This document shows, in pieces, positions 1 through 64,000 of a DNA stretch of 64,000 nucleotides (position 1 is its first letter; each line of letters begins with the position of its first letter). The notes beneath the pieces are model-generated. The model was given only the letters and a program-made list of their open reading frames with translations. It had not been told where the DNA came from and did not search any database. The DNA is from Rhodanobacter glycinis (GTDB lineage: Bacteria; Pseudomonadota; Gammaproteobacteria; Xanthomonadales; Rhodanobacteraceae), in contig NZ_FOSR01000014.1 of assembly GCF_900114325.1 (NCBI RefSeq), positions 1 through 64,000 of the forward strand. The letters run 5' to 3'. The position numbers and the translations under genes were made by a program.

Positions 1-2
1 CG

Positions 3-2549
3 AGCATCGATCTGTCCGGTTCGATCACCGGCGTGGACATCACGGCGGTGACCATCGGCACCGCACCGACGCACGGCACGGTGAGTGTGTCGGGCAAGGT
101 GGTGACGTACACGCCGAGTGCGACGTACTACGGTGGCACGGACAGCTTCACCTACACCGCGACCAATCCCGGCGGCACGTCCAGCCCGGCGACGGTGACG
201 ATCACCGTGGGTGTGCCGGCAGCTCCGACCGTTGCTGCGAAGTCGATCAGCACGGCTTACAACACCGCCGCCACGATCGACCTCACTGGCTCCATCACCG
301 GCGTCGATATCACCGGCGTCACCATCGGCACCGCACCGACGCACGGTACCGTCAGCGTATCCGGCAAGACGGTGACCTATACGCCTTCGTCCAGCTATTA
401 CGGCGGTAGCGATAGCTTTACCTACACCGCCACCAATCCCGGCGGTACGTCAGCGCCGGCCATCGTGTCGATCACGGTGGGCCTGCCAGCCGCGCCGACC
501 GTGACGGCCAAGAATGTCACCACTGTCTACAACACCCCGGCGAGCATCGATCTCTCGGGTGCCATCACCGGTGTCGACATTACCTCGGTCGCCATCGCCA
601 GTGCGCCTTCACATGGCACGGTCAGCGTGTCGGGCAAGACGGTAACCTACACGCCGTCGTCGACCTACTACGGTGGTACGGACAGCTTCACCTACACCGC
701 CACCAATCCCGGCGGCACGTCGACGCCAGCCACGGTGACGATGACGGTGACCCCGCTGAGCGTGCCGACGGCGCAGGCCTTGTCGGTCACCACCACTACC
801 GGGGCCTCGGTGCAGATCCAGGCGACAGCGGGCGCCACCGGTCCGGCGCCGTTCACCGGGGTCAGCGTGGCCCAGGTGCCTGCCCATGGCCAAGCCACGG
901 CAAGCGGTGAGCAGCTCACGTATACGCCGGCGACAGGCTTCACCGGTACCGATCACTTCACCTACCGGATCGCCAACCACTTCGGTCAGTCGGCCGCCGC
1001 CACGGTGACCGTCACGGTGACTGCCGCCGGCCAGGCCAGCGCACCGGATGGCACGGTCACCCTCACCACCAAGCCCAATGCGCCGGTCACGACCAACCTA
1101 GGCAACATCGTGCCGGGGAGCTTCGTGTCGTCGACCGTGCTCGGCCTTTCGCCGGGCGGTGCCGGGCAGGTGTCGATCAGCCAGCCGACCTCGTTGACCT
1201 TCACGTCGGTCGCCGGCTTCCACGGCCTGGCCCAGATCACGGTGCTGCTGACCGCAGCCGATGGTCACACCGCCACCGTGGACGTGCTGGTGCTGGTGAG
1301 CAATCAGCCCGACCCGTCGAAGAACCCGGACGTGCTGGGCTTGGTCAACGCGCAAGCCATGGAAGCGCAGCGCTTTGCGCAAAGCCAGCTGGACAATATC
1401 CGCCAGCGCCTGGAAAGCCTGCACGACGGCAACCAGCAACTGTTCAGCAGCACGCTGTCGATGAGCCTGAATGGCAAGCCGTTGCAGGGACCACGGATGG
1501 CTGGAGCAGGGCGTCTGCCGGGCCAGCAACCCGGCAATGACACGGATCACCCGAACGGACTGGCGGCCACGACGCAACCGGACGGCCCGATGACCATGCG
1601 ACCAGGCATCGGCAGCGCCGGCGACAACATGATGATGATGTCCGATGCCGCCATGCCGACGTCCGATTCGACGGGCACCTCTGGCGGACATGCGCCGCCC
1701 AGCCGTGGCCCCAACGGGCTGGCCGCGTGGATCGACGGTACCGCCGCCTTCGGCAGCTACGACAGTTACCGACAAGCCGCGGGCTTCGATGCGAACAGCA
1801 TCGCGATCAACACCGGCATCGACCAGCGTGTGGGTGAACGAGGCCTGTTCGGCATCAGCCTGGGCTACAACCACGATCAGAGCACGGTGGCCAACGACGG
1901 CACGCGCAGCATCGCGCGAGGCTACAGCGCTGCGATCTACGGCAGCTTCGCCCCTTCGGCGAAGACCTATATCGACGCCGTGCTGGGCGGCGGCGGACTG
2001 AGCTTCGACAGTCGCCGTCGCGACAGCAACGATGGCAGCTATCTGCTCGGTCATCGCAACGGCAACCAGTGGTTCGGCTCGCTGACCGCGGGTTACGAAT
2101 ATCACCACCAGCGCTGGATGATCTCGCCGTATGGCCGACTGGAATGGTCGTACTCGGCACTGAACGGCTTTGCCGAGAATGGTGATGTCGCCGATGCACT
2201 GACTTACGGGCGCCAGAACATACGCACCTCGTTGGCGGTGCTTGGCGTGCGCACCAGCGGCTTGATCGTGACCACCCACGCCGTACTGGTGCCGCGGGCA
2301 CGACTGGAGATCGGCCATGAGTTCCAGGGCACCAGCGACACCACGCTCAGCTACGCCTTCGTGCCATCGGCCGGCTCGTGGAACGTGTTGAGCAACCCGT
2401 ACAGCGCGAACGGCAACAGCGTGCAGGCAGGGCTGGGGCTGGATATCCAGCTGCCGCGCAGCCTCACGTTGACCACCGACTACAGCTTCCTGATGCAGCC
2501 GCACAGCCATAGCCAGATGATCCGCTTCGGACTCAACAAGAAGTTCTGA
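3..2549 (+). CDS. Autotransporter adhesin with Ig-like repeats, 5' end outside the window
   Basis: The reading frame is open from the left edge, so the N-terminus and signal peptide are missing. The visible part starts with near-identical 90-residue Ig/cadherin-like repeats (motifs APTHGTVSVSG, YYGGTDSFTYTATNPGGTS), followed by two more divergent copies to about residue 410. A Met/Gly/Pro-rich linker (with an MMMM run) comes next, and the last ~270 residues form an autotransporter beta-barrel with alternating aromatic strands ending in Phe (GLNKKF), the usual BAM signal. The expected role is a surface-displayed repeat stalk for adhesion or biofilm formation, carried by a type V secretion barrel. 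The family is clear; the ligand is unknown. Confidence 0.9.
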   Translation, partial: SIDLSGSITGVDITAVTIGTAPTHGTVSVSGKVVTYTPSATYYGGTDSFTYTATNPGGTSSPATVTITVGVPAAPTVAAKSISTAYNTAATIDLTGSITGVDITGVTIGTAPTHGTVSVSGKTVTYTPSSSYYGGSDSFTYTATNPGGTSAPAIVSITVGLPAAPTVTAKNVTTVYNTPASIDLSGAITGVDITSVAIASAPSHGTVSVSGKTVTYTPSSTYYGGTDSFTYTATNPGGTSTPATVTMTVTPLSVPTAQALSVTTTTGASVQIQATAGATGPAPFTGVSVAQVPAHGQATASGEQLTYTPATGFTGTDHFTYRIANHFGQSAAATVTVTVTAAGQASAPDGTVTLTTKPNAPVTTNLGNIVPGSFVSSTVLGLSPGGAGQVSISQPTSLTFTSVAGFHGLAQITVLLTAADGHTATVDVLVLVSNQPDPSKNPDVLGLVNAQAMEAQRFAQSQLDNIRQRLESLHDGNQQLFSSTLSMSLNGKPLQGPRMAGAGRLPGQQPGNDTDHPNGLAATTQPDGPMTMRPGIGSAGDNMMMMSDAAMPTSDSTGTSGGHAPPSRGPNGLAAWIDGTAAFGSYDSYRQAAGFDANSIAINTGIDQRVGERGLFGISLGYNHDQSTVANDGTRSIARGYSAAIYGSFAPSAKTYIDAVLGGGGLSFDSRRRDSNDGSYLLGHRNGNQWFGSLTAGYEYHHQRWMISPYGRLEWSYSALNGFAENGDVADALTYGRQNIRTSLAVLGVRTSGLIVTTHAVLVPRARLEIGHEFQGTSDTTLSYAFVPSAGSWNVLSNPYSANGNSVQAGLGLDIQLPRSLTLTTDYSFLMQPHSHSQMIRFGLNKKF
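33..810 (+). repeat. 270-bp in-frame tandem repeat of the autotransporter stalk
   Basis: Units begin at 33, 303 and 573 (GTSGAYATYACC) with an exact 270-bp period, encoding 90 residues each. The array extends beyond the left edge, so copy number cannot be given. Units are very similar at the nucleotide level, so copy number could change by slippage or recombination. Confidence 0.9.
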
Positions 2550-2569
2550 GCAAACGGCTACTGTCTGAT

Positions 2570-2599
2570 GGACCAGGGGCGCCACAAGGCGCCTCTGGT
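2570..2599 (+). terminator. Hairpin after the autotransporter gene
   Basis: GACCAGGGGCGCC and GGCGCCTCTGGTC form a 13-bp stem with one G-T pair and an ACAA loop, 20 bp after the autotransporter stop. There is no T-tract, so it may be a 3' stability hairpin rather than a classical terminator. Confidence 0.55.
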
Positions 2600-2626
2600 C
2601 TGTCAGGGCAGAGTCATTCGGCCCTC

Positions 2627-2658
2627 CCTGCAGGAGCCCGCTCGCGGGCGATGCTTCT
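2627..2658. repeat. Single REP-like element
   Basis: The sequence CTGCAGGAGCCCGCTCGCGGGCGATGC has the same head (GTAGGAGC type), short internal palindrome (CCCGCTCGCGGG) and GATG tail as the paired element at 30745-30820. It lies in the gap between the autotransporter and glnA. Confidence 0.6.
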
Positions 2659-2801
2659 GGCATGGCAAGCCAACGCCTTGCCTCGGGCTTCCTCCAGTCG
2701 TCCGGTCACCCGCAACGCCCTTGCCTCTGGCTAACTCTCCCCCTTGCCGGGTGAGTAGAGGACTTTCACCTCCAAGCAGGTGCGCCCTGCCGGGCGCACA
2801 C

Positions 2802-2831
2802 AAAAAAGGGAAGGGCCGAAGCCCTTCCCTT
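2802..2831 (-). terminator. Rho-independent terminator of glnA
   Basis: Read on the minus strand, AAGGGAAGGGC-TTCG-GCCCTTCCC is followed directly by TTTTTT: a perfect GC stem with a UUCG tetraloop and a U-tract, 24 bp downstream of the glnA stop. A second palindrome (GTGCGCCCTGCCGGGCGCAC) lies just beyond at 2780-2800. Confidence 0.9.
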
Positions 2832-2854
2832 GATGATCACGCCAACGCTTGCGC

Positions 2855-4264
2855 TTACAGCGCGTAGTACATCTGGAACTCCAGCGGATGCGTGCTGGCG
2901 CGGTAGCGGGTGACTTCCTGCATCTTCACGCTGATGTAGGCGTCGATGAAGTCGTCGGTGAACACGTCGCCGGCCTTGAGGAAGTCGCGGTCCTTGTCCA
3001 GCGCTTCCAGTGCGGCGTCGAGGCTGGCGCAGACCTGCGGAATGTTCTTCTCTTCTTCCGGCGGCAGGTCGTACAGATCCTTGTCGGCCGGCGCACCCGG
3101 GTCGATCTTGTTCAGGATGCCGTCCAGGCCGGCCATCATCAGCGCGGTAAAGGTGAGGTAGCCGGACTGCATCGGATCGGGGAAGCGCACCTCGATGCGG
3201 CGGCCCTTCGGGCTGGCCACGTACGGGATGCGGCAGCTCGCCGAGCGGTTGCGCGCCGAGTAGGCCAGCATCACCGGCGCTTCGAAGCCCGGCACCAGGC
3301 GCTTGTAGCTGTTGGTGGTGGAGTTGGCGAAGGCGTTGATCGCCTTGGCGTGCTTGAAGATGCCGCCGATGTACCACAGCGCGGTCTGGCTGAGGCCGCC
3401 GTACAGGTCGCCGGCGAACAGATTCTCGCCGTTCTTGGCCAGCGACTGGTGCACATGCATGCCGCTGCCGTTGTCGCCGACGATCGGCTTGGGCATGAAG
3501 GTGACGGTCTTGCCGTTCTGGTGCGCCACGTTCTTGATGACGTACTTCATCGTCATCAGCTCGTCGGCCTTCTGCACCAGGGTGTTGAACTTGACGCCGA
3601 TCTCGCACTGGCCGGCGTTGGCCACTTCGTGGTGGTGCACTTCCACGGTCTGGCCCAGCGATTCCAGCACCTTGCACATGTCGGCGCGCAGGTCGCCCAG
3701 CACGTCCACCGGCGACACCGGGAAGTAACCGCCCTTCACCGCCGGGCGATGGCCCATGTTGCCGCCTTCATACTTGAAGCGCGTGCTCCACGAGGCCTCT
3801 TCCGATTCGATCTCGTAGAACACGCGGCCCATGTCGTTCTGCCAGCGGATCGAGTCGAAGATGAAGAACTCGGGCTCCGGACCGAAGAAGGCGGTGTCGG
3901 CGATGCCGGTGGACTTGAGGTAAGCCTCGCCACGCTTGGCGATCGAGCGCGGGTCGCGGCCGTAGGCCTGCAGGGTGCTCGGCTCCAGCACGTCGCAATG
4001 CAGCACCAGCTGGGTGTGTGCGCTGAACGGGTCGAGATAGGCGGTGGACGGATCGGGCATCAGGATCATGTCCGACTCGTTGATGCCCTTCCAGCCGGTG
4101 ATCGACGAGCCGTCGAACATCTTGCCGTCCTCGAAGGTCGACTCGTCGATGCTGTGCGCCGGGAACGTCACGTGGTGATGCTTGCCGAGCATGTCGGCAA
4201 AACGGAAGTCGACGAACTCGACCTCGTGTTCCTGGATCTGGTCGAGTACTTGCTGGGCAGTCAT
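2855..4264 (-). CDS. glnA: Glutamine synthetase type I
   Basis: Makes glutamine from glutamate, ammonia and ATP in the cytosol; the family forms dodecamers. At 469 residues it has normal GSI length. Visible family motifs are [12 protein letters not shown] near the N-terminus, the EPEFFIFD active-site stretch, the [16 protein letters not shown] region, [11 protein letters not shown] with catalytic-site histidines, and [11 protein letters not shown]. The start [11 protein letters not shown] was chosen because the upstream in-frame residues do not resemble the family and overlap the promoter. A sigma-54 promoter and NtrC-like sites lie upstream and a strong terminator downstream, so it is probably monocistronic and nitrogen-regulated. 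The adenylylation-site region ([20 protein letters not shown]) is present. Confidence 0.97.
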
Positions 4265-4308
4265 GCGGAAACCTCGGCTGGGTGGACGTGCAGTATGGAA
4301 CAAGACAG

Positions 4309-4324
4309 AGCAAAGGCTGTGCCA
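4309..4324 (-). promoter_or_regulatory. Sigma-54 (-24/-12) promoter of glnA
   Basis: On the minus strand TGGCACA-GCCT-TTGCT matches the RpoN consensus TGGCACG-N4-TTGCW in all key GG and GC positions. It ends 45 bp upstream of the glnA start codon, a suitable leader distance. Confidence 0.85.
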
Positions 4325-4381
4325 GACGTGAAAAGTCCGCCGGAACAGGCCATTGCGCACCTGGGCCGGCTCAAACTAAGC

Positions 4382-4420
4382 CAACATGGTGCAATTTGCC
4401 ACCCACATTGCACCATGTTG
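4382..4420. promoter_or_regulatory. Mirrored NtrC-like enhancer sites
   Basis: CAACATGGTGCAAT (4382-4395) and ATTGCACCATGTTG (4407-4420) form a perfect 14-bp inverted repeat with an 11-nt spacer. Each arm contains the NtrC half-site GGTGCA/TGCACC. The pair lies about 60-95 bp upstream of the sigma-54 promoter, an enhancer-type position. Binding by NtrC is inferred. Confidence 0.7.
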
Positions 4421-4446
4421 AACATTTTGCACCCGCGCGACCCGGC

Positions 4447-5205
4447 TCAGAAAGCCTTGGCCAGGCTCAGCACCCACGTGCCGCGCCCCAGATAACGACC
4501 CGCGATATTGCTATAGACCTGACGGCGGGCGTTGGTGTCGTACCAGCCCAACGTCAGCGTGCAGCCGTGGGCAAACGTGCGCGCCACGTCCAGCTTCCAA
4601 TCGGAATAGGACGCGGCCCCGTCATGCGCCACGTCCTGGTGCCCCACATGCGCATCGAATTGCCAACCCGGTGCGAATGGCTGGCTCCAGGTCAGATCCA
4701 CATAGCCACTGTGCGCGCTGTCGGCGATGCCGAACAGGTTGCCGAAGGTTTGCGAGTATTTCAGCGTCAGCGTCTTCCAGCCCAGCGCGGCATAGCCTTC
4801 CAGCGTGTACGGCCGGGTATAACCGTGCGGGTAGCTGCCCGGGTAGTAATACTCGTACAGGCCGGCATCGACATGCCAGTCGCGGCCGAGATTTCCGCGC
4901 CAGCCGGCATAGGCGTCCAGCTCCACGCTGCTGGATACCGGCTGCGCTGGCGTCGAGCCGTCCGACAACCAACTGATGTTGCTGCCCCAGGCGCCCACAT
5001 ACCAGCCACTGGCGCGGTCGTACTCGACGCCTGCCTGTACGGCGGGATGGCGATTCGTCTGCGAGATGCCGCGGAACAGGTAATCGTTGGTCAGGGCGAC
5101 ATTGCCGCTGAGCGTGCCGGTCGGCGTGTCGATCGCCAGAACCGGCGTTGCGGTCGCGGCAAGCAGGCCGGCGAGGGCAAGGGCAACGCTTGTACATCGA
5201 TGCAT
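4447..5205 (-). CDS. TorF-family putative outer-membrane porin (Gcw_chp type)
   Basis: A 252-residue secreted protein whose signal peptide (MHRCTSVALALAGLLAATATPVLA) is followed by SGNVALTNDYLFRGISQT, the hallmark N-terminal strand of the TorF/Gcw_chp family. Alternating amphipathic strands end in LSLAKAF with a C-terminal Phe, indicating an outer-membrane beta-barrel. The start was set at the signal-peptide Met; longer in-frame extensions run through repeat DNA and are not protein-like. Substrate is unknown. It follows glnA on the same strand but is separated by glnA's own promoter. Confidence 0.85.
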   Translation of the reverse strand: MHRCTSVALALAGLLAATATPVLAIDTPTGTLSGNVALTNDYLFRGISQTNRHPAVQAGVEYDRASGWYVGAWGSNISWLSDGSTPAQPVSSSVELDAYAGWRGNLGRDWHVDAGLYEYYYPGSYPHGYTRPYTLEGYAALGWKTLTLKYSQTFGNLFGIADSAHSGYVDLTWSQPFAPGWQFDAHVGHQDVAHDGAASYSDWKLDVARTFAHGCTLTLGWYDTNARRQVYSNIAGRYLGRGTWVLSLAKAF

Positions 5206-5470
5206 GGCTCGTCTCCATTGGCAAAGGCAAGTCACACGCCGAGCAGACGTATGGACGTCCATTTGGCTGGATTGCCGCCCATCGCCCAGCGTGTCCGGCG
5301 CATCGGCGATGCGCCATGCATGGCTCAGCAAGTTGCGTGCCGCCGGTCCGGGCACGCCTGGATGCGGTTGTCGCGGGCCAGCGCGACGACGCCTGCGCCA
5401 ACGTGGGGAATGCAAGACGCCGGATCGGTGCAAACCCGCATCGTGGACGGCCTCGGCACCACGCCCTTGC

Positions 5471-5560
5471 TCGTCATTCCGGCGCAGGCCGGAATCCAGT
5501 AGCCGTATGGTCCGGACAAGCGTGGTCGCTACTGGATCCCGGCCTTCGCCGGGATGACGA
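5471..5560. repeat. Inverted pair of interspersed repeat (ATTCCGGC type)
   Basis: TCGTCATTCCGGCGCAGGCC... at 5471-5503 is mirrored by ...GGCCTTCGCCGGGATGACGA at 5528-5560, with about 33-bp imperfect arms. Each arm has its own small palindrome (CCGGC..GCCGG). This head-to-head layout resembles BIME-type REP pairs that are common between Xanthomonadales genes. Confidence 0.8.
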
Positions 5561-5677
5561 CCACGATAGGTCATCGCCAGCCGATTTTGAGTCGTGTCCT
5601 TGCCATGCCCCGTGCAAACGGTACCCCGCCTTCATGTCCCGGAGCGCTGCCCGGGTTATTCCTGACAGCAGTGAGCG

Positions 5678-5753
5678 AACACTGGGATCCAGTCATTTAA
5701 GGCTCTGGCATGCGCAAGGCACTGGATTCCAGCGTTCGCTGGAATGACGAGCC
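5678..5753. repeat. Second copy of the ATTCCGGC-type repeat, partly decayed
   Basis: ACACTGGGATCCAGTCATTTAA and CACTGGATTCCAGCGTTCGCTGGAATGACGAG repeat the CACTGGATYCC...GGAATGACGA core of the element at 5471-5560. A fragment recurs at 40851-40870 (CTCCTGCTTTCGCAGGAATGACGAGC). Confidence 0.65.
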
Positions 5754-5870
5754 CCCAACCATGTCGCCAACGTTCGGCGCATTGACCACCGATGACCCCG
5801 GCCCGCTAAGCTATGCCCCTTTGCCGGCGTCAGATCGCGCCGGCCCACCCTCCAACGGACCTGCGCCCCT

Positions 5871-6665
5871 GTGACCGACATCCTCCACGTCATCCTGCTC
5901 GGCATCATCGAAGGCATCACCGAGTTCCTGCCGATTTCCTCGACCGGCCACCTGCTGATCGCCGAACACTGGCTGGGCGCGCGCTCGGACCTGTTCAACG
6001 TGGGCATCCAGGCGGGCGCGATCCTGGCGATCACGCTGGTGTACTGGAAGCGCATCTGGCAATTGCTGACTGGCTGGCGCGACGCGGCTACGCGCAGCTA
6101 CCTGTTCAAGCTGGTGGTAGCGTTCCTGATTACCTGCGTGCTGGGGCTGGTCGTCACCCACTACGGCTTCAAGCTGCCCGAGACGGTGACCCCGATCGCG
6201 TGGGCACTGGTCATCGGCGGCTTCTGGATGATCGGCGCCGAGCAGCTCGCGGCGAAGAAGCCGGATCGCAGCGAGGTGACCTGGACGGTGGCGATCCTGG
6301 TCGGCGTGGCGCAAATGGTGGCCGGCATCTTCCCCGGCACCTCGCGTTCCGGCGCGACCATCTTCACCGCGCTGCTGTTCGGTACCAGCAACCGCGCAGC
6401 GGCCACCGAATTCTCGTTCCTGGTCGGCATCCCCACCATGTACGCAGCCACCGGCTACGAGCTGCTGAAGGTGTTCAAGGATGGCGGTGCGGTACACGAG
6501 GACTGGACCGCGCTGGCGGTCGGATTCATCGTTTCGCTGGTCGTCGCCTTCATCGCGGTGAAGTGGCTGCTGGGCTATATCCGCACCCACCGTTTCACCG
6601 CGTTCGCGGTTTACCGCATCGCACTCGGCGTGGCCTTGCTGCTGTTGATGCCGACCGGCGCCTGA
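5871..6665 (+). CDS. uppP: Undecaprenyl-diphosphatase
   Basis: Integral membrane enzyme that dephosphorylates undecaprenyl pyrophosphate to recycle the lipid carrier of cell-wall synthesis; members give bacitracin tolerance. At 264 residues with several hydrophobic segments it has family length. The two signature motifs are present: ITEFLPISSTGHLLI near residues 16-30 (first catalytic loop, Glu-rich) and FPGTSRSGATI near residue 160 (second loop, with Ser and Arg). GTG at 5871 is the start (VTDILHVILLGIIEG), matching family N-termini. It is monocistronic. Confidence 0.95.
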   Translation: MTDILHVILLGIIEGITEFLPISSTGHLLIAEHWLGARSDLFNVGIQAGAILAITLVYWKRIWQLLTGWRDAATRSYLFKLVVAFLITCVLGLVVTHYGFKLPETVTPIAWALVIGGFWMIGAEQLAAKKPDRSEVTWTVAILVGVAQMVAGIFPGTSRSGATIFTALLFGTSNRAAATEFSFLVGIPTMYAATGYELLKVFKDGGAVHEDWTALAVGFIVSLVVAFIAVKWLLGYIRTHRFTAFAVYRIALGVALLLLMPTGA

Positions 6666-6710
6666 GCCGGCTGCAGCAGAAGATGGAGGACGGCACCGGT
6701 CCGGCCGCAA

Positions 6711-7055
6711 CTAGCGCCGGCTCGACCTCCACGCCATCGAACCGCCGCGAGCGCGGTGGGACAGCACCCCCTCGCCGTTCTCCAGCGGGAACATGCCACC
6801 CATGCCCGGCACCGTGTCAATGGCGAGCTGGGTACGCTTCCAGCATTCATGCTGCGACGAGCTCATGCCGAGCGGCGCGTCGGCGATCTCGCCGAACTGC
6901 ACGTCGCGGCCGCCTGTCATGAACTCGTCTTGCGGACAACACATCGGCGCGGAACCGTCGCAGCAACCGTTGGGCTGGTGACGGACCCGAGTCGTCGGGG
7001 GGTTGCCAGTAACCCGGTTGCTGGTATTGATCCCGGGCATACCGCCGCGAGCCAC
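6711..7055 (-). pseudogene. Decayed DUF779 gene copy
   Basis: The minus-strand frame retains a clear DUF779 core ([52 protein letters not shown]), colinear with the intact gene at 14088-14471. It lacks the normal N-terminus (no [17 protein letters not shown] stretch, replaced by a non-homologous lead). At the C-terminus [13 protein letters not shown] is replaced by VLSHRARGGSMAWRSS, as expected after a frameshift. It sits at the downstream end of the alcohol-oxidation block, after the PqqU-like gene. A shortened but functional variant is possible but less likely. Confidence 0.7.
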
Positions 7056-7151
7056 CCGGCAGTAGCGGACCCAACGGCCGGAGCCGTCAAAGGATCAATC
7101 GAGCCCTGACAGCGCCTGAGTATCGGTAGACAAAGCGGACTGGTCGGCTGC

Positions 7152-9443
7152 CTAACGCGCCGCGCGCAGTTTCACGTTCACGCCCACCCAGAACGTACGG
7201 CCGGGTGCCGGTTCGAAGCTGCCGCCGTTCCTCTGGTCGACGATCACCGAGCCGATGTAGTCGCGGTTGAACAGGTTGTCGACGCGTGCGTACGGCGCGA
7301 TCGTGTAATGCGCGCTGTTCCACACGTAGCCCACGTCCATTCCGGCGACCGCGTAGCCCGGAGCCGCCAGCGTGCCGGCATCATTGGCGGTCACCGCGCT
7401 CGCGGCATCCACGCTCATCCCGGCGTGCCAACCGCTGTCGCCTCCCCAGCGCAGCGAGGCATGCAGCAGGTTCCGGGGAACGCCGGGGATCCGCGTGCCT
7501 GCAGGTATCGTGCAGGTCGCAGGCGTGTTGCAGTCGCTGAACGTGTCCAGGAAGTGGGCATCGAGCCGGGTGTAGGCGAGGTTCCACTTCCACGCGTCGC
7601 CCAACGGGAGCCGCAGGCCCAGTTCGGCACCACGCCGGCGGGCGCGCCCCACGTTGTGGTAGGTGGTGCGGCCGCCCAGGCTGGACAACACCGCGATCTC
7701 GTCGCGGGTCATGGCCTCGAACAGCGCGATGTCCAGCAGGCCGCCATCGGCGAAGCTCCACTTCGAGCCGATCTCGCCGTTCCTCGAACGGGCGGGACGC
7801 AATCCGAAATTGAGCCCGTTTTCGCCGTTCGGCCGATAGCCGATCTCGCTGAAGGTCGGCGTCTCGAAGCCTTTGCCAAACGACGCATACAGGTGCCAGG
7901 CATCGCTGGCGTCGAACAGCAGGCCGGCGACCGGGCTGGTGGATCCGTACGCGACCCGGCCGCTGTCGTCCGGATTCTTGCCGGTGATGTAGGAATCGCC
8001 GGAGCTGAAGCGCACCACACTGTGACGTGCTCCCAGCGTCAGCGACCAGCGCTCGGCGAATTTCCAGGTGCCTTGCGCATACTCGTCGATGTCGTACACA
8101 TCGTCCTGTTCGTTGCGCCGCAGTGCGCCAACCACGCCCAGCGTGTCGCCGGCGAAGTTCTCGCGGCCGGTGCGATGCTGGTTCTCGTCGTCGTAGGCCA
8201 CGCCCGCGGCAAAGTCGAGCGGCCGGCCGGCAAGCTCGCCCTGCCAGATCCAGCGCAGATCGGTGCCCTTGTAGAGGGTGTGGAGATCCACCACGCCGCC
8301 CGAGTTCAGCGGGTTCTTCTGCGCCGCCACCGGCACCGACAGGAACTGCTGCACGCCGCGCTGGCCGTAATAGACGAGGGCCTGCACGCGCTGGTGCGCG
8401 TCGAGCTTTTGGCTGTACAGCGCGCCACCCTGCCATTGGTGGACACTCTTGCGCGTGTTGTAGAGCAGCGCCGATGGCGATGCCTGGCGCGGGTTCGCCT
8501 GGTACTGCGCCCAGGTCAGGCCTTGCGGATCGAGCGCGAGCGGCACCGACACGGTATTCAGCAACACGGTGAGCTTGCCGCCGTCGCCGACCTTGAAATC
8601 CAGCTTGACGTTGCCGTTGATGCGCTTCGCGCCGCTATGCTCCCGATAGCCTTCGGTACGGAACCCGGCAAGGTCGAGGTTGTAGCCGAAGCCGCCGTAG
8701 GTGCCGCGCGCCCCGGCATCCGCGTGCCATTGGCCGAAGCTGCCGCCGCCGAGGCTGCCAAGGACTTCCGGCGGATTGCTGCCGTCCGCCGTGAAGATCT
8801 GGATCACGCCGCCCGAGGAATTGCCGTACAGCGCCGAGAACGGCCCGCGCAGCACTTCGATGCGCTCGGCGCCACCGAAATCGAAGTTCGAAACCTGCCC
8901 TTGCCCGTCCGGCATGGTCGCGGGTATGCCATCGGCGTACAGGCGCACGCCCACCACCCCGAAGGTCGCCCGCGAACCGAAGCCGCGGATCGAAATCTGT
9001 TCGTCCTGCGCGTAGTTCTGGCGGTCGCGCGCCAGCACGCCGGGTACCTCGCGCAGGTATTCGGAGGCGTTGATCCCCGGCGCGGAGCTGGTCGGGCTGC
9101 CGATCTGCACCGCGGTGATCGACGCCGGCACGTCGAACGCCAATTCGGGGATGTGCGTCGCCGTCACCACCACGATCGGCAACAGGCGCGGCTTTGCCGG
9201 CTTCGCGGCTTCGTGCGTCGGCGATGACCTGTTCACTTGCGCGGCTGCCGCGACCGGTGCCATCCCCCCCACGCCACACGTCGCCAGCACCATCGCGCGC
9301 GCCAGCCCGCGCCATCGCGGCCACGCCGGGGCACCACGATGCCGCGCCTGCGCACCGCCCACCTCGCCATCGCGCCGATGCCCGGTTGCTCCCGCATCCA
9401 TCACCTGTGCTCCACCGTCCATCGCCTGTGCTCCACCGTCCAT
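7152..9443 (-). CDS. pqqU: TonB-dependent receptor, close homologue of the PQQ receptor PqqU (YncD)
   Basis: Outer-membrane TonB-dependent transporter of 763 residues. Plug-domain stretches RQNYAQDEQISIRGFGSR, YADGIPATMPDGQGQVSN and EVLRGPFSALYGNSSGGV, and barrel stretches ending in GSVIVDQRNGG and EPAPGRTF, are recalled as near-identical to Escherichia coli YncD, shown to import pyrroloquinoline quinone. The ATG at 9443 is preceded by GGGGAG at good spacing; a hydrophobic segment ARAMVLATCGVGGMAPVAAAA serves as signal peptide after an unusual 50-residue lead. It is 72 bp downstream of another TonB receptor and in the same block as a PQQ alcohol dehydrogenase, so PQQ scavenging fits well. Function is inferred from similarity. 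Confidence 0.85.
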   Translation of the reverse strand: MDGGAQAMDGGAQVMDAGATGHRRDGEVGGAQARHRGAPAWPRWRGLARAMVLATCGVGGMAPVAAAAQVNRSSPTHEAAKPAKPRLLPIVVVTATHIPELAFDVPASITAVQIGSPTSSAPGINASEYLREVPGVLARDRQNYAQDEQISIRGFGSRATFGVVGVRLYADGIPATMPDGQGQVSNFDFGGAERIEVLRGPFSALYGNSSGGVIQIFTADGSNPPEVLGSLGGGSFGQWHADAGARGTYGGFGYNLDLAGFRTEGYREHSGAKRINGNVKLDFKVGDGGKLTVLLNTVSVPLALDPQGLTWAQYQANPRQASPSALLYNTRKSVHQWQGGALYSQKLDAHQRVQALVYYGQRGVQQFLSVPVAAQKNPLNSGGVVDLHTLYKGTDLRWIWQGELAGRPLDFAAGVAYDDENQHRTGRENFAGDTLGVVGALRRNEQDDVYDIDEYAQGTWKFAERWSLTLGARHSVVRFSSGDSYITGKNPDDSGRVAYGSTSPVAGLLFDASDAWHLYASFGKGFETPTFSEIGYRPNGENGLNFGLRPARSRNGEIGSKWSFADGGLLDIALFEAMTRDEIAVLSSLGGRTTYHNVGRARRRGAELGLRLPLGDAWKWNLAYTRLDAHFLDTFSDCNTPATCTIPAGTRIPGVPRNLLHASLRWGGDSGWHAGMSVDAASAVTANDAGTLAAPGYAVAGMDVGYVWNSAHYTIAPYARVDNLFNRDYIGSVIVDQRNGGSFEPAPGRTFWVGVNVKLRAAR

Positions 9444-9459
9444 CGCCTGACTCCCCGCA
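9398..9459 (-). repeat. 21-bp tandem repeat at the 5' end of the PqqU-like gene
   Basis: Units CCATCRCCTGTGCTCCACCGT at 9398 and 9419, with a third divergent unit at 9440, encode MDGGAQA/MDGGAQV/MDAGATG on the minus strand. Each unit contains an ATG and a GGTGGAG that could act as a Shine-Dalgarno for the next ATG, giving stacked possible start sites. Confidence 0.75.
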
Positions 9460-9515
9460 TTGCACTGAGACGCCTACCGTCCGAAATCTGCGCTCCACCG
9501 CGCCGACGCACAACG

Positions 9516-11885
9516 TCAATCGTCATCGCCCGCAAGGCCGAACCGGTAACTCAAACCGACGAAACACCCGCGCGGCGCGCCCGGGGCGACGAACAGGGTC
9601 GACGTGCCGGGCCCGGTGGCGTCGATCAGCCGTTGCGGCGTATCGAACACGTTGTCGCTTAACTGCCCACTGATGAAATAACGCCGGTCGAACACGTTCT
9701 GTACCTTCGCGAACAGCGACAGGTGCCGCGCCGCCTGCCAGGTGATATCCAGGTCCAGCAATGCGTAACCTGGCACCTGTCCGTGATCGTCCTGGTTGTT
9801 CTCGTCGCCCACCGCGTACTGGCCGGAATACGCGCGCACGTGACCACCGAAAGCCCACTTCCACGCGAAGTGGTACCTGGCCGCCAGCGTGAACGTGTGG
9901 CGAGGCACGCCCGGCAACCGGTCGCCCGGGACAACCCGTATTACGCCGTCATCGTCGGCGCTCGAATTGTCGCCGCTCCGCTCCTCGAACGGCGCGCCAT
10001 AGGTGGCCTCGAGAAAACCGTAATTCGCTTGCCACTCGAATCGACCAAGCTGGCCGCCCATGCCCACATCCACGCCCTTGCGCACGGTCTTCGGTACGTT
10101 CGCGAAATAGCCCTGCGAGCTGCCTCCGGTGAAGATCGTGAGGATGTCGTTGCTGACCCGGCTGTAGTATGGCGAGACGTTCCAATGCAGATGCCCGCTG
10201 GCGAACGCGCCGCGCAGGCCCGCGCTGAAGGTATGTGCAATCACCGGCTTCAATGGCGGGTCGCCGGTGAAAGCGTTCGGCAGCGTGCATGGCGCCTCGG
10301 GACTCGCGCACTCAAGCTCTATCGGCGTCGGCGTACGCATGCCTTCGTCGTAATTGATGTAGGCGCCCAGGCCGTGCGTCACTGCCCAGGTCAATCCCAG
10401 GCTGGGATTGAACCGATGGAAGGTGTTCCGGCCATTGATGTCGGGAGCTTCGCCGGTGAGATCACTGATGCCGATGCGGCTGTAGTCGTAGCGCCCGCCC
10501 ACAGTCGCCTGCACCGCATCGGCGAGTGACAGCACATCGAGAAAATACACGCCGACGTTGCGCGTGCCGGTGGCGGCATCGGTCGAGAGCGGGATTTCGC
10601 CGAACGGGATCAGGCCCAGCGTGTGGCCACGCAGCGCCACGTCGTACGGGAAGTAGGCCGGTTGGCCGACCTGGTCGTAATGGCTGGTGCTGGCATCGAG
10701 GCTCACACCCAGTGCGAACTGGTTGTCGAGCCCGCCGATCCGGCCCTGGTTCACGGCCTGGACGGAACCGCCGTAGCCGCGCGAGTGCACATTGCTCAGC
10801 ACGTTCGAGCCCGGCACGTTGTTGATGGTCGCGGCCGGGTCGAGGGGATCGTACGCGGGCGCGAGTCCCGAGTTGTAGTACTGGCCCACCGAATCCGTAT
10901 CGAACGGACCGTTTGCGGCATGGCTCAACGGGCCGTCTTCGTCCTCGTCGTAGTCGTCATGATCGTTGGTATTGCTGTCGAAACCGCGCTGCTGGGAGAT
11001 GCGCAGGTAGGCGTCGGCCTGCAGCGACCACGACGAGCCGATCTGCCGCGACCCCCGCAGATTGAGCTGGCTCAGATTGTTGATGAAGTAGTCCGGCCAG
11101 GTGAACGCCGATTCCGGCGTGCCGGCCCATTCGACCGGGATGGTCTGGGTGCCGTACAACGTGGCATGCGTGCCGGTGTAGCTCAACGCGATGTCGGTTG
11201 CGTCGTCCGGCCGCCAGTCACCGCGCAGAAACACCTGGCGCACGCGGCTCGGCGAAAACTCGCGCCAGCCGCTCTCGTAGTCGCTGCCGACTCCGGCGTA
11301 GAAGGCGAAGTGATCGCCATGCACACCGAAGTCCGCACCGACCTGGATGCGCCCCCACGAACCGCCGGACACGTCGAACGAACCGCCCGGATCGGTGAAG
11401 CCGCTTTTGGTTTGCAGGACCAGCACACCACCCAGCGTATTGAGCCCGTAGAGGGGGTTGGAGCTGGGGATCAACGTGACATTGCGGATCGCGAAATCCG
11501 GCATCGCCTCCCAGTTCATGGTTCCCGCGAAGGGTTCGTTCTGGCGCACGCCGTCCACGTACACCGAAATGCCTGACGGCGAGCCAAGCAACGGCGACAA
11601 CGTGAAGCCGTGGAAGTACAGATTCCCCTGCCAGGGGTTGCCCTGCGACTGCGTGATGTTCACGCCCTGGAAGTTGTCCTCCAGCAAATTCGTCAGTGAT
11701 TGGCCGTGGATCCGGGAGATGTCGTCGGCCTGCGCACTCTGTGTGTTCAGGGGGACTTGCGAGGCCGGCACACTGAGGCCCGGCAGTGGCGTCACGCCGA
11801 TCACCACGACCTCGCCAAGCTGCTTTACCTGCGCTGTCGCCAAGGCAGGGCACGATACCAGCACAGCCATCATGGCCACCCGCAT
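9516..11885 (-). CDS. TonB-dependent receptor of unknown ligand with acidic DxDxDG loop
   Basis: A 789-residue outer-membrane receptor. Signal peptide MRVAMMAVLVSCPALATAQ precedes a plug domain (LGEVVVIGVTPLPG, ISRIHGQSLTNLLEDNFQGV, YVDGVRQNEPFAG, NPLYGLNTLGGVLVLQTKSG), then a 22-strand-type barrel ending in LSYRFGLAGDDD. A barrel loop holds NDHDDYDEDEDGPLS, containing DEDEDG that mimics the EF-hand DxDxDG metal loop; another loop holds DNSSADDDG. The start at 11885 was chosen for the signal peptide although its Shine-Dalgarno is weak; ATG at 12008 is an alternative. It lies between acs and the PqqU-like gene, so uptake of a metal (possibly lanthanide) chelate for the alcohol dehydrogenase is a reasonable inference, not shown. 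Confidence 0.8.
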   Translation of the reverse strand: MRVAMMAVLVSCPALATAQVKQLGEVVVIGVTPLPGLSVPASQVPLNTQSAQADDISRIHGQSLTNLLEDNFQGVNITQSQGNPWQGNLYFHGFTLSPLLGSPSGISVYVDGVRQNEPFAGTMNWEAMPDFAIRNVTLIPSSNPLYGLNTLGGVLVLQTKSGFTDPGGSFDVSGGSWGRIQVGADFGVHGDHFAFYAGVGSDYESGWREFSPSRVRQVFLRGDWRPDDATDIALSYTGTHATLYGTQTIPVEWAGTPESAFTWPDYFINNLSQLNLRGSRQIGSSWSLQADAYLRISQQRGFDSNTNDHDDYDEDEDGPLSHAANGPFDTDSVGQYYNSGLAPAYDPLDPAATINNVPGSNVLSNVHSRGYGGSVQAVNQGRIGGLDNQFALGVSLDASTSHYDQVGQPAYFPYDVALRGHTLGLIPFGEIPLSTDAATGTRNVGVYFLDVLSLADAVQATVGGRYDYSRIGISDLTGEAPDINGRNTFHRFNPSLGLTWAVTHGLGAYINYDEGMRTPTPIELECASPEAPCTLPNAFTGDPPLKPVIAHTFSAGLRGAFASGHLHWNVSPYYSRVSNDILTIFTGGSSQGYFANVPKTVRKGVDVGMGGQLGRFEWQANYGFLEATYGAPFEERSGDNSSADDDGVIRVVPGDRLPGVPRHTFTLAARYHFAWKWAFGGHVRAYSGQYAVGDENNQDDHGQVPGYALLDLDITWQAARHLSLFAKVQNVFDRRYFISGQLSDNVFDTPQRLIDATGPGTSTLFVAPGAPRGCFVGLSYRFGLAGDDD

Positions 11886-12033
11886 CCACTCGGCCAGGAT
11901 GGATCGACCTGCGTTTCTGGAAGCGGCATCCGCGGCCAACCGCAGAAAGTCCTCCAGGGCGTCGACACGCTCGATGCACCACCGGTGGATCGACCCGCAT
12001 CGCGACATCCCGCCGCGCGGCCGGGACGCGGCG

Positions 12034-13989
12034 TCAGTAGCGCACGCGCTCGTCATACAGGCGCTTGACGACGGATGGATCGGCCAGGGTCGAGGTGTCG
12101 CCCAGCGTGGCCAGGTCGACCTCGTTGCTGCCGGTTTCGGCGATCTTGCGCAGGATCCGGCGCATGGTCTTGGCCGAGCGTGTCTTGGGCAAGGCGGGCG
12201 CCCATTGCAGGTATTCCGGTGCCGCGAAGGCACCGATCCGCTCGCGGATGCCGGCGGCAAGCTCCTTCCTGAGCGCGTCGGTCGGCACAACACCTTCCTT
12301 CGGCGTCACAAAGGCATAGATCGTGGCGCCCTTGATCTCATGCGGGCAACCGACCACGGCAGCTTCGGCCACGCGCACGTCGGCCATCATCGCGCTTTCG
12401 ATTTCGGCGGTGCCGATGCGGTGGCCCGACACGTTGATGACGTCATCCACGCGTCCGGTGATCTTCCAGTCGCCGTCGGCATCGCGCCCGGCGCCGTCGC
12501 CGGTGGTGTAGACGCCGGGGTACATCGTGAAATAGGTGTCGATGAAGCGTTGGTGGTCGCCGTACACCGTGCGCATCTGCCCCGGCCAGGAATCGGTGAT
12601 CACGAGGTTGCCGGAACCCTCGCCATCGATGGGCTGGCCGTCGACGTCGAGGATCGCGGGCCGGATGCCGAAGAACGGCTTCATCGCGCAACCGGGTTTC
12701 AGCACGGTCGAGCCCGGTAGCGGGCACATCAGGGTGCCCCCGGTTTCGGTCTGCCACCAGGTGTCGACGATCGGGCAACGGCCCTCGCCGACCACGTTGA
12801 AGTACCACTCCCAGGCTTCGGGGTTGATCGGTTCACCAACCGAGCCGAGCAGCCGCAGCGACTTGCGCGAGGTCTTCCTGACCGGCCCGTCGCCCTCGCG
12901 CATCAGCGCGCGGATCGCGGTGGGGGCGGTGTACAGGATGGTCACCTGGTGCTTGTCGCAGACCTGCCACAGGCGCGAGGCGTCGGGCCAGTTGGGCACG
13001 CCCTCGAACACCAGGGAAGTTGCGCCGTTCGCCAGCGGGCCGTACACGATGTAGCTGTGGCCGGTGACCCAGCCCACATCGGCGGTGCACCAGTAAACGT
13101 CGTCCTCGCGCAGGTCGAAGGTGGCTTCATGCGTGTACGACACCCACACCATGTAGCCGCCGATGGTGTGCAGCACGCCCTTCGGCTTGCCGGTGGAACC
13201 CGAGGTGTACAGGATGAACAGTGGATCCTCGGCGTTCATCGGCTCCGGCTCGCATTCCGCCGGCTGGCTTTCCACCAGCGCATCCCACCAGCGGTCGCGC
13301 AGCGGCAGCATCGCCACTGCGCCGCCGGTACGGCGCACCACCACCACGGTTTCGATGCTTTCGGTACCCGGGCGCGTCAGCGCCTCGTCCACGTTGGCCT
13401 TCAGGGGAATCTTCCGGTTCGCCCGCACGCCTTCGTCGGCGGTGATCACGAGCTTGCACTTCGAGTCCGCGATCCGCCCGGCCAGCGCATCCGGCGAAAA
13501 CCCGCCGAACACCACCGAGTGGATGGCGCCGATGCGCGCGCAAGCCAGCATGGCCACACAGGCTTCGGGAATCATCGGCATGTAGATCGCGATGCGGTCG
13601 CCTTTCCCCACTCCAAGCTGGCGCAAGGCATTCGCGAACTTGCAGACCTGGGCGTGCAGCTCGCGATAAGTGATTGCGCGCGCGATCGCCGGGTCGTCGC
13701 CCTCGAACAGCAGCGCCGTCTTGTCGCCGCGTGTCTCCAGGTGCCGGTCCAGGCAACTGACCGTCGGGTTGAGCACGCCATCCGCGTACCAGCGGATATG
13801 CAGGTCGGCGGGATCGAAGGACACGTCCTTGACCTGCGTGGGCGGCTTGATCCATTCCAGCCGCCGCGCGGCTTCGGCCCAGAATTTTTCCGGGTCGTCG
13901 ATCGATTCCCGGTAAAGGCCTGCGTAGGTGTCGGGCTTGATCTGCTCGGCGGCTGCAAATGCCGGCGGAACGGGGTATTCCTTGCTCAT
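12034..13989 (-). CDS. acs: Acetyl-CoA synthetase
   Basis: Activates acetate with ATP and CoA to acetyl-CoA via acetyl-AMP. At 651 residues it has family length. AMP-forming motifs are complete: [16 protein letters not shown] (P-loop), [42 protein letters not shown], and the C-terminal [16 protein letters not shown] containing the acetylation/catalytic Lys. Start [11 protein letters not shown] is preceded by GAGGAG at ideal spacing. Downstream of DUF779 and upstream of two TonB receptors on the same strand, it completes conversion of alcohol-derived acetate to central metabolism. Confidence 0.96.
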
Positions 13990-14087
13990 TGCTGGGATCT
14001 CCTCGGATTCATGCGGACCGATGACGGTCCACGAAAGCCATGCGAGCCGGCGGCCGGACCGACGGCGACGGTGTTTCTGCGCCCTGT

Positions 14088-14471
14088 TCAAAGGCGCCCC
14101 GCCTCCTGCAATCGTTCGATTTCATCGTCGGTAAAAAGCCGTGAGCGGGTGAGAAAACGCTGTCCCTCGCCGTTATCCAGCGAGAACATGCCACCGCGCC
14201 CTTCCACCACGTCGATGATCAGCTGGGTGTGTTTCCAGTACTCGTACTGCGCCCGGCTCATGTAGAACGAGGCCCCGGCAATCTCGCCGAGCTTCATGTC
14301 CCCGTCGCCGACGATGAAATCGCCTTGCGGATAGCACATGGGCGCGGAGCCGTCGCAGCAGCCGCCGGACTGGTGGAACAACACCGGGCCGTGCTTTTCG
14401 CGGAGGCGTTCGATCAGGGCGTCGGCGGCGGGCGTCGACAAGACTTTCGCAATGGTTGCAGCCGTAGACAT
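14088..14471 (-). CDS. DUF779 family protein
   Basis: A 127-residue cytosolic protein. It contains the Cys-rich family motif [19 protein letters not shown] and the conserved C-terminal [17 protein letters not shown]. Members are typically encoded beside NAD-dependent acetaldehyde dehydrogenases of the ExaC/AldB type; here one lies 4.6 kb away in the same block. The vicinal Cys pair suggests metal or redox binding, but no biochemical role is established. Start ATG 14471 ([11 protein letters not shown]) was chosen over an in-frame ATG 15 bp upstream for family fit. A decayed paralogue lies at 6711-7055. Confidence 0.85.
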
Positions 14472-14680
14472 GACATGGATCCTCACAAGCTCACGCAGGG
14501 GCCTTCAGCCAGACTGGCGAGTCCGGCCAGGCCCGCCGAATCCCGCCATCGGGGCAAAGCACGGCCTGGGTCCCGCGGATTGGAAGAGGACATCGCATCC
14601 GATTCCGGGACCGTGCAATTCGGCATTGCGCCGGCGGGCGGGCACTCAGGTACTTTTTTCCACTCGAGCAAGGCTGGCGC

Positions 14681-15916
14681 TCATTTTCCCCGGTAGATGA
14701 ACGGCACCTTGGACTGCATCGTTTCGTCGTAGGTCAGCGTGCTGCCACCCGCCGGATAACCGTTCTGCTGCAGCAGGAATGCCATGATTTCGACGTAATC
14801 CTGGCGTGGAAGGCTTCCCGGCTGGGTTGCCGGCATGTTGTGCGTAACGATGGTGAAGATGTCCCCCACATGGAAATTGGACTTGACCGAGGCGAAATTC
14901 GGCCCTTTCAGCGCGGGACCCGCCATGCCTTCGAGATCCTGGCCGTGGCATTGCGCACAGTTGTCGAGGAACTTCTGCCTGCCACCGGTCGCCTGCGCCT
15001 CCGTGTACAGGGCGGGGGGCGCAGAAGTCTTCGCGGTGGCACCGGCGCCCTTCGTCGCACACCGGCGTCCGGCACCGGCGGCACGCGCGTGGTAGCGGGG
15101 ACGGCCCGCCATCGCCGAGCTCCCGCGCGATGACACGGGCAACGCACCGACCTCGACATAAGGAGCGAGCAGGCGCCGCAACTCGCCCGAGGCCTGCATT
15201 GCCGCGATCGCACGCTCGAACGCGGCGGCAGCCGCGGCATGGTCCTTGTCGTACAGCGCCACCAGGTTGAAGCGGGCGTGCGGTTCGTCCAACGCGTGCA
15301 TTTCGAGGCGGCCGTCGAGGTGCTGCTCCGCCAGGTATCTCGTCGCGGCCGGCTTCCACACCATCGCCGCACCGTCAACATGCGTGGCGAGCGCCTTGAG
15401 CGCGGCATCCGTCGTCAGGGTCACATCCGCCTGCAGACCGGGATGTTCGGCAAAGTAGATGTTCGGCGTGGTCAGGTAGGCCACGCCCACTCTGGTGCCC
15501 TTGGGCAACTGGCCGAGCGACGCCACCTTGCTGCTGCCCGGCGTTACCAACACGAACCCCGTGTGGCCATACGGCGAGGTGGCCTGCAAGCCGCCCAGCG
15601 CCACGTCTTGCGCGTCAGTGTCGATCGGGAACCCCAGCACCAGTTCGCACTCCTGGCGGGTCAACTTGCCGAAGTCCTTCAGGCTGAAGGCGTCGTCTCC
15701 GTCGCTGCTGTCGAATCGATGTATCCGCAACTGCGCATGCTCGTGTGCGGCGATCGCGCGCGCGAGATGGGCGTCGATCGCGGCGACCGGGCTGCTGCTG
15801 TCGATGCATACGGAAAGTTCGGCAGCCGCTGCACTGCCACCGTACAGGAGTACGGTGGCAGCCGCGACCAGCCATGCGCCACGCACAAGCAAGCGATATG
15901 GCTGTCTGGTCATCAT
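14681..15916 (-). CDS. Fusion of quinoprotein-associated binding protein (MxaJ-like) and cytochrome c
   Basis: Secreted 411-residue protein with signal peptide ending in GGSAAAAE. Residues ~30-275 form a periplasmic solute-binding-protein fold of the quinoprotein-dehydrogenase-associated type (SVCIDSSSPVAAID, ELVLGFPIDTDA, GYHTGFVLV-like GHTGFVLVTPGS, LPKGTRVGVAYLTTP). A low-complexity Ala/Gly/Arg linker (~280-310) leads to a class I cytochrome c domain with heme motif C320-A-Q-C323-H324 and a likely distal Met in the NMPATQPG region. In methanol dehydrogenase systems these are separate MxaJ and MxaG proteins. The start is 10 bp after the dehydrogenase stop with GGAG upstream, so the two are co-translated; it probably accepts electrons from that enzyme. 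Confidence 0.85.
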   Translation of the reverse strand: MMTRQPYRLLVRGAWLVAAATVLLYGGSAAAAELSVCIDSSSPVAAIDAHLARAIAAHEHAQLRIHRFDSSDGDDAFSLKDFGKLTRQECELVLGFPIDTDAQDVALGGLQATSPYGHTGFVLVTPGSSKVASLGQLPKGTRVGVAYLTTPNIYFAEHPGLQADVTLTTDAALKALATHVDGAAMVWKPAATRYLAEQHLDGRLEMHALDEPHARFNLVALYDKDHAAAAAAFERAIAAMQASGELRRLLAPYVEVGALPVSSRGSSAMAGRPRYHARAAGAGRRCATKGAGATAKTSAPPALYTEAQATGGRQKFLDNCAQCHGQDLEGMAGPALKGPNFASVKSNFHVGDIFTIVTHNMPATQPGSLPRQDYVEIMAFLLQQNGYPAGGSTLTYDETMQSKVPFIYRGK

Positions 15917-15926
15917 GGGCTCCAGG

Positions 15927-17642
15927 TCAGAGTGAGAACACGTAGAGGTGGCCGCCGAGCGGGATGCGCTTGACGGCGGGATCCTTGGCCATGTCGCCGC
16001 CCCAGATCGGCGTGGCACCGCCCCAGCCCGCCCAGAGCGACACGTACTGCTTGCCGTCGACCTTCCACGTGCTTGGTACGCCGATGACACCGGACGTCAT
16101 CTGCGGGCTCTTCCACAACACCTTGCCGGTCTTCGCATCGAACGCATAGAGGTAGCCGTCCGCACTGCCCGAGAACACCAGGCCACCGGCGGTGCTCAGC
16201 ATGCCGTCGTTCCACGGCAACGCCGACGGGTGGTGCCATGCCGGCTCACCGGTGTCGAGATTGATGGCGATCACGTCCCCCCACTGGCCCTTGAACTTCG
16301 GGTCGGCGGTGACATTGAACGTTTCGCCGAGGAACGGCAGGCCAGCCTTGTACGAAACCGTCGTACCACTGATGGTCATGCACGTGTGCATCGCCGGCAC
16401 GTAAGCCATGTGGGTTTCCGGATCGACCGAAATCGGCCACCAGTTCTTGCCGCCAAGGAAACTCGGGCAGGTGAACACCTGCTTGCCGATCGCCGGGCGC
16501 ATCGCCTCGTCGGTGGTCATCTGGCCGTCCTTGATGCCGTTGACCGAGGTCGCGGTGACGAATGGCTTGGCATAGATCAGCTTGCCGTCGGTGCGATCGA
16601 TCGCGTAGAACCAGCCGTTGCGGCTGGCCGAAACCAATGCCTTGTACGACTTGCCCTGGTAGCTGATGTCGGTGAGCACGGTCTCGTTGGTGCCGTCGTA
16701 GTCCCAGGTGTCATGGGGCGTGTACTGGTAGTGCCACTTGATCTTGCCGGTCGCGGGATCCATCGCGATCACGGAATCGGTGTACAGGTTCAGGCCCGGA
16801 CGCAGGGTCGCCAGCCACGGCCCGGGGTTGCCGACGCCCCAGAACAGCGTGTTGGTCTCCTGGTCGTAGGTGCCGGTTAGCCACGCGCCGCCGCCACCGG
16901 TCTTGTAGGCGCCTTTCGGCCAGGTGTCGCCACCCGGCTGGTTGGGAGCGGGAATCGTGTAGCTCGTCCACACCACTTTGCCGGTCTTCGCATTCAACGC
17001 GACGATGCGCCCGCGAGCGCCGTACTCGCCGCCGGACAGGCCCACGACCACCTTGTCCTTGACCACCAGCGGCGCCAGGGTCATCGCGTAACCGATGTCG
17101 GGCGCGATGATCTGCTTCTTCCACTCCACCTTGCCGGTCTTCGCGTCGAGCGCCACCACGTAATTGTCGAGGGTCGCCATGTACACCTCGTCACCGTGCA
17201 GCGCGACGCCACGATTGACGACATCGCAGCACACCGTCTTCAGCCCCACCTGCGAAAGGTCGTGCTGGTACTTCCACAGCAACTTGCCGGTCGTCGCCTG
17301 GAAAGCCAGCAACTCGTCCTTGGGCGTGGTGACGAACATGTAGTCGCCATTGACGATAGGCGGGGCTTCGTGACCCTGCTTGTAGGTACTCGTGTAGTCC
17401 CATACCTGCTTCAGGCCACTGACGTTGCCGGTGTTGATCTCCTTGAACGGCGCATAGCCGTTGCTCTTGTAGTCGCGTCGGTACATCAGCCAGCCGTTGT
17501 CGCTGGTGGCGTTGTCGAGTCTTGCATTGGTCACGGTCGGGTACGCGGGGGCGGCCGCCTGCGTCGCGGCATACGCCGCGCCGGTGAGGGCCATGACGGC
17601 AAGGCACAGGCTGGTCTTGCACAGCGTTTTCGAGAGAGTCAT
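15927..17642 (-). CDS. PQQ-dependent alcohol dehydrogenase with lanthanide-type WDYD motif
   Basis: Periplasmic quinoprotein of 571 residues, an eight-bladed propeller with repeated AxDAxTGKxxW motifs. Signal peptide MTLSKTLCKTSLCLAVMALTGAAYA. The vicinal disulfide C138-C139 (VCCDVVNRG), GGEYGARG metal-site Glu and NPGPW Asn are present. The catalytic region reads HDTW313-D314-Y315-D316; the second Asp is the extra ligand of XoxF/ExaF/PedH lanthanide enzymes, where calcium enzymes have Ala or Ser. ATG 17642 was preferred over 17654 because GGAGA lies at ideal distance. Substrate is likely a primary alcohol such as ethanol, judged from the adjacent aldehyde dehydrogenase and acs. Methanol cannot be excluded. 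Confidence 0.9.
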   Translation of the reverse strand: MTLSKTLCKTSLCLAVMALTGAAYAATQAAAPAYPTVTNARLDNATSDNGWLMYRRDYKSNGYAPFKEINTGNVSGLKQVWDYTSTYKQGHEAPPIVNGDYMFVTTPKDELLAFQATTGKLLWKYQHDLSQVGLKTVCCDVVNRGVALHGDEVYMATLDNYVVALDAKTGKVEWKKQIIAPDIGYAMTLAPLVVKDKVVVGLSGGEYGARGRIVALNAKTGKVVWTSYTIPAPNQPGGDTWPKGAYKTGGGGAWLTGTYDQETNTLFWGVGNPGPWLATLRPGLNLYTDSVIAMDPATGKIKWHYQYTPHDTWDYDGTNETVLTDISYQGKSYKALVSASRNGWFYAIDRTDGKLIYAKPFVTATSVNGIKDGQMTTDEAMRPAIGKQVFTCPSFLGGKNWWPISVDPETHMAYVPAMHTCMTISGTTVSYKAGLPFLGETFNVTADPKFKGQWGDVIAINLDTGEPAWHHPSALPWNDGMLSTAGGLVFSGSADGYLYAFDAKTGKVLWKSPQMTSGVIGVPSTWKVDGKQYVSLWAGWGGATPIWGGDMAKDPAVKRIPLGGHLYVFSL

Positions 17643-17675
17643 CGGAGTCTCCATGGTCAGATGGGTTGCTTGCGG

Positions 17676-18866
17676 TCAGAAGAAAATGATGCCGCCGGCC
17701 GAGAAGCCGTTCATGCGCTCGTTGTTGCCGAGGAAATCCTTCGAACGGGTCTGGCTCAGTTCCACGTCGAGGGTCACACTCTTGGTGAGGGCGTAGTAGA
17801 CGCCGGCCGTGACGTTGCTGTTGGACTTGAAATCCCCGGCGCTGACGAGATCCTTGCGGTTGCGGCTGATGCCACCGCTCAGGCCGAGCTTCAGTTTCGG
17901 AGTGAGCTGATAACTGCCCTGCAACAGGTAGTTGACGCCCGTGACGTTGCCCTGGTCGCCGTCGGTGAGGATGCCCAGGCCGCGACCGGCCTGTATGTTG
18001 GCGAGCAGGCCGAAGCCGTTGGCCGTGTAGCTGGCGCCGATCTCGCCCAGGGTCATGTTGAAACTGTCGGGCGTGGCCCCGGCCGCGTAGAATTTCTGCT
18101 GCTTCGCACCCACCCAACCCTTGAATCCGCCACTGGCGTAGCTGAGCTGCACCTGGACCTGCGGGTCGGTGCGCGAGTCGTAGATGCCGGTGTTGTCGAC
18201 CGGGCTGAATACGCCACCGGTGAAGGTGAAGCCCGACATGCTGGGCGAGGTGTAGGTGATCTGGCTGTAGCTGCCGACGTAGGTGTAGCCCGCGCCGATG
18301 TGGCCCAGCGCGACCCGGCCGCGCTGGGTGGCCTGGACCGGTGCACCAGCGCCGAGCAAGGTCATGTCGGTGAGGGTGGCGTTGAGCCCGAAGATGCCGT
18401 AGTCGCGGCCGAGCTTGACCGTGCCAAAGCCAGTGGTGCCCACCGTGAAATACGCCTGGCGAACATCGACGCCGCTGTTCGCCGACAGCGCGTTCGAGGT
18501 GGCGATGGGTACCGCCAGGCCGACCTCGGCCCCCAGGTCGTAGCCGTCCTGGGTCGTGGTGATCCTGGTGATCAGCTCGTTCGGCAACAGGCCATTGCCG
18601 ATCGTGGTGCGATCCTTCTGGCCGCCGCAGCCAAGCGTCTTGCCGGCCAGTGCGGTGCCGCCCACGGTGTCGCCCGAGCAGCTCGTGACCGTGTAGAAAC
18701 CGTTGGCGAAACCGCTGAAGTCAACGGTCCAGCCATTGGCGCTGAACGAGGTCGCGCTGGCCGCGAGAGGACATCCCGCGAGCGCGATGGCCAGGGCGAG
18801 GCCGCATCGGCGCCCCCCAGGCGCGCGGCCGTGCTTTCGTATCGTCGATGTTGTTGCGTTTTTCAT
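17676..18866 (-). CDS. Gram-negative general porin
   Basis: A 396-residue outer-membrane porin of the porin_4/OmpC-like family. After a signal peptide (LALAIALAGCPLAASA) come typical porin elements: NGWTVDFSGFANGFYTV, the constriction-loop region VDVRQAYFTVGTTGFGTVKLGRDYG with the classic GxxxLGR, the ITYTSPSMSGFTFTGGVFSP strand pair and a final aromatic residue (GGIIFF). Start MKNATTST follows GGGGAGGGGATTC. It is between the aldehyde and alcohol dehydrogenases on the same strand, suggesting alcohol or acid passage across the outer membrane. Confidence 0.88.
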   Translation of the reverse strand: MKNATTSTIRKHGRAPGGRRCGLALAIALAGCPLAASATSFSANGWTVDFSGFANGFYTVTSCSGDTVGGTALAGKTLGCGGQKDRTTIGNGLLPNELITRITTTQDGYDLGAEVGLAVPIATSNALSANSGVDVRQAYFTVGTTGFGTVKLGRDYGIFGLNATLTDMTLLGAGAPVQATQRGRVALGHIGAGYTYVGSYSQITYTSPSMSGFTFTGGVFSPVDNTGIYDSRTDPQVQVQLSYASGGFKGWVGAKQQKFYAAGATPDSFNMTLGEIGASYTANGFGLLANIQAGRGLGILTDGDQGNVTGVNYLLQGSYQLTPKLKLGLSGGISRNRKDLVSAGDFKSNSNVTAGVYYALTKSVTLDVELSQTRSKDFLGNNERMNGFSAGGIIFF

Positions 18867-19109
18867 GAATCCCCTCCCCAATTCGGCGCGACGATCCGGC
18901 TGCCATCCGATCCGTCGCATATCGATGGTCAAGTGGGTCCTTGCGGACCGGGACAGACATCTGGCGGCGACTTCGGCCTTGTCGTGCAGCGCGCCGCCTG
19001 CACGTCCCCTGATCAGGCCGTTCCCCGCTACTCGGTGCCATCCATGGCGTACAGCGTTCCCACGCACATCGGCGCGCGGCCATCCGAGGGACGGCCGTGC
19101 AGACGCTTG

Positions 19110-20630
<1,521 letters not shown>

Positions 20631-20668
20631 GGGTCGTGCTCCGTGTTGGTTTGGACGTCCATCCACGT

Positions 20669-20684
20669 CGCAAGGGCTGTGCCA
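20669..20684 (-). promoter_or_regulatory. Sigma-54 promoter of the aldehyde dehydrogenase gene
   Basis: Minus strand TGGCACA-GCCC-TTGCG has invariant GG and GC at the right spacing for RpoN and ends 38 bp before the ATG at 20630. It probably drives the whole downstream co-oriented block, at least its first genes. Confidence 0.85.
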
Positions 20685-20760
20685 ACCGCCGATGTGTACC
20701 TGCAGCTACTGCACTGCCGCATGCCATACGGCACAGCAAAATCACGAATCGATGTTTTTA

Positions 20761-20773
20761 TTGCGCGGCGCAA
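20761..20773. promoter_or_regulatory. Short palindrome in the aldehyde dehydrogenase/activator intergenic region
   Basis: TTGCGC-G-GCGCAA is a perfect 6-bp-arm palindrome located between the sigma-54 promoter and the activator palindrome. It shares the GCGCAA/TTGCG core with the longer palindrome, so it could be a second, weaker site for the same protein. Speculative. Confidence 0.4.
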
Positions 20774-20847
20774 CAGATCAACGCAGGGCCGTCACTTGCA
20801 AACCGACCCCGAATCGTTGTTGTGTGGAGAAACAGCTCGTGGATCAC

Positions 20848-20864
20848 TGTCGCAATTTGCGACA
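20848..20864. promoter_or_regulatory. Perfect palindrome, probable upstream activating site of the AcoR-type regulator
   Basis: TGTCGCAA-T-TTGCGACA has perfect 8-bp arms. It lies 164 bp upstream of the sigma-54 promoter of exaC (typical enhancer distance) and ends 20 bp before the regulator's ATG, so it could serve activation of exaC and autoregulation together. Confidence 0.75.
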
Positions 20865-20884
20865 ACCGACCGGAGACACATCCG

Positions 20885-22756
20885 ATGCCGCTGCCACCGC
20901 GCCAGGCCATCAGCACCGCCCGCCAACGCTTCTTCGAAGCCGGCACGAACCCGCAAGGGCTGGTGGGCGAAACCATCCTCGCCTCGTGGCGGCGCTGCCG
21001 CGCGCTGGGCCTGGTTCCCGATCGGCAGCTGCAGCTGGAACCGCCCGAACAACCCTCGCTGTGCGAATTGCGTGACCGCAACGAGGCGCTGATCCGCCTG
21101 TGCAAGCCGGAACTGGAACTGCTCTACTCGGACGCGCATACCTGCGACAGCATCGTCATCCTCACCGCGCCGGACAGCACCATCGTCGAGGCCCGCGGCA
21201 GCACCGGGTTCCTGGACAAGGCCGCACGGGTGGCGCTGCGTCCCGGCGTCAGCTGGAGCGAAAACTTCATCGGCACCAACGCCATCGGCACGGCGCTGCA
21301 CGAGCGGCGGCCGGTGGAAGTGCGCGGCGCCGAGCACTACTTCGGCGCGCATCGCCTGCTGAGCTGCTCGGCCTCGCCGATCCTGGACGGCCAGGGCCGC
21401 GCCATCGGGCTGCTCGACATTTCGGGCGAATCGAGCGTGCATCACACGCATGCGCTGGGCATGGTGCAGCTGGCGGTTGGCCAGATCGAACGGCGCCTGC
21501 TGGAACGCGAGACAGCCGGCCGCGATGTCATCCGCCTGCACTTCGACACGGCCCTGCTCGACACGCCGCGCGAAGGCGTGCTGGTGTTCGAGGAGCAGCG
21601 GCTGGTGGCGGCGAACCGGCACGCGATCCAGATGCTGGGGCTGGACTGGAGCGAACTGGGCCGCCGCCGCTATGACGAGCTGTTCGACTCAGCCAAGCCG
21701 CCGTGCCACCAGGTGGTCGCGCTGCGTGGCCCCGGCGGCGAGATCTTCCACGCCCGGCGCCAGGGCGGCGACGGCAGGCGTATTGCGGTCACGGGAACGC
21801 TGCCGCCGAGCCGGCCGGCTACGCCCGCCGCGCCGACGACCTTCTTCGATGCAGCGCAGGAAGCGCAGCTGGTCCGCGGCGCGCGCCTGCTCGACGCCGA
21901 CATTCCGCTGCTGCTGCAGGGCGAGACCGGCACCGGCAAGGAAGTGTGGGCGCGCGAACTGCACCGGCGCAGCCACCGCGCCCATGGCCCCTTCGTCGCG
22001 ATCAACTGCGCCGCCCTGCCCGAAAGCCTGATCGAGTCCGAACTGTTCGGTTACCAGGCCGGCGCATTCACCGGCGCCCGGCGCACCGGCGCGCCGGGCC
22101 TGCTGCGCGAGGCCGACGGCGGCGTGCTGTTCCTCGACGAGATCGGCGACATGCCGGCGCCGCTGCAGAGCCGCCTGCTGCGCGTGCTGCAGGAACGCGA
22201 AGTGACTCCGCTGGGCGGCGGCAGCCCGGTGAAAGTGGATTTCGCGTTGATCACCGCCACCCTGCGGCAGCTGGACGCCGACGTTACCGCCGGACGCTTC
22301 CGCGCCGATCTCTACTACCGCATCGCCCAGTCCAGCATCATGCTGCCGCCGTTGCGCGAACGCGCCGACCGTGCCGCGCTGATCGCCTGGCTCTGGCAAC
22401 AGCCGGGCACCGAAGCAGCGCGCGTCACGCTGGCGCCGGAGGCTCTCGCGCAGCTGTCGGACTATCCCTGGCCCGGCAATGTGCGACAACTGCTCGGCGT
22501 ACTGAAATCCCTGCTTGCCCTGGCCGAACCGGGTACCACGGTGACGCCCGCCGACTTGCCCGGGTTCATGCACCAGCCGCCGCCCACCGGCACGACCGCG
22601 CCAAGCATCAGCCACCCGCACGCGGTGCCCCGGCTCGACACCCTGGCGCAGGAAACCATGCAGGCCGCCCTGGACGCCTGCAGCGGCAACGTGTCCGATG
22701 CCGCGCGCCGACTCGGGGTCAGCCGCAGCACGTTGTATCGACGGCTGCGGCTTTGA
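20885..22756 (+). CDS. acoR: Sigma-54-dependent activator, AcoR type
   Basis: A 623-residue enhancer-binding protein. The N-terminus has a GAF sensor region (GVSWSENFIGTNAIGTALHERRPVEV, typical of AcoR). The AAA+ domain covers about residues 320-545 with LLLQGETGTGKEVWARELH (Walker A), sigma-54 contact loop GAFTGA and VLFLDEIGDMP (Walker B). A Fis-type HTH closes the protein (CSGNVSDAARRLGVSRSTLYRRL). It is divergent from exaC and upstream of a sigma-54 promoter, so it most likely activates the alcohol/acetaldehyde genes in response to an aldehyde- or acetoin-like effector. The start at 20885 follows CGGAGA. Symbol by family; the effector is inferred. Confidence 0.9.
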   Translation: MPLPPRQAISTARQRFFEAGTNPQGLVGETILASWRRCRALGLVPDRQLQLEPPEQPSLCELRDRNEALIRLCKPELELLYSDAHTCDSIVILTAPDSTIVEARGSTGFLDKAARVALRPGVSWSENFIGTNAIGTALHERRPVEVRGAEHYFGAHRLLSCSASPILDGQGRAIGLLDISGESSVHHTHALGMVQLAVGQIERRLLERETAGRDVIRLHFDTALLDTPREGVLVFEEQRLVAANRHAIQMLGLDWSELGRRRYDELFDSAKPPCHQVVALRGPGGEIFHARRQGGDGRRIAVTGTLPPSRPATPAAPTTFFDAAQEAQLVRGARLLDADIPLLLQGETGTGKEVWARELHRRSHRAHGPFVAINCAALPESLIESELFGYQAGAFTGARRTGAPGLLREADGGVLFLDEIGDMPAPLQSRLLRVLQEREVTPLGGGSPVKVDFALITATLRQLDADVTAGRFRADLYYRIAQSSIMLPPLRERADRAALIAWLWQQPGTEAARVTLAPEALAQLSDYPWPGNVRQLLGVLKSLLALAEPGTTVTPADLPGFMHQPPPTGTTAPSISHPHAVPRLDTLAQETMQAALDACSGNVSDAARRLGVSRSTLYRRLRL

Positions 22757-22787
22757 TCGCGCGGCATGGCCGGCGCCCCGCGTCCGT

Positions 22788-23774
22788 TCAGCGACCGGCC
22801 CCAGCCGCCAGCACGCCCTTTCCGGGCGCCGGCATCACGCCGGCACCGGGCAATACCATGCCCATCCGGCATGCCGGCACGTTGGTGCGCTGGAACAGTT
22901 CGTGCACCCACTCGATGAAGGCCTGCACGCGCGCCGACAGGTGCTTCTTCTGCGGGTAGACGATCCACACCGGCGAGCCGGTGGAGATGGTGTCTTCCAT
23001 GATCACCTTGAGCTTGCCGTAGCCGATCGCGCTGGCAGCCAGCCAGTGCGGCGTCTGGATGATGCCCAGCCCGGCGATGGCGGCCTGAATCACCGACTCG
23101 CCGTCGTTGATCAGCAGGTGCGCGTCGATATCCAGCGCGATGCGCCCGTCCGGCGTGTCGAACTGCCACTGGTAGGGGCGGCCGCTGGTGGGATAGATGT
23201 AGTTGATGCAGTGGTGCTGCTTGAGATCGTCGATGCTGACGGGAGCGCCATGGCGTTCGAGGTAGCTCGGTGACGCGCACAGCACGTTGCTGAAATAACC
23301 GAGCTTGCGCGCGATCAGGTTGGAATCTTCCAGCTCGCCCATGCGGATCGCGCAGTCGATGCCTTCCTCGATCAGGCCGATGTTGCGGTCGCTCATCGAC
23401 AGCTCCAGCCGGATATCGGGAAAGCGCGCTTCGAACTCGGCGAGGTTGGGGATCAACGCCGCCCGACCCACCGACACGTTCACCGCCACGCGCAGCTTGC
23501 CCTTGGGCTTGGTGCGGGCGTAGTTCAACGCCTCCACCGCCTCGCCCAGGTCAGCCAGAATGTCCTTGCAGCGCTGGTAGAATGATTCGCCGTCGTCGGT
23601 AAGTCGCAGCGCCCGCGTGCTGCGGAACAGCAGGCGAACGCCGATCTGTTCTTCCAGCCGGGACACCGCCCGACTGACCCCGGACGGCGTCATGCCGAGC
23701 TGGGCGGCGGCGGCCGCAAAACTCTTCGCTTCGACCACGCGAACGAAGCTGGATATTGCCGAGAAGTCTTCCAT
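22788..23774 (-). CDS. LysR-family transcriptional regulator
   Basis: A 328-residue regulator with N-terminal winged HTH (SFAAAAAQLGMTPSGVSRAVSRLEEQIGVRLLFRSTRALRLTDDG) and a substrate-binding domain of the CrgA/DsdC-like class (LRVAVNVSVGRAALIPNLAEFEARFPDIRLELS, DCAIRMGEL). The C-terminal ~25 residues (MGMVLPGAGVMPAPGKGVLAAGAGR) are low complexity and beyond the usual end. ATG 23774 was chosen; GTG 23783 is possible. It is divergent from an RND efflux operon, the usual arrangement for pump regulators, so it probably controls that operon. Confidence 0.88.
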   Translation of the reverse strand: MEDFSAISSFVRVVEAKSFAAAAAQLGMTPSGVSRAVSRLEEQIGVRLLFRSTRALRLTDDGESFYQRCKDILADLGEAVEALNYARTKPKGKLRVAVNVSVGRAALIPNLAEFEARFPDIRLELSMSDRNIGLIEEGIDCAIRMGELEDSNLIARKLGYFSNVLCASPSYLERHGAPVSIDDLKQHHCINYIYPTSGRPYQWQFDTPDGRIALDIDAHLLINDGESVIQAAIAGLGIIQTPHWLAASAIGYGKLKVIMEDTISTGSPVWIVYPQKKHLSARVQAFIEWVHELFQRTNVPACRMGMVLPGAGVMPAPGKGVLAAGAGR

Positions 23775-23834
23775 ACCTGTCACCGTCGTGTCATTCGTGA
23801 CTCGCAGTCACGATTGGTGTGCGCTCGAAAGGGG

Positions 23835-23863
23835 TTAACTGTACCGTACAGTATTTATATTAT
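23835..23863 (+). promoter_or_regulatory. Promoter of the RND operon
   Basis: TTAACT (23835-23840), 17-bp spacer, TATTAT (23858-23863) forms a near-consensus sigma-70 promoter 54 bp before the adaptor start codon, in a local AT-rich stretch. Confidence 0.65.
23838..23852. promoter_or_regulatory. Palindromic operator inside the RND promoter
   Basis: ACTGTAC-C-GTACAGT is a perfect 7-bp-arm palindrome occupying the -35/-10 spacer. Its dense dyad resembles TetR-family operators of efflux systems more than the T-N11-A boxes of LysR proteins. No TetR gene is adjacent, so the repressor would be encoded elsewhere. Confidence 0.75.
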
Positions 23864-23916
23864 CACGCCCCCACCGTGCTGCGTTGCCGCACGGCCCCAC
23901 TCCCCGGAGCGTGACA

Positions 23917-25197
23917 ATGAAGAAGAAACTGATCCTTGCCGGCCTCGTCGTGGTGGCCGTCGCCGGCAGCTGGGCCTTGCTCGGCAGCCACGGCGAAAGC
24001 CATGCCCAGGCGGCCGCCGGCGGTCCGCCCGACGTCACCGTGGCCCCCGCCTTGCTGCGTTCGGTCAGCGACAGCGCCGAATTCACCGGCCACGTGCAGG
24101 CCGTCGATACCGTGCAGGTACGTCCGCGCGTGGGCGGCTACGTCGACGCGGTGGCCTTCAAGGAAGGCGCCCTGGTACACAAGGGTGACGTGCTGTTCCG
24201 CATCGACCCGCGCCCATTCCAGGCCGAGGTCGACCGGCTCGCCGCCCAGCGCGACCAGGCCCGTGCCGCGCTGAAACTGGCCCGTGACGACGCCAGCCGC
24301 GCCACGCGCCTGCTCGCCCAGCATGCCATCGCCAAGGCCGAGGCCGACCGCCAGACCACCGCTGCGCAAAGCGCACAGGCCGCACTCGCGGCGGCCAACG
24401 CGGCGCTGGCATCGGCGCAGTTGAATCTCGGCTTCACCCAGGTGCGCGCGCCGATCGACGGCCGCGTCAGCAATGTGCGCGTCACCCCCGGCAACCTGGT
24501 TTCCAGCGCCGACGTGCTGACCAGCGTGGTCTCGGTGAATCCGGTCTACGTGTATTTCGACGTGGACGAACAGACCTGGCTGAAGCTCGACCACCTGCGC
24601 GCCAAGGCTCGCCAGGGCGGCCACGTCGCGCACATCGGCGCCGCGATGGAGTTGACCGACGAAAGTGGCTACCCGCATGCGGGCCAGCTCGATTTCGTCG
24701 ACAACCAGTTGCACGTCGATTCCGGCACGATGCGGCTGCGCGCGGTGTTCAACAACCACGACGGCCTGTTCACTCCCGGCCTGTACGCCCGCGTGCGCCT
24801 GCAAAGCGGCCAACCGAAACCGCGCCTGCTGATCGACGACCGCGCGGTCGGCACCGACCTCGGCAACCAGTTCGTCTACGTGGTCGACAAGGAGCACAAG
24901 GTGCAATACCGGCGCATCAGCACCGGCCCGCTGGTCGATGGGCTGCGCGTGGTCGAGAACGGCCTGAAAGCCGGCGACAAGGTGGTGGTGAACGGCCTGC
25001 AGCATGTGCGTCCCGGTGTCGAGGTGAATCCGCAGCTGGTGGCCATGACCTATCGGCTCAACGCACGCGACAAGGCGTTGGTGGAAGCGACCGCGCCGGC
25101 TTCCCGCGATGCGGACACTGCGCAGGCCAACCATGGCGCCGCTGCATCGCCTATTGCATCCCTCTCCCCCCGGGAGAGGGTGCCGGCAGGCGGGTGA
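23917..25197 (+). CDS. RND efflux periplasmic adaptor subunit
   Basis: Membrane-fusion protein of 426 residues linking an inner-membrane RND pump to an outer-membrane channel. N-terminal signal/anchor MKKKLILAGLVVVAVAGSWALL; barrel-sandwich halves VQVRPRVGGYVDAVAFKEGALVHKGDVLFRIDP and FTQVRAPIDGRVSNVRVTPGNLVSSAD flank an Ala-rich coiled-coil hairpin (about residues 100-165). The beta-barrel and membrane-proximal domains follow. The last dozen residues (SLSPRERVPAGG) are encoded by a dispersed palindromic repeat and are not family sequence. It is first gene of the operon. Confidence 0.92.
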   Translation: MKKKLILAGLVVVAVAGSWALLGSHGESHAQAAAGGPPDVTVAPALLRSVSDSAEFTGHVQAVDTVQVRPRVGGYVDAVAFKEGALVHKGDVLFRIDPRPFQAEVDRLAAQRDQARAALKLARDDASRATRLLAQHAIAKAEADRQTTAAQSAQAALAAANAALASAQLNLGFTQVRAPIDGRVSNVRVTPGNLVSSADVLTSVVSVNPVYVYFDVDEQTWLKLDHLRAKARQGGHVAHIGAAMELTDESGYPHAGQLDFVDNQLHVDSGTMRLRAVFNNHDGLFTPGLYARVRLQSGQPKPRLLIDDRAVGTDLGNQFVYVVDKEHKVQYRRISTGPLVDGLRVVENGLKAGDKVVVNGLQHVRPGVEVNPQLVAMTYRLNARDKALVEATAPASRDADTAQANHGAAASPIASLSPRERVPAGG

Positions 25198-25278
25198 GGG
25201 TACGGCCCGCGCGCCGCCTCGAAAGCTTCGCCGAACCCTCATCCGCCCTGCGGGCACCTTCTCCCGACGGGAGAAGGA
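25160..25278. repeat. Inverted repeat pair (CCCTCTCCC type) between adaptor and pump genes
   Basis: CCCTCTCCCCCCGGGAGAGGG plus GCAGGCGGGTGAGGG (25160-25200) is mirrored by CCCTCATCCGCCCTGC plus CTTCTCCCGACGGGAGAAGG (25236-25279). Each side has its own hairpin. The left arm overlaps the adaptor's stop region. In an operon this could stabilise or attenuate the mRNA between the two genes. Confidence 0.8.
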
Positions 25279-25311
25279 AGGACCCGCACGACGTGACCCC
25301 AAGGTAACCCC

Positions 25312-28300
25312 ATGAAGAACATTGCCCAGTTTTTCGTCGATCGGCCGATCATGGCCGCCGTGCTGTCGCTGCTGTTGCTGATTACCGGCGGCATTGCGGT
25401 GTTCCAGCTGCCGATCAGCGAATACCCCGAGGTCGTACCGCCCACCGTGGTGGTGAAGGCCAGCTACCCCGGCGCCAACCCCAAGGTGATCGCCGAAACC
25501 GTCGCCACGCCGCTGGAGGAACAGATCAACGGCGTCGAAGGCATGCTGTACACGTCCTCGCAAGCGACCAGCGACGGCAGCATGACGCTGACCGTGACCT
25601 TCGCCCTCGGCACCGATCTCAACAACGCCCAGGTCGAGGTGCAGAACCGCGTGGCGCAGGCCTTGCCGCGCCTGCCCGACGAGGTGCAGCGGCTCGGCGT
25701 GACCACGCAGAAAAGCTCGCCCGACCTGACCATGGTGGTGCATCTGGTCTCGCCCGACCATCGCTACAACATGCTGTACCTGTCGAACTTCGCGCGCCTG
25801 CACGTGAAGGACGTGCTGACCCGGTTGAACGGCGTGGGCGACGTGCAGGTGTTCGGCGCCGGCGAGTACTCGATGCGCGTGTGGCTGAACCCGGACAAGC
25901 TGGCCCAGCGCGGCCTCACCACCGGTGACGTGGTGAACGCGATCCGCGAGCAGAACGTGCAGGTCGCCGCCGGTGCGCTGAATGCGCCGCCGGGGCCGAA
26001 CAACTCCGCGTTCCAGCTCAACGTCAACACGCAGGGCCGCCTGAGCAGCGTGGACGACTTCCGCAACATCATCGTGCGCACCGACGCGGACGGCAGCGTG
26101 GTGCACCTGGGCGACGTGGCGCGGGTCGAGCTGGGCTCGAACCAGTACGCGCTGCGCAGCCTGCTCGACAACCAGCCGGCGGCGGCGCTGCCGATCTTTG
26201 CCCGGCCCGGCTCCAACGCCATCGACATCTCCAACGAAGTGCGCGCCACCATGGCGCAGTTGAAGAAGACCTTCCCGCAGGGCGTGGACTACCGCATCGT
26301 CTACGATCCCACGGTGTTCGTGCGCGGTTCGATCGAGGCGGTGGCGCACACGTTGCTGGAAGCGATCCTGCTGGTGGTGCTGGTGGTGATCCTGTTCCTG
26401 CAGACCTGGCGCGCCTCGGTGATTCCGCTGATCGCGGTGCCGGTGTCGCTGGTCGGCACGTTCGCGGTGATGTACCTGATCGGCTTCTCGCTCAACGCGT
26501 TGTCGCTGTTCGGCATGGTGCTGGCGATCGGCATCGTGGTGGATGACGCCATCGTGGTGGTGGAAAACGTCGAGCGGCACATCGCGCTCGGCCAGTCGCC
26601 GAAGGAAGCCACGCGCAAGGCCATGCACGAAGTGACCGGGCCGATCGTGGCCACCGCGCTGGTGCTGTGCGCGGTGTTCATCCCCACCGCCTTCATCAGC
26701 GGTCTGACCGGCCAGTTCTACCGCCAGTTCGCGATCACCATCGCGATCTCCACGGTGATCTCCGCGTTCAACTCGCTGACCTTGAGCCCGGCACTGGCGG
26801 CGATCCTGCTGAAGCCGCACGACGCGCCGAAGGATCGCCTCACGCGCATCCTCGACCGCGGCCTGGGCTGGTTGTTCCATCCGTTCAACCGCATGTTCCA
26901 TCGTGGTTCGGAACGCTACGTCGAAGGTACCCGCCGCCTGCAGGGCAAGGGCCCGGCCGCGCTGTTGCTGTACGCCGGGCTGATCGCGCTGACCTGGTTC
27001 GGCTTCGCCCACGTGCCGACCGGTTTCGTGCCGGCGCAGGACAAGCAGTACCTGGTGGCCTTCGCGCAACTGCCCGATGCCTCCTCGCTCGATCGCTCGC
27101 AGGACGTGATCGAACGGATGAGCGCAATCGCGCTGAAGCAGCCGGGCGTGGAACACGCGGTGGCCTTCCCCGGCCTGTCGATCAACGGCTTCACCAACTC
27201 GCCGAACTCGGGCATCGTGTTCGTGACGCTGAAGCCGTTCGAGGATCGGCGTGACCCCTCGCTGTCGGCCGGCGCCATCGCGGCCACGCTCAACCAGAAG
27301 TTCGCGGCCATCCAGGATGCCTACATCGCGATCTTCCCGCCGCCGCCGGTACAGGGGCTGGGCACGATCGGCGGCTTCCGCATCCAGATCGAGGACCGCG
27401 GCCAGCTCGGCTTCGACGAGTTGTACAAGCAGACCCAGAACCTGATCGCGGCCAGCCGCAAGACGCCGGCACTGGCGGGGCTGTTCTCCAGCTTCCAGGT
27501 CAGCGTGCCGCAGGTGGACGCCGACGTGGACCGCGAGAAGGCCAAGGCCGAGGGCGTGAACCTGTCCGACGTGTACCAGACCATGCAGGCCTACCTGGGC
27601 TCGCTGTACGTCAACGACTTCAACCGCTTCGGCCGCACCTACCAGGTGAACGTGTCGGCCGAGCCGGCGTTCCGCCATGACCTGGCGGACATCGGCCAGC
27701 TGAAGACGCGCAACGCCAAGGGCGACATGGTGCCGCTGGGTTCGTTCGTCACCGTCAAGCGCGGCGCCGGCCCGGACCGCGTGCAGCACTACAACGGCTA
27801 CCCCACCGCCGAGATCAACGGCGGGCCCGCGCCGGGCTTCAGTTCCGGCCAGGCGCAGGCGGCGATGGAAGCGCTGGCGGCGCAGCACCTGCCGAACGGC
27901 ATGAGCTACGAGTGGACCGAGCTGACCTACCAGCAGATCCTGGCCGGCAACACTGCGATCCTGGTGTTCCCGCTGTGCGTGCTGCTGGTGTTCCTGGTGC
28001 TGTCGTCGCTGTACGAAAGCTGGTCGCTGCCGCTGGCGGTGATCCTGATCGTGCCGATGGTGCTCTTGTCCGCGATTGCCGGCGTGTGGCTGAGTGGCGG
28101 CGACAACAACATCTTCACCCAGATCGGCTTGATCGTATTGGTCGGACTGGCGTGCAAGAACGCGATTCTGATCGTCGAGTTCGCCCGCGAAATGCAGCTG
28201 GAAGGCATGAGCCGCCACGAAGCGGTACTGGAAGCGGCACGCCTGCGACTGCGCCCGATCCTGATGACTTCGATCGCTTTCATCATGGGCGTGGTGCCGC

Positions 28301-28497
28301 TGGTGACCTCGCACGGCGCCGGCGCGGAAATGCGTCACGCGATGGGCGTGGCGGTGTTCTCCGGCATGCTCGGCGTGACCATCTTCGGACTGATCTACAC
28401 CCCGCTGTTCTACGTACTGATCCGCGCGCTGGTGGAACGTCGCGAGGCGCGCAAGCGCGCGCAGACCGACGCACTGCCGGCGCTGGAGGGCCACTGA
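25312..28497 (+). CDS. RND efflux transporter, inner-membrane pump
   Basis: Hydrophobe/amphiphile efflux-1 (HAE1) pump of 1061 residues, most like the MexF/BpeF group. It starts MKNIAQFFVDRPIMAAVLSL, with the TM1 motif typical of AcrB-like pumps. GIVVDDAIVVVENVER carries the TM4 proton-relay Asp-Asp pair, and the C-terminal TM block includes GLIVLVGLACKNAILIVEFA with the TM10 Lys. Two large periplasmic loops occupy about residues 40-330 and 560-870. It exports amphipathic drugs or metabolites powered by protons; the substrate is unknown. Operon: adaptor-pump-channel-SDR. Confidence 0.95.
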   Translation: MKNIAQFFVDRPIMAAVLSLLLLITGGIAVFQLPISEYPEVVPPTVVVKASYPGANPKVIAETVATPLEEQINGVEGMLYTSSQATSDGSMTLTVTFALGTDLNNAQVEVQNRVAQALPRLPDEVQRLGVTTQKSSPDLTMVVHLVSPDHRYNMLYLSNFARLHVKDVLTRLNGVGDVQVFGAGEYSMRVWLNPDKLAQRGLTTGDVVNAIREQNVQVAAGALNAPPGPNNSAFQLNVNTQGRLSSVDDFRNIIVRTDADGSVVHLGDVARVELGSNQYALRSLLDNQPAAALPIFARPGSNAIDISNEVRATMAQLKKTFPQGVDYRIVYDPTVFVRGSIEAVAHTLLEAILLVVLVVILFLQTWRASVIPLIAVPVSLVGTFAVMYLIGFSLNALSLFGMVLAIGIVVDDAIVVVENVERHIALGQSPKEATRKAMHEVTGPIVATALVLCAVFIPTAFISGLTGQFYRQFAITIAISTVISAFNSLTLSPALAAILLKPHDAPKDRLTRILDRGLGWLFHPFNRMFHRGSERYVEGTRRLQGKGPAALLLYAGLIALTWFGFAHVPTGFVPAQDKQYLVAFAQLPDASSLDRSQDVIERMSAIALKQPGVEHAVAFPGLSINGFTNSPNSGIVFVTLKPFEDRRDPSLSAGAIAATLNQKFAAIQDAYIAIFPPPPVQGLGTIGGFRIQIEDRGQLGFDELYKQTQNLIAASRKTPALAGLFSSFQVSVPQVDADVDREKAKAEGVNLSDVYQTMQAYLGSLYVNDFNRFGRTYQVNVSAEPAFRHDLADIGQLKTRNAKGDMVPLGSFVTVKRGAGPDRVQHYNGYPTAEINGGPAPGFSSGQAQAAMEALAAQHLPNGMSYEWTELTYQQILAGNTAILVFPLCVLLVFLVLSSLYESWSLPLAVILIVPMVLLSAIAGVWLSGGDNNIFTQIGLIVLVGLACKNAILIVEFAREMQLEGMSRHEAVLEAARLRLRPILMTSIAFIMGVVPLVTSHGAGAEMRHAMGVAVFSGMLGVTIFGLIYTPLFYVLIRALVERREARKRAQTDALPALEGH

Positions 28498-28498
28498 G

Positions 28499-29947
28499 AT
28501 GACATCGCTGATTCGTAACACCGTGCTGTTCGCCGCACTCGCGCTGGCCGGTTGCGCCAGCGTGGGGCCGAACTACCAGACGCCGCACACCGCGCCGATC
28601 CAGGTGCAAGGTACGGACGCCGCGCGCGAAAGCGCCACGCAGTTCCAGGCGCAATGGTGGAAGCAGTTCAACGATCCCACGCTGAACGCGCTGATCCAGA
28701 AGGCCGCGGCGAACAACCTCGACCTGCGCATCGCGGTGGCGCGGCTGGCCGAATCGCGCGCGCTGCTCGGCGGTGCGAAGTCGCAGCAGTGGCCCACCAT
28801 CAACACCGGCATCAGTTACAGCCGCAGCCGCGAGCAGCAGCCCGGCTTCACTGACCAGCGCGTGACCACCACCAGTTACCAGGCCGGCTTCGATGCCTCG
28901 TGGGAACTGGATCTGTTCGGCGGCGTGCGGCGTTCGGTGCAGGCTGCCGGCGCCGATCTCGGTGCCAGCGAAGCGGCGCTGCAAGACGCGCAGGTCAGCC
29001 TGTTCGCCGAGGTGGCGCGCAATTACTTCGCACTGCGCGGCACCCAGCAGCGGCAAGCCATCGCCCAGCGCAACATCGCCAACCAGCAAGACACGCTGAA
29101 GGTGATCCGTGCCCGCGTCGACGTGGGCACTGCCTCCGACCAGGATCTGGCCAGCGCCAGCGCCCAGTTGAATGCGGTGCAAGCGCAACTGCCGCTGCTC
29201 GACATGCAGGCGCACGCCAGCGAGTACCGCCTGGCCGTGCTGCTGGGCGAACGTCCTGGCGAACTGGACGTGGACGTGTCGCCGGGCACCTTCCACCCGA
29301 TCGACACCGTGCTGCCGATCGGCGATGCCGGCAACGTGCTGGCGCGCCGACCCGACGTGCGCGCGGCCGAACGCGAGTACGCCGCTGCCACTGCGCGCAT
29401 CGGTGTGGCCAAGGCGGATTTCTTCCCGCACATCTCGCTGGGTGGCTTCCTCGGTTTCCTCGCCGGGCGCAGCAATGACTTCGGCAGTCCGTCCACGCGG
29501 GCCTGGTCGCTCACGCCGAGCATCACCTGGAACGGGCTCAACGTGCAGCGCGTGCGCGCCAACCTGCATGCCAGCGAAGCCCGCGCCGATGCGGCGCAGG
29601 CGAACTACCAGCGCACCGTGCTGGAAGCGATCGAGGACGTCGACAACGCGGTGGTCGGCTACAACCAGCAGCACGCCAGCGTGGAAAAACTGATCGACCA
29701 GGCCAGCCACAGCCGCCGCGCCGCCGACCTCGCGCGCATCCGCTACAAGGAAGGCGCCACCGGCTTCCTCGAACTGCTCGACGCCCAGCGCGTGCAACTG
29801 GCCGCCGAGGATGCGCTGGCCCAGGGCGAAGCCGCCATCGACACCCGCGCGGTGGCGCTGTACAAGGCGCTGGGCGGCGGCTGGCAAGCCTGCGGCGACG
29901 AACGGTGCAGCAAGGTGGCGCAACCGGCCGTGGCCAGCGTGCCATGA
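28499..29947 (+). CDS. RND efflux outer-membrane factor (NodT/OprN type lipoprotein)
   Basis: A 482-residue TolC-like channel anchored as a lipoprotein (lipobox LAGC, Cys at residue 18). Family motifs: WWKQFNDPTLNALIQKAAANNLDLRIAVARLAESRA, SWELDLFGGVRRSVQAA, VARNYFALRGTQQR, and the second repeat RPDVRAAEREYAAATARIGVAKADFFPHISL. It starts 1 nt after the pump stop and overlaps the next gene by ATGA, so it is translationally coupled on both sides. Confidence 0.94.
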   Translation: MTSLIRNTVLFAALALAGCASVGPNYQTPHTAPIQVQGTDAARESATQFQAQWWKQFNDPTLNALIQKAAANNLDLRIAVARLAESRALLGGAKSQQWPTINTGISYSRSREQQPGFTDQRVTTTSYQAGFDASWELDLFGGVRRSVQAAGADLGASEAALQDAQVSLFAEVARNYFALRGTQQRQAIAQRNIANQQDTLKVIRARVDVGTASDQDLASASAQLNAVQAQLPLLDMQAHASEYRLAVLLGERPGELDVDVSPGTFHPIDTVLPIGDAGNVLARRPDVRAAEREYAAATARIGVAKADFFPHISLGGFLGFLAGRSNDFGSPSTRAWSLTPSITWNGLNVQRVRANLHASEARADAAQANYQRTVLEAIEDVDNAVVGYNQQHASVEKLIDQASHSRRAADLARIRYKEGATGFLELLDAQRVQLAAEDALAQGEAAIDTRAVALYKALGGGWQACGDERCSKVAQPAVASVP

Positions 29948-30699
29948 CCGCGACGCGCACGCCGCAGCTGGCGGAAGCCACGGACGCGTCGTCGATCTCG
30001 CCCACGCACCGCGTGGCCCTGGTCACCGGCGCCAACCGCGGGCTGGGTTTCGAGGTGACGCGCCAGCTGGCCGAACGCGGCTACACCGTGTTGCTCGGTG
30101 CGCGCGATCCTGCCAAAGGCAAGCAGGCGGCGAAGTTGCTGGCCGGCCATGCGGGCGCGGTGGTCCCGGTGACGCTCGACGTGGATCGGCCGGAACAGGT
30201 CGACGCCGTGGCCGCACTGATCGAACGCAAGTACGGCCGCCTCGACGTGCTGGTGAACAACGCCGGCGGCCATCTGGACGCGACTGCCCGCGCCGAAAGC
30301 GTGGACGTCGCCACGGTACAAGCCGCGCTCGACACCCATCTGCTCGGCGCGTGGCGCCTGTGCCGCGCGCTGCTGCCGCTGATGCGCCGGCACGGCTACG
30401 GCCGCATCGTCAACGTCACCAGCGGTTGCGCCACCGGTGCGCCGGATGCCATCGGCTATCCCGCCTACCGCGTATCCAAGGCCGCGTTGAACGCCTTCAC
30501 CCGCACCCTCGCCACCGAGCTGGCCGGCAGCGGCATCCTGGTCAACGCGGTCTGCCCCGGCTGGGTCGCCACCGACCTCGGCGGCAGCGGCGGACGGCCC
30601 GTCGAACAAGGCGCCGCCGGCATCGTGTGGGCTGCGTGTCTTCCCGAACCCGGCGTCAATGGCAGGCTGTTCCGCGATGGCCAACGGATCGACTGGTAG
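29944..30699 (+). CDS. Short-chain dehydrogenase/reductase, fourth gene of the RND operon
   Basis: A 251-residue NAD(P)-dependent oxidoreductase. Rossmann motif VTGANRGLGFEV, NNAGG, and the catalytic YRVSK (YxxxK) with Ser in NVTSGCA. It overlaps the channel gene by ATGA, so it is co-translated with an efflux system. Oxidoreductases next to pumps can alter or detoxify the exported compound; here that is inference. Substrate unknown. Confidence 0.9.
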   Translation: MTATRTPQLAEATDASSISPTHRVALVTGANRGLGFEVTRQLAERGYTVLLGARDPAKGKQAAKLLAGHAGAVVPVTLDVDRPEQVDAVAALIERKYGRLDVLVNNAGGHLDATARAESVDVATVQAALDTHLLGAWRLCRALLPLMRRHGYGRIVNVTSGCATGAPDAIGYPAYRVSKAALNAFTRTLATELAGSGILVNAVCPGWVATDLGGSGGRPVEQGAAGIVWAACLPEPGVNGRLFRDGQRIDW

Positions 30700-30744
30700 C
30701 CAGCAACCACCCGTTGCCGTACAGCTCGAAAACCCCGTACCCCC

Positions 30745-30820
30745 TGTAGGAGCGCACCCTGTGCGCGATGGCTTTTCCGCGACGTGACGAAGAGCATCGC
30801 GCACAGGGTGCGCTCCTACA
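30745..30820. repeat. REP pair (BIME) with perfect 26-bp inverted arms
   Basis: The arm at 30745-30770 (starting TGTAGGAGCGCACCCTG, ending GCGCGATG) is mirrored without mismatch at 30795-30820, separated by 24 bp. Each arm also has an internal GCGC palindrome. It lies after the RND operon and may act as its transcriptional end. A related single copy is at 2627-2658. Confidence 0.9.
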
Positions 30821-30876
30821 CGGCATCCAACCAGGAGCGTGGTGTGGCGCCCCCCATGGGTCGCGAAGCATGCCTC

Positions 30877-32061
30877 CTACCGCTGCACCATCAGCGCGAA
30901 CCATTCCCAGCCGCGCATGTGCTCGGCGATCAGCTTGGTGCTGGTCAGCATCGGCACCGCCAGCAGCGCGCCGGGAACACCCCACAGCCAGCCCCAGATC
31001 AGCAGCCAGAGCAGGATCGCGATCGGACTCACGCGCATGCGCCGACCAAGGATCATCGGCGTGATCACGTTGCCCTCGAACGCGGTGATGCAGGCGAAGC
31101 ACAGCGCTGGCAGCACGGCACCGCCCAGCGCGTCGAAATGGATCAGCCCGACCAGCAGCAGCACGGTCGTGGTGACGATGGCGCCGACGTAGGGAATGAA
31201 GTTGGCCAGCATCGCCACCGCGCCCCACAGCAACGGATCGGGCACGTGCAGCAGCCACAGCATGCCTGCGGTGACCGCGCCCAGGGTGAAGTTGATCACC
31301 GTGGTGGTGAGGATGTAGCGCGACACCTCGACCTGGATGCTGCGCACGATCGACACGGCATGGCGCTTGTAGCGGAAGTCCGGGCCGATCTCGACCAGCC
31401 GTCGCAGCAACGTGTCGCCATAGACCAGGAAGAAGAACACCAGCAGCACCACGCTCAACACCGCCGCCAGTACTTTCGGGGCGGTGGACACCACGTCCCA
31501 CGCGCTGATCGCCACATCGGCCGGATGCGGAACCGCGCGCGTCGGATGTCCGTTGACCAGCGTCTGGGTGGCGCGGTTGGCTGCCTCCAGCGGCCGGGTG
31601 ATGTGTTCCAGCTTGGGAATGAAACTGCGGATCGCGTGCGGGGCATTGTGGAACCAGCCCATCGCCGGTTGCGCCAGCAGGCCGATGCCGGTGCCGATGC
31701 CGCCGATCAGCGCGATCACCAGCACGCTGGCCGCCAGCGCGCGCGGAATGTGCCGGCGCGCGGCGAACGCAACGATGGGATTGAGCGCCAGGCCGATGAA
31801 CGCGGCCAGCACCAGCGGGATCAGCAGCGCGCGGGTGATCGTGGCGGTATACAGCAACGCCAGCAGCAGCATCGCATTGAGCACCACGCGAATGCCGCGC
31901 AGATGGCGGCGCACGCCACGACCGCTGCGCAGGCTGTGCGACAACCGCCGCACGTGCGTCACGCCAGGCGGGACATCCTGCACATCCTGCACCACCGCGT
32001 GCACGGGCACGTCGCCGCCAGCGGCCACGGCTGGCGCACCAGGAGGATCGATCGTGTTCAT
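30877..32061 (-). CDS. AI-2E/PerM family permease
   Basis: A 394-residue multi-pass inner-membrane protein of the AI-2 exporter superfamily (YdiK/PerM). Visible features: hydrophobic pairs at the N-terminus (LNAMLLLALLYTATITRALLIPLVLAAFIGLALNPIV), a middle helical soluble part, then ILTTTVINFTLGAVTAGMLWLL, LANFIPYVGAIVTTTVLLLVGL and NVITPMILGRRMRVSPIAILLWLLIWGWLWGVPGALLAVP, which are family signatures. Family members vary in function (AI-2 export, ion antiport), so no substrate is assigned. Start MNTIDPPGAPA overlaps the preceding gene's stop by 4 bp. Confidence 0.88.
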   Translation of the reverse strand: MNTIDPPGAPAVAAGGDVPVHAVVQDVQDVPPGVTHVRRLSHSLRSGRGVRRHLRGIRVVLNAMLLLALLYTATITRALLIPLVLAAFIGLALNPIVAFAARRHIPRALAASVLVIALIGGIGTGIGLLAQPAMGWFHNAPHAIRSFIPKLEHITRPLEAANRATQTLVNGHPTRAVPHPADVAISAWDVVSTAPKVLAAVLSVVLLVFFFLVYGDTLLRRLVEIGPDFRYKRHAVSIVRSIQVEVSRYILTTTVINFTLGAVTAGMLWLLHVPDPLLWGAVAMLANFIPYVGAIVTTTVLLLVGLIHFDALGGAVLPALCFACITAFEGNVITPMILGRRMRVSPIAILLWLLIWGWLWGVPGALLAVPMLTSTKLIAEHMRGWEWFALMVQR

Positions 32062-32351
32062 GCCTGCGGATCGCCGCCCGCCGCTCCCAGTTCGGCCAGC
32101 AAGCGAGCGCCATGCGCCACGATGTCGGCGAAACCGCCACCGAGCAGCGTACCGAGGCCCGGCACGCGCAACGGATGCACGTTCAATTGGCCCAGCACGA
32201 AACCGGCGCCGGCCGCCGCGCCCACCGTGGCCAGCGGATAGCGATGCCCGCGCGCCAGCAAGGCCGCCGCCGGCGTCGCCAGCTCGGCGCGGTGCGCCGC
32301 CACCTGCGCCTGCGCGGTGCGCACCTTGGTCAATTCCCCGAGCAGCTTCAT
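32058..32351 (-). CDS. Small hypothetical membrane-associated protein
   Basis: A 97-residue protein of no named family that I recognise. The N-terminal half is helical and charged (MKLLGELTKVRTAQAQVAAHRAEL); the middle has a Gly/Ala-rich weakly hydrophobic stretch (YPLATVGAAAGAGFVLGQLN). It overlaps both neighbours by 4 bp (ATGA), placing it inside a translationally coupled YqjE-like/PerM-like operon. By position it resembles YqjK-type small proteins that accompany YqjD/YqjE in Escherichia coli. Confidence 0.75.
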   Translation of the reverse strand: MKLLGELTKVRTAQAQVAAHRAELATPAAALLARGHRYPLATVGAAAGAGFVLGQLNVHPLRVPGLGTLLGGGFADIVAHGARLLAELGAAGGDPQA

Positions 32352-32857
32352 CGTTCCGTCTCCCCCTCGTGCTTCGATTCGGCACCCACGCCCCGATCGG
32401 CCCTGCGCAGCGTCTCGTGCATCATCGCGCGCCACTCGCTGCGCGTGGCGGGCAGGCTCATCCAGTGCATGCAGCGCCGGAACAGCAGGATCGCGCCGAA
32501 CAGGAACAACGCCTGCAGCAACGCCAGAACCAGCAACGCCCAGGTCCACGAACCGAACCATGTCGCCAGCAAGACGCCGACCAGGCCCAGCAAGGTCAGC
32601 CCCAGGCCCACGCCGGCCACCGTGGCCGCCAGCCCCGCCACCAGCATCCACGATACCGCACTGCGCGCCAGCCCGAGTTCGGTGGCCAGCAAGTGCAACT
32701 GGGCACCGAACAACTTGCGCACCGCGCGCCCCAACTGGCCAACTTCGGCCAGCAGGGACGGTGCTGGCTCGGCGGGCGGCTCGCTCGATGACGGCTTGCT
32801 CGCCGAGGGACCGGGCGGCGGCGTGCCCGTCGCGTCCTCAGCCACGGAATCGTGCAT
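32348..32857 (-). CDS. YqjE-like / phage holin family membrane protein
   Basis: A 169-residue protein with a Pro/Ser-rich cytosolic N-terminus, an amphipathic segment (LLAEVGQLGRAVRKLFGAQLHLLATELGLAR) and two transmembrane helices (AVSWMLVAGLAATVAGVGLGLTLL, ALLVLALLQALFLFGAILLF), the plan of the YqjE/holin superfamily 6 group. It is followed by two overlapping genes and preceded by a DUF883 gene, matching the yqjDEK arrangement linked to stationary-phase membrane stress in Escherichia coli. It is not part of a prophage. Confidence 0.82.
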   Translation of the reverse strand: MHDSVAEDATGTPPPGPSASKPSSSEPPAEPAPSLLAEVGQLGRAVRKLFGAQLHLLATELGLARSAVSWMLVAGLAATVAGVGLGLTLLGLVGVLLATWFGSWTWALLVLALLQALFLFGAILLFRRCMHWMSLPATRSEWRAMMHETLRRADRGVGAESKHEGETER

Positions 32858-32883
32858 CCGCCATGCCCGTGCCGTTCACCACG

Positions 32884-33246
32884 TCAGCGACGCAGGATGC
32901 GGCCAAGCAGCCAGCCCGCGCCCAGCGCGATGGCCACCGACTGCACCGGTTTTTCGCGCACGTAGTCGCGCGCCTGGTCCAGCCATTCATCGGCACGATC
33001 CACGCTGCGGTCATAGGCCGCACGGCCGCGCTCGCCCAGCTCGCTGGCCTTGTCGGTGGCGCGATTGGCGGCATCGGCAGCCTTGTCGGTGGCGTGGTGC
33101 AGGCTTTCCTCGACGTGGTCGGCAGCGCGATCAACGGCATCCTTGGTGCTGGCCACCGCGTCGGATGTCGCCTGCTTGACGCGTGCGGCGCCTTCGTCGA
33201 TGCGGCTGCCGGCCTCGGCGGCCTGCGTCTGGACTTGCTTGCTCAT
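32884..33246 (-). CDS. DUF883 (ElaB/YqjD) family protein
   Basis: A 120-residue Ala-rich, charged, coiled-coil-like protein (KDAVDRAADHVEESLHHATDKAADAANRATDKA) with a single C-terminal membrane anchor (SVAIALGAGWLLGRILRR). YqjD and ElaB tether stalled ribosomes to the membrane in stationary phase in Escherichia coli; that role is only inferred here. It is first of the coupled set DUF883/YqjE-like/small protein/PerM-like. Confidence 0.88.
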   Translation of the reverse strand: MSKQVQTQAAEAGSRIDEGAARVKQATSDAVASTKDAVDRAADHVEESLHHATDKAADAANRATDKASELGERGRAAYDRSVDRADEWLDQARDYVREKPVQSVAIALGAGWLLGRILRR

Positions 33247-33322
33247 GGTTGTCTCCGGAGTCGGGGAGGGGATCACTCTAGCGGGTTGGCGCCACCGTCG
33301 GCGTGCCGCCTCGGCCGATCAT

Positions 33323-33478
33323 TCAGCCAGAACGACGGAAAAACGCGATCGCCGCCAGAATCAGGAAAATGACGAACAAGACCTTGGCAATCCATGCCGC
33401 CGTGCCGGCGATGCCGGTGAAGCCCAGCAACGCGGCGATGATGGCGATCACCAGAAAGACCAAGGCGTAGTGCAGCAT
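33323..33478 (-). CDS. DUF1328 (YtjA) small membrane protein
   Basis: A 51-residue hydrophobic protein, [20 protein letters not shown] followed by [19 protein letters not shown], two transmembrane helices as in all DUF1328 proteins. Function unknown; members are commonly general-stress genes. Start is preceded by AAGAGGAACC. Confidence 0.9.
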
Positions 33479-33725
33479 GGTGGGTTCCTCTTGACAGTGC
33501 AGGAGCCGCCCAAGCGCTCCACGCCGCCATTTCCCCACAACCCATGCGCGCTGGGCGTGAAGGCCGTCCGCGCCGGCCTGCACGCGCCGCCCACATCGGA
33601 CGGGCAACGCGATCGCAGAAACCGTGCCCGCGATCACGCGGCGGGTCGCGTCGATAACCCAGCAGCGCGGCCAGCTCAAGCCCGTCAGGCTCCCGGAGGC
33701 GGCCAGCCGCCCCGGCGTGGCCCGA

Positions 33726-34346
33726 TCACGCCGCGGCGGGATTGATCGTGTAGGTGCCCAGCAGTTCCGCTTCGGCCAGCACATGACCGGCCATCGCCGC
33801 GCGCAACTCGGCCAGATCGAAACCCGGATGCAGGTCGAGCTCGGCCACGTCCAGCGCGTGGATGCGGAAGTGATAGTGGTGCACGATGCTGTCGTTCCAC
33901 GGCGGGCACGGGCCGTCGTAACCCAGGTAGTCGCCGGCCATCTCGGCATCGCCGGCAAACCAGCCGGTGTAATCGTTCTTGCCCTGCACGCTGCCGGGCG
34001 GACCGAAGGGTTCGCGCTTGCCGCGCGGGGTGATGCCATCGCAGCAGGCACCCTCGCCCAGCTCGCCGCACTCGGGCGGAATGTTCGCCATCAGCCAGTG
34101 CACGAACTCCACGCGGGGCAGGTCGGCAGGAACCGTGCGGCCTTCCTTGTTCACGTCATCGCCACGACTGGGCACGTCGGTGTCGATGCAGGTGAGCACG
34201 AACGAACGGGTGTCGTTCGGGGCGTCCGTCCACAACAGGTGCGGGCTGAGGTTGTCGGACAGCTCGACCGGCTTGCCTGGCTTGCCGAAGGCGTTGCGGG
34301 TGGGGATGGGGTGGGTGTGTTGGAAGTTGTCGCTTTGCAGTTGCAT
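33726..34346 (-). CDS. YbhB/YbcL (PEBP/Raf-kinase-inhibitor-like) protein
   Basis: A 206-residue cytosolic protein with the phosphatidylethanolamine-binding fold: [26 protein letters not shown] near the N-terminus, [10 protein letters not shown] in the ligand pocket, [25 protein letters not shown] (the GPxPP...H signature). It is longer than Escherichia coli YbhB because of an inserted loop (residues ~60-75). The ligand is unknown. Confidence 0.88.
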
Positions 34347-35017
34347 GAGGGGCTTCCGTTTTTGGGATTTTGTTTATCGTAGTGGGTGGGGCGTGATGTT
34401 GGGTTGCTCGCCTGCGGGGGGCTCTTTCGCTTGTGTCAGCGTGATCGATGACGGGCTCGCCTGCGGCGGGCTTTCGAGCGCCTGCCGGCGCCCGAGTCAC
34501 TTCTCTTTGCTGGCTCAAAGAGAAGTAACCCAGAGAAATGGCCTGTGGGACCCGCCGACCCTACAAGCCTTGGCGATCGAGGTGTTTGGAACTTGCGTGG
34601 CTCTTCCTGTTACACGGGCGTCCACACCGCGCCGTCACCGTCAACTGAGGGGTAGGAAGAGCGGACGCGTGTGGTCGAGCTTGGCGCTGCGGTGTGCGGC
34701 TTTTTCATTCCCTTCGAGAGCGGCGCGCGGCGGAGGATCAGGCCCGCAGGGTGGCTGGCATGGATGCCAGCCAGTTCGACGCCAGGGCAGGAGGCCCTGT
34801 CGGCGAACCCCCGTAGCCGGGCGCGGACCCGCCGGCTCGAAGAGCCGGGGGGCGCGAACGCAGGGTGCCCCTCTCTTGGGTTACTTTCTCTCGGGCAAGC
34901 GAGAGAAAGTGACTCGGCCACCGGCAGGCGGTCGAAACCTCCGTCACCACAGGTGACGGCACACACCAGTGGCATCCGGCCATCCAACAAAACACTCGTG
35001 CGCCAGCACACCCACTC
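34347..35017. other. Gene-free region holding a composite palindromic element
   Basis: About 670 bp between a PEBP-family gene and a dehydrogenase gene. Most is taken up by the element at 34471-34945. Six-frame reading gives only short open frames with no protein-like character. Confidence 0.65.
34471..34945. mobile_element. MITE-like palindromic element, about 475 bp
   Basis: The left end (GCTTTCGAGCGCCTGCCGGC...CGAGTCACTTCTCTTTG-ctggct-CAAAGAGAAGTAACC) is the inverted copy of the right end (GGTTACTTTCTCTCG-ggcaag-CGAGAGAAAGTGACTCGG...CCGGCAGGCGGTCGAAACC). Each ~60-bp terminus folds into its own hairpin. The core carries no transposase or plausible ORF. I infer a non-autonomous mobile or structured-RNA repeat. 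No target-site duplication was established. Confidence 0.6.
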
Positions 35018-36121
35018 TCAGGGTGTGTATGTCACCCGATACACCGCCCCCGCCAAATCATCACTGACCAGCAAACTCCCATCGGGCAGCGGCTGCACAT
35101 CCACAGGACGGCCCCAGGCTTTCTGATCCTGCTGGAAGCCGGTGATCAGGGGTTCGTAGGAGACCACCTTGTCGCCATGCAGGCGCACCGTCATCACGCG
35201 ATAACCGGATTTTTGAGTGCGATTCCACGAGCCGTGTTCGGCGATGATGATGGCGCCGCGATAGCTGGCCGGGAATTGCCGGCCGTTGTAGAAGCGCATG
35301 CCGAGCGAGGCCACGTGGGCGCCGAGTTTCAGCACCGGCGGGGTGTAGTTTTTGCAGGAATGGCCCTTGCCGAATTCCGGGTCGAGGATGTCGCCTTCGT
35401 GGCAGAACGGGTAGCCGAAGTTTTCGCCCAGGTGCGAGACCCTGTTCAACTCGTCGCTGGGCACGTTGTCGCCGAGCATGTCGCGACCGTTGTCGGTGAA
35501 CCACAGCTGGTGCGAGCCACGGCGCCAGTCGAAGCCGACGGTGTTGCGGATGCCGTAGGCCACGTCCTGCACGTCGCTGCCGTCCGGGTTCATGCGCAGC
35601 AGCTTGGCGTAGCCATTGCCCGGGTTGCAGATGTTGCAGGGTGCGCCGATCGGCACGTAGAGCTTGCTGTCCGGGCCGAAGGCGATGAATTTCCAGCCGT
35701 GGTGACGCTTGGTGGGCAATTTGTCGTAGACCACCTGCGGCGTCGGCGGGTCGTCGAGGTGGTCCTCGATGTCGCGCAACACCAGGATGCGGCTGACCGC
35801 TGAGACGTACAGATCGCCATCGTGGAACGCCACGCCCACCGGCATTTCCAGGCCACTGGCGATCACGCGCACCTTGTCGGCGCGGCCGTCGTGGTTCGTG
35901 TCGGTCAGCGCATAGACCTTGCCGGCGCCCATCGAGCCCACGAACACGGTGCCCTTCGCACCGAGCGCAATCTCGCGCGCATTCGGCACCTGGTCCGAAT
36001 ACACCGCGATATGGAAACCCTTCGGCAACACCAGCTTGTCGAGCTGCGGCGAAGCCAGCGCCGGTACTGGCAACAGCATCGACATCATCACCATCGACAG
36101 CAGGCACGACACAATGCGCAT
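35018..36121 (-). CDS. Secreted PQQ/sorbosone-type sugar dehydrogenase
   Basis: A 367-residue periplasmic beta-propeller protein with signal peptide MRIVSCLLSMVMMSMLLPVPALA. Motifs typical of the L-sorbosone/soluble glucose dehydrogenase group: LPKGFHIAVYSDQVPNAREIALG, HHGWKFIAFGPDSKLYVPIGAPCNIC, YGIRNTVGFDWRRGSHQLWFTDNGRD, AEHGSWNRTQKSGYRVM, RPVDVQPLPDGSLLVSDD. The Cys pairs CNIC and FCHEGD/SCKNY may form disulfides. It probably oxidises a sugar using PQQ, though some members are non-catalytic. With the PqqU-like receptor nearby it could be another user of imported PQQ. Confidence 0.85.
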   Translation of the reverse strand: MRIVSCLLSMVMMSMLLPVPALASPQLDKLVLPKGFHIAVYSDQVPNAREIALGAKGTVFVGSMGAGKVYALTDTNHDGRADKVRVIASGLEMPVGVAFHDGDLYVSAVSRILVLRDIEDHLDDPPTPQVVYDKLPTKRHHGWKFIAFGPDSKLYVPIGAPCNICNPGNGYAKLLRMNPDGSDVQDVAYGIRNTVGFDWRRGSHQLWFTDNGRDMLGDNVPSDELNRVSHLGENFGYPFCHEGDILDPEFGKGHSCKNYTPPVLKLGAHVASLGMRFYNGRQFPASYRGAIIIAEHGSWNRTQKSGYRVMTVRLHGDKVVSYEPLITGFQQDQKAWGRPVDVQPLPDGSLLVSDDLAGAVYRVTYTP

Positions 36122-36219
36122 GGCGGCGACTCCGTAGCGAGAAGCCCCAAGCCTATACCGACCGCCACGCCACGGCAGCATCCGCTCTGCTAACGTGGCG
36201 CACTTCACAGGGAGGCCGC

Positions 36220-37698
36220 ATGGGCGAGCTTGAGGATCTGACTACGCTGGTGCGCGCGGCCACGCCGCTGCTGGTGATCGAAACGGTGGACGAGCAGCGG
36301 GTGGTGGAATGCTTCCGCCACGTCATCGCGCAGTCGCTGCGCCCGCTGTGGCGCTGGACGCTGACCGACGGCCTGCGCCGGCTCGACTTCGCCGCCGAAA
36401 CCGAGTCGGTGGCGCCCGACGCCACCACCACGCTGGATGCGATCCGCGCCGCCGAAGCGGCCGGTATCTACCTGATGTTCGACTTCCACCCGTTCCTGCG
36501 CTACGCGATGAGCCAGCGCCTGCTGCGCGAAATCGTGCAACGGGAACGCTCGGCGGCGCACACTCTCGTGCTGGTCGGCGCCAAGATCGAACTGCCCGAC
36601 GAACTGGAAGCACTCGCGCTGCGCGTGCCACTGTCGCTGCCCGACCTGAAGGAACTGGCCGGTATCATGCGCGGCGAAGCGGTGGCCTGGCAGCGCGAGC
36701 AGGGCCGCAAGCTGGAAGTGGACAACGAGGCCGCGCGCACCATCGTGCGCAACCTGCTCGGCCTCACCGCGCCGGACGCGCGGCGCATCGTGCGCAAGCT
36801 GATCTACAACGACGGCGCGCTCGGCCAGGCCGATCTGCCGGTACTGATGCAGTCGAAGTTCGACCTGCTCAACCGCTCCGGCCTGCTGCACTACGAATAC
36901 GCCACCGCCAGCTTCGCCGACATCGCCGGCGTCAGCCACGTGCGCGAATGGGTGCAGCGTCGCCGTGCCGTATTCCTGGCTGCCACACCCGATCCCGTAC
37001 TCGACCCGCCCAAAGGCGTGTTGCTGCTCGGCGTGCAGGGCTGCGGCAAAAGCCTCGCCGCCAAAGCCATCGCCGGCGGCTTCGGCGTGCCGCTGGTGCG
37101 GCTGGATTTCGGCACGCTGTACGACAAGTACCAGGGCGAAACCGAGAAAAACCTGCGCGAAGCCCTGGCCAGCACCGAACTGCTGGCGCCGTGCGTGCTG
37201 TGGATCGACGAGATCGAAAAAGGCCTGGCCAGCGGCGGCGGCGAGGATGGCGGCGTGTCGCGCCGCGTGCTCGGCTACCTGCTCACCTGGATGGCCGAAC
37301 GCAAGAGCAAGGTATTCGTCGTCGCCACCGCCAACGCCGTGCACGAACTGCCCGCCGAACTGCTGCGCAAGGGCCGCTTCGACGAAATCTTCTTCGTCGA
37401 CCTGCCACGCCCCGAGGTGCGCCAGCAAATCTTCGCCCTGCACCTGAAACAACGAAAACTTGATCCCACCAGCTTTGATCTGCCCGCCCTGGCCGCGGCC
37501 AGTGAAGGCTTCTCCGGCGCCGAAATCGAACAAGCCGTCGTCAGCGCGCTCTACGACGCCGCAGCCAGCGAAGGCGGGCTCGACCAACCCACCTTGCTGA
37601 CCGCCCTGGGCAGCACCCGCCCGCTGTCCGTGCTGATGGCCGAGCAGGTCGAGGCGCTGCGTGAATGGGCTCGGGGGCGCTGCGTGGCAGCCGATTGA
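36220..37698 (+). CDS. Ycf46-like AAA+ ATPase
   Basis: A 492-residue AAA+ protein. The N-terminal 240 residues are a helical/Rossmann-like domain specific to the Ycf46 group (ELEDLTTLVRAATPLLVIETVDEQR). The ATPase core has Walker A GVQGCGKS (~residue 271), Walker B CVLWIDEIEKGL (~325), a sensor 1 Asn in VVATANAVHELPAELLRKGRFDEIFF and an arginine finger in RKGRFD. The C-terminal lid carries SEGFSGAEIEQAVVSALYDA. Members occur in cyanobacteria, plastids and many proteobacteria; a role in CO2/carbon or stress responses has been suggested but is not established. Monocistronic; divergent from the dehydrogenase gene. Confidence 0.85.
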   Translation: MGELEDLTTLVRAATPLLVIETVDEQRVVECFRHVIAQSLRPLWRWTLTDGLRRLDFAAETESVAPDATTTLDAIRAAEAAGIYLMFDFHPFLRYAMSQRLLREIVQRERSAAHTLVLVGAKIELPDELEALALRVPLSLPDLKELAGIMRGEAVAWQREQGRKLEVDNEAARTIVRNLLGLTAPDARRIVRKLIYNDGALGQADLPVLMQSKFDLLNRSGLLHYEYATASFADIAGVSHVREWVQRRRAVFLAATPDPVLDPPKGVLLLGVQGCGKSLAAKAIAGGFGVPLVRLDFGTLYDKYQGETEKNLREALASTELLAPCVLWIDEIEKGLASGGGEDGGVSRRVLGYLLTWMAERKSKVFVVATANAVHELPAELLRKGRFDEIFFVDLPRPEVRQQIFALHLKQRKLDPTSFDLPALAAASEGFSGAEIEQAVVSALYDAAASEGGLDQPTLLTALGSTRPLSVLMAEQVEALREWARGRCVAAD

Positions 37699-38153
37699 CG
37701 GCAATGGAAAAGTCCGGCTTGTACGCGAAGTGAGCCATCCGGGGAGGCCCAGAGGGGGCAGCAAATCATTCGCTGACCTGATTGGCGACGATGCTCAGCT
37801 AAAAAAGACCGTTCGCGCTGAGCGTAGCTTGCGTTAGCAAGCGGAGTCGAAGCGCCTACAGCGCGATCACCCTTCGACTCCGGCCCTACGGGCCTACGCT
37901 CAGGGCGAACGGCGAGGCATCGGCTGAACCTTGTCGCTAATCAGGTTCGCCGAACCTCCGAGATCGTCCTCGCTCTCACCACGGATAAACGGCGGCGCGG
38001 CACGCTGGCGCGAAAAGCTGCATGATTAGACGGCAGGTTCAGGCTGCAACACCGATCCAATATGTTGATTCGTGTAGTCATCAACCGACAGACGAGTTCC
38101 AACGACCGGGTTTATGCTGCAGGAATAGGTTGCACTTCGTCATTCAATTTAAG
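37699..38153. other. Gene-free stretch between the AAA ATPase and the cassette array
   Basis: Contains the inverted repeat at 37808-37912; the rest has no protein-like frame. Base composition shifts from GC-rich to AT-richer near 38030, where the foreign-looking cassette DNA begins. An ancestral attI site might lie just left of 38153, but I cannot define one. Confidence 0.55.
37808..37912. repeat. Inverted repeat pair (CCGTTCG..GAGCGTAG type)
   Basis: CCGTTCGCGCTGAGCGTAG...GGAGTCGAAG (37809-37852) is mirrored by CTTCGACTCC...CTACGCTCAGGGCGAACGG (37872-37912), about 40-bp imperfect arms. This is another dispersed palindromic family, here at the boundary of the cassette region. Confidence 0.85.
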
Positions 38154-38599
38154 TTAGCTGCCAACAGATATGTCGCGCCCATACAAATTTTGCCCATTTT
38201 GCAGCCGGCGAGTCCCTATCGCATTTCTTGCACTTTGCGGCTTGTCGGGGACCTTCCGTCCGCCACGCTGCTCCTTCAAGTGCCAGGAGTGCACGAATAC
38301 TTCGTACGCCCCTCGGCGGTGGGAATATCAAACTACACTTGTATCAATTGGCATTGTGTTTGCGGCAATCGCACTACTGTTCGCATCCGAGGTGTTCAGC
38401 ACGCCGTATAGCGGTGCAAAGTTATGGTTCGCGGTTGCTTCGGGCAGTGCGGCCGGGCTACTGTTAGAGTACTTTGTAATAGGCATAGTCCGTTGGCTTA
38501 CGTTGAGCAAGATGCATCTGAGAAAGGTGCGCAGCTAACTATGTCGGTCAACCGGACGCAAATCCCGCTACGCGGTCTTTGCGCCTGTTACCTCAAGCG
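38154..38599 (+). mobile_element. Integron gene cassette 1
   Basis: The cassette starts at the G^TTAGCTG junction (38153/38154) and ends at the G of the next junction GTTAGGC (38599). It contains one ORF starting 16 bp inside and ending in its attC site. The left attC arm CAGCTAAC (38532-38539) is the exact complement of the cassette's own first bases GTTAGCTG, as expected if the circular cassette's attC was cut there during integration. Confidence 0.75.
38170..38538 (+). CDS. Cassette-encoded zinc-ribbon membrane protein (N-terminal ribbon)
   Basis: A 122-residue protein with no family I recognise. N-terminal CPFC (residues 8-11) and CSFKCQEC (~35-42) could form a zinc ribbon. Two predicted transmembrane helices follow (TLVSIGIVFAAIALLFASEVF, LWFAVASGSAAGLLLEYFVIGIV) and a basic tail. 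ATG 38170 lies 16 bp from the cassette boundary with no Shine-Dalgarno, typical of cassette genes read from an upstream promoter. The stop TAA is inside the attC arm. Codon use is less GC-rich than the chromosome, suggesting transfer. Confidence 0.7.
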   Translation: MSRPYKFCPFCSRRVPIAFLALCGLSGTFRPPRCSFKCQECTNTSYAPRRWEYQTTLVSIGIVFAAIALLFASEVFSTPYSGAKLWFAVASGSAAGLLLEYFVIGIVRWLTLSKMHLRKVRS

Positions 38600-38605
38600 T
38601 TAGGC
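38532..38605. other. attC recombination site 1
   Basis: CAGCTAAC at the left and GTTAGGC at the right flank an imperfect stem: GGACGCAAA pairs with TTTGCGCC leaving an extrahelical A, and CCGC-TA-CGCGG forms the tip. Length (74 bp), imperfect dyad with unpaired base and core GTTAGGC fit integron attC sites. It was found by eye; a covariance-model search would confirm. Confidence 0.75.
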
Positions 38606-38837
38606 GTCAGAACAGCATCTTTTTGTTGTTGCATCGCGTGGCTTCGCCACGCGGCTTATTTCTAGCGTTGAAGCTGTAGAAAAAGCCTACAACCTGAAAA
38701 CTTGTATTTACGATGCCCGTGTACGCGGTCCAATAGCGAGTCGCGGGTCGAAATGGACTCAGAATTGAACTGTTGCAGGCAAATTTTAGCTCGTGTTTCG
38801 AGCACTCTTTGACCGCACCATTTTTTCTACAGCCACG
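38600..38837 (+). mobile_element. Probable ORF-less integron cassette 2
   Basis: A 238-bp segment between the GTTAGGC junction at 38599 and the GTTAGGC at 38837. Its attC is degenerate: the right core is perfect but no exact left arm was found (GCCTACAAC near 38690 and TTGAAC near 38770 are weak candidates). It holds a hairpin GCGTGGC-TTC-GCCACGC and no ORF longer than about 20 codons. It could be a promoter- or RNA-bearing cassette, or a decayed one. Confidence 0.5.
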
Positions 38838-38847
38838 TTAGGCCCTT

Positions 38848-39231
38848 ATGGACAGAACTTCGTTCGCTCAACAAATCCATATCGCAATGATCCATGCAAA
38901 CCGCAAACTTAGGTCTGCTGGCTTGCCCGCATCGGTCATGCAAATTTTCATCATCGTCGTGTTTTTTGTGCTTTTGCAGTCGGACTCCAAATATGTGCTT
39001 TGGTTTATGGCCATCGCGCTGCCTGTGTCCATCGCGATATCAACCGCTTTGGCATTTGCTGTTCGCAACGCTTTCAAGCGTCACGCGCCGTCTTGTCCAG
39101 GGTGCGCAAAGCCAATAGGCTTGCTCACTAGGCGCAAAGCACTGGCAACTGGTATGTGCCCAAATTGCCGTAGCGCCCTTTTCGGGCCTAACAACTCCGT
39201 AAGAGACTTCCCGTCAACCCCAGGCGCATGA
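38848..39231 (+). CDS. Cassette-encoded zinc-ribbon membrane protein (C-terminal ribbon)
   Basis: A 127-residue protein of unknown family. Two hydrophobic helices (VMQIFIIVVFFVLLQ, YVLWFMAIALPVSIAISTALAFAV) are followed by a cytosolic zinc-ribbon-like pair CPGC (~91-94) and CPNC (~114-117). This is the same two-helix plus ribbon plan as the cassette 1 protein but in reverse order. ATG 38848 is 10 bp from the cassette start. The last ~15 codons run into the attC site, as often seen in cassettes. Confidence 0.7.
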   Translation: MDRTSFAQQIHIAMIHANRKLRSAGLPASVMQIFIIVVFFVLLQSDSKYVLWFMAIALPVSIAISTALAFAVRNAFKRHAPSCPGCAKPIGLLTRRKALATGMCPNCRSALFGPNNSVRDFPSTPGA

Positions 39232-39281
39232 CGCTTTTGCCTTGGGCTTTCAGGCGACTGCCGGCGATGGTGTTGTCAGGC
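39184..39281. other. attC recombination site 2
   Basis: GGGCCTAACAACTCC pairs with GGTGTTGTCAGGC (11 of 13 bp); the inner stem CCCAGGC/GCCTTGGG leaves one extrahelical A. The 98-bp length is within the attC range. The right core is diverged by one base from GTTAGGC. Confidence 0.65.
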
Positions 39282-39536
39282 GTTGAATGCTGCGTGTCAG
39301 TGCTGCGCGGATCCAACGAGTGTCAGGCTGCATTTCCGTAACCGGTCTTGTTGAGTCGATGCCGCGGACTCGGACCTTTGTATAAACCGCCACAATCACC
39401 TTGCGTAGATGCGCCGCCCGATCCAGCAGCGATGGTCGTGCCGGCCCGGAGGGCCGCATATCCGAGCCGAAGCATGGATGAACGCGTCGAGGCACTATGC
39501 TGCCAACGCCGGCATCCATTTGCTTGAGGCCTTGCC

Positions 39537-39914
39537 ATGAAGACCACCCTTCTCGCGCTGCCCTTCCTGCTCGCCATCGCCTTCGTTGTTTACGCCGAGG
39601 GCAAGCTCACCCCGTTCGCGATCTGGAATGCACTACCTGCGGTGGCGGGCTTCGCCCTGTTGTGGGTTGGCCGGCATGCGCGCCTGGCGGCGTACAGGAT
39701 CGGTTGCGCGATCTTCGCCGTCGTCGCGACGCTCTTCGTGACGCTTTTTCATCTCGCCTGGTGGCTGGACTGGCATGGCACGGCGACGGGTTCTTCCACG
39801 TCGGCGCTGGCTTTCATCTTCGTTCCCATCTGGGCCTGTCTCCTGGCCAGCATCGCCGGGGCATTGGCATGGGGCGTCGCCTGGCTCGTTGACCGGCATC
39901 GCCTCGCCCGATAA
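39537..39914 (+). CDS. Hypothetical small integral membrane protein
   Basis: A 125-residue protein with four predicted transmembrane helices (LLALPFLLAIAFVVYAEG, FAIWNALPAVAGFALLWVG, IGCAIFAVVATLFVTLFHLAWWL, ALAFIFVPIWACLLASIAGALAWGVAWLV) and short loops. No family recognised. GC content matches the chromosome, unlike the cassettes to its left, so it is probably a resident gene. The 255 bp upstream holds no other gene that I can see. Confidence 0.7.
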   Translation: MKTTLLALPFLLAIAFVVYAEGKLTPFAIWNALPAVAGFALLWVGRHARLAAYRIGCAIFAVVATLFVTLFHLAWWLDWHGTATGSSTSALAFIFVPIWACLLASIAGALAWGVAWLVDRHRLAR

Positions 39915-40015
39915 GCCGCGCCACAAATGGACCGACTCAAGGCGGGGACGATACGCTGCCGCAATAACCGGCACATGCGGCATCATCAGCACTCCCACCC
40001 CTGCGCCTGCCTGCC

Positions 40016-40438
40016 ATGCCCAATCTTCCGCCATTCCACCTCGCCTTCCCGGTTAACTCGCTGGCGCAGGCGCGCGCGTTCTATGGCGACCTGCTGGGTT
40101 GTCCCGAGGGCCGTTCCAGCGAGAGCTGGGTCGACTTCGATTTTCATGGCCACCAGATCGTGGCGCACTTGGCGCCCGAGGAAGTGCGCGCCGCCGCCGC
40201 GCATGACGTCGATGGCGACAATGTGCCGGTGCGTCACTTCGGGCTGGTGCTGGAGATGGATGCCTGGCAGGCGCTGGCCGAACGCCTGCAGGCGGCGGGC
40301 ACGCGTTTCGTGATCGAGCCGCATGTGCGCTTTGCGGGGCAGGTTGGCGAGCAGGCCACGATGTTTCTGCTCGACCCCAGCGGCAACGCGCTGGAGTTCA
40401 AGGCGTTCGCCGATCGCACGCAACTGTTCGCGAAGTAG
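40016..40438 (+). CDS. VOC (glyoxalase/dioxygenase-fold) family protein
   Basis: A 140-residue vicinal-oxygen-chelate protein: [29 protein letters not shown] at the N-terminus (His as first metal ligand), [35 protein letters not shown] (second His) and [16 protein letters not shown] (Glu ligand). The metal triad is intact. The substrate is unknown; many such proteins detoxify or modify small molecules. Its stop is 8 bp before the next gene, so they are likely co-transcribed. Confidence 0.9.
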
Positions 40439-40446
40439 GGGCGGCC

Positions 40447-40662
40447 ATGGAAGCGGAAGACCTGCGCAAACTGGTGAATGTGCGCATGCCCTACGGCAAA
40501 TACCAGGGCCGTCTGATCGCCGACCTGCCCGGCGCCTACCTCGCATGGTTCGCGCGCAAGGGCTTTCCGCGCGGCGAGCTGGGCCAGCTGCTGGCATTGA
40601 TGCTGGAGCTGGACCACAACGGCCTGTCGTCGCTGCTCGATCCATTGCGGAAAAAATCGTAA
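40447..40662 (+). CDS. DUF3820 family small protein
   Basis: A 71-residue protein with the family core MPYGKYQGRLIADLPGAYLAWFARKGFPRGELG, typical of DUF3820 (putative quorum-sensing-regulated or nucleic-acid-associated small proteins; function not established). It starts 8 bp downstream of the VOC gene. Confidence 0.85.
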   Translation: MEAEDLRKLVNVRMPYGKYQGRLIADLPGAYLAWFARKGFPRGELGQLLALMLELDHNGLSSLLDPLRKKS

Positions 40663-40745
40663 TCGCGCAGCGAACCGATCATCCGGCGTGCTTTGCGTAC
40701 TTCCATGGGGAACATCGCAAAACTTGCATCACCCCAGCGGCTCTT

Positions 40746-40832
40746 AACAGCCGAAGGGCTGGTCAAGCTGGGGCCCAGTGCCTTTGATGCATTGAGTAGC
40801 AAAGGCACTGGGTGACCAGCCCTTCGGCTGTT
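40746..40832. terminator. Large two-part hairpin between convergent genes
   Basis: AACAGCCGAAGGGCTGGTCA (40746-40765) is mirrored perfectly at 40813-40832, and inside it CCCAGTGCCTTTG (40774-40786) is mirrored perfectly at 40800-40812. The 33 paired bases are interrupted only by an 8-nt bulge on one side. It sits between the DUF3820 gene and the GH92 gene, which converge. It is possibly a bidirectional terminator, or a mobile palindromic repeat in its own right. Confidence 0.7.
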
Positions 40833-40892
40833 GAAAAGCACCTCCTGCTTTCGCAGGAATGACGAGCTAGTAAAGCGGTTATCCGTAACTCC

Positions 40893-43800
40893 CTATGGCG
40901 AAGCGGTGGCGTAGCCGAGCAGTTGGATTTCCGCTACCGCGCGTGCAACCCCATTGGCTGACGGAGCAAAGCTCACGCGGTAATACGCATAGCGACCCGG
41001 CGTTTTCACGCTGAAGGCGCGCGTCTGCAGCGGCCACGCGAAGCGTTCGCCGTGCCGTGTATCCAGCGTGTGCCAGTGCTGACCATCGCTGGAGGCCTGC
41101 AGCTGCCAATCGGACGGTGCCGCGGCCTGGGCGCCGGAGGTGAGCGTGAGCATCTCCACCTGCTGCGGCTGCGGGTAATGCCAGTTCACGTTGACGGCCC
41201 CTGTCGGCAGCGCGACCTCGGTGCTGCTGTCGTGGTCGAACAACGCAGCCAGCTGTGGGACCGCGGGTGTGCTGCTGGCGGTGGCCTGGCCGTGGCCGAG
41301 CAGATCGCGCAACGGCTGCGGCTTGCCGTGCGTGGTGAGCGACGGCGGCAACGCGGCCACATCACTGCCCCAGCGCGACGGCTTCGGGCCCATCACGAAA
41401 TCGAGCTTGGCGCCGCCCGCCAGCAAGGCATGCGGCAAGGTCAGCTTGTTCCACGGCTGGCCGTTGACGCGCAGGCTTTGCACGTAGCGGTTGGTGTCGC
41501 TGACCGCGGGCGCATTGATCACGATGTGCTTGCCGTTTTCCAGCCGGATGTCCATGTGCGGGAAATAGGGCGCGCCGATCACGTAGGCGGGCGTGCCCAT
41601 GCGCAGCGGATAGAAGCCGGCGGCGCTGAAGATGTACCAGGCGGACATCTCGCCGTTGTCCTCGTCGCCGAGATAGCCCTGGCCGATATGGCTGCCGACG
41701 TACAGCCGCGACAGCACATCGCGAACCTTGTCCTGGGCCTTCCACGGCTCGCCAGCGTAGTCGTACATGTAGATGATGTGATGCGACGGCTGGTTGCTGT
41801 GGCCGTACTGGCCCATGCGCACGTCGCGCGCTTCCAGCATCTCGTGGATCGTGCTGCCGTAGCTGCCGACATGGAACACGCCCGGCGTGGCGAAGAACTT
41901 GTCCAGCTTTGCCCCCAGCGCGGCGCGACCGCCGTACAGCGCGGCCAGCCCGGCACCATCCTGCGGCGCGTAGAAGGCCATGTTCCAGCCATCGGTCTCG
42001 GTGTAATCACCGCCCCAGCGCAGCGGGTCGAAATCGGCCTTGTTGTAACGCCAGTGACCGGCGGCATCGCGGCCGACGAAGAAGCCCACCGACGGCTCGA
42101 ACAGGTTGACGTAGTCGAGCGCGCGGTTGCGGTAGTAGCGCGCGTCGTCGGCGTAGCTGGCCTGGTAGGGATCGCGCGCATCCGGCGTGGCGGCCAGCGC
42201 GGCGGCCAGGTTGCCGATGCCGAAGTCGTTGATATAGCCGTCCATCGACCACGACAACCCTTCGTCCACGCCGGTGTCGGTGTAGCCATTGAAGATCGAG
42301 CGTTGCAGCCCCTTGCGGCCGGTGCCCTTGAACGGACTGACCACCGAAGCATCCTTCAGCGCGGCCTGGTAGAACCCGCGCACGTCGAAGTTGTGCACGC
42401 CTTTCAGCCACGCATCGGCGAACGCCACGTCGGCGCTGGTGCCGACCATCAGATCGGCATAGCCGGGCGAGGACCAGCGCGCGATCCAGCCGCCATCGCG
42501 GTATTCCTGCACGAAGCCGTCGATCATCTTGCCGGCCTGGGTCGGCGTGAACAGCACGTAGGCCGGCCAGGCGGTGCGGTAGGTGTCCCAGAAGCCGTTG
42601 TTGACGTAGGGCTTGCCGTCGACGATGCGTGCGCCGGTATGTGTGTCGGTGTTGGCGCCCACCGGCGGTGAAAACGGGCTGGCGTAGCGATAGTGCGGCT
42701 GCGCGGCACTGCCGGTGTTTTCGTAGGCTTCGTTCGGATACAGGAACAGGCGATACAGGTTGGAGTACAGCGTGGTCAGCTCGCCGCGGCTGGCACCCTT
42801 GACGTGGATGATGCCGAGCAACGTGTTCCACGCCTTGTAGGCGCGCTGCTGCACGCTGGCGAAGCTGTCGTCCGGCGCGATCTCCAGCGCCAGGTTGTGT
42901 TTGGCCTGGTCCACGCTGATCAACGAAGTGGCGATGCGCAGGTTCACCACCTTGTGCGTGCGGGTGTCGAAGCCGACCCACGCAGCCACGTGGTCCGGAC
43001 CCTCGCTGGTCAGCTGGCCGCTGGCCTGCAGCGGCTGGTCGAAGGTGCCGTAGAAGAACAGCCGCGTGGCGCCGGCGGACAGCCCGCTCTTCACGTCGGA
43101 CCAGCCGCTGATGCTGCGCGTAGCCGGGTCGATGGTGATGCCGGTGTGGTCGTTGCCATGCCTGTCGGTGATGTTGTCGAACACCAGTTGCGCGCGCGGG
43201 CCGACGAAGGTGAAGCGGAACATCGCCGCGTGATCGGTCGGCGTGACTTCGGTGACGATGCCGTTGTCGAACGCGACGCGATACTCGTCGGCGCGCGCAA
43301 TCTCGTGCGCATGCGTGAAGCTGAGCGAGCGCGCCACGCGATCGAGCACCGGCTTGCCGTCGGCGTTTGCCTCCGGCATCAGTTGCAGCGTCTGCCGATC
43401 GCCCATCCACGGGCTCGGCTCGTGCGACAGCGCGAACGCCTGCAGCCGTGGCCGGTTGTCCGGACCGTTGTGCGCCTGGTACTGGTACAGCCAGTCGCCG
43501 CTGGCATCGGTCACCGGCGTCCAGAAGTTGAAGCCGTGCGGCAGCGCCACCGCGGGGAAGGTATTGCCGCGCGAGTAGTGGCCGCTGGCGTTGCTGCCGC
43601 GGCGCGTGTCGACAAAGTCCGCCGGGTTGTGACGCGTATCGGGCGGTGCGGCGCCGATGCGGATGTCGTCGATGTAGCCGTCGAAAGTGGCGGCCGGGCC
43701 ATCGTGGTCGAGCACGACCTGGCGGATGCGCCGCCCCTTCGCCACGTGGCCGAGATCGATCGAGACATAATTCCACTGGTCCGGATACAGCGTGCGCCCC

Positions 43801-44264
43801 GCGCCTTGCGCATGCGCCGACGCGCCGATGCGATGCTGGTCGACCGCGCCGCGCGTGGACAGCCGGCTGCCGTCGTCGAACACCAGGTCCACCGCGACAT
43901 AGGTGGCCGGGTTGCGCAAATCGCCTTCCACGCGCTGCGGGAAGATCAGGTAGGACAGTTGCGTATCCGCCTGCACCGGCAGATCCACCGTGAACATGGG
44001 GGCTTCCTGCCGACCGCCGGCATCGCCGTGGTAATGCAGCGAGTGCAGGCCGGTGAAGCCGACACCGGGCTTGGCCGTCAGCGCGGCGCTGGCGGGTGGA
44101 CCGCCGGCGGTTTCGATGGCGAAACCTGTGCCACGCGCCGTCGGCTGCGGCGGCGCCTCACCGGCCTCGAACGAGCGCACAAAGCCGGCCTGCGGCGTAC
44201 CCGCCAGACCCGCGCCCGAGCACACGCCCAGCAGCATGCCCACCCATAGCCCCGTCTTGCGCAT
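40893..44264 (-). CDS. GH92 family glycoside hydrolase (alpha-mannosidase type) with C-terminal discoidin domain
   Basis: A 1123-residue secreted enzyme with signal peptide (KTGLWVGMLLGVCSGAGLAG). The N-terminal 200 residues form a carbohydrate-binding-like beta-sandwich. The GH92 beta-sandwich and (alpha/alpha)6 barrel follow, with signatures NTFPAVALPHGFNFWTPVTD, FWDTYRTAWPAYVLFTP, GSTIHEMLEARDVRMGQYGHSNQPSHH and YLGDEDNGEMSAWYIFSAAGFYP (catalytic acid/base and calcium region). The last ~130 residues are an F5/8 type C-like binding domain. GH92 enzymes are exo-acting, mostly calcium-dependent alpha-1,2/1,3/1,4/1,6-mannosidases; the precise linkage is unknown. Confidence 0.92.
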   Translation of the reverse strand: MRKTGLWVGMLLGVCSGAGLAGTPQAGFVRSFEAGEAPPQPTARGTGFAIETAGGPPASAALTAKPGVGFTGLHSLHYHGDAGGRQEAPMFTVDLPVQADTQLSYLIFPQRVEGDLRNPATYVAVDLVFDDGSRLSTRGAVDQHRIGASAHAQGAGRTLYPDQWNYVSIDLGHVAKGRRIRQVVLDHDGPAATFDGYIDDIRIGAAPPDTRHNPADFVDTRRGSNASGHYSRGNTFPAVALPHGFNFWTPVTDASGDWLYQYQAHNGPDNRPRLQAFALSHEPSPWMGDRQTLQLMPEANADGKPVLDRVARSLSFTHAHEIARADEYRVAFDNGIVTEVTPTDHAAMFRFTFVGPRAQLVFDNITDRHGNDHTGITIDPATRSISGWSDVKSGLSAGATRLFFYGTFDQPLQASGQLTSEGPDHVAAWVGFDTRTHKVVNLRIATSLISVDQAKHNLALEIAPDDSFASVQQRAYKAWNTLLGIIHVKGASRGELTTLYSNLYRLFLYPNEAYENTGSAAQPHYRYASPFSPPVGANTDTHTGARIVDGKPYVNNGFWDTYRTAWPAYVLFTPTQAGKMIDGFVQEYRDGGWIARWSSPGYADLMVGTSADVAFADAWLKGVHNFDVRGFYQAALKDASVVSPFKGTGRKGLQRSIFNGYTDTGVDEGLSWSMDGYINDFGIGNLAAALAATPDARDPYQASYADDARYYRNRALDYVNLFEPSVGFFVGRDAAGHWRYNKADFDPLRWGGDYTETDGWNMAFYAPQDGAGLAALYGGRAALGAKLDKFFATPGVFHVGSYGSTIHEMLEARDVRMGQYGHSNQPSHHIIYMYDYAGEPWKAQDKVRDVLSRLYVGSHIGQGYLGDEDNGEMSAWYIFSAAGFYPLRMGTPAYVIGAPYFPHMDIRLENGKHIVINAPAVSDTNRYVQSLRVNGQPWNKLTLPHALLAGGAKLDFVMGPKPSRWGSDVAALPPSLTTHGKPQPLRDLLGHGQATASSTPAVPQLAALFDHDSSTEVALPTGAVNVNWHYPQPQQVEMLTLTSGAQAAAPSDWQLQASSDGQHWHTLDTRHGERFAWPLQTRAFSVKTPGRYAYYRVSFAPSANGVARAVAEIQLLGYATASP

Positions 44265-44565
44265 GTTGCCATCCCCATGAAGTGCCGCCGGCCCGAAACC
44301 CGGCAATTGCCCGATTTGAATCGATCTAAATTGCAACTGTCAAACCGCAGCGCAGCATTCCGGGGAAGCGGGAGGCGGCACATCAGCAGCGGCGAATGAG
44401 GCCATCCAGCAGCAACCACGACCCGTCATGCAACCAAAGGCAACGCCCTGGCCGGTGAAAGGCGGTTGCGGCCCGCTCAGGAAGGGCACGAACGAGGTGT
44501 CGGCGCGCGTAGGTACGTCTGCGGTTGGTCGACAGGTTCCGCGCAGTGCGCCGCGGGGCGTTCGC
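44265..44565. other. Upstream region of the GH92 gene
   Basis: About 300 bp without a gene. Around 44315-44330 the sequence TTTGAATCGATCTAAA is an imperfect palindrome with a central CG, like LacI/GalR operators of sugar-utilisation genes; no LacI gene is adjacent. Nothing else is visible. Confidence 0.4.
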
Positions 44566-45579
44566 TCAACCTTCCTGAGCAGGCAACAGCGCGTTGAACC
44601 GCGCCGCGATGTAGTCGTCGGTGAAACTGGTCATGTTGCGGCCGCGGATGAAGCCGCAATGGCCGCCGTGCTCGGCGATGTCCAGTTCCACGTTGGGCGG
44701 CAGCTGGAGCTTCTCGAACGCGGCAACGGGGATCACCGGATCGTCGCGCGCGGTGAGGATGGTGGCGGGGATCTGCATTGCCTGCATGATGTCGCCGGCC
44801 ACCGAATAGCCGTCCAGGTAGGACTGCAGCGAGCCGAAGTCGGTATGCCGCAGCACCAGCGCTTCGGTCAGGCCGCGCAGGTTCTGCTTCAGCTCGGACA
44901 TCTCGAAATACACATGCTGCGGGAACGCCGCCTGCTTGGCGCGCAGCGACTGCCGCCACTTGTGCATGAAATAGGCCTGGTAGAACCAGGGCGCGGCCTT
45001 CTCCAGCGAAAACAGGCCTTCGGCCGGATCGATGATCGGGCACACCGCCAGCACGTAGCTCAGCGGAATGCCTGCGCGCGAGGTCTGCATCGCGGCACGC
45101 AACGCGAAGTTGCCGCCCAGCGAGAAGCCGGCCAGCGCCATCGGTCGCGCCGGCCAGCGCTGCGCGATGTCGCCCAGCGCATGCACCACTTCGTCGATGC
45201 GACAGGAATGGAACAGCGCCTCGTTCATCGAGTGGCTGTCGCCATGGTCGCGGAAGTTGAGGCGGAAGATGTCCCAGCCTTCGCGCAGCAGGCGGCTGCC
45301 GGTCTGCAGCACGTAGGTGCTGTCGACGCTGCCTTCCCAGCCGTGGAACAGCACGGCCAGGCCGCGCGGTTGCGCGTGGACTTTCTGCGCGGTGAAGGCG
45401 CCGCTCAAGCGCACGCCGTCGCCGGCATCCACCACCACGGTCTCGGCCCCTTCGAGCACTTCGCGCGCCGCTTTCGGCAGCAGCATGCGACGCACGCCGC
45501 TGGAGGAAAGCATGGTCTGGATGTGGCCGCTGGTCAGCGGCCAGGACGGACGGAAGTCCTTTCCGCTCGGCAGATTCAT
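44566..45579 (-). CDS. YheT-like alpha/beta hydrolase
   Basis: A 337-residue hydrolase of the YheT/ABHD1-3 group. It has SGHIQTMLSS near the N-terminus, GLAVLFHGWEGSVDSTYV (oxyanion region), nucleophile elbow GFSLGGNFAL with Ser, DDPVIP (acid) and EHGGHCGFI (His). The triad is complete. Relatives act on lipids or polyhydroxybutyrate-like esters; here the substrate is unknown. Overlaps the acyltransferase gene by 4 bp, suggesting a lipid-related pair. Confidence 0.88.
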   Translation of the reverse strand: MNLPSGKDFRPSWPLTSGHIQTMLSSSGVRRMLLPKAAREVLEGAETVVVDAGDGVRLSGAFTAQKVHAQPRGLAVLFHGWEGSVDSTYVLQTGSRLLREGWDIFRLNFRDHGDSHSMNEALFHSCRIDEVVHALGDIAQRWPARPMALAGFSLGGNFALRAAMQTSRAGIPLSYVLAVCPIIDPAEGLFSLEKAAPWFYQAYFMHKWRQSLRAKQAAFPQHVYFEMSELKQNLRGLTEALVLRHTDFGSLQSYLDGYSVAGDIMQAMQIPATILTARDDPVIPVAAFEKLQLPPNVELDIAEHGGHCGFIRGRNMTSFTDDYIAARFNALLPAQEG

Positions 45580-46376
45580 GCGGCGCGGTCTTCCAGGGCG
45601 GCGCCGATGCGCTCGCGTGCCAGCTCGGCCATTTTGCGACGCCCGTCGGCACTGGCCGGCACCGGCTCCAGGAAATGCACTTCCGCGTCCATCGGCGCGC
45701 TGCCGAGCAGGCGCAGGAAGTTCTGCAGGAAGTTTTCTTCTTCGCGGAAACCGGCATCGATGACGCGTCGGCCATGTCGCGCGAAACGCAGCGCCACCGG
45801 CTGCACCGGCACCTGGGCATCCAGCCCGGCCTGGAAAATGCGCGCGTGGAACACCTTCAGCACGCCGTGGTGGCCGGTGCCGCCTTCGGGAAACACGGCC
45901 ACCGATCGCCCCGCCTGCAGCCGCTCGACCATCGTCTGCATCACCGCCGACAGCGAGTGGTTGTTGCCGCGACGATGGAAGATGGTGCCGCCGCTGGCGG
46001 CCAGCCAGCCGACCAGCGGCCAGTGCGCGATCTCGGCCTTGGCCACGAAGCAGGCGGCACGCTGGCTGTGCAGCAGCTCGATGTCGATCCACGAGGTGTG
46101 ATTGGCCACGAACAGCACCGGATCGGCTTTCGGCTGGCCGAAGCGCACCGAGCGCAGGCCGAAGATGCGCATCAAGCCGATCGACCACCAGCGGATCAGC
46201 CGATGCGAAAACGGCTCGCGACCGTTTTGCATCACGCGGTCGCGATTCCAGCTCATCACGAAAATCGCCAGCGCGATTGCCAGCAACGCATGCAGCACCA
46301 GCAGCGGCACGCGCCACAGGTAGCGCAACGGGCGCAGGAAATCGCGGGCAGGGACAGTGGCGGAGTCAATGCTCAT
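45576..46376 (-). CDS. 1-acyl-sn-glycerol-3-phosphate acyltransferase family protein (PlsC-like)
   Basis: A 266-residue membrane-bound acyltransferase. N-terminal transmembrane segment LLVLHALLAIALAIFVMSW; motif I NHTSWIDI (H-x4-D catalytic pair), motif III VAVFPEGGTGHH and VPVQPVALRF (motif IV). It probably acylates lysophosphatidate or a related glycerolipid at the inner membrane. Translationally coupled to the YheT-like hydrolase by ATGA. Confidence 0.9.
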   Translation of the reverse strand: MSIDSATVPARDFLRPLRYLWRVPLLVLHALLAIALAIFVMSWNRDRVMQNGREPFSHRLIRWWSIGLMRIFGLRSVRFGQPKADPVLFVANHTSWIDIELLHSQRAACFVAKAEIAHWPLVGWLAASGGTIFHRRGNNHSLSAVMQTMVERLQAGRSVAVFPEGGTGHHGVLKVFHARIFQAGLDAQVPVQPVALRFARHGRRVIDAGFREEENFLQNFLRLLGSAPMDAEVHFLEPVPASADGRRKMAELARERIGAALEDRAA

Positions 46377-46451
46377 GAACGGATTAGTTTAGCGTTAGAT
46401 TCAGTGCGACGTCTGCCTCTGGTGCGCGATCCGGCTGGCGTGGCATGCGCC

Positions 46452-46952
46452 TCATCGCGAAGCGGCGACCGCGCCGTGTTTCTCCATCTGCGCCAGCGGC
46501 AGCGATGGCGAACGTTTCACCGTGCGCAACACGAAGCTGGAATTGAGATCGGCCACGCCGGCGGCATTCAGCAGGTGGTCGAGCAGGAAGCGCGAGAAGT
46601 CCTGCAGGTCGGCCACATAGACATGCAGCAGGTAATCCATCTCGCCGGTCAGCGCATGGCAGGCCACCACTTCGTCCCAGCCGTTGACCTGTTCGACGAA
46701 ACGCTCCACCGCCGTGCCCTCGTGCCGCGCCAGCTGCACCCGCACGAACGCCTGCAGGCCCAGGCCGACGGACTGCGGATCGATCTGCGCGGCGTAGCCG
46801 ATGATGACCTTGTCCGCTTCCAGCCGCTGCAGCCGGCGCAGGCAGGCCGAGGGCGACAGGCTGACCCGTTCGGCCAGTTCGGCGTTGGTGATGCGGCCTT
46901 CCGATTGCAGCACGGCGAGCAGACGCAGGTCGGTACGATCCAGCGTAGTCAT
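46452..46952 (-). CDS. Lrp/AsnC-family transcriptional regulator
   Basis: A 166-residue regulator with N-terminal HTH (LDRTDLRLLAVLQSEGRITNAELAERVSLSPSACLRRLQRLEADKVIIGY) and C-terminal RAM/ligand-binding domain (VACHALTGEMDYLLHVYVADLQDFSRFLLDHL). It is divergent from phhA with a 162-bp shared intergenic region, so it most likely senses an aromatic amino acid and controls phenylalanine hydroxylase and itself. Confidence 0.92.
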   Translation of the reverse strand: MTTLDRTDLRLLAVLQSEGRITNAELAERVSLSPSACLRRLQRLEADKVIIGYAAQIDPQSVGLGLQAFVRVQLARHEGTAVERFVEQVNGWDEVVACHALTGEMDYLLHVYVADLQDFSRFLLDHLLNAAGVADLNSSFVLRTVKRSPSLPLAQMEKHGAVAASR

Positions 46953-47114
46953 GCACGATACCTCGATGACAAGGGCTGTTTGAGCACGAATATTGCGCGC
47001 ATCACGCTTGTTTGCACAACATCACAACCTTTGTGCGGCTTATCCGTCGTATGCTCTTGTGGGTCACCCTGACGCAGGCGGGATGACCCAGCCATTCTGC
47101 CCCGGAGCCGAGCC

Positions 47115-48008
47115 ATGGACCACAACCCACCCCGCAAAGTCGAACACCAGCAGACCGATCGCGGTTATGTGCCGGTCTACGCCACCGGCGTGGTGGAGCA
47201 GCCGTGGGCCAGCTACAGCAAGACCGACCACGAGGTCTGGGACACGCTGTTCAAGCGCCAGCGCGAACTGCTGCCCGGCCGCGCCTGCCAGGAATTCCTC
47301 GACGGCGTGGAGCGTTTCGGCCTGGGCGACGGCGGCATTCCGAAATTCGCCGACCTGAACCAGGTGCTGGCCAAGGCCACCGGCTGGGAACTGGTCGCGG
47401 TGGAAGGCCTCTTGCCGGACGAGGTGTTTTTCGACCACCTCGCCAACCGCCGCTTCCCGGTCAGCTGGTGGATCCGCAAGCCCGACCAGCTCGACTACCT
47501 CAGTGAGCCGGACCTGTTCCACGACATGTTCGGCCACGTGCCGCTGCTGCTGAACCCGGTGTTCGCCGACTACATGCAGGCCTACGGCCGCGGTGGCATG
47601 AAGGCCTTCGGCATCGGCCCCGAAGCGCTGATGAACCTCACCCGCCTGTACTGGTACACGGTGGAATTCGGCCTGATCAATACCGCCGACGGCATGCGCA
47701 TCTACGGCGCCGGCATCGTCAGCTCGAAGGGCGAATCGATCTACTCGCTCGACTCGGCCTCGCCGAACCGCATCGGTTTCGGCCTGGAGCGCGTGATGAG
47801 CACGCGCTACCGCATCGATACCTATCAGCAGACCTATTTCGTGATCGACAGCTTCGAGCAGCTGTTCGAAGCGACGAAGCCGGACTTCGCACCGATCTAT
47901 GCGTCACTGCGCGAACAGCCGGCGCACGCCGCCGGCGACGTGCTGGACGGCGACCGCGTATTCACCCGCGGCAACCGCGAGGGCTGGGCCACCAACGCGG
48001 ATACCTGA
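47115..48008 (+). CDS. phhA: Phenylalanine 4-monooxygenase
   Basis: Tetrahydrobiopterin- and Fe(II)-dependent enzyme converting phenylalanine to tyrosine. At 297 residues it fits the short bacterial form, lacking an ACT regulatory domain. Iron ligands are visible in LFHDMFGHVPLL (His-x4-His) and the Glu of YWYTVEFGL; PVSWWIRKPDQLDYLSEPD is the family N-terminal core motif. The start MDHNPPRKVEHQQTDRGYVPVY was chosen from family fit. The likely regulator is the divergent Lrp-type gene. Confidence 0.95.
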   Translation: MDHNPPRKVEHQQTDRGYVPVYATGVVEQPWASYSKTDHEVWDTLFKRQRELLPGRACQEFLDGVERFGLGDGGIPKFADLNQVLAKATGWELVAVEGLLPDEVFFDHLANRRFPVSWWIRKPDQLDYLSEPDLFHDMFGHVPLLLNPVFADYMQAYGRGGMKAFGIGPEALMNLTRLYWYTVEFGLINTADGMRIYGAGIVSSKGESIYSLDSASPNRIGFGLERVMSTRYRIDTYQQTYFVIDSFEQLFEATKPDFAPIYASLREQPAHAAGDVLDGDRVFTRGNREGWATNADT

Positions 48009-48259
48009 GCAAGACGCGCTTCGATTCCGCCTCCAGCACCGCAGCCCGGAACATGCCGGGTCGATCCACCCGCAACGATTGACCGCCCGGGGTGCCAGCC
48101 CGAGCGCCAGCCCTTCCGCCGTGTCGTCAAGTTCACGCAAGCCTTGCATTCCCTGCGCGCCCCGATGCCGCAAAGCCGTCGGGGATGTGCGCGCCTCGAC
48201 GTGTCCGCTCCATGGGGATTGCTAGACTCGGACGAACGGATGCACCGGGATGCGGTGAC

Positions 48260-48811
48260 ATGGGCGAAACGACGCAGTTGCTGGCGAGTGCGCGAAACGG
48301 AGATCCCGACGCATGGGAGCGCGTGGTCGTGCTGCTTTACGACGACCTGCTGCGACTTGCGCGCCGCACCGTGCGCGGACGTGGCGCCTGCACGCTGAAT
48401 GCCACCGCGCTGGTACACGAATGCTATCTGCGCGTGGCCGGCGGCCGTGCCGACGCGATCACCAGCAGCCACCACTTTCTCGCCCTGGCCAGCCGCGCGA
48501 TGCGGCAGATCCTGGTCAATCACGCGCGTGATCGCGTGGCGGCCAAGCGCGGCGGTGGCGCCATCCACGTCACGCTGGAACGCCAGCAGCTCAGCGCCGA
48601 CCAGGAAGCCGACGATGTCCTGATGCTGGACGAGGCGCTGGTGCGGCTCGCGCGCGAAGACGAGCGGCTGAGCCAGGTGATCGACTGTCGAATCTTCGGC
48701 GGCCTGACCGAAATGGAGACGGCCTCCGCGCTGGGTATTCCGCTGCGCACGGTGCAACGTCGCTGGCAGCAGGCCCGCGAGCGCCTGCGCGTCTGTCTGC
48801 AACCTGGCTGA
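48260..48811 (+). CDS. ECF-type sigma-70 factor (TIGR02999-like)
   Basis: A 183-residue sigma factor with region 2 (LLYDDLLRLARRTVRGRGACTLNATALVHECYLRV, the form seen in TIGR02999 sigma factors) and region 4 HTH (GGLTEMETASALGIPLRTVQRRWQQARERL). Start MGETTQLLASARNG; upstream in-frame codons to 48092 do not look protein-like. Overlaps the kinase gene by TGATG, so sigma factor and kinase are made together. The kinase probably controls or is controlled by the sigma factor; no anti-sigma gene is adjacent. Confidence 0.88.
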   Translation: MGETTQLLASARNGDPDAWERVVVLLYDDLLRLARRTVRGRGACTLNATALVHECYLRVAGGRADAITSSHHFLALASRAMRQILVNHARDRVAAKRGGGAIHVTLERQQLSADQEADDVLMLDEALVRLAREDERLSQVIDCRIFGGLTEMETASALGIPLRTVQRRWQQARERLRVCLQPG

Positions 48812-51135
48812 TGACCACGCCGGACACGCTCGACCGGCTGCTGGAACCGGGTCGGCTGCTCGGCGGCGCACTGGCCGAAGGCATGCTGCGCGAGCAGCTG
48901 GGCGTTACCGAACTGGCTTGCGGCCAGATGCTGGGCGCGTTCCGCATCGAGCGCGAACTGGGCCGCGGCGGCATGGGCATCGTCTACCTGGCCGCGCGCG
49001 CCGATGGTGCCTACGAGCAACATGTCGCCATCAAGTGGCTGCCGCTCAGCCGCCTGCATGCCGGCCATGCGGACCGATTCCGCCACGAGCGGCAGATCCA
49101 CGCCCGGCTGCGCCATCCGAACATCGCACGCCTGCTTGATGGTGGCCATAGCGCCGACGGTCACCTGTGGTTCGCGCTGGAACACGTGGAAGGGCTGCCG
49201 GTAGACGCGCATGCCGCCAGCGCCGGGCTGGACTGGCGCGCCCGCGTGCGCCTGCTGCTGCCCGTGGTCGAAGCCGTGCAATTCGCCCACGGCCGGCTGC
49301 TCCTGCATCGCGACATCAAGCCGGACAACGTGCTGGTGGACAGCGACGGCCGTCCCAAGCTGATCGATTTCGGCGTGGCGGCATGGCTGCTCGATGCGCA
49401 TGCACCCAGCGCCTGCACCCCCGGTTTTGCCAGCCCGGAACAACAGGCCGGCGGCGCCACCGAAGTCACCTCGGACATCTGGCAACTCGGCCGGCTGTTG
49501 CACCACGTGTTGCTCGCGGAGAAACCCGGCCAGCCGGCACCCGCGTATCCGCGCGACCTGGCCGCGATCATCGCCAAGGCGACCGACCCGCTGCCGGCCC
49601 GGCGTTATGCCAGCGCCTCGGCCTTGCACGACGACTTGCAGCGCGTGCTGCGCCATCGCCCGGTCAGCGCGCGACCTCCGCGACTGCCGCACCGACTGCA
49701 TCTGCTGTTGCGTGCCCATCCGTTCGGTACCGTGGGCAGCTTGCTGGCGGCGCTCGCATTCGCCGCCATGGTGGCCGGCTTCATGCTCAAGCTGACCCGC
49801 GAACGCGATACCGCCCAGCATGCGCAAGCCGTGGCCGAGGCGGTGAATGCGTTCCTCAACCGGGATTTCCTGCCCGGCGCCGATCCGCTGCAAGGCGGCT
49901 CCAGCGACCTCAGCGTGGCCGCGCTCAGCGAACATGCGCTGGACCGGGTGGAGCCGCGCCTGCACGACCTGCCCGAGGTCGCCGGCCGGGTCGAGATGAG
50001 CCTGGGTCGTACCTTGGCCAACCTGGGCCACTTCAAGGCTGCCCGTCGCGCGTTCAGCCACGCGATCGAACACTTCACCGCGGCCTACGGCGCACACGAC
50101 CAGCGCGTGCTGCGCAGCCGGCTCGCGCGCGAGCAGGTCGCCATCGATCCAGCCAGCCTGCAAGCCGCCGACCAGCACCTGCGCGTCCTGCGCCATGACG
50201 TACTGGCCAGCCCGCAGCCGCATGCCGAACTGCTCGCCGAAGTCGATGCGCAGCTGGCCCGCGCCGCCTTCCTGCGCGACGACTTCAGCCTGTGCGAAGC
50301 GCGCTATGTCGCCCTGCTGCCACGACTGGCGGATGCCGCCCCGGTGACCCGCGCCGATGCCTACATGGGATTGGGCCTGTGCGAATCCCGCCTCGGTCAC
50401 TGGTCGCTGGCACTCGCCCATGCGCGCAAGGCGCGCGCGCTCGACGAACACGCGCTGGGCGTCGATCACCCGTTGACCCTGGAAACCCATATCGCCATCG
50501 CCGCCGCACTGATCGGTCTGGGCCACTACGACCAGGCCACCATCTTGCTGCGCGACCTGCTCACCCGGCTCGACCATCGCTACGGCCCGCTGCACCCGAC
50601 CACGCTGACGGTGACGCACGATCTCGGGCTGGCGATCACCTGCGCGGGCCACCCGGACCAGGGCGCGCAATGGTTGCGCCGGGCGGCAGACGGTCGCGCC
50701 CAAACCCTGGGCACGCAGCACCCCTGGTACGCCATGACGGAAAGCGTGCTCGGCATGGCCCTGCTCCAGGGCCACCATGCAGATGAAGCCGCGCATGCGC
50801 TGGCGCGCGCACGGCAGGCGCTGGGCACGAACGCCGCGGCCACGCCTTACATCCAGGTGACGTTGCTGGAAAACGAGGCCGACCTGGCTCTGGCGCAGGG
50901 ACGCCCGGCGGAAGCCGCCCGACGCTACGACACGGCGATCGACGCCGCCACGAAAACCTATCCCGACGGCTACCGGCGCCTGTCGATGCTGCGTCTCGGC
51001 CTTGGCCTTGCCCTGTTCGACGAAGGCCGCGTCACCGCTGGCAGGGCGCTGCTGCGCCAGTCGCTGCAAGCCGTCGGCCATCGCCCGGACTGCCGTGGCA
51101 ACCAGATCGCGGCGGCGCGCGAACGGCTGCGCTGA
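48811..51135 (+). CDS. Transmembrane Ser/Thr protein kinase with TPR-like sensor half
   Basis: A 774-residue Hanks-type kinase. Catalytic domain ~residues 45-300: glycine loop ELGRGGMGIVYLA, VAIKWLP Lys, HRDIKPDNVLVD catalytic loop, IDFGVA, and an SPEQ in place of the APE motif. A single transmembrane helix follows (SLLAALAFAAMVAGFMLKL), so the C-terminal ~430 residues (periplasmic in this topology) form TPR-like helical repeats (LGLCESRLGHWSLALAHARKARAL, LIGLGHYDQATILLRDLL). Coupled to an ECF sigma factor, a pairing common in Xanthomonadales. The signal is unknown. Confidence 0.9.
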   Translation: MTTPDTLDRLLEPGRLLGGALAEGMLREQLGVTELACGQMLGAFRIERELGRGGMGIVYLAARADGAYEQHVAIKWLPLSRLHAGHADRFRHERQIHARLRHPNIARLLDGGHSADGHLWFALEHVEGLPVDAHAASAGLDWRARVRLLLPVVEAVQFAHGRLLLHRDIKPDNVLVDSDGRPKLIDFGVAAWLLDAHAPSACTPGFASPEQQAGGATEVTSDIWQLGRLLHHVLLAEKPGQPAPAYPRDLAAIIAKATDPLPARRYASASALHDDLQRVLRHRPVSARPPRLPHRLHLLLRAHPFGTVGSLLAALAFAAMVAGFMLKLTRERDTAQHAQAVAEAVNAFLNRDFLPGADPLQGGSSDLSVAALSEHALDRVEPRLHDLPEVAGRVEMSLGRTLANLGHFKAARRAFSHAIEHFTAAYGAHDQRVLRSRLAREQVAIDPASLQAADQHLRVLRHDVLASPQPHAELLAEVDAQLARAAFLRDDFSLCEARYVALLPRLADAAPVTRADAYMGLGLCESRLGHWSLALAHARKARALDEHALGVDHPLTLETHIAIAAALIGLGHYDQATILLRDLLTRLDHRYGPLHPTTLTVTHDLGLAITCAGHPDQGAQWLRRAADGRAQTLGTQHPWYAMTESVLGMALLQGHHADEAAHALARARQALGTNAAATPYIQVTLLENEADLALAQGRPAEAARRYDTAIDAATKTYPDGYRRLSMLRLGLGLALFDEGRVTAGRALLRQSLQAVGHRPDCRGNQIAAARERLR

Positions 51136-51246
51136 CCCCGGCACCGGCACGATGCGTCCGGGCCGGCTGCATGCGTCGCCCGGCCGGCCAACCCGCGTGC
51201 CATCGCCCCGCCGTTGCAGGCCGGGGCAATGGCACGGATGCCGGCC

Positions 51247-51834
51247 TCAGTTCGAAGTACGCAACGAGTGGGTCCAGGTATGGTCGTACGCCGCCGACAC
51301 CGTCCACGCGTAGGTCGACCAGGTGAAGCCCTCGCCCGGCCACGGGTTCATGTAGCCGACGTACCGCGTGCCCGGCTCGTCGTCGTAGCCGTAGCCCACC
51401 AGGATGTGGCCACCGCCGCTGTACCAGCCGAAGCGCATCACGAACGGGTGGCCCGCATTCACGTCGTTGACGATGGCGTTCCAGCTCAGCGCCGAGGCGT
51501 AGGCCGTGCTGCCCACGCCACTGTTCTGCAGAACGGACTGCACGCTGCCGGCCTGGCCGTACAGCGCGTTCGGCGAGTTCGCGGCGGAGTTCCAGTCGAA
51601 CACGTTGCTGCCGCACGCGTCGGAGCGGCCGAACGCCCAGTTCACCACGCTGCACTGGCTCGGGTTGGCCCCGTACCAGTCCAGCACGTCCACGGACGAA
51701 GCCGCCCAGCACCAGTTGCTGTGCTCCTGGGTGACCTGGGGGACATCAAGATAGTTGTAGCCGCTGCCCGCCACGGCAACGGAGGAAAGCGCAGCGATGC
51801 CGATCGCCGCGGCAAGACGGTGCATGGTTTTCAT
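51247..51834 (-). CDS. Secreted AvrRpt2-like papain-fold cysteine peptidase (C70/C39-like)
   Basis: A 195-residue secreted protease with signal peptide MKTMHRLAAAIGIAALSSVAVA. Nucleophile Cys lies in QEHSNWCWAAS (Gln oxyanion residue just before), His in SGGGHILVGYGYD and the Asn/Asp-region NPWPGEG; the Cys-His-Asn arrangement of papain-like AvrRpt2 peptidases is complete. It has extra Cys residues (CSVV, DACGSN) that may form a disulfide, fitting secretion. Possible role in host or competitor interaction. The downstream secreted gene (51862-52557) is on the same strand just upstream and probably in the same transcript. Confidence 0.87.
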   Translation of the reverse strand: MKTMHRLAAAIGIAALSSVAVAGSGYNYLDVPQVTQEHSNWCWAASSVDVLDWYGANPSQCSVVNWAFGRSDACGSNVFDWNSAANSPNALYGQAGSVQSVLQNSGVGSTAYASALSWNAIVNDVNAGHPFVMRFGWYSGGGHILVGYGYDDEPGTRYVGYMNPWPGEGFTWSTYAWTVSAAYDHTWTHSLRTSN

Positions 51835-51861
51835 GTCGTGATTCTCCTGGCAGGTCGGGGA

Positions 51862-52557
51862 TCAATTCGAGGCGTTGCGTGCAAGGACCTGGCGCAGCCG
51901 CGACCGCAGCTCGCTGCCCTCGAGCAGGCCCGATCCACTGGCCGCCTGCGCCTGCATCCGCAGCGCGCCGCGCGCGGCCTGCAACGGGGCGTACTGCGCT
52001 GCCGCCGCACCGTGCTTGACCTGGATGAAATCTGCCGTGGCCTGCGGTACGCGCACGTAGCGGAACCGGGTGGCGGCCTGGTTGCCGTAGGCACCGACCA
52101 CGTCCTGGATGTCACCGACCAGCCTGGCCCCGCCCAGCGACACCATCGACCAGCCCGCGTCCGTGCGCGCCATGGTCAGCAGGCCGACCGGCCGGCCATG
52201 CAGGACCACTTCGTAACGCCAGATGCCGGTGGGCTGCGCATCGGCCTCCATGTCCGCACCCGACATCAGCGCCGCGCGGCTCACGTCATACACCTGGAAT
52301 CCCCAGCCGAGCCGCGCATGGCGCAACTGGCCCACGTCCCGCACATCCAGCGGGAAGCCTTTCGGCAATTGCCCGGCATCACCGGCAAAGCGTGCCGCGA
52401 ACTGGTGCAGGCCGCGCATGGCGGCCACCCGGGCCGGCGAAGACGGCTGGGCCGCGGCCAAAACGAAATCCGCGCCGCCCGCAGCAGCCGGAACCTGCGC
52501 GAACGCCGGCCCAACCGCAAGCGCCGCCGCCAACACGATGTAACGCATGTTCTTCAT
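51862..52557 (-). CDS. Hypothetical secreted protein paired with the cysteine peptidase
   Basis: A 231-residue protein with a clear signal peptide (MKNMRYIVLAAALAVGPAFA) and no family I recognise. It has a mixed alpha/beta central region (GWGFQVYDVSRAALMSG, GIWRYEVVLHGRPVGLLTMARTDAGW, VSLGGARLVGDIQDVVGAYG) that could be a cystatin- or propeptide-like fold. It ends 27 bp before the peptidase start, so the two are co-transcribed. An inhibitor, trans-propeptide or chaperone for the protease is a fair hypothesis. Confidence 0.75.
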   Translation of the reverse strand: MKNMRYIVLAAALAVGPAFAQVPAAAGGADFVLAAAQPSSPARVAAMRGLHQFAARFAGDAGQLPKGFPLDVRDVGQLRHARLGWGFQVYDVSRAALMSGADMEADAQPTGIWRYEVVLHGRPVGLLTMARTDAGWSMVSLGGARLVGDIQDVVGAYGNQAATRFRYVRVPQATADFIQVKHGAAAAQYAPLQAARGALRMQAQAASGSGLLEGSELRSRLRQVLARNASN

Positions 52558-52798
52558 GAAAAACCTCCCCGAGTGCCAAAGTCCGATCCGATGTCATCGG
52601 GCCGTTCCCCCGGACGGCTGCCGACACGCAGGCCCCACGCCGTTTCGCGTGGACCTGTCCAGACAAGACACGGAACCCGGGCGCACCCCGCCAGCCAACC
52701 ACGCAGGATGTGCGCTGGTTCACGCCGGGACACCGCGGCCGTCTCGGGAAATTCCGCCGGATACGCCACGCGAGGCCTTCATGGGGAAGGCCGGAACC

Positions 52799-53488
52799 TC
52801 AACGCGCGCGCGGAATCTCGCTGACTTCCAGCACCTGCGAAACACGTTGGCCGTCCCAGCGATAGATCAGGTGCTGCGACTGCACGCACGGCGCCACCAC
52901 GTCGGGATGGAACGCCGCCAGGCATTCGCCGCCGCGATGCCGCGCGCTGTCGTAGACGATTCCGTTGGAGCCCGAGTCGCGCAGCACGCGCGCCAGCTTC
53001 ACGCTGGCCGCATAGGCATCCGGGTCGTGCTCGGCCTTCCAGCCGCCGCGAATGTCATGCAATCGGCAATCGACCTGGGTGCGGTAGCAGCGCATCGGAA
53101 TGTCGCAGGCCGGCTCGGCGGTGGCGGCCAGAAAGCGCTCGCGGTGATAGACCGTTTCCTCCACCGCCGTGGCCACGCTGTGCGCGGCATAGAACACGCC
53201 CCAGCTACCGTCGGAAAAGCGGCTGCCTTCGGGATTGAGATGGGTGAACGCCGCCATCACCGGCGTGCTGCCGGGGCCGCTGATGCGGTGCTCTTCGGGA
53301 ATCAGCGCCAGCGCGCCGGCTTCCTCGCGCAAACGCGGGTTGGTCATCGCCTCGATCGCGAACACCGCATCGAGATCGGCCGGATCGGCGATGCGGTCGA
53401 ACAGGCCCACCGGCGGAAAGCGGCTGGGCACGATGCGATATGCCTGGTTCCAGCGAATGCGTTTGACGGGTGGCAGTTCTATTGGCAT
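52799..53488 (-). CDS. RES-domain NAD+-degrading toxin
   Basis: A 229-residue toxin of the RES family, which depletes NAD+ (ParT/MbcT type). RES-domain residues: Arg in YRIVPSRF, WGVFYAAHSVATAVEETVYHRE (Tyr and Glu), and GIVYDSARHRGGECLAAF (Ser and following Gly/Glu). The domain is complete, so an active toxin is likely. Start MPIELPPV was chosen because the upstream in-frame extension is encoded by repeat DNA. It follows the Xre-type antitoxin but with an unusual 156-bp gap. Confidence 0.88.
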   Translation of the reverse strand: MPIELPPVKRIRWNQAYRIVPSRFPPVGLFDRIADPADLDAVFAIEAMTNPRLREEAGALALIPEEHRISGPGSTPVMAAFTHLNPEGSRFSDGSWGVFYAAHSVATAVEETVYHRERFLAATAEPACDIPMRCYRTQVDCRLHDIRGGWKAEHDPDAYAASVKLARVLRDSGSNGIVYDSARHRGGECLAAFHPDVVAPCVQSQHLIYRWDGQRVSQVLEVSEIPRAR

Positions 53489-53506
53489 CGGAGGCTCCAG
53501 GATATG

Positions 53507-53587
53507 CCCCCTCTCCTGCAAGCAGGGGAGGGTCGGGCGTGGGGTTGCTCCACCCCCTCCCAACCTCCCTCTGCTTGCAGGGGGAGG
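53507..53587. repeat. Palindromic repeat inserted between antitoxin and toxin genes
   Basis: CCCCCTCTCCTGC-AA-GCAGGGGAGGG (53507-53532) and CCTCCCTCTGCTTGCAGGGGGAGG (53564-53587) are hairpins that also mirror each other. They are of the CCCTCTCC family seen at 25160-25278. In RES-Xre operons the genes are usually adjacent or overlapping, so this looks like a later insertion. Confidence 0.75.
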
Positions 53588-53644
53588 AGCAAAGCGTGCG
53601 GCTTGACTGTCTCGCTCGCCGCGACGGCTCGCCGCCGTGACGCT

Positions 53645-54037
53645 TCATCCGCGCTGCGCATCCAGGTACTGGCGTACCACGTACAGGTCGGCCACGTTGC
53701 CCGACAACATGCGCTCCAGCGCGGAATGGCCACCAAACAGCGGCGCCGCATTCGGCTTGTGCAGCCATGCATCGGCCTGTGCCGGATCGGGAAACAGGAT
53801 TTGCAGATCCTTCCAGATGCCGAGCAGATAGCTGATGCGTTCCAGCGTGTCGCGGCCCAGGCTGCCGTCCTGCTGGCGCTTCCATTTGTAGAAGGTGGAT
53901 TCGGGCGGATCGCCAAGCAGCTTGCGCTGGTCGGCGATGCGCAGCTTCCAGTGCCCGGCAAGGCGGAAGAACGCCCGCAAGGCAGGGCCGCCGGTAGCTC
54001 CGACCGGGGCTGCCACTGACAGATTGTGTGCGCTCAT
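53645..54037 (-). CDS. Xre/MbcA/ParS-family antitoxin
   Basis: A 130-residue antitoxin. The N-terminal HTH region (AFFRLAGHWKLRIADQRKLLGDPPESTFYKWKRQ) is followed by the C-terminal toxin-binding DUF2384 domain (LERISYLLGIWKDLQILFPDPAQADAWLHKPNAAPLFGGHSALERMLSG), with the canonical NxxxxFxGxxALxxM pattern. It precedes the RES toxin in the transcript, so it probably neutralises it and autoregulates the operon. Confidence 0.9.
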   Translation of the reverse strand: MSAHNLSVAAPVGATGGPALRAFFRLAGHWKLRIADQRKLLGDPPESTFYKWKRQQDGSLGRDTLERISYLLGIWKDLQILFPDPAQADAWLHKPNAAPLFGGHSALERMLSGNVADLYVVRQYLDAQRG

Positions 54038-54251
54038 CGAAACTCCATGTGTAGAGTTTCATGCATCTTACATCTACTGGTGAAGTTTTAGCCAATGCCG
54101 GCTGCGCCATCGGTGCCCGCGTGCCGTGCCCGCTTGCCCCATCGGGCATCAGTCCGCCCGATGTGCGGGCGTTCGCAGCGATCCCGCCGATGATGTTGCA
54201 AGATGCACGCGACACCCAGTCGATTGCGACATCCCATTCAAGGAGGATTCC

Positions 54252-55103
54252 ATGCACAAGTTCACACTGGCTGCCACCGTATTCGCGTTGCCTCTGCTGG
54301 CATTGGCGGCCAGCAGCCCCTGCCATGCGCAAAGCATCGGCTCGTTGCTGCACTCGGTCACCGACACGGTTACCCAGAAGGTGCAGCAGAAGATCCAGGA
54401 CAAGGCTGGCGAGCAGGCCGATGCGACCCTGAACGGTCATTCCACCACGGCCCGCCGTGGCATGCCGCGCATCACCGGCGGATTCGACTTCAGCCCGGCG
54501 CCGGTCAGCCTGTACCAGGACGATTTCGCCGCCACCGCGATTGGCGCCATGCCACGCCCGTGGAAAACCAATGGCTCGGGCCAGGTGGTCAGCGTGCAGG
54601 GTTTCCCGGGCAAATGGCTGGAACTGTCGGGCAGCTCCACCTTCAAGCTGTCACGCGAACATCGCCTGCCTGATCGCTTCACCATCGAGTTCGACCTGCT
54701 GCCGCTGGCCGAAACGCCAAGTGACCTGAACAACCCGCTGTTCGGCTTCGCCGGCGATGACCGGGCGACCGATTACCTGTCCGACGGCGTCAATGACGGC
54801 GCGCTCAACGCCATCGACCTGCTGTTCTTCAACGCAGGCAGCGACGTCAGCGTGTACAGCGGTGCCAGCGGCTTCAATTCCAACCCGGATTTCAACGTGC
54901 AGGGTTATGCCAATCGCATCCTGCATGTATCGATCGCGGTGGATGGCAATCGCGAGCGCGTGTGGCTGGATCGCACCAAGATCCTCGACAGCCGCATGTT
55001 CCAGAACAATCCTTCGCGCTATTTCTTCATCAGTGCGCCGATGAAGTACGACCACGGTGCGAAGCTGTTGCTGGGCAACGTCCGCATCGGCGGCTACAAG
55101 TAG
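54252..55103 (+). CDS. Secreted LamG-like protein, OmpA-less relative
   Basis: A 283-residue secreted protein. Signal peptide MHKFTLAATVFALPLLALAASSPCHAQ, then a short amphipathic helix (VTDTVTQKVQQKIQDKAGEQA) and a concanavalin A/LamG-like beta-sandwich (DDFAATAIGAMPRPWKTNGSGQVVSVQGFPGKWLELS, FTIEFDLLPL, VWLDRTKILDSRMF). This domain is often joined to a C-terminal OmpA domain in Xanthomonadales; here the OmpA part is absent, with the stop after GGYK. ATG 54252 follows a strong AGGAGG. Function unknown, perhaps cell-surface binding. Confidence 0.8.
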   Translation: MHKFTLAATVFALPLLALAASSPCHAQSIGSLLHSVTDTVTQKVQQKIQDKAGEQADATLNGHSTTARRGMPRITGGFDFSPAPVSLYQDDFAATAIGAMPRPWKTNGSGQVVSVQGFPGKWLELSGSSTFKLSREHRLPDRFTIEFDLLPLAETPSDLNNPLFGFAGDDRATDYLSDGVNDGALNAIDLLFFNAGSDVSVYSGASGFNSNPDFNVQGYANRILHVSIAVDGNRERVWLDRTKILDSRMFQNNPSRYFFISAPMKYDHGAKLLLGNVRIGGYK

Positions 55104-55155
55104 GCGCTTGCCGCGTATCGGTGGCCCGGCCATGCGCCGGGCCACGGCATGAAGG

Positions 55156-56910
55156 CTAGTTGCCTTTCTTGCGGTCGTTGCCGTAATCCGGCTCGGGGCC
55201 GCCGGCGGCGATGAAGCGGTCGATGCGTGCTTCCAGCACCGGCAACGGCACCGAGCCGGTGGACAGCACGGTGTCGTGGAAGGCGCGGATGTCGAACTTC
55301 TCGCCCAGTGCCTGCTCCGCCTTGGCGCGCAGCTCGCGGATCTTCAGGTAGCCCAGCTCGTAGCTGTCGGCCTGGCCGGGCCAGCTGATGTAGCGGTCCA
55401 CCTCGTTGGCAATTTCCAGCGTCGACAGCGCGGTGTTTTCGGTGAGGTAATCGATCGCCTGCTGGCGCGTCCAGCCCAGGTGATGGATGCCGGTGTCGAC
55501 CACCAGCCGGCAGGCGCGCCACATCTGGTAGGTGAGGAAGCCGAACTTCTGGTACGGCGTCTTGTAGATGCCCATCTCGTTGCCGAGGAATTCCGAATAC
55601 AGCCCCCAGCCTTCACCGTAGGCGGAGATGTAGCCATTGCGGCGGAACGCAGGCTGGCTGTGGTCCTCGCCGGCCAGTTCCAGTTGCAGCGAATGGCCCG
55701 GATAGGATTCGTGCAGGGTCAGCGCCGGCATGTTGAATAGCGCACGCGACTTCAGGTCGTAGGTGTTGACCAGGTATTCGCTGGCGCCGCCGCGGCCGGA
55801 GGTGTAGTACGGCGCGATATCGGCCGGTACCGGCACGATGGTGAAGCGCTCGCGCGGCAGGTGGCCGAAGAATTTCGACATCTGGCCATCCACTTCCTTG
55901 GCCACCCAGGCGGTCTTGTCGAGCAGTTCCTGCGGCGTCTTGGCGTAGAACTTCGGATCGGTGCGCAGGTAGTGCAGGAACTCGGCGAAGCTGCCCTTGA
56001 AGCCGCTCTGCTTCATCACATCGAGCATCTGCGCGTGGATCTTCGCCACCTGCTTCAGGCCGATGGCGTGGATCTGGTCCGGCGTGAGGTCGAGCGTGGT
56101 GTATTCGCGGATCTGCTGGCGGTAATAGGCCTTGCCGTCCGGCAGCGCTTCGGCGGCCAGCGTGGTGCGCGCATGCGGCACGTAATCGTCGTCGAAGAAC
56201 GTCAGCAGTTTCGCGTAGGCGGGAATCACGCCGTTGGCGATGATCTGCTTCGCCTGTGCCTGCAACTTCGCGGCCGTGGCCGCCGGCATGGTGGCCGGCA
56301 TGTGCAGGAACGGCTGGTAGAAGCTGCTCCGGGTGGGGTCCTTCAGTTCGGCCACCGCGGCGATGGAGCGATCCCGTCCGTCCAGCACCGCGCGTGGCAC
56401 GCTGAAGCCGCGCTTGAGGCCCAGCCGCATGTTGGCGATCTGCTGCTGGAAGTAGTGCGGCACTTCGCCAAGCCGGCGCAGGTATTTCTGGTAATCCACC
56501 GTGCTGCGCAGGTGGTCGCCGCCCAGCTCGTAGCCCAGGTCGCCCCAGAACGAGGAATCGCTGTTGAACGGCATCTGCCATTGCCTGAACTGCTGGTCGG
56601 CGATGAAGTTGCGGATCTGCTCGCGGTATACCGCGTAATTCACCCGGTCGACCTGGGTGAGCTGCTTCACGTCGATCGCGTCGAGCTGCTGCATCACCTT
56701 GCGCCAGTAGTCGAGGCGCTGTTGCTGGCTGGTGGCGTCGACGCTGTCCAGCCGGCTGTTGTCCGGCTTCGCGCTGGCGCCCGCCTGGCCGGTGCGCCAC
56801 GCCCACTCGTGCTGGTAGATCGTGCGGAAGCGATCGTCCGTGGTTCCGGCCTGCGCGCAGGCGCCATACACAAGGCCTGCCAGCAGCAGACTACCCAGCC
56901 ATCGGTTCAT
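55156..56910 (-). CDS. DUF885 family secreted metallopeptidase-like protein
   Basis: A 584-residue secreted protein. Signal peptide MNRWLGSLLLAGLVYGACAQA. The DUF885 core has the zinc-binding HExxH-like HESYPGH (residues ~430) with a following Glu region (GYISAYGEGWGLYSEFLGNEMGIY) and many helices. The family is related to M32/gluzincin carboxypeptidases. The start after a 19-residue in-frame extension was chosen for the signal peptide. Substrate unknown. Confidence 0.87.
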   Translation of the reverse strand: MNRWLGSLLLAGLVYGACAQAGTTDDRFRTIYQHEWAWRTGQAGASAKPDNSRLDSVDATSQQQRLDYWRKVMQQLDAIDVKQLTQVDRVNYAVYREQIRNFIADQQFRQWQMPFNSDSSFWGDLGYELGGDHLRSTVDYQKYLRRLGEVPHYFQQQIANMRLGLKRGFSVPRAVLDGRDRSIAAVAELKDPTRSSFYQPFLHMPATMPAATAAKLQAQAKQIIANGVIPAYAKLLTFFDDDYVPHARTTLAAEALPDGKAYYRQQIREYTTLDLTPDQIHAIGLKQVAKIHAQMLDVMKQSGFKGSFAEFLHYLRTDPKFYAKTPQELLDKTAWVAKEVDGQMSKFFGHLPRERFTIVPVPADIAPYYTSGRGGASEYLVNTYDLKSRALFNMPALTLHESYPGHSLQLELAGEDHSQPAFRRNGYISAYGEGWGLYSEFLGNEMGIYKTPYQKFGFLTYQMWRACRLVVDTGIHHLGWTRQQAIDYLTENTALSTLEIANEVDRYISWPGQADSYELGYLKIRELRAKAEQALGEKFDIRAFHDTVLSTGSVPLPVLEARIDRFIAAGGPEPDYGNDRKKGN

Positions 56911-57009
56911 CGGCACATCTCCACGCTTCAAATGCGTCGATGATCGCACCGAATGCGCGGCAGGCACCGTGCCGATAGGCAGGCCCGTGCTGCGCAGAGA
57001 CGTCTCCGA

Positions 57010-57714
57010 TTACTCCATGCCGCTGTAGTAGCCGCGCATCGCCAGCAGGTAGGCATCCAGGTCGCGGCCGGCCACGTTGGCGAACACCTCGTCGGTTTCG
57101 GCCAGGGTATCGATGCGGTCCGGGCGGAAATTGCGGAAGCCTTCGCGCAGGCGGCACCACGCGCCCAGCGTCCACTTGCCGCCCCAGAAAGCCAGGCACA
57201 GCGGCTCGACCTCGCGCGCGCTGGCGTTGCCGGTTTCGTCGCGATAGTCCAGCCGCAGCACGCGGCTGGCGCCGATGGCGGCGTGCAGGCGATCGATGCG
57301 CGCGGCGAATTCGATGCTTTTTTCGTCGCGCCACATCGGCGCGTAAATGCGTGTGCGCGCGGCCCGTTCGCGCAATTCCGGCGGCAGCACGGCCTCGATC
57401 TTCAGCAAGGCCGCCTGCGCGCCAGCAGCCAGCTTGTCGCCGGCAAACGCGCGCACGAAACGCGTGCCGACCACCAGCGATTCGAGCTCGTCGGCGGTGA
57501 ACATCAGCGGCGGGATGTCCGAACCCTTGCGCAAGACGTAACCGACCCCGGCCTCGCCTTCGATCGGCACGCCGGACAACTGCAGGTCGGCCACGTCGCG
57601 ATACACCGTGCGCAGCGAGACCCCGAGCGTGGCAGCCAGGTTGCGCGCCTGCAGCGCGGTACGGCGCCCGCGCAAGGCATGGATGATGAGGAACAGGCGG
57701 TCGGCTCGGCGCAT
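57010..57714 (-). CDS. YafY-type HTH/WYL-domain transcriptional regulator
   Basis: A 234-residue regulator. N-terminal HTH_11 (MRRADRLFLIIHALRGRRTALQARNLAATLGVSLRTVYRDVADLQLSGVPIEGEAGVGYVL) is followed by a WYL ligand-sensing domain (RIDRLHAAIGASRVLRLDYRDETGNASAREVEPLCLAFWGGKWTLGAWCRLREGFRNFRPDRI; the canonical WYL is written here as WTL). It is immediately upstream of a GST/GFA/DJ-1-like stress set and may control it; this is inference. Confidence 0.9.
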   Translation of the reverse strand: MRRADRLFLIIHALRGRRTALQARNLAATLGVSLRTVYRDVADLQLSGVPIEGEAGVGYVLRKGSDIPPLMFTADELESLVVGTRFVRAFAGDKLAAGAQAALLKIEAVLPPELRERAARTRIYAPMWRDEKSIEFAARIDRLHAAIGASRVLRLDYRDETGNASAREVEPLCLAFWGGKWTLGAWCRLREGFRNFRPDRIDTLAETDEVFANVAGRDLDAYLLAMRGYYSGME

Positions 57715-57810
57715 TGACGCATCATGCCGCGAAGCGGATCGCAGCGCCTGCGACAACGGTCATGCATCGCGGCATGACCGATGGCAGGGACGCGCCGGCC
57801 GTTCACCGCA

Positions 57811-58440
57811 TCAATCCTGCTTCGCAGCCAACAATTCGGCGTCCTTGGCTGCGGCACGCTGCACGGCGGGGCGCGCGGCCACGCGGTCGATATAGGCGCG
57901 GATCGTCGGCGTCGCCGGCACCAGCCCGAACTGGGTGGTCCAGCCCAGCGCGATGCCCCACAGCACGTCGACGGCGGTGAAGCGCTCGCCGAGCAGCCAC
58001 GGGCCCTGGGCGAGCTGGCCGGACAAGGCGTTGAACACGTCGTCCCAGCTGCCGTAGGGCGATTGCCGCGACGGCGGTGGATCGCGCTTCATCGAACGGT
58101 CGATCAGCGCCGGCTCGAAGCACGAACCGTAGAACACCATCCAGCGCAGATACGGGCCGCGCAACGGATCGTCCAGCGCCGGTGCCAGCCCGGCGGCGGG
58201 AAAACGGTCGGCCAGATAGATGAACACCGCCGGCTGCTCGGCCACCAGCGCGCCGTCATGCAGGATCGCCGGCACCTTGCCCATCGGGTTGATCGCCAGG
58301 TATTCGGGCTGGCGCTGGGTACCGGCCTGCAGATCGAGCAGATGCACGTCGTAATCGACACCCAGCTCTTCAAGCAGCGCGTGGGCACCGGTCGAGCGGC
58401 TTTGCAGGGCGTGGAAGAAGGTGGGGCGTGAGCTGGTCAT
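57811..58440 (-). CDS. Glutathione S-transferase family protein
   Basis: A 209-residue cytosolic protein with the thioredoxin-like N-domain (TFFHALQSRSTGAHALLEELGVDYDVHLLD, PEYLAINPMGKVPAILHDGALVAEQPAVFIYLADRFP; cis-Pro and Glu/Gln-Ser glutathione site) and helical C-domain (GPWLLGERFTAVDVLWGIALGW with the N-capping box). ATG 58440 was preferred over 58446 because GAGG is better spaced. Detoxification of electrophiles by glutathione is expected; the substrate is unknown. Confidence 0.92.
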   Translation of the reverse strand: MTSSRPTFFHALQSRSTGAHALLEELGVDYDVHLLDLQAGTQRQPEYLAINPMGKVPAILHDGALVAEQPAVFIYLADRFPAAGLAPALDDPLRGPYLRWMVFYGSCFEPALIDRSMKRDPPPSRQSPYGSWDDVFNALSGQLAQGPWLLGERFTAVDVLWGIALGWTTQFGLVPATPTIRAYIDRVAARPAVQRAAAKDAELLAAKQD

Positions 58441-58459
58441 GGACATTCCCTCGGCAGAT

Positions 58460-58867
58460 TTACAGGTGCCGTGTCTCGGCGGGCGGATTCATCCAGTTGT
58501 CGTGGCGACCGTCGGAAAAACGCAGCGGCGCGTCGATCAGTTCGCCCGGCTCCACGTCATCCAGGCAGGCCAGGTTGATCGACATGAAATCGCCGCCAAG
58601 CTCCTCGATATGACCGCGCCCGAACGGTCGCACGCCGCAATGCCGGCAGAACAGATGGTGCATGCTGTGCGAGTTGAACTGGTAGTCGGACAGTACATCC
58701 TCGCCGCCGAGCAGACGGAAGGCATCCGGCTTCACGATCACGCCCCAATAGCGCGTCTTGGTGCAGATCGAACAATTGCAGCGGCCGGTGCCGGTGGCCA
58801 GGTCGATGTCGGCCTCGTAGCGCACGGCGCCGCAATGGCAACTGCCGTGATAGGTCTTCTTGGTCAT
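58460..58867 (-). CDS. GFA-family (glutathione-dependent formaldehyde-activating) protein
   Basis: A 135-residue protein with the GFA zinc-binding Cys set: [25 protein letters not shown] and [13 protein letters not shown]. Members are mostly uncharacterised or bind S-hydroxymethylglutathione. It lies 19 bp upstream of the GST gene and overlaps the small ORF before it, so it is part of the GST operon. Confidence 0.92.
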
Positions 58868-59073
58868 GATTGGCTCCGATGACGGGAATCCAGGTGCAGC
58901 AGGTTGGCGAGCGCCACCCGCAAGCCGCGCCGCGGCGCCGGCGCGGATGACCGTGCGGGCGCGGGCACGGGTGAATCGGGCACTTTGGGCAGATGGAACT
59001 GGCCGTCGCGCAGCAGGCCGTTCATGTACAGCGGACGGTACGCCATCAGCAGGCGTTGCAGGGCAGGACGCAT
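58864..59073 (-). CDS. Small hypothetical protein coupled to the GFA gene
   Basis: A 69-residue protein with no recognised family. The N-terminus [32 protein letters not shown] is moderately conserved-looking; the rest is Pro/Ala/Arg-rich. It overlaps the GFA gene by 4 bp (ATGA), which supports real translation. Function unknown. Confidence 0.55.
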
Positions 59074-59083
59074 GGTGGTTTCC

Positions 59084-59686
59084 TCAGGCGGCGGCTTCAA
59101 CCGCCACCCAGGGCGGCAGTGCGTGTTTGAACAGGCGGTACCAGTCCTCGCGTTCGGCGGGGCTGTACAGGTCCAGGGTGCGGATCACCTCGCGTGCGAA
59201 TTCCACGCTGCCGAGATGGCTGGCGGTGATCGTGCCGCCATCGCTTACCGCCAGCACGTTGGCGTCGTACTGGTCGGCCCCGCTGTAGTCGGGAACGCGG
59301 CTGGCGATATGGCCCGGCCAGTTGCCGGTGTGCCGGCAAGCATCCAGCAAGCCGGCGCGGGCCAGGGCCAGCACGCCGCTGTCGATGCCGGCCACCGGTG
59401 CACCGGCGGCATGCAGACGGCGCAACGCCGCCACCGCCGACTCGCCCTCGCCGCGCTGCCACAGGTGGCCGCCGGGCACGATCAGCATGGCGGCGCGCTG
59501 CAGGTCCAGCTCGGCCAGGGCCAGCTCGGGCTGCACCGCAAGACCGCCCATCGAAACCACCGGGGCCAGGGTGAAGCCGACCGTGCGCACCCGCCAGTCG
59601 CCGGGGCGGCGAACCTCGCACAGTGCCAGCGCGGCCTGCCAGTCGGCGAAACCGTCGAAAACCAGGAAATAGACCGTGTCGCGCAT
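59084..59686 (-). CDS. DJ-1/PfpI-family protein lacking the usual nucleophile Cys
   Basis: A 200-residue class I glutamine-amidotransferase-like protein. Core: [49 protein letters not shown] and the elbow [29 protein letters not shown]. In active DJ-1/PfpI proteins the elbow Cys precedes SG or GA; here it is Asp (AGIDSG). The partner Glu/His region is also altered. It may be a binding rather than catalytic protein, or use another residue. Starts [10 protein letters not shown]. Confidence 0.82.
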
Positions 59687-59826
59687 GTCGTTCCCTCCGT
59701 GATGGAGGTACAGCATGCGCACCCCCTGCTGCCAACGTGCTGTCAGCAGGGGGCTACCGGCTGGCGCCGGAAGGCCGGAGCCGGGACAATGGGCGTTCTT
59801 TTCGCCAAGGATTCGACGGACTCGAC

Positions 59827-60849
59827 ATGAAGCCCATCTCGCTGATCCAGTTCCTGATCGAGGAACGCCGCGCCAATCACATCAACGCCGAGCTTTCGCT
59901 GCTGATCGAGGTGGTGGCGCGCGCCTGCAAGCGCATCGCCGTGGCCACCGGCAAGGGCGCACTGGGCGACGTGCTGGGCAATGCCGGCACCGACAACGTG
60001 CAGGGCGAGGCGCAGAAGAAGCTCGACGTGATCTCCAACGAGATCCTGCTGGAGGCGAACGCCTGGGGCGGCCACCTGGCGGCCTGTGCCTCGGAAGAAA
60101 TGGAAGACCCGCAGCCGATTCCGGACGGCTACCCGAAGGGCCACCACCTGCTGCTGTTCGATCCGCTGGACGGCAGCTCCAACATCGACGTGAACATCTC
60201 GGTCGGCACCATCTTCTCGGTGCTGCGCTGCCCCGACAACGCGGTCGAACCGAAGGCGGAACATTTCCTGCAGCCGGGCACCACCCAGCTTGCCGCCGGT
60301 TACGTGGTGTACGGCCCGGCCACCGTGCTGGTGCTGACCATCGGCCACGGCACCCACGAATTCACGCTGGACCGTGAAGTGGGCAGCTTCGTGCTGAGCC
60401 GCCGCAACCTGCGCATTCCGGAAGCCACCGCCGAATTCGCCATCAACATGTCCAACCAGCGCCACTGGGAAGCGCCGATGCAGCGTTACATCGGCGAACT
60501 GCTGGCCGGCAAGGACGGTCCGCGCGGCAAGGACTTCAACATGCGCTGGGTGGCCTCGATGGTCGCCGACGTGCACCGCATCCTCACCCGCGGCGGCGTG
60601 TTCTTCTACCCGATGGACGCCAAGATCGCCGCCAAGGGCGCCACCGGCAAGCTGCGCCTGATGTACGAAGCCAACCCGATGGCCTTCATCGTCGAGCAGG
60701 CCGGCGGCGTCGCCACCACCGGCCGCCAGCGCATCATGGACGTGCAGCCCACCGCACTGCACCAGCGCGTGCCGGTATTCCTCGGCTCGAAGCAGGAAAT
60801 CGAACTGGCCACGCGTTACCACATGGACGCCGACGAAGCGCAGGGCTGA
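59827..60849 (+). CDS. fbp: Fructose-1,6-bisphosphatase class I
   Basis: Gluconeogenic enzyme hydrolysing fructose-1,6-bisphosphate. At 340 residues it matches the class I length. Metal/substrate motifs: [12 protein letters not shown] (Glu ligand), [22 protein letters not shown] (DPLDGS signature), and [20 protein letters not shown] (catalytic-domain signature). Start [23 protein letters not shown]; the in-frame upstream codons are not protein-like. Monocistronic. Confidence 0.96.
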
Positions 60850-60877
60850 GTCGACCCCGCGCACCGGCGCACATGTC

Positions 60878-61636
60878 TCAGCGCGCCGTCATACCGCCAT
60901 CGGCGGGGTAATTCGCGCCGGTCAGGAACTTGCCGCGGTCGGACACCAGCAGTGCGACGACCTCGGCGATGTCTTCGGTGGCACCGATCCGACCCAGCGG
61001 AATATTCCGCAGCCAGTCGTCGGCGGAGAATCCCGGCGTCGCCTTGGCAAACTCTTCGGAACCTGGCGTCGCGATGACGCCGGGCGAGACCACGTTCACC
61101 CGGATGCCGCTTGGCGCCAGTTCCATCGCCAGCGTGCGCGAGTAGTAATTGAGCGCCGCCTTGGCCGCGCCGTAGTGCGCAAAGGGGCCGAACGGCATCG
61201 TCGCTGCAGCCGAAGAAAGGTTCACGACGGCGGCAGCCTTCGACGCCCGCAGCGCCGGGAGCACGGCATTCGTCAGGCGGATCGCGGCGAACAGGTTGAG
61301 CGCCATGCTGTCGTGCCACGCCTGGTCGGGAATCGTCCACGACCCTGCCAGAAACGCGTTTGCACCGCCCGCGTTGTTCACCAGAATGTCGAGACCGCCG
61401 AGCGCGGCGAGCGCCTTCGTCGCGATCGCCTCCACGCCTTCGCCCGTGCTGGCGTCGCCGGCGACGAACGTTGCCCCCTTGGGCATGTCGTCGTTGGGTG
61501 TACGCGCCGCGATGACAACCTTGGCGCCGGCATCGAGCAGGCGTTGCGCGATGGCCGCGCCAATGCCACGCGTGCCTCCGGTGACCAGGGCACGGCGGCC
61601 GATGAGTTCCTTCGAGAAATCGAGTTTGTCGGACAT
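60878..61636 (-). CDS. SDR-family oxidoreductase
   Basis: A 252-residue short-chain dehydrogenase: TGGTRGIGAAIAQRL (NAD(P) loop), NNAGG, Ser in NLSSAAATMPFG and YGAAK (YxxxK) triad. C-terminal PADGGMTAR is typical of the FabG-like class. It is one of a co-oriented set (this SDR, F420-type reductase, second SDR) next to a divergent LysR gene. Substrate unknown. Confidence 0.92.
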   Translation of the reverse strand: MSDKLDFSKELIGRRALVTGGTRGIGAAIAQRLLDAGAKVVIAARTPNDDMPKGATFVAGDASTGEGVEAIATKALAALGGLDILVNNAGGANAFLAGSWTIPDQAWHDSMALNLFAAIRLTNAVLPALRASKAAAVVNLSSAAATMPFGPFAHYGAAKAALNYYSRTLAMELAPSGIRVNVVSPGVIATPGSEEFAKATPGFSADDWLRNIPLGRIGATEDIAEVVALLVSDRGKFLTGANYPADGGMTAR

Positions 61637-61727
61637 GAGATGTTTCCTCGCAGAGAGGTTGATGTTTCCGGAGCCGTGATTCAGGCGGCAGGGCGATCAC
61701 GATCTGGTCGTGACCGCCTTGTTTCGC

Positions 61728-62330
61728 TCACGGCGTTTTCTTGAACAGATCCTGGAAGATCAGCGGCCCCCAGCTGTTGCCCCGCGCCTGCACCAGCGCG
61801 CCACCTTCGCCGAGCTTGCCGAGCTGGACGGGCGCGAAGCCGAGTTGTTCGGCGAGTGCCGCCACCGTCTCCGCCGCGTCGGCGTCATCGCTCGACAAAA
61901 ACACCACCCGGCGACCGCCGCTGACGTGCGGATCTTCGGCAAGCACGCCGGCGGCGAGGTGATTGAAGCCCTTCACGAGCCTGGCGCCGGGGAAGGCCTT
62001 GGCCACGAAGGCCGAGGACGGCAGGCCGGCGAGCTCGTCGACGGGGTCGGCAAACGTGTTCATCGCATCGATGATCGTCTTGCCCTTCCAGTTCGGCAGC
62101 GCGTTGGCGACCTCCGGGTGCGACTCGAAACGCACGGCCAGAAAGACGACGTCCGCCTTGACCGCGTCCGCCAGTTTCCTGGGGATGACGGTGGGTCCGA
62201 TCGCGGCCGCGGCGGAGGCAAAGCTGGCCGGGTCGCGGGTGGTGGCAACGGATACGTCGATGCCGTTGCGGGCAAACGCCCTGGCCAGGGCCTGGCCGAT
62301 CTTGCCGAAACCGATAATTGCGTAGCTCAT
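61728..62330 (-). CDS. NADPH-dependent F420 reductase-like oxidoreductase
   Basis: A 200-residue Rossmann-fold protein: MSYAIIGFGKIGQALARAFARNGIDVSVATTRDP (GxGxxG), VFLAVRFESHPEVANAL, KTIIDAMNTF, PGARLVKGFNHLAAGVLAEDP. It belongs to the NADP oxidoreductase, coenzyme F420-dependent-like group common in proteobacteria without F420, probably using NADP(H). Substrate unknown. The start follows the AAACC of a weak SD; the upstream in-frame codons are dismissed. Confidence 0.9.
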   Translation of the reverse strand: MSYAIIGFGKIGQALARAFARNGIDVSVATTRDPASFASAAAAIGPTVIPRKLADAVKADVVFLAVRFESHPEVANALPNWKGKTIIDAMNTFADPVDELAGLPSSAFVAKAFPGARLVKGFNHLAAGVLAEDPHVSGGRRVVFLSSDDADAAETVAALAEQLGFAPVQLGKLGEGGALVQARGNSWGPLIFQDLFKKTP

Positions 62331-62406
62331 GGTTTTTCCTTGGGTTTGGCACCACGCCTTGGCGGCGCTCCGAAGCATCGAATGGAGCACCGCAGGACGC
62401 AGCGCG

Positions 62407-63141
62407 TCAGATTTGCGCCAGGCCGCCGTCGACGGCGAGCTCGCTGGCGGTCATGAAGCTGCTGTCCGACGAGGCGAGAAAGGCCGCCGCCGCGCCGATC
62501 TCCATCGGTTCGGCCATGCGTTGCAGCGGGTTCATCGCGGCGAAGGCCTTCATGCCTTCCTCGCCCACCGCCGCCTTGGCCAGTTCGGTCGCCGTCGGCC
62601 CGGGCGACAGCACGTTCACCCGGATGCCGGTGCCCTTCAGGTCTTCCGCCCAGCTCCGTGCGAGGTTGCGCACGGCCGCCTTGCTGGCGCTGTAGATGCT
62701 GAAGGCCGGGGCACCGGTGGTGCCGGCGCTCGATCCGGTGAGGATGATCGAGCCACCCTGGCCCATCAGCGGCAACGCCTTCTGCACCGTGAAGGTCGTC
62801 CCCTTCACATTGGTCTCGAAGGTTTCGTCCATCTGCTCGGCGGTGATCTCGCCGAGCGGAAGCAGGCTTCCCGTCCCGGCATTGGCGAAGACGATATCGA
62901 GGGTTCCGCGCTCGGCCTTCACTGCCGCGTAGAGTCGGTCCAGGTCGGCCAGGTCGGAAACCGAGCCTTTCACTGCGCGGGCGTTGGGCCCGAGCTCGGC
63001 TACCGCGGCGTCAAGCGCTTCCTGGCGACGGCCGAAGATGAAGACGAAGGCGCCCTCCTCGATGAAGCGCCTGGCGGCGGCGTGGCCGATGCCGGTTGCG
63101 CCACCGGTGATGACGGCGGTCTTTCCAAGCAGTCTGTTCAT
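62407..63141 (-). CDS. SDR-family oxidoreductase
   Basis: A 244-residue short-chain dehydrogenase: VITGGATGIGHAAARRF, NAGTGSLLPLGE, SGSSAGTTG-type Ser (TGSSAGTTGAPAFS), YSASK (YxxxK) and VDGGLAQI. Start MNRLLGKTAVITGG fits the family; the longer in-frame version is upstream leader. It is divergent from the LysR gene at 63249 and is its most likely target. Substrate unknown. Confidence 0.93.
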   Translation of the reverse strand: MNRLLGKTAVITGGATGIGHAAARRFIEEGAFVFIFGRRQEALDAAVAELGPNARAVKGSVSDLADLDRLYAAVKAERGTLDIVFANAGTGSLLPLGEITAEQMDETFETNVKGTTFTVQKALPLMGQGGSIILTGSSAGTTGAPAFSIYSASKAAVRNLARSWAEDLKGTGIRVNVLSPGPTATELAKAAVGEEGMKAFAAMNPLQRMAEPMEIGAAAAFLASSDSSFMTASELAVDGGLAQI

Positions 63142-63248
63142 GTCATGCACCTGGGTTTTCCGTTGAAGACAGAAACCAAGATGGGCTGTTGACACATCAA
63201 TACAATTGACGAAAAACTGCTAAATAAGATCTATTCTTTGGATGAATT
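63142..63248. promoter_or_regulatory. Divergent SDR/LysR intergenic region
   Basis: 107 bp, locally AT-rich (AATACAATTGACGAAAAACTGC..AAATAAGATC). TTGACG at about 63206 is a candidate -35 for the LysR gene; a good -10 is not obvious. LysR binding boxes (T-N11-A) would be expected here but are too degenerate to call. Confidence 0.4.
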
Positions 63249-64000
63249 GTGCTCGACAACGTCACCATCAACCAACTGCGTGCGTTCGTTGCGGTATGCG
63301 ACCAGGGCAGTTTCTCGGGTGCGGCGCGGAAACTCAGCCGCGCGCAATCGGCCATCAGCCACGCGATCAAGGCGCTGGAAAGCGCGTTCGATGTCGAATT
63401 GTTCGAGCGCAACACCCGCAAGGCCCAGCTCACCGCGACCGGGCGCAGCCTGTTGCCGGACGCACGGGCGGTGATTTCACGCACGGAAGAAATGAAGACC
63501 CGCGCCGGCTCGATCGCCAGAGCCGGGGCGCCCCAGCTTTCGGTGGCGGTTGATGTCTATTTCCCGCGCGCCCAGCTGATCGACGGTTTGCGGACGCTGC
63601 AAGTGGAGTTCCCCACCGCGGCGATCAACCTGCGCATCACCACCATGCAAGGCGGCGAGAGGCTGGTGTTCGAAAGAGAGTGCGCGCTGGCCGTCACGAT
63701 CGAGAACGTGCCGGCGGTGAACCCGGATGCCATCGAACGCCACTGGCTGTGCGAGGCGGAGATGGCGACGGTATGCGCACCATCCCACCCGCTCGCTTCG
63801 ACACCGAAGCCGATCCCGTCGGACGAGTTCGGTCGACATGTCCAGATCGTCGTCACCGACAACCAGCCGCACGCGGAAAAGACCCAACAGGGCGTGGCCG
63901 GCAAGCGCCAGTGGCTGGTCAACGACCTCGGCGCCAAGCGCGATCTGCTCAAGGCCGGCCTCGGCTGGGGACACATGCCGCGACACCTCGTCGGCGAGGA
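63249..64000 (+). CDS. LysR-family transcriptional regulator, 3' end outside the window
   Basis: The frame starting GTG CTC GAC AAC (VLDNVTINQLRAFVAVCDQGSFSG) is open to the right edge (about 250 residues visible). The HTH is clear: SFSGAARKLSRAQSAISHAIKALESAFDVELFERNTRKAQLTATG. The effector domain begins at APQLSVAVDVYFPRAQLIDGLRTLQVEFP. Divergent from the SDR at 62407-63141 with a 107-bp AT-rich intergenic region, so it probably regulates that SDR and its neighbours. The C-terminus is not visible. Confidence 0.88.
   Translation, partial: MLDNVTINQLRAFVAVCDQGSFSGAARKLSRAQSAISHAIKALESAFDVELFERNTRKAQLTATGRSLLPDARAVISRTEEMKTRAGSIARAGAPQLSVAVDVYFPRAQLIDGLRTLQVEFPTAAINLRITTMQGGERLVFERECALAVTIENVPAVNPDAIERHWLCEAEMATVCAPSHPLASTPKPIPSDEFGRHVQIVVTDNQPHAEKTQQGVAGKRQWLVNDLGAKRDLLKAGLGWGHMPRHLVGE

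Follow-up and report, generated by a model that had tools for sequence, protein, structure and literature searches.

A stretch of lower GC content in Rhodanobacter glycinis raises the question of whether it holds an array of gene cassettes standing without an integrase and, if so, where those cassettes begin and end. The initial annotation of the window (the whole stretch of 64,000 nucleotides of DNA that was analysed) had read it as an integrase-less array, or CALIN, bounded on the right at 39281. That observation is confirmed in part and its interpretation is supported in part: the cassettes are real, and their anatomy is other than first read. Very probably, the locus is a decayed cassette array, a satellite of the type of the resident integron that lies far from the integrase. 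Cassette 1 has kept an intact attC, cassette 2 is reduced to a remnant, an IS1182-type miniature element occupies an R' box, and the attC of cassette 3 is cut by the tail of an IS1111-attC-type element (Table 1).

Table 1. Coordinates of the features of the array and its surroundings, in window positions
Feature	Position	Strand	Remarks
Segment absent in relatives	37699..40446		Between AAA-ATPase gene and PF12843 gene
Dispersed palindromic repeat, REP-like	37766..37946		Copies of 92% identity on contigs C8, C10 and C23
Cassette 1	38153..38598	+	G/TT boundary at 38153; ORF 38170-38538, 122 aa
Cassette 1 attC	38533..38605	+	Sole intact attC in the window; model R1 45 bits, E 1.7e-9
Cassette 2 remnant	38599..38669	+	Cassette head fused to attC right half
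Miniature element, 167 bp	38670..38836		Terminal inverted repeats, 12-bp exact core
Cassette 3 up to the attC cut	38837..39197	+	ORF 38848-39231; homologue in locus L106
Cassette 3 attC R'' (left) arm, GGGCCTAAC	39184..39192	+	Right arm missing
IS1111-attC-type noncoding tail	39198..39390	-	Transposase gene lost; left edge +/-3

The cassettes, their attC sites and their setting

Cassettes 1 and 3 show the pairing typical of gene cassettes, in which the head is complementary to the left arm of the cassette's own attC. As the initial annotation had noticed, GTTAGCTG at 38153 and CAGCTAAC at 38532-38539 are exact complements over 10 nt, and GTTAGGCCC at 38837-38845 is complementary to the R'' arm of cassette 3. 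Both of the reading frames that had been claimed are present, and the drop in GC is borne out, with values of 0.486-0.530 in four 500-base intervals (38000-39249) compared to 0.598-0.694 outside 37750-39499.

Rfam at gathering thresholds shows no match in the window, and attC was therefore modelled from resident sites. The covariance model R1 was built with a hand-given stem structure from 25 attC sites on other contigs of the same genome, with the window excluded, which makes it a test of the window's attC without circularity. With default filters and E up to 10, the attC of cassette 1 is a strong match and the only one in the whole window. With the filters off, E up to 10 admits 12 matches in the region 37600-39900, the runners-up scoring 8.0, 7.9, and 6.9 bits. 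The second-joint trace of attC scores 7.9 bits (E 0.5), and the candidate at 39186-39281, which had been claimed as a third site, scores 6.2 bits (E 1.4). The claim of attC sites thus holds for cassette 1 and fails for the site ending at 39281, where attC is confined to the left arm and gives way to insertion-sequence tail, leaving the right boundary at 39281 spurious.

By default, a CALIN is called from at least two attC sites, according to the account in PMC12444791. Here, one site matches R1 in the window and the other candidates reach at most 8.0 bits, so the term fits the locus in that its cassettes stand without a neighboring integrase and fails on the number of attC sites passing this model. 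The related statement that no intI is present is correct for contig C25, which carries the window and has only intI matches below the cut-off (80661-81449), but not for the genome, in which contig C20 carries a full intI at 1609-2550 (486.9 bits; cut-off, 265). The cassettes beside this gene run off the start of C20. Across the genome, R1 gives 47 matches at E up to 1 and 43 at E of ≤1e-4; the latter comprise 41 full-length sites elsewhere, the one in the window, and a partial one on C21. The 41 sites lie on C3 (15 sites), C4 (8), C11 (8), C20 (2), and C27 (8), and 25 of them trained R1 and so match by construction. The resident chromosomal integron is hence large and split over contigs C20, C3, C27, C4, and C11, with the contig breaks falling inside the array. 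Given a full intI and 41 other attC matches in the same genome, the locus is better described by the alternative that the initial annotation offered, as an outlier of a distant chromosomal integron. The array would have been derived from, or seeded by, the resident integron, whose integrase may still be able to use the single intact attC; as a mobile unit, the array is probably silent.

Satellite cassette arrays of this kind are carried by about half of the Xanthomonas genomes in PMC12444791. As described there, those arrays also place cassettes away from the integrase locus, in the same order (Lysobacterales of NCBI). In contrast to them, the array described here belongs to a host of the family Rhodanobacteraceae, retains only one intact attC, and has two joints occupied by attC-targeting elements.

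The array lies between an AAA-ATPase gene ending at 37698 and a PF12843 gene starting at 40447. These flanking genes abut or overlap, with the segment between them absent, in six of 14 same-genus genomes (G002, G004, G006, G008, G012, and G014); one comparison scored only four candidates per genome, and the other eight genomes were not judged. Low attC scores together with ordinary genes conserved in sister genomes, the outcome named beforehand as speaking against the cassette reading, did not occur. The interval between the two genes is a variable spot. A glyoxalase-like gene, found at 40016-40438 in the window, adjoins the PF12843 gene in G017 and G027. The relatives examined show no match to 37702-38152 beyond the dispersed repeat, and an empty chromosomal site for the left edge of the array was seen in none of them.

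The three cassettes differ in their relatives. Cassette 1 has weak ones, the best showing 32% identity in genome G199, near attC matches of 19.5-21 bits in locus L102. The head of cassette 2 (38598-38640) is 88.6% identical to a cassette start behind an attC in L113, and the attC right half that follows (38637-38669) agrees at every one of its 33 letters with an intact attC in L112. The GCGT shared by these two pieces is likely a deletion junction. The left half of this second-joint attC is lost and the site is too damaged for R1, for which reason its identification as attC depends on the 33-letter match. A reading of the middle segment as a plain cassette was rejected, as it consists of the fused cassette remnant and the miniature element.

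Cassette 3 occurs as a unit in another array. Its protein has a homologue with 83% identity in G195, a relative in the same family (genus g19), and the DNA from 38836 to 39197 agrees with the intact cassette of G195 in locus L106 at 301 of 362 positions (83%), from the base before GTTAGGCC to CTAACAACTC. Past 39197, the homologue runs into an attC (L106:1440-1496; 66.9 bits). The match begins where the miniature element stops and stops where the insertion-sequence remnant begins. No other evidence shows as cleanly as the L106 homologue that cassette 3 is a cassette flanked by an insertion on either side. The last ∼11 codons of the window's reading frame, after about 39197, consist of insertion-sequence letters.

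The proteins of cassettes 1 and 3 show only matches below the cut-off in Pfam, NCBIfam, PADLOC, and PHROGs. The two genes are putative small membrane-protein genes that may still be expressed. Both proteins show hydrophobic stretches and paired, zinc-ribbon-like cysteine motifs, located at the start of one and at the end of the other.

IS1182-type elements at attC within the family

The miniature element at the middle joint sits at the attC R' box, between the GTT at 38667-38669 and the GTT at 38837-38839 (GTTAGGCCC from 38837). An element of 167 bp with 71.9% identity occupies the same place of a complete attC in G233 (R1 match L168:2830-2900; 49.1 bits). The miniature element contains no gene of its own and has its ends and its target, not its interior, in common with IS1182-type elements. 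Among the 233 genomes of the family, 15 carry the end motif GTTGARGYTGTAGAAAAA, at 33 places in all, compared to none for the backward control among the matches listed. At 27 of the 32 places outside the window, an R1 attC match (E of ≤0.01) has its R' end within 0-2 bases of the junction, as recounted by script. The five places without an attC match at the junction are L159, a second tandem copy; L160, which lies behind the trace of another element; and L166, L170, and L126.

Both ends were found for 24 elements, including that of the window: 16 long ones (1746-1801 bp), seven short ones (157-167 bp), and a single one of 723 bp. The right flank begins with GTT in 23 of them and with ATT in one. 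In each of the 16 long elements, the longest frame runs opposite to the direction of the attC. G030 contains seven insertion-sequence copies with 100% identity over 1750 bp and different right neighbors, and pairs of miniature elements in G191 and G201 are 100% identical at different attC sites. Such identical copies at different sites indicate that the long and the short forms have both moved. All five full-length transposases scanned pass the IS1182 model NF033551 with 274.2-316.5 bits (cut-off, 270); a shorter transposase frame in L115 falls below it with 259.6 bits.

Identification of attC at these joints rests on the covariance model, since a stem test on the joined sites is weak (14/24 elements, compared to 15/137 control GTTRRRY sites and 82/1250 shuffles). 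A wider, transposase-centered set gave 14 of the 23 elements with both ends, three of which have too short a flank, compared to 64/360; the choice of right ends in this set favored a following GTT or AAC, so that its flank column is biased.

Two further arrangements were observed in these loci. L159 contains two identical IS1182-type copies in direct tandem, with GTT alone between them. In L170 and L160 (on G201:C32 and G030:C2), a short shared sequence ending in GGAACTCTCC lies in or at attC remnants beside IS1182-type elements, and this sequence is perhaps a third attC-associated element.

The genome of the window shows no match to an IS1182-type transposase. The miniature element would thus have been moved in trans by such a transposase that is no longer found in the genome. 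Deletions would have followed the insertions, removing most of cassette 2, the transposase gene of the element at the third joint, and the right half of the third attC. The miniature elements reported near class 1 integrons are, by their descriptions, likewise nonautonomous and linked to integrons. Those elements are described as flanking or mobilizing integrons, in contrast to the present one, which sits inside an attC at R'.

The clade beyond the family and its target

With one transposase as the query, 40 loci were found among the GTDB species genomes; they fall in Gamma- and Betaproteobacteria, apart from a few in bins labeled otherwise. To locate the element ends, a 17-letter core was used that ignores flank letters, and both ends were found at ≥13 of the 17 letters in 23 loci; the other 17 loci, with one end missing, weak, or off the contig, were left out of the flank count. 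Four of the 23 (L172 to L175) are elements or contigs that also belong to the family set. The same triplet stands on both sides of 21 of the 23 two-ended elements, GTT in 13 cases and AAC in eight, and the remaining two show ATT/GTT and CTG/AAC flanks. AAC is GTT read from the other strand, as seen when the transposase gene is oriented the opposite way. Of the 40 loci, 20 contain an attC by R1, and in 15 an attC ends at the edge of the element, lying opposite to the gene in eight and parallel to it in seven; both counts are lower bounds, as R1 was trained on one genome only.

Judged by these joints, an IS1182-family clade inserts at the attC R' box and repeats GTT, the crossover triplet of the integrase. 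A search for IS1182 together with attC or integron, with subscription papers outside its scope, found no published account of IS1182 elements in attC. The closest comparison is IS1272 of Staphylococcus, a member of the IS1182 family that, according to PMC5678879, targets and replaces inverted repeats without target duplication. The clade described here is similar in its transposase family (NF033551) and in its relation to inverted-repeat targets. It differs from IS1272 as described there by splitting the attC at GTT with a 3-bp repeat.

The behavior of IS1272, and the fact that attC is an imperfect palindrome, suggest that the IS1182-type elements might target any palindrome or stem-loop, of which attC would be just one. 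This is unlikely in view of the GTT or AAC on both sides of 21 of the 23 elements, a set chosen without regard to the flanks, and of the attC at the edge of the element in 15 of 40 loci with a model trained on a single genome. The target is, furthermore, split with a 3-bp repeat and not replaced.

Specialization on integrons can tentatively be proposed for the clade instead. A widespread IS1182 clade and its own miniature elements would comprise two subgroups with opposite gene orientations, with a transposase that recognizes attC and cuts at the R' GTT of the integrase. The triplet repeat and the purine start of the element (GAGG or GAAG) would leave the upstream attC with a near-consensus R' (GTTGAGG), for which reason this attC may stay recombinable; many of the split attC sites are still scored by R1. 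If this is true, the element travels at the start of the following cassette and leaves the array unbroken. Integrons would then offer shelter within the genome to two transposase families, unrelated to each other, whose targets lie in opposite arms of attC. Recognition of attC by the IS1182 clade would constitute a second, protein-only homing route to integrons besides that of the RNA-guided IS1111 elements.

It is very unlikely that the integrase placed the 167-bp segment and its IS1182-type relatives as gene cassettes in their own right, starting at G/TT. Their position coincides exactly with the attC triplet at which the integrase crosses over, but terminal inverted repeats and a transposase gene are present, and among the matches listed no R1 attC match is seen at the right ends, where a cassette would bring its own attC.

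Plasmids show no match to the DNA of 37600-39600. A plasmid link of the IS1182-type transposase (E of ≤1e-60) was dropped, as it led to two Pseudoalteromonas records with 40-43% identity in which neither element ends nor attC were found.

The remnant at the third joint

The initial annotation had described two cassettes each ending in an attC; the third attC is, however, cut by the remnant of an IS1111-attC-type element. The query 39180-39395 finds similar stretches in 13 of 61 genomes, the window's own included, all of the window's family and with the same left edge at CTAAC. In an alignment of 30 stretches, the similarity starts after CTAAC and about three variable letters in nearly all of those extending to this edge; the letters before CTAAC vary between the stretches as well, and the remainder is common to them. 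The element thus occupies one fixed place in attC, as is characteristic of the IS1111-attC group, and the intact homologue of cassette 3 diverges at this place.

A full copy in L061 encodes a 359-aa transposase of the IS110 family (NF033542, 310.7 bits; cut-off, 140), with Pfam concurring on the IS110 type. This full element has the IS110/IS1111 transposase expected of the group, and the window copy is left without the gene. The transposase of the full copies reads away from the attC side, which identifies the shared stretch as the noncoding end downstream of the gene. For a seekRNA that would pair with attC, as is characteristic of the group, this end offers only a covarying stem, with two-sided changes in three of its five inner pairs (16 sequences). 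Beyond 39390, the similarity of the window to the IS1111-type element stops. A reading of 39185-39390 as a mobile attC-bearing unit that seeds arrays was dropped, as the full copies carry an IS110-type transposase.

The IS1111-attC group is reportedly treated in earlier works by Tetu and Holmes (2008) and by Post and Hall (2009). Members such as ISKpn4 and ISPst6 show the same layout and the same attC target in the account of PMC11187229. The elements found here resemble that group, as described there, in the IS110/IS1111 transposase, the insertion at one end of attC, and the long downstream noncoding region; in contrast to it, the window copy is the noncoding end alone, without the transposase. 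The IS1111-type element would have arrived by its RNA-guided route. The genome of the window shows no match to its transposase, and with neither of the two transposase types matched there, present mobility is unlikely for both elements, although an empty search result is weak proof by itself.

It is highly improbable that the locus is simply a CALIN with its right end at 39281 and two or three cassettes still intact, a reading that the two exact arm-to-head complementarities and the lower GC would suit, given that only one attC passes R1, that 39198-39390 is a dispersed repeat forming part of an IS110-type insertion sequence in full copies, and that the window and the intact homologue of cassette 3 part at 39197. 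Because the reading of arrays depends on locating attC, an element inserted at R' or directly behind R'' masks some sites and mimics others, which is how the initial annotation was misled.

Genome G010 contains five copies of the noncoding end (L061, L073, L081, L086, and L089), in elements that are 98.9-99.7% alike over about 1.56-1.58 kb. Each of these five near-identical full elements sits behind a different CTAAC arm.
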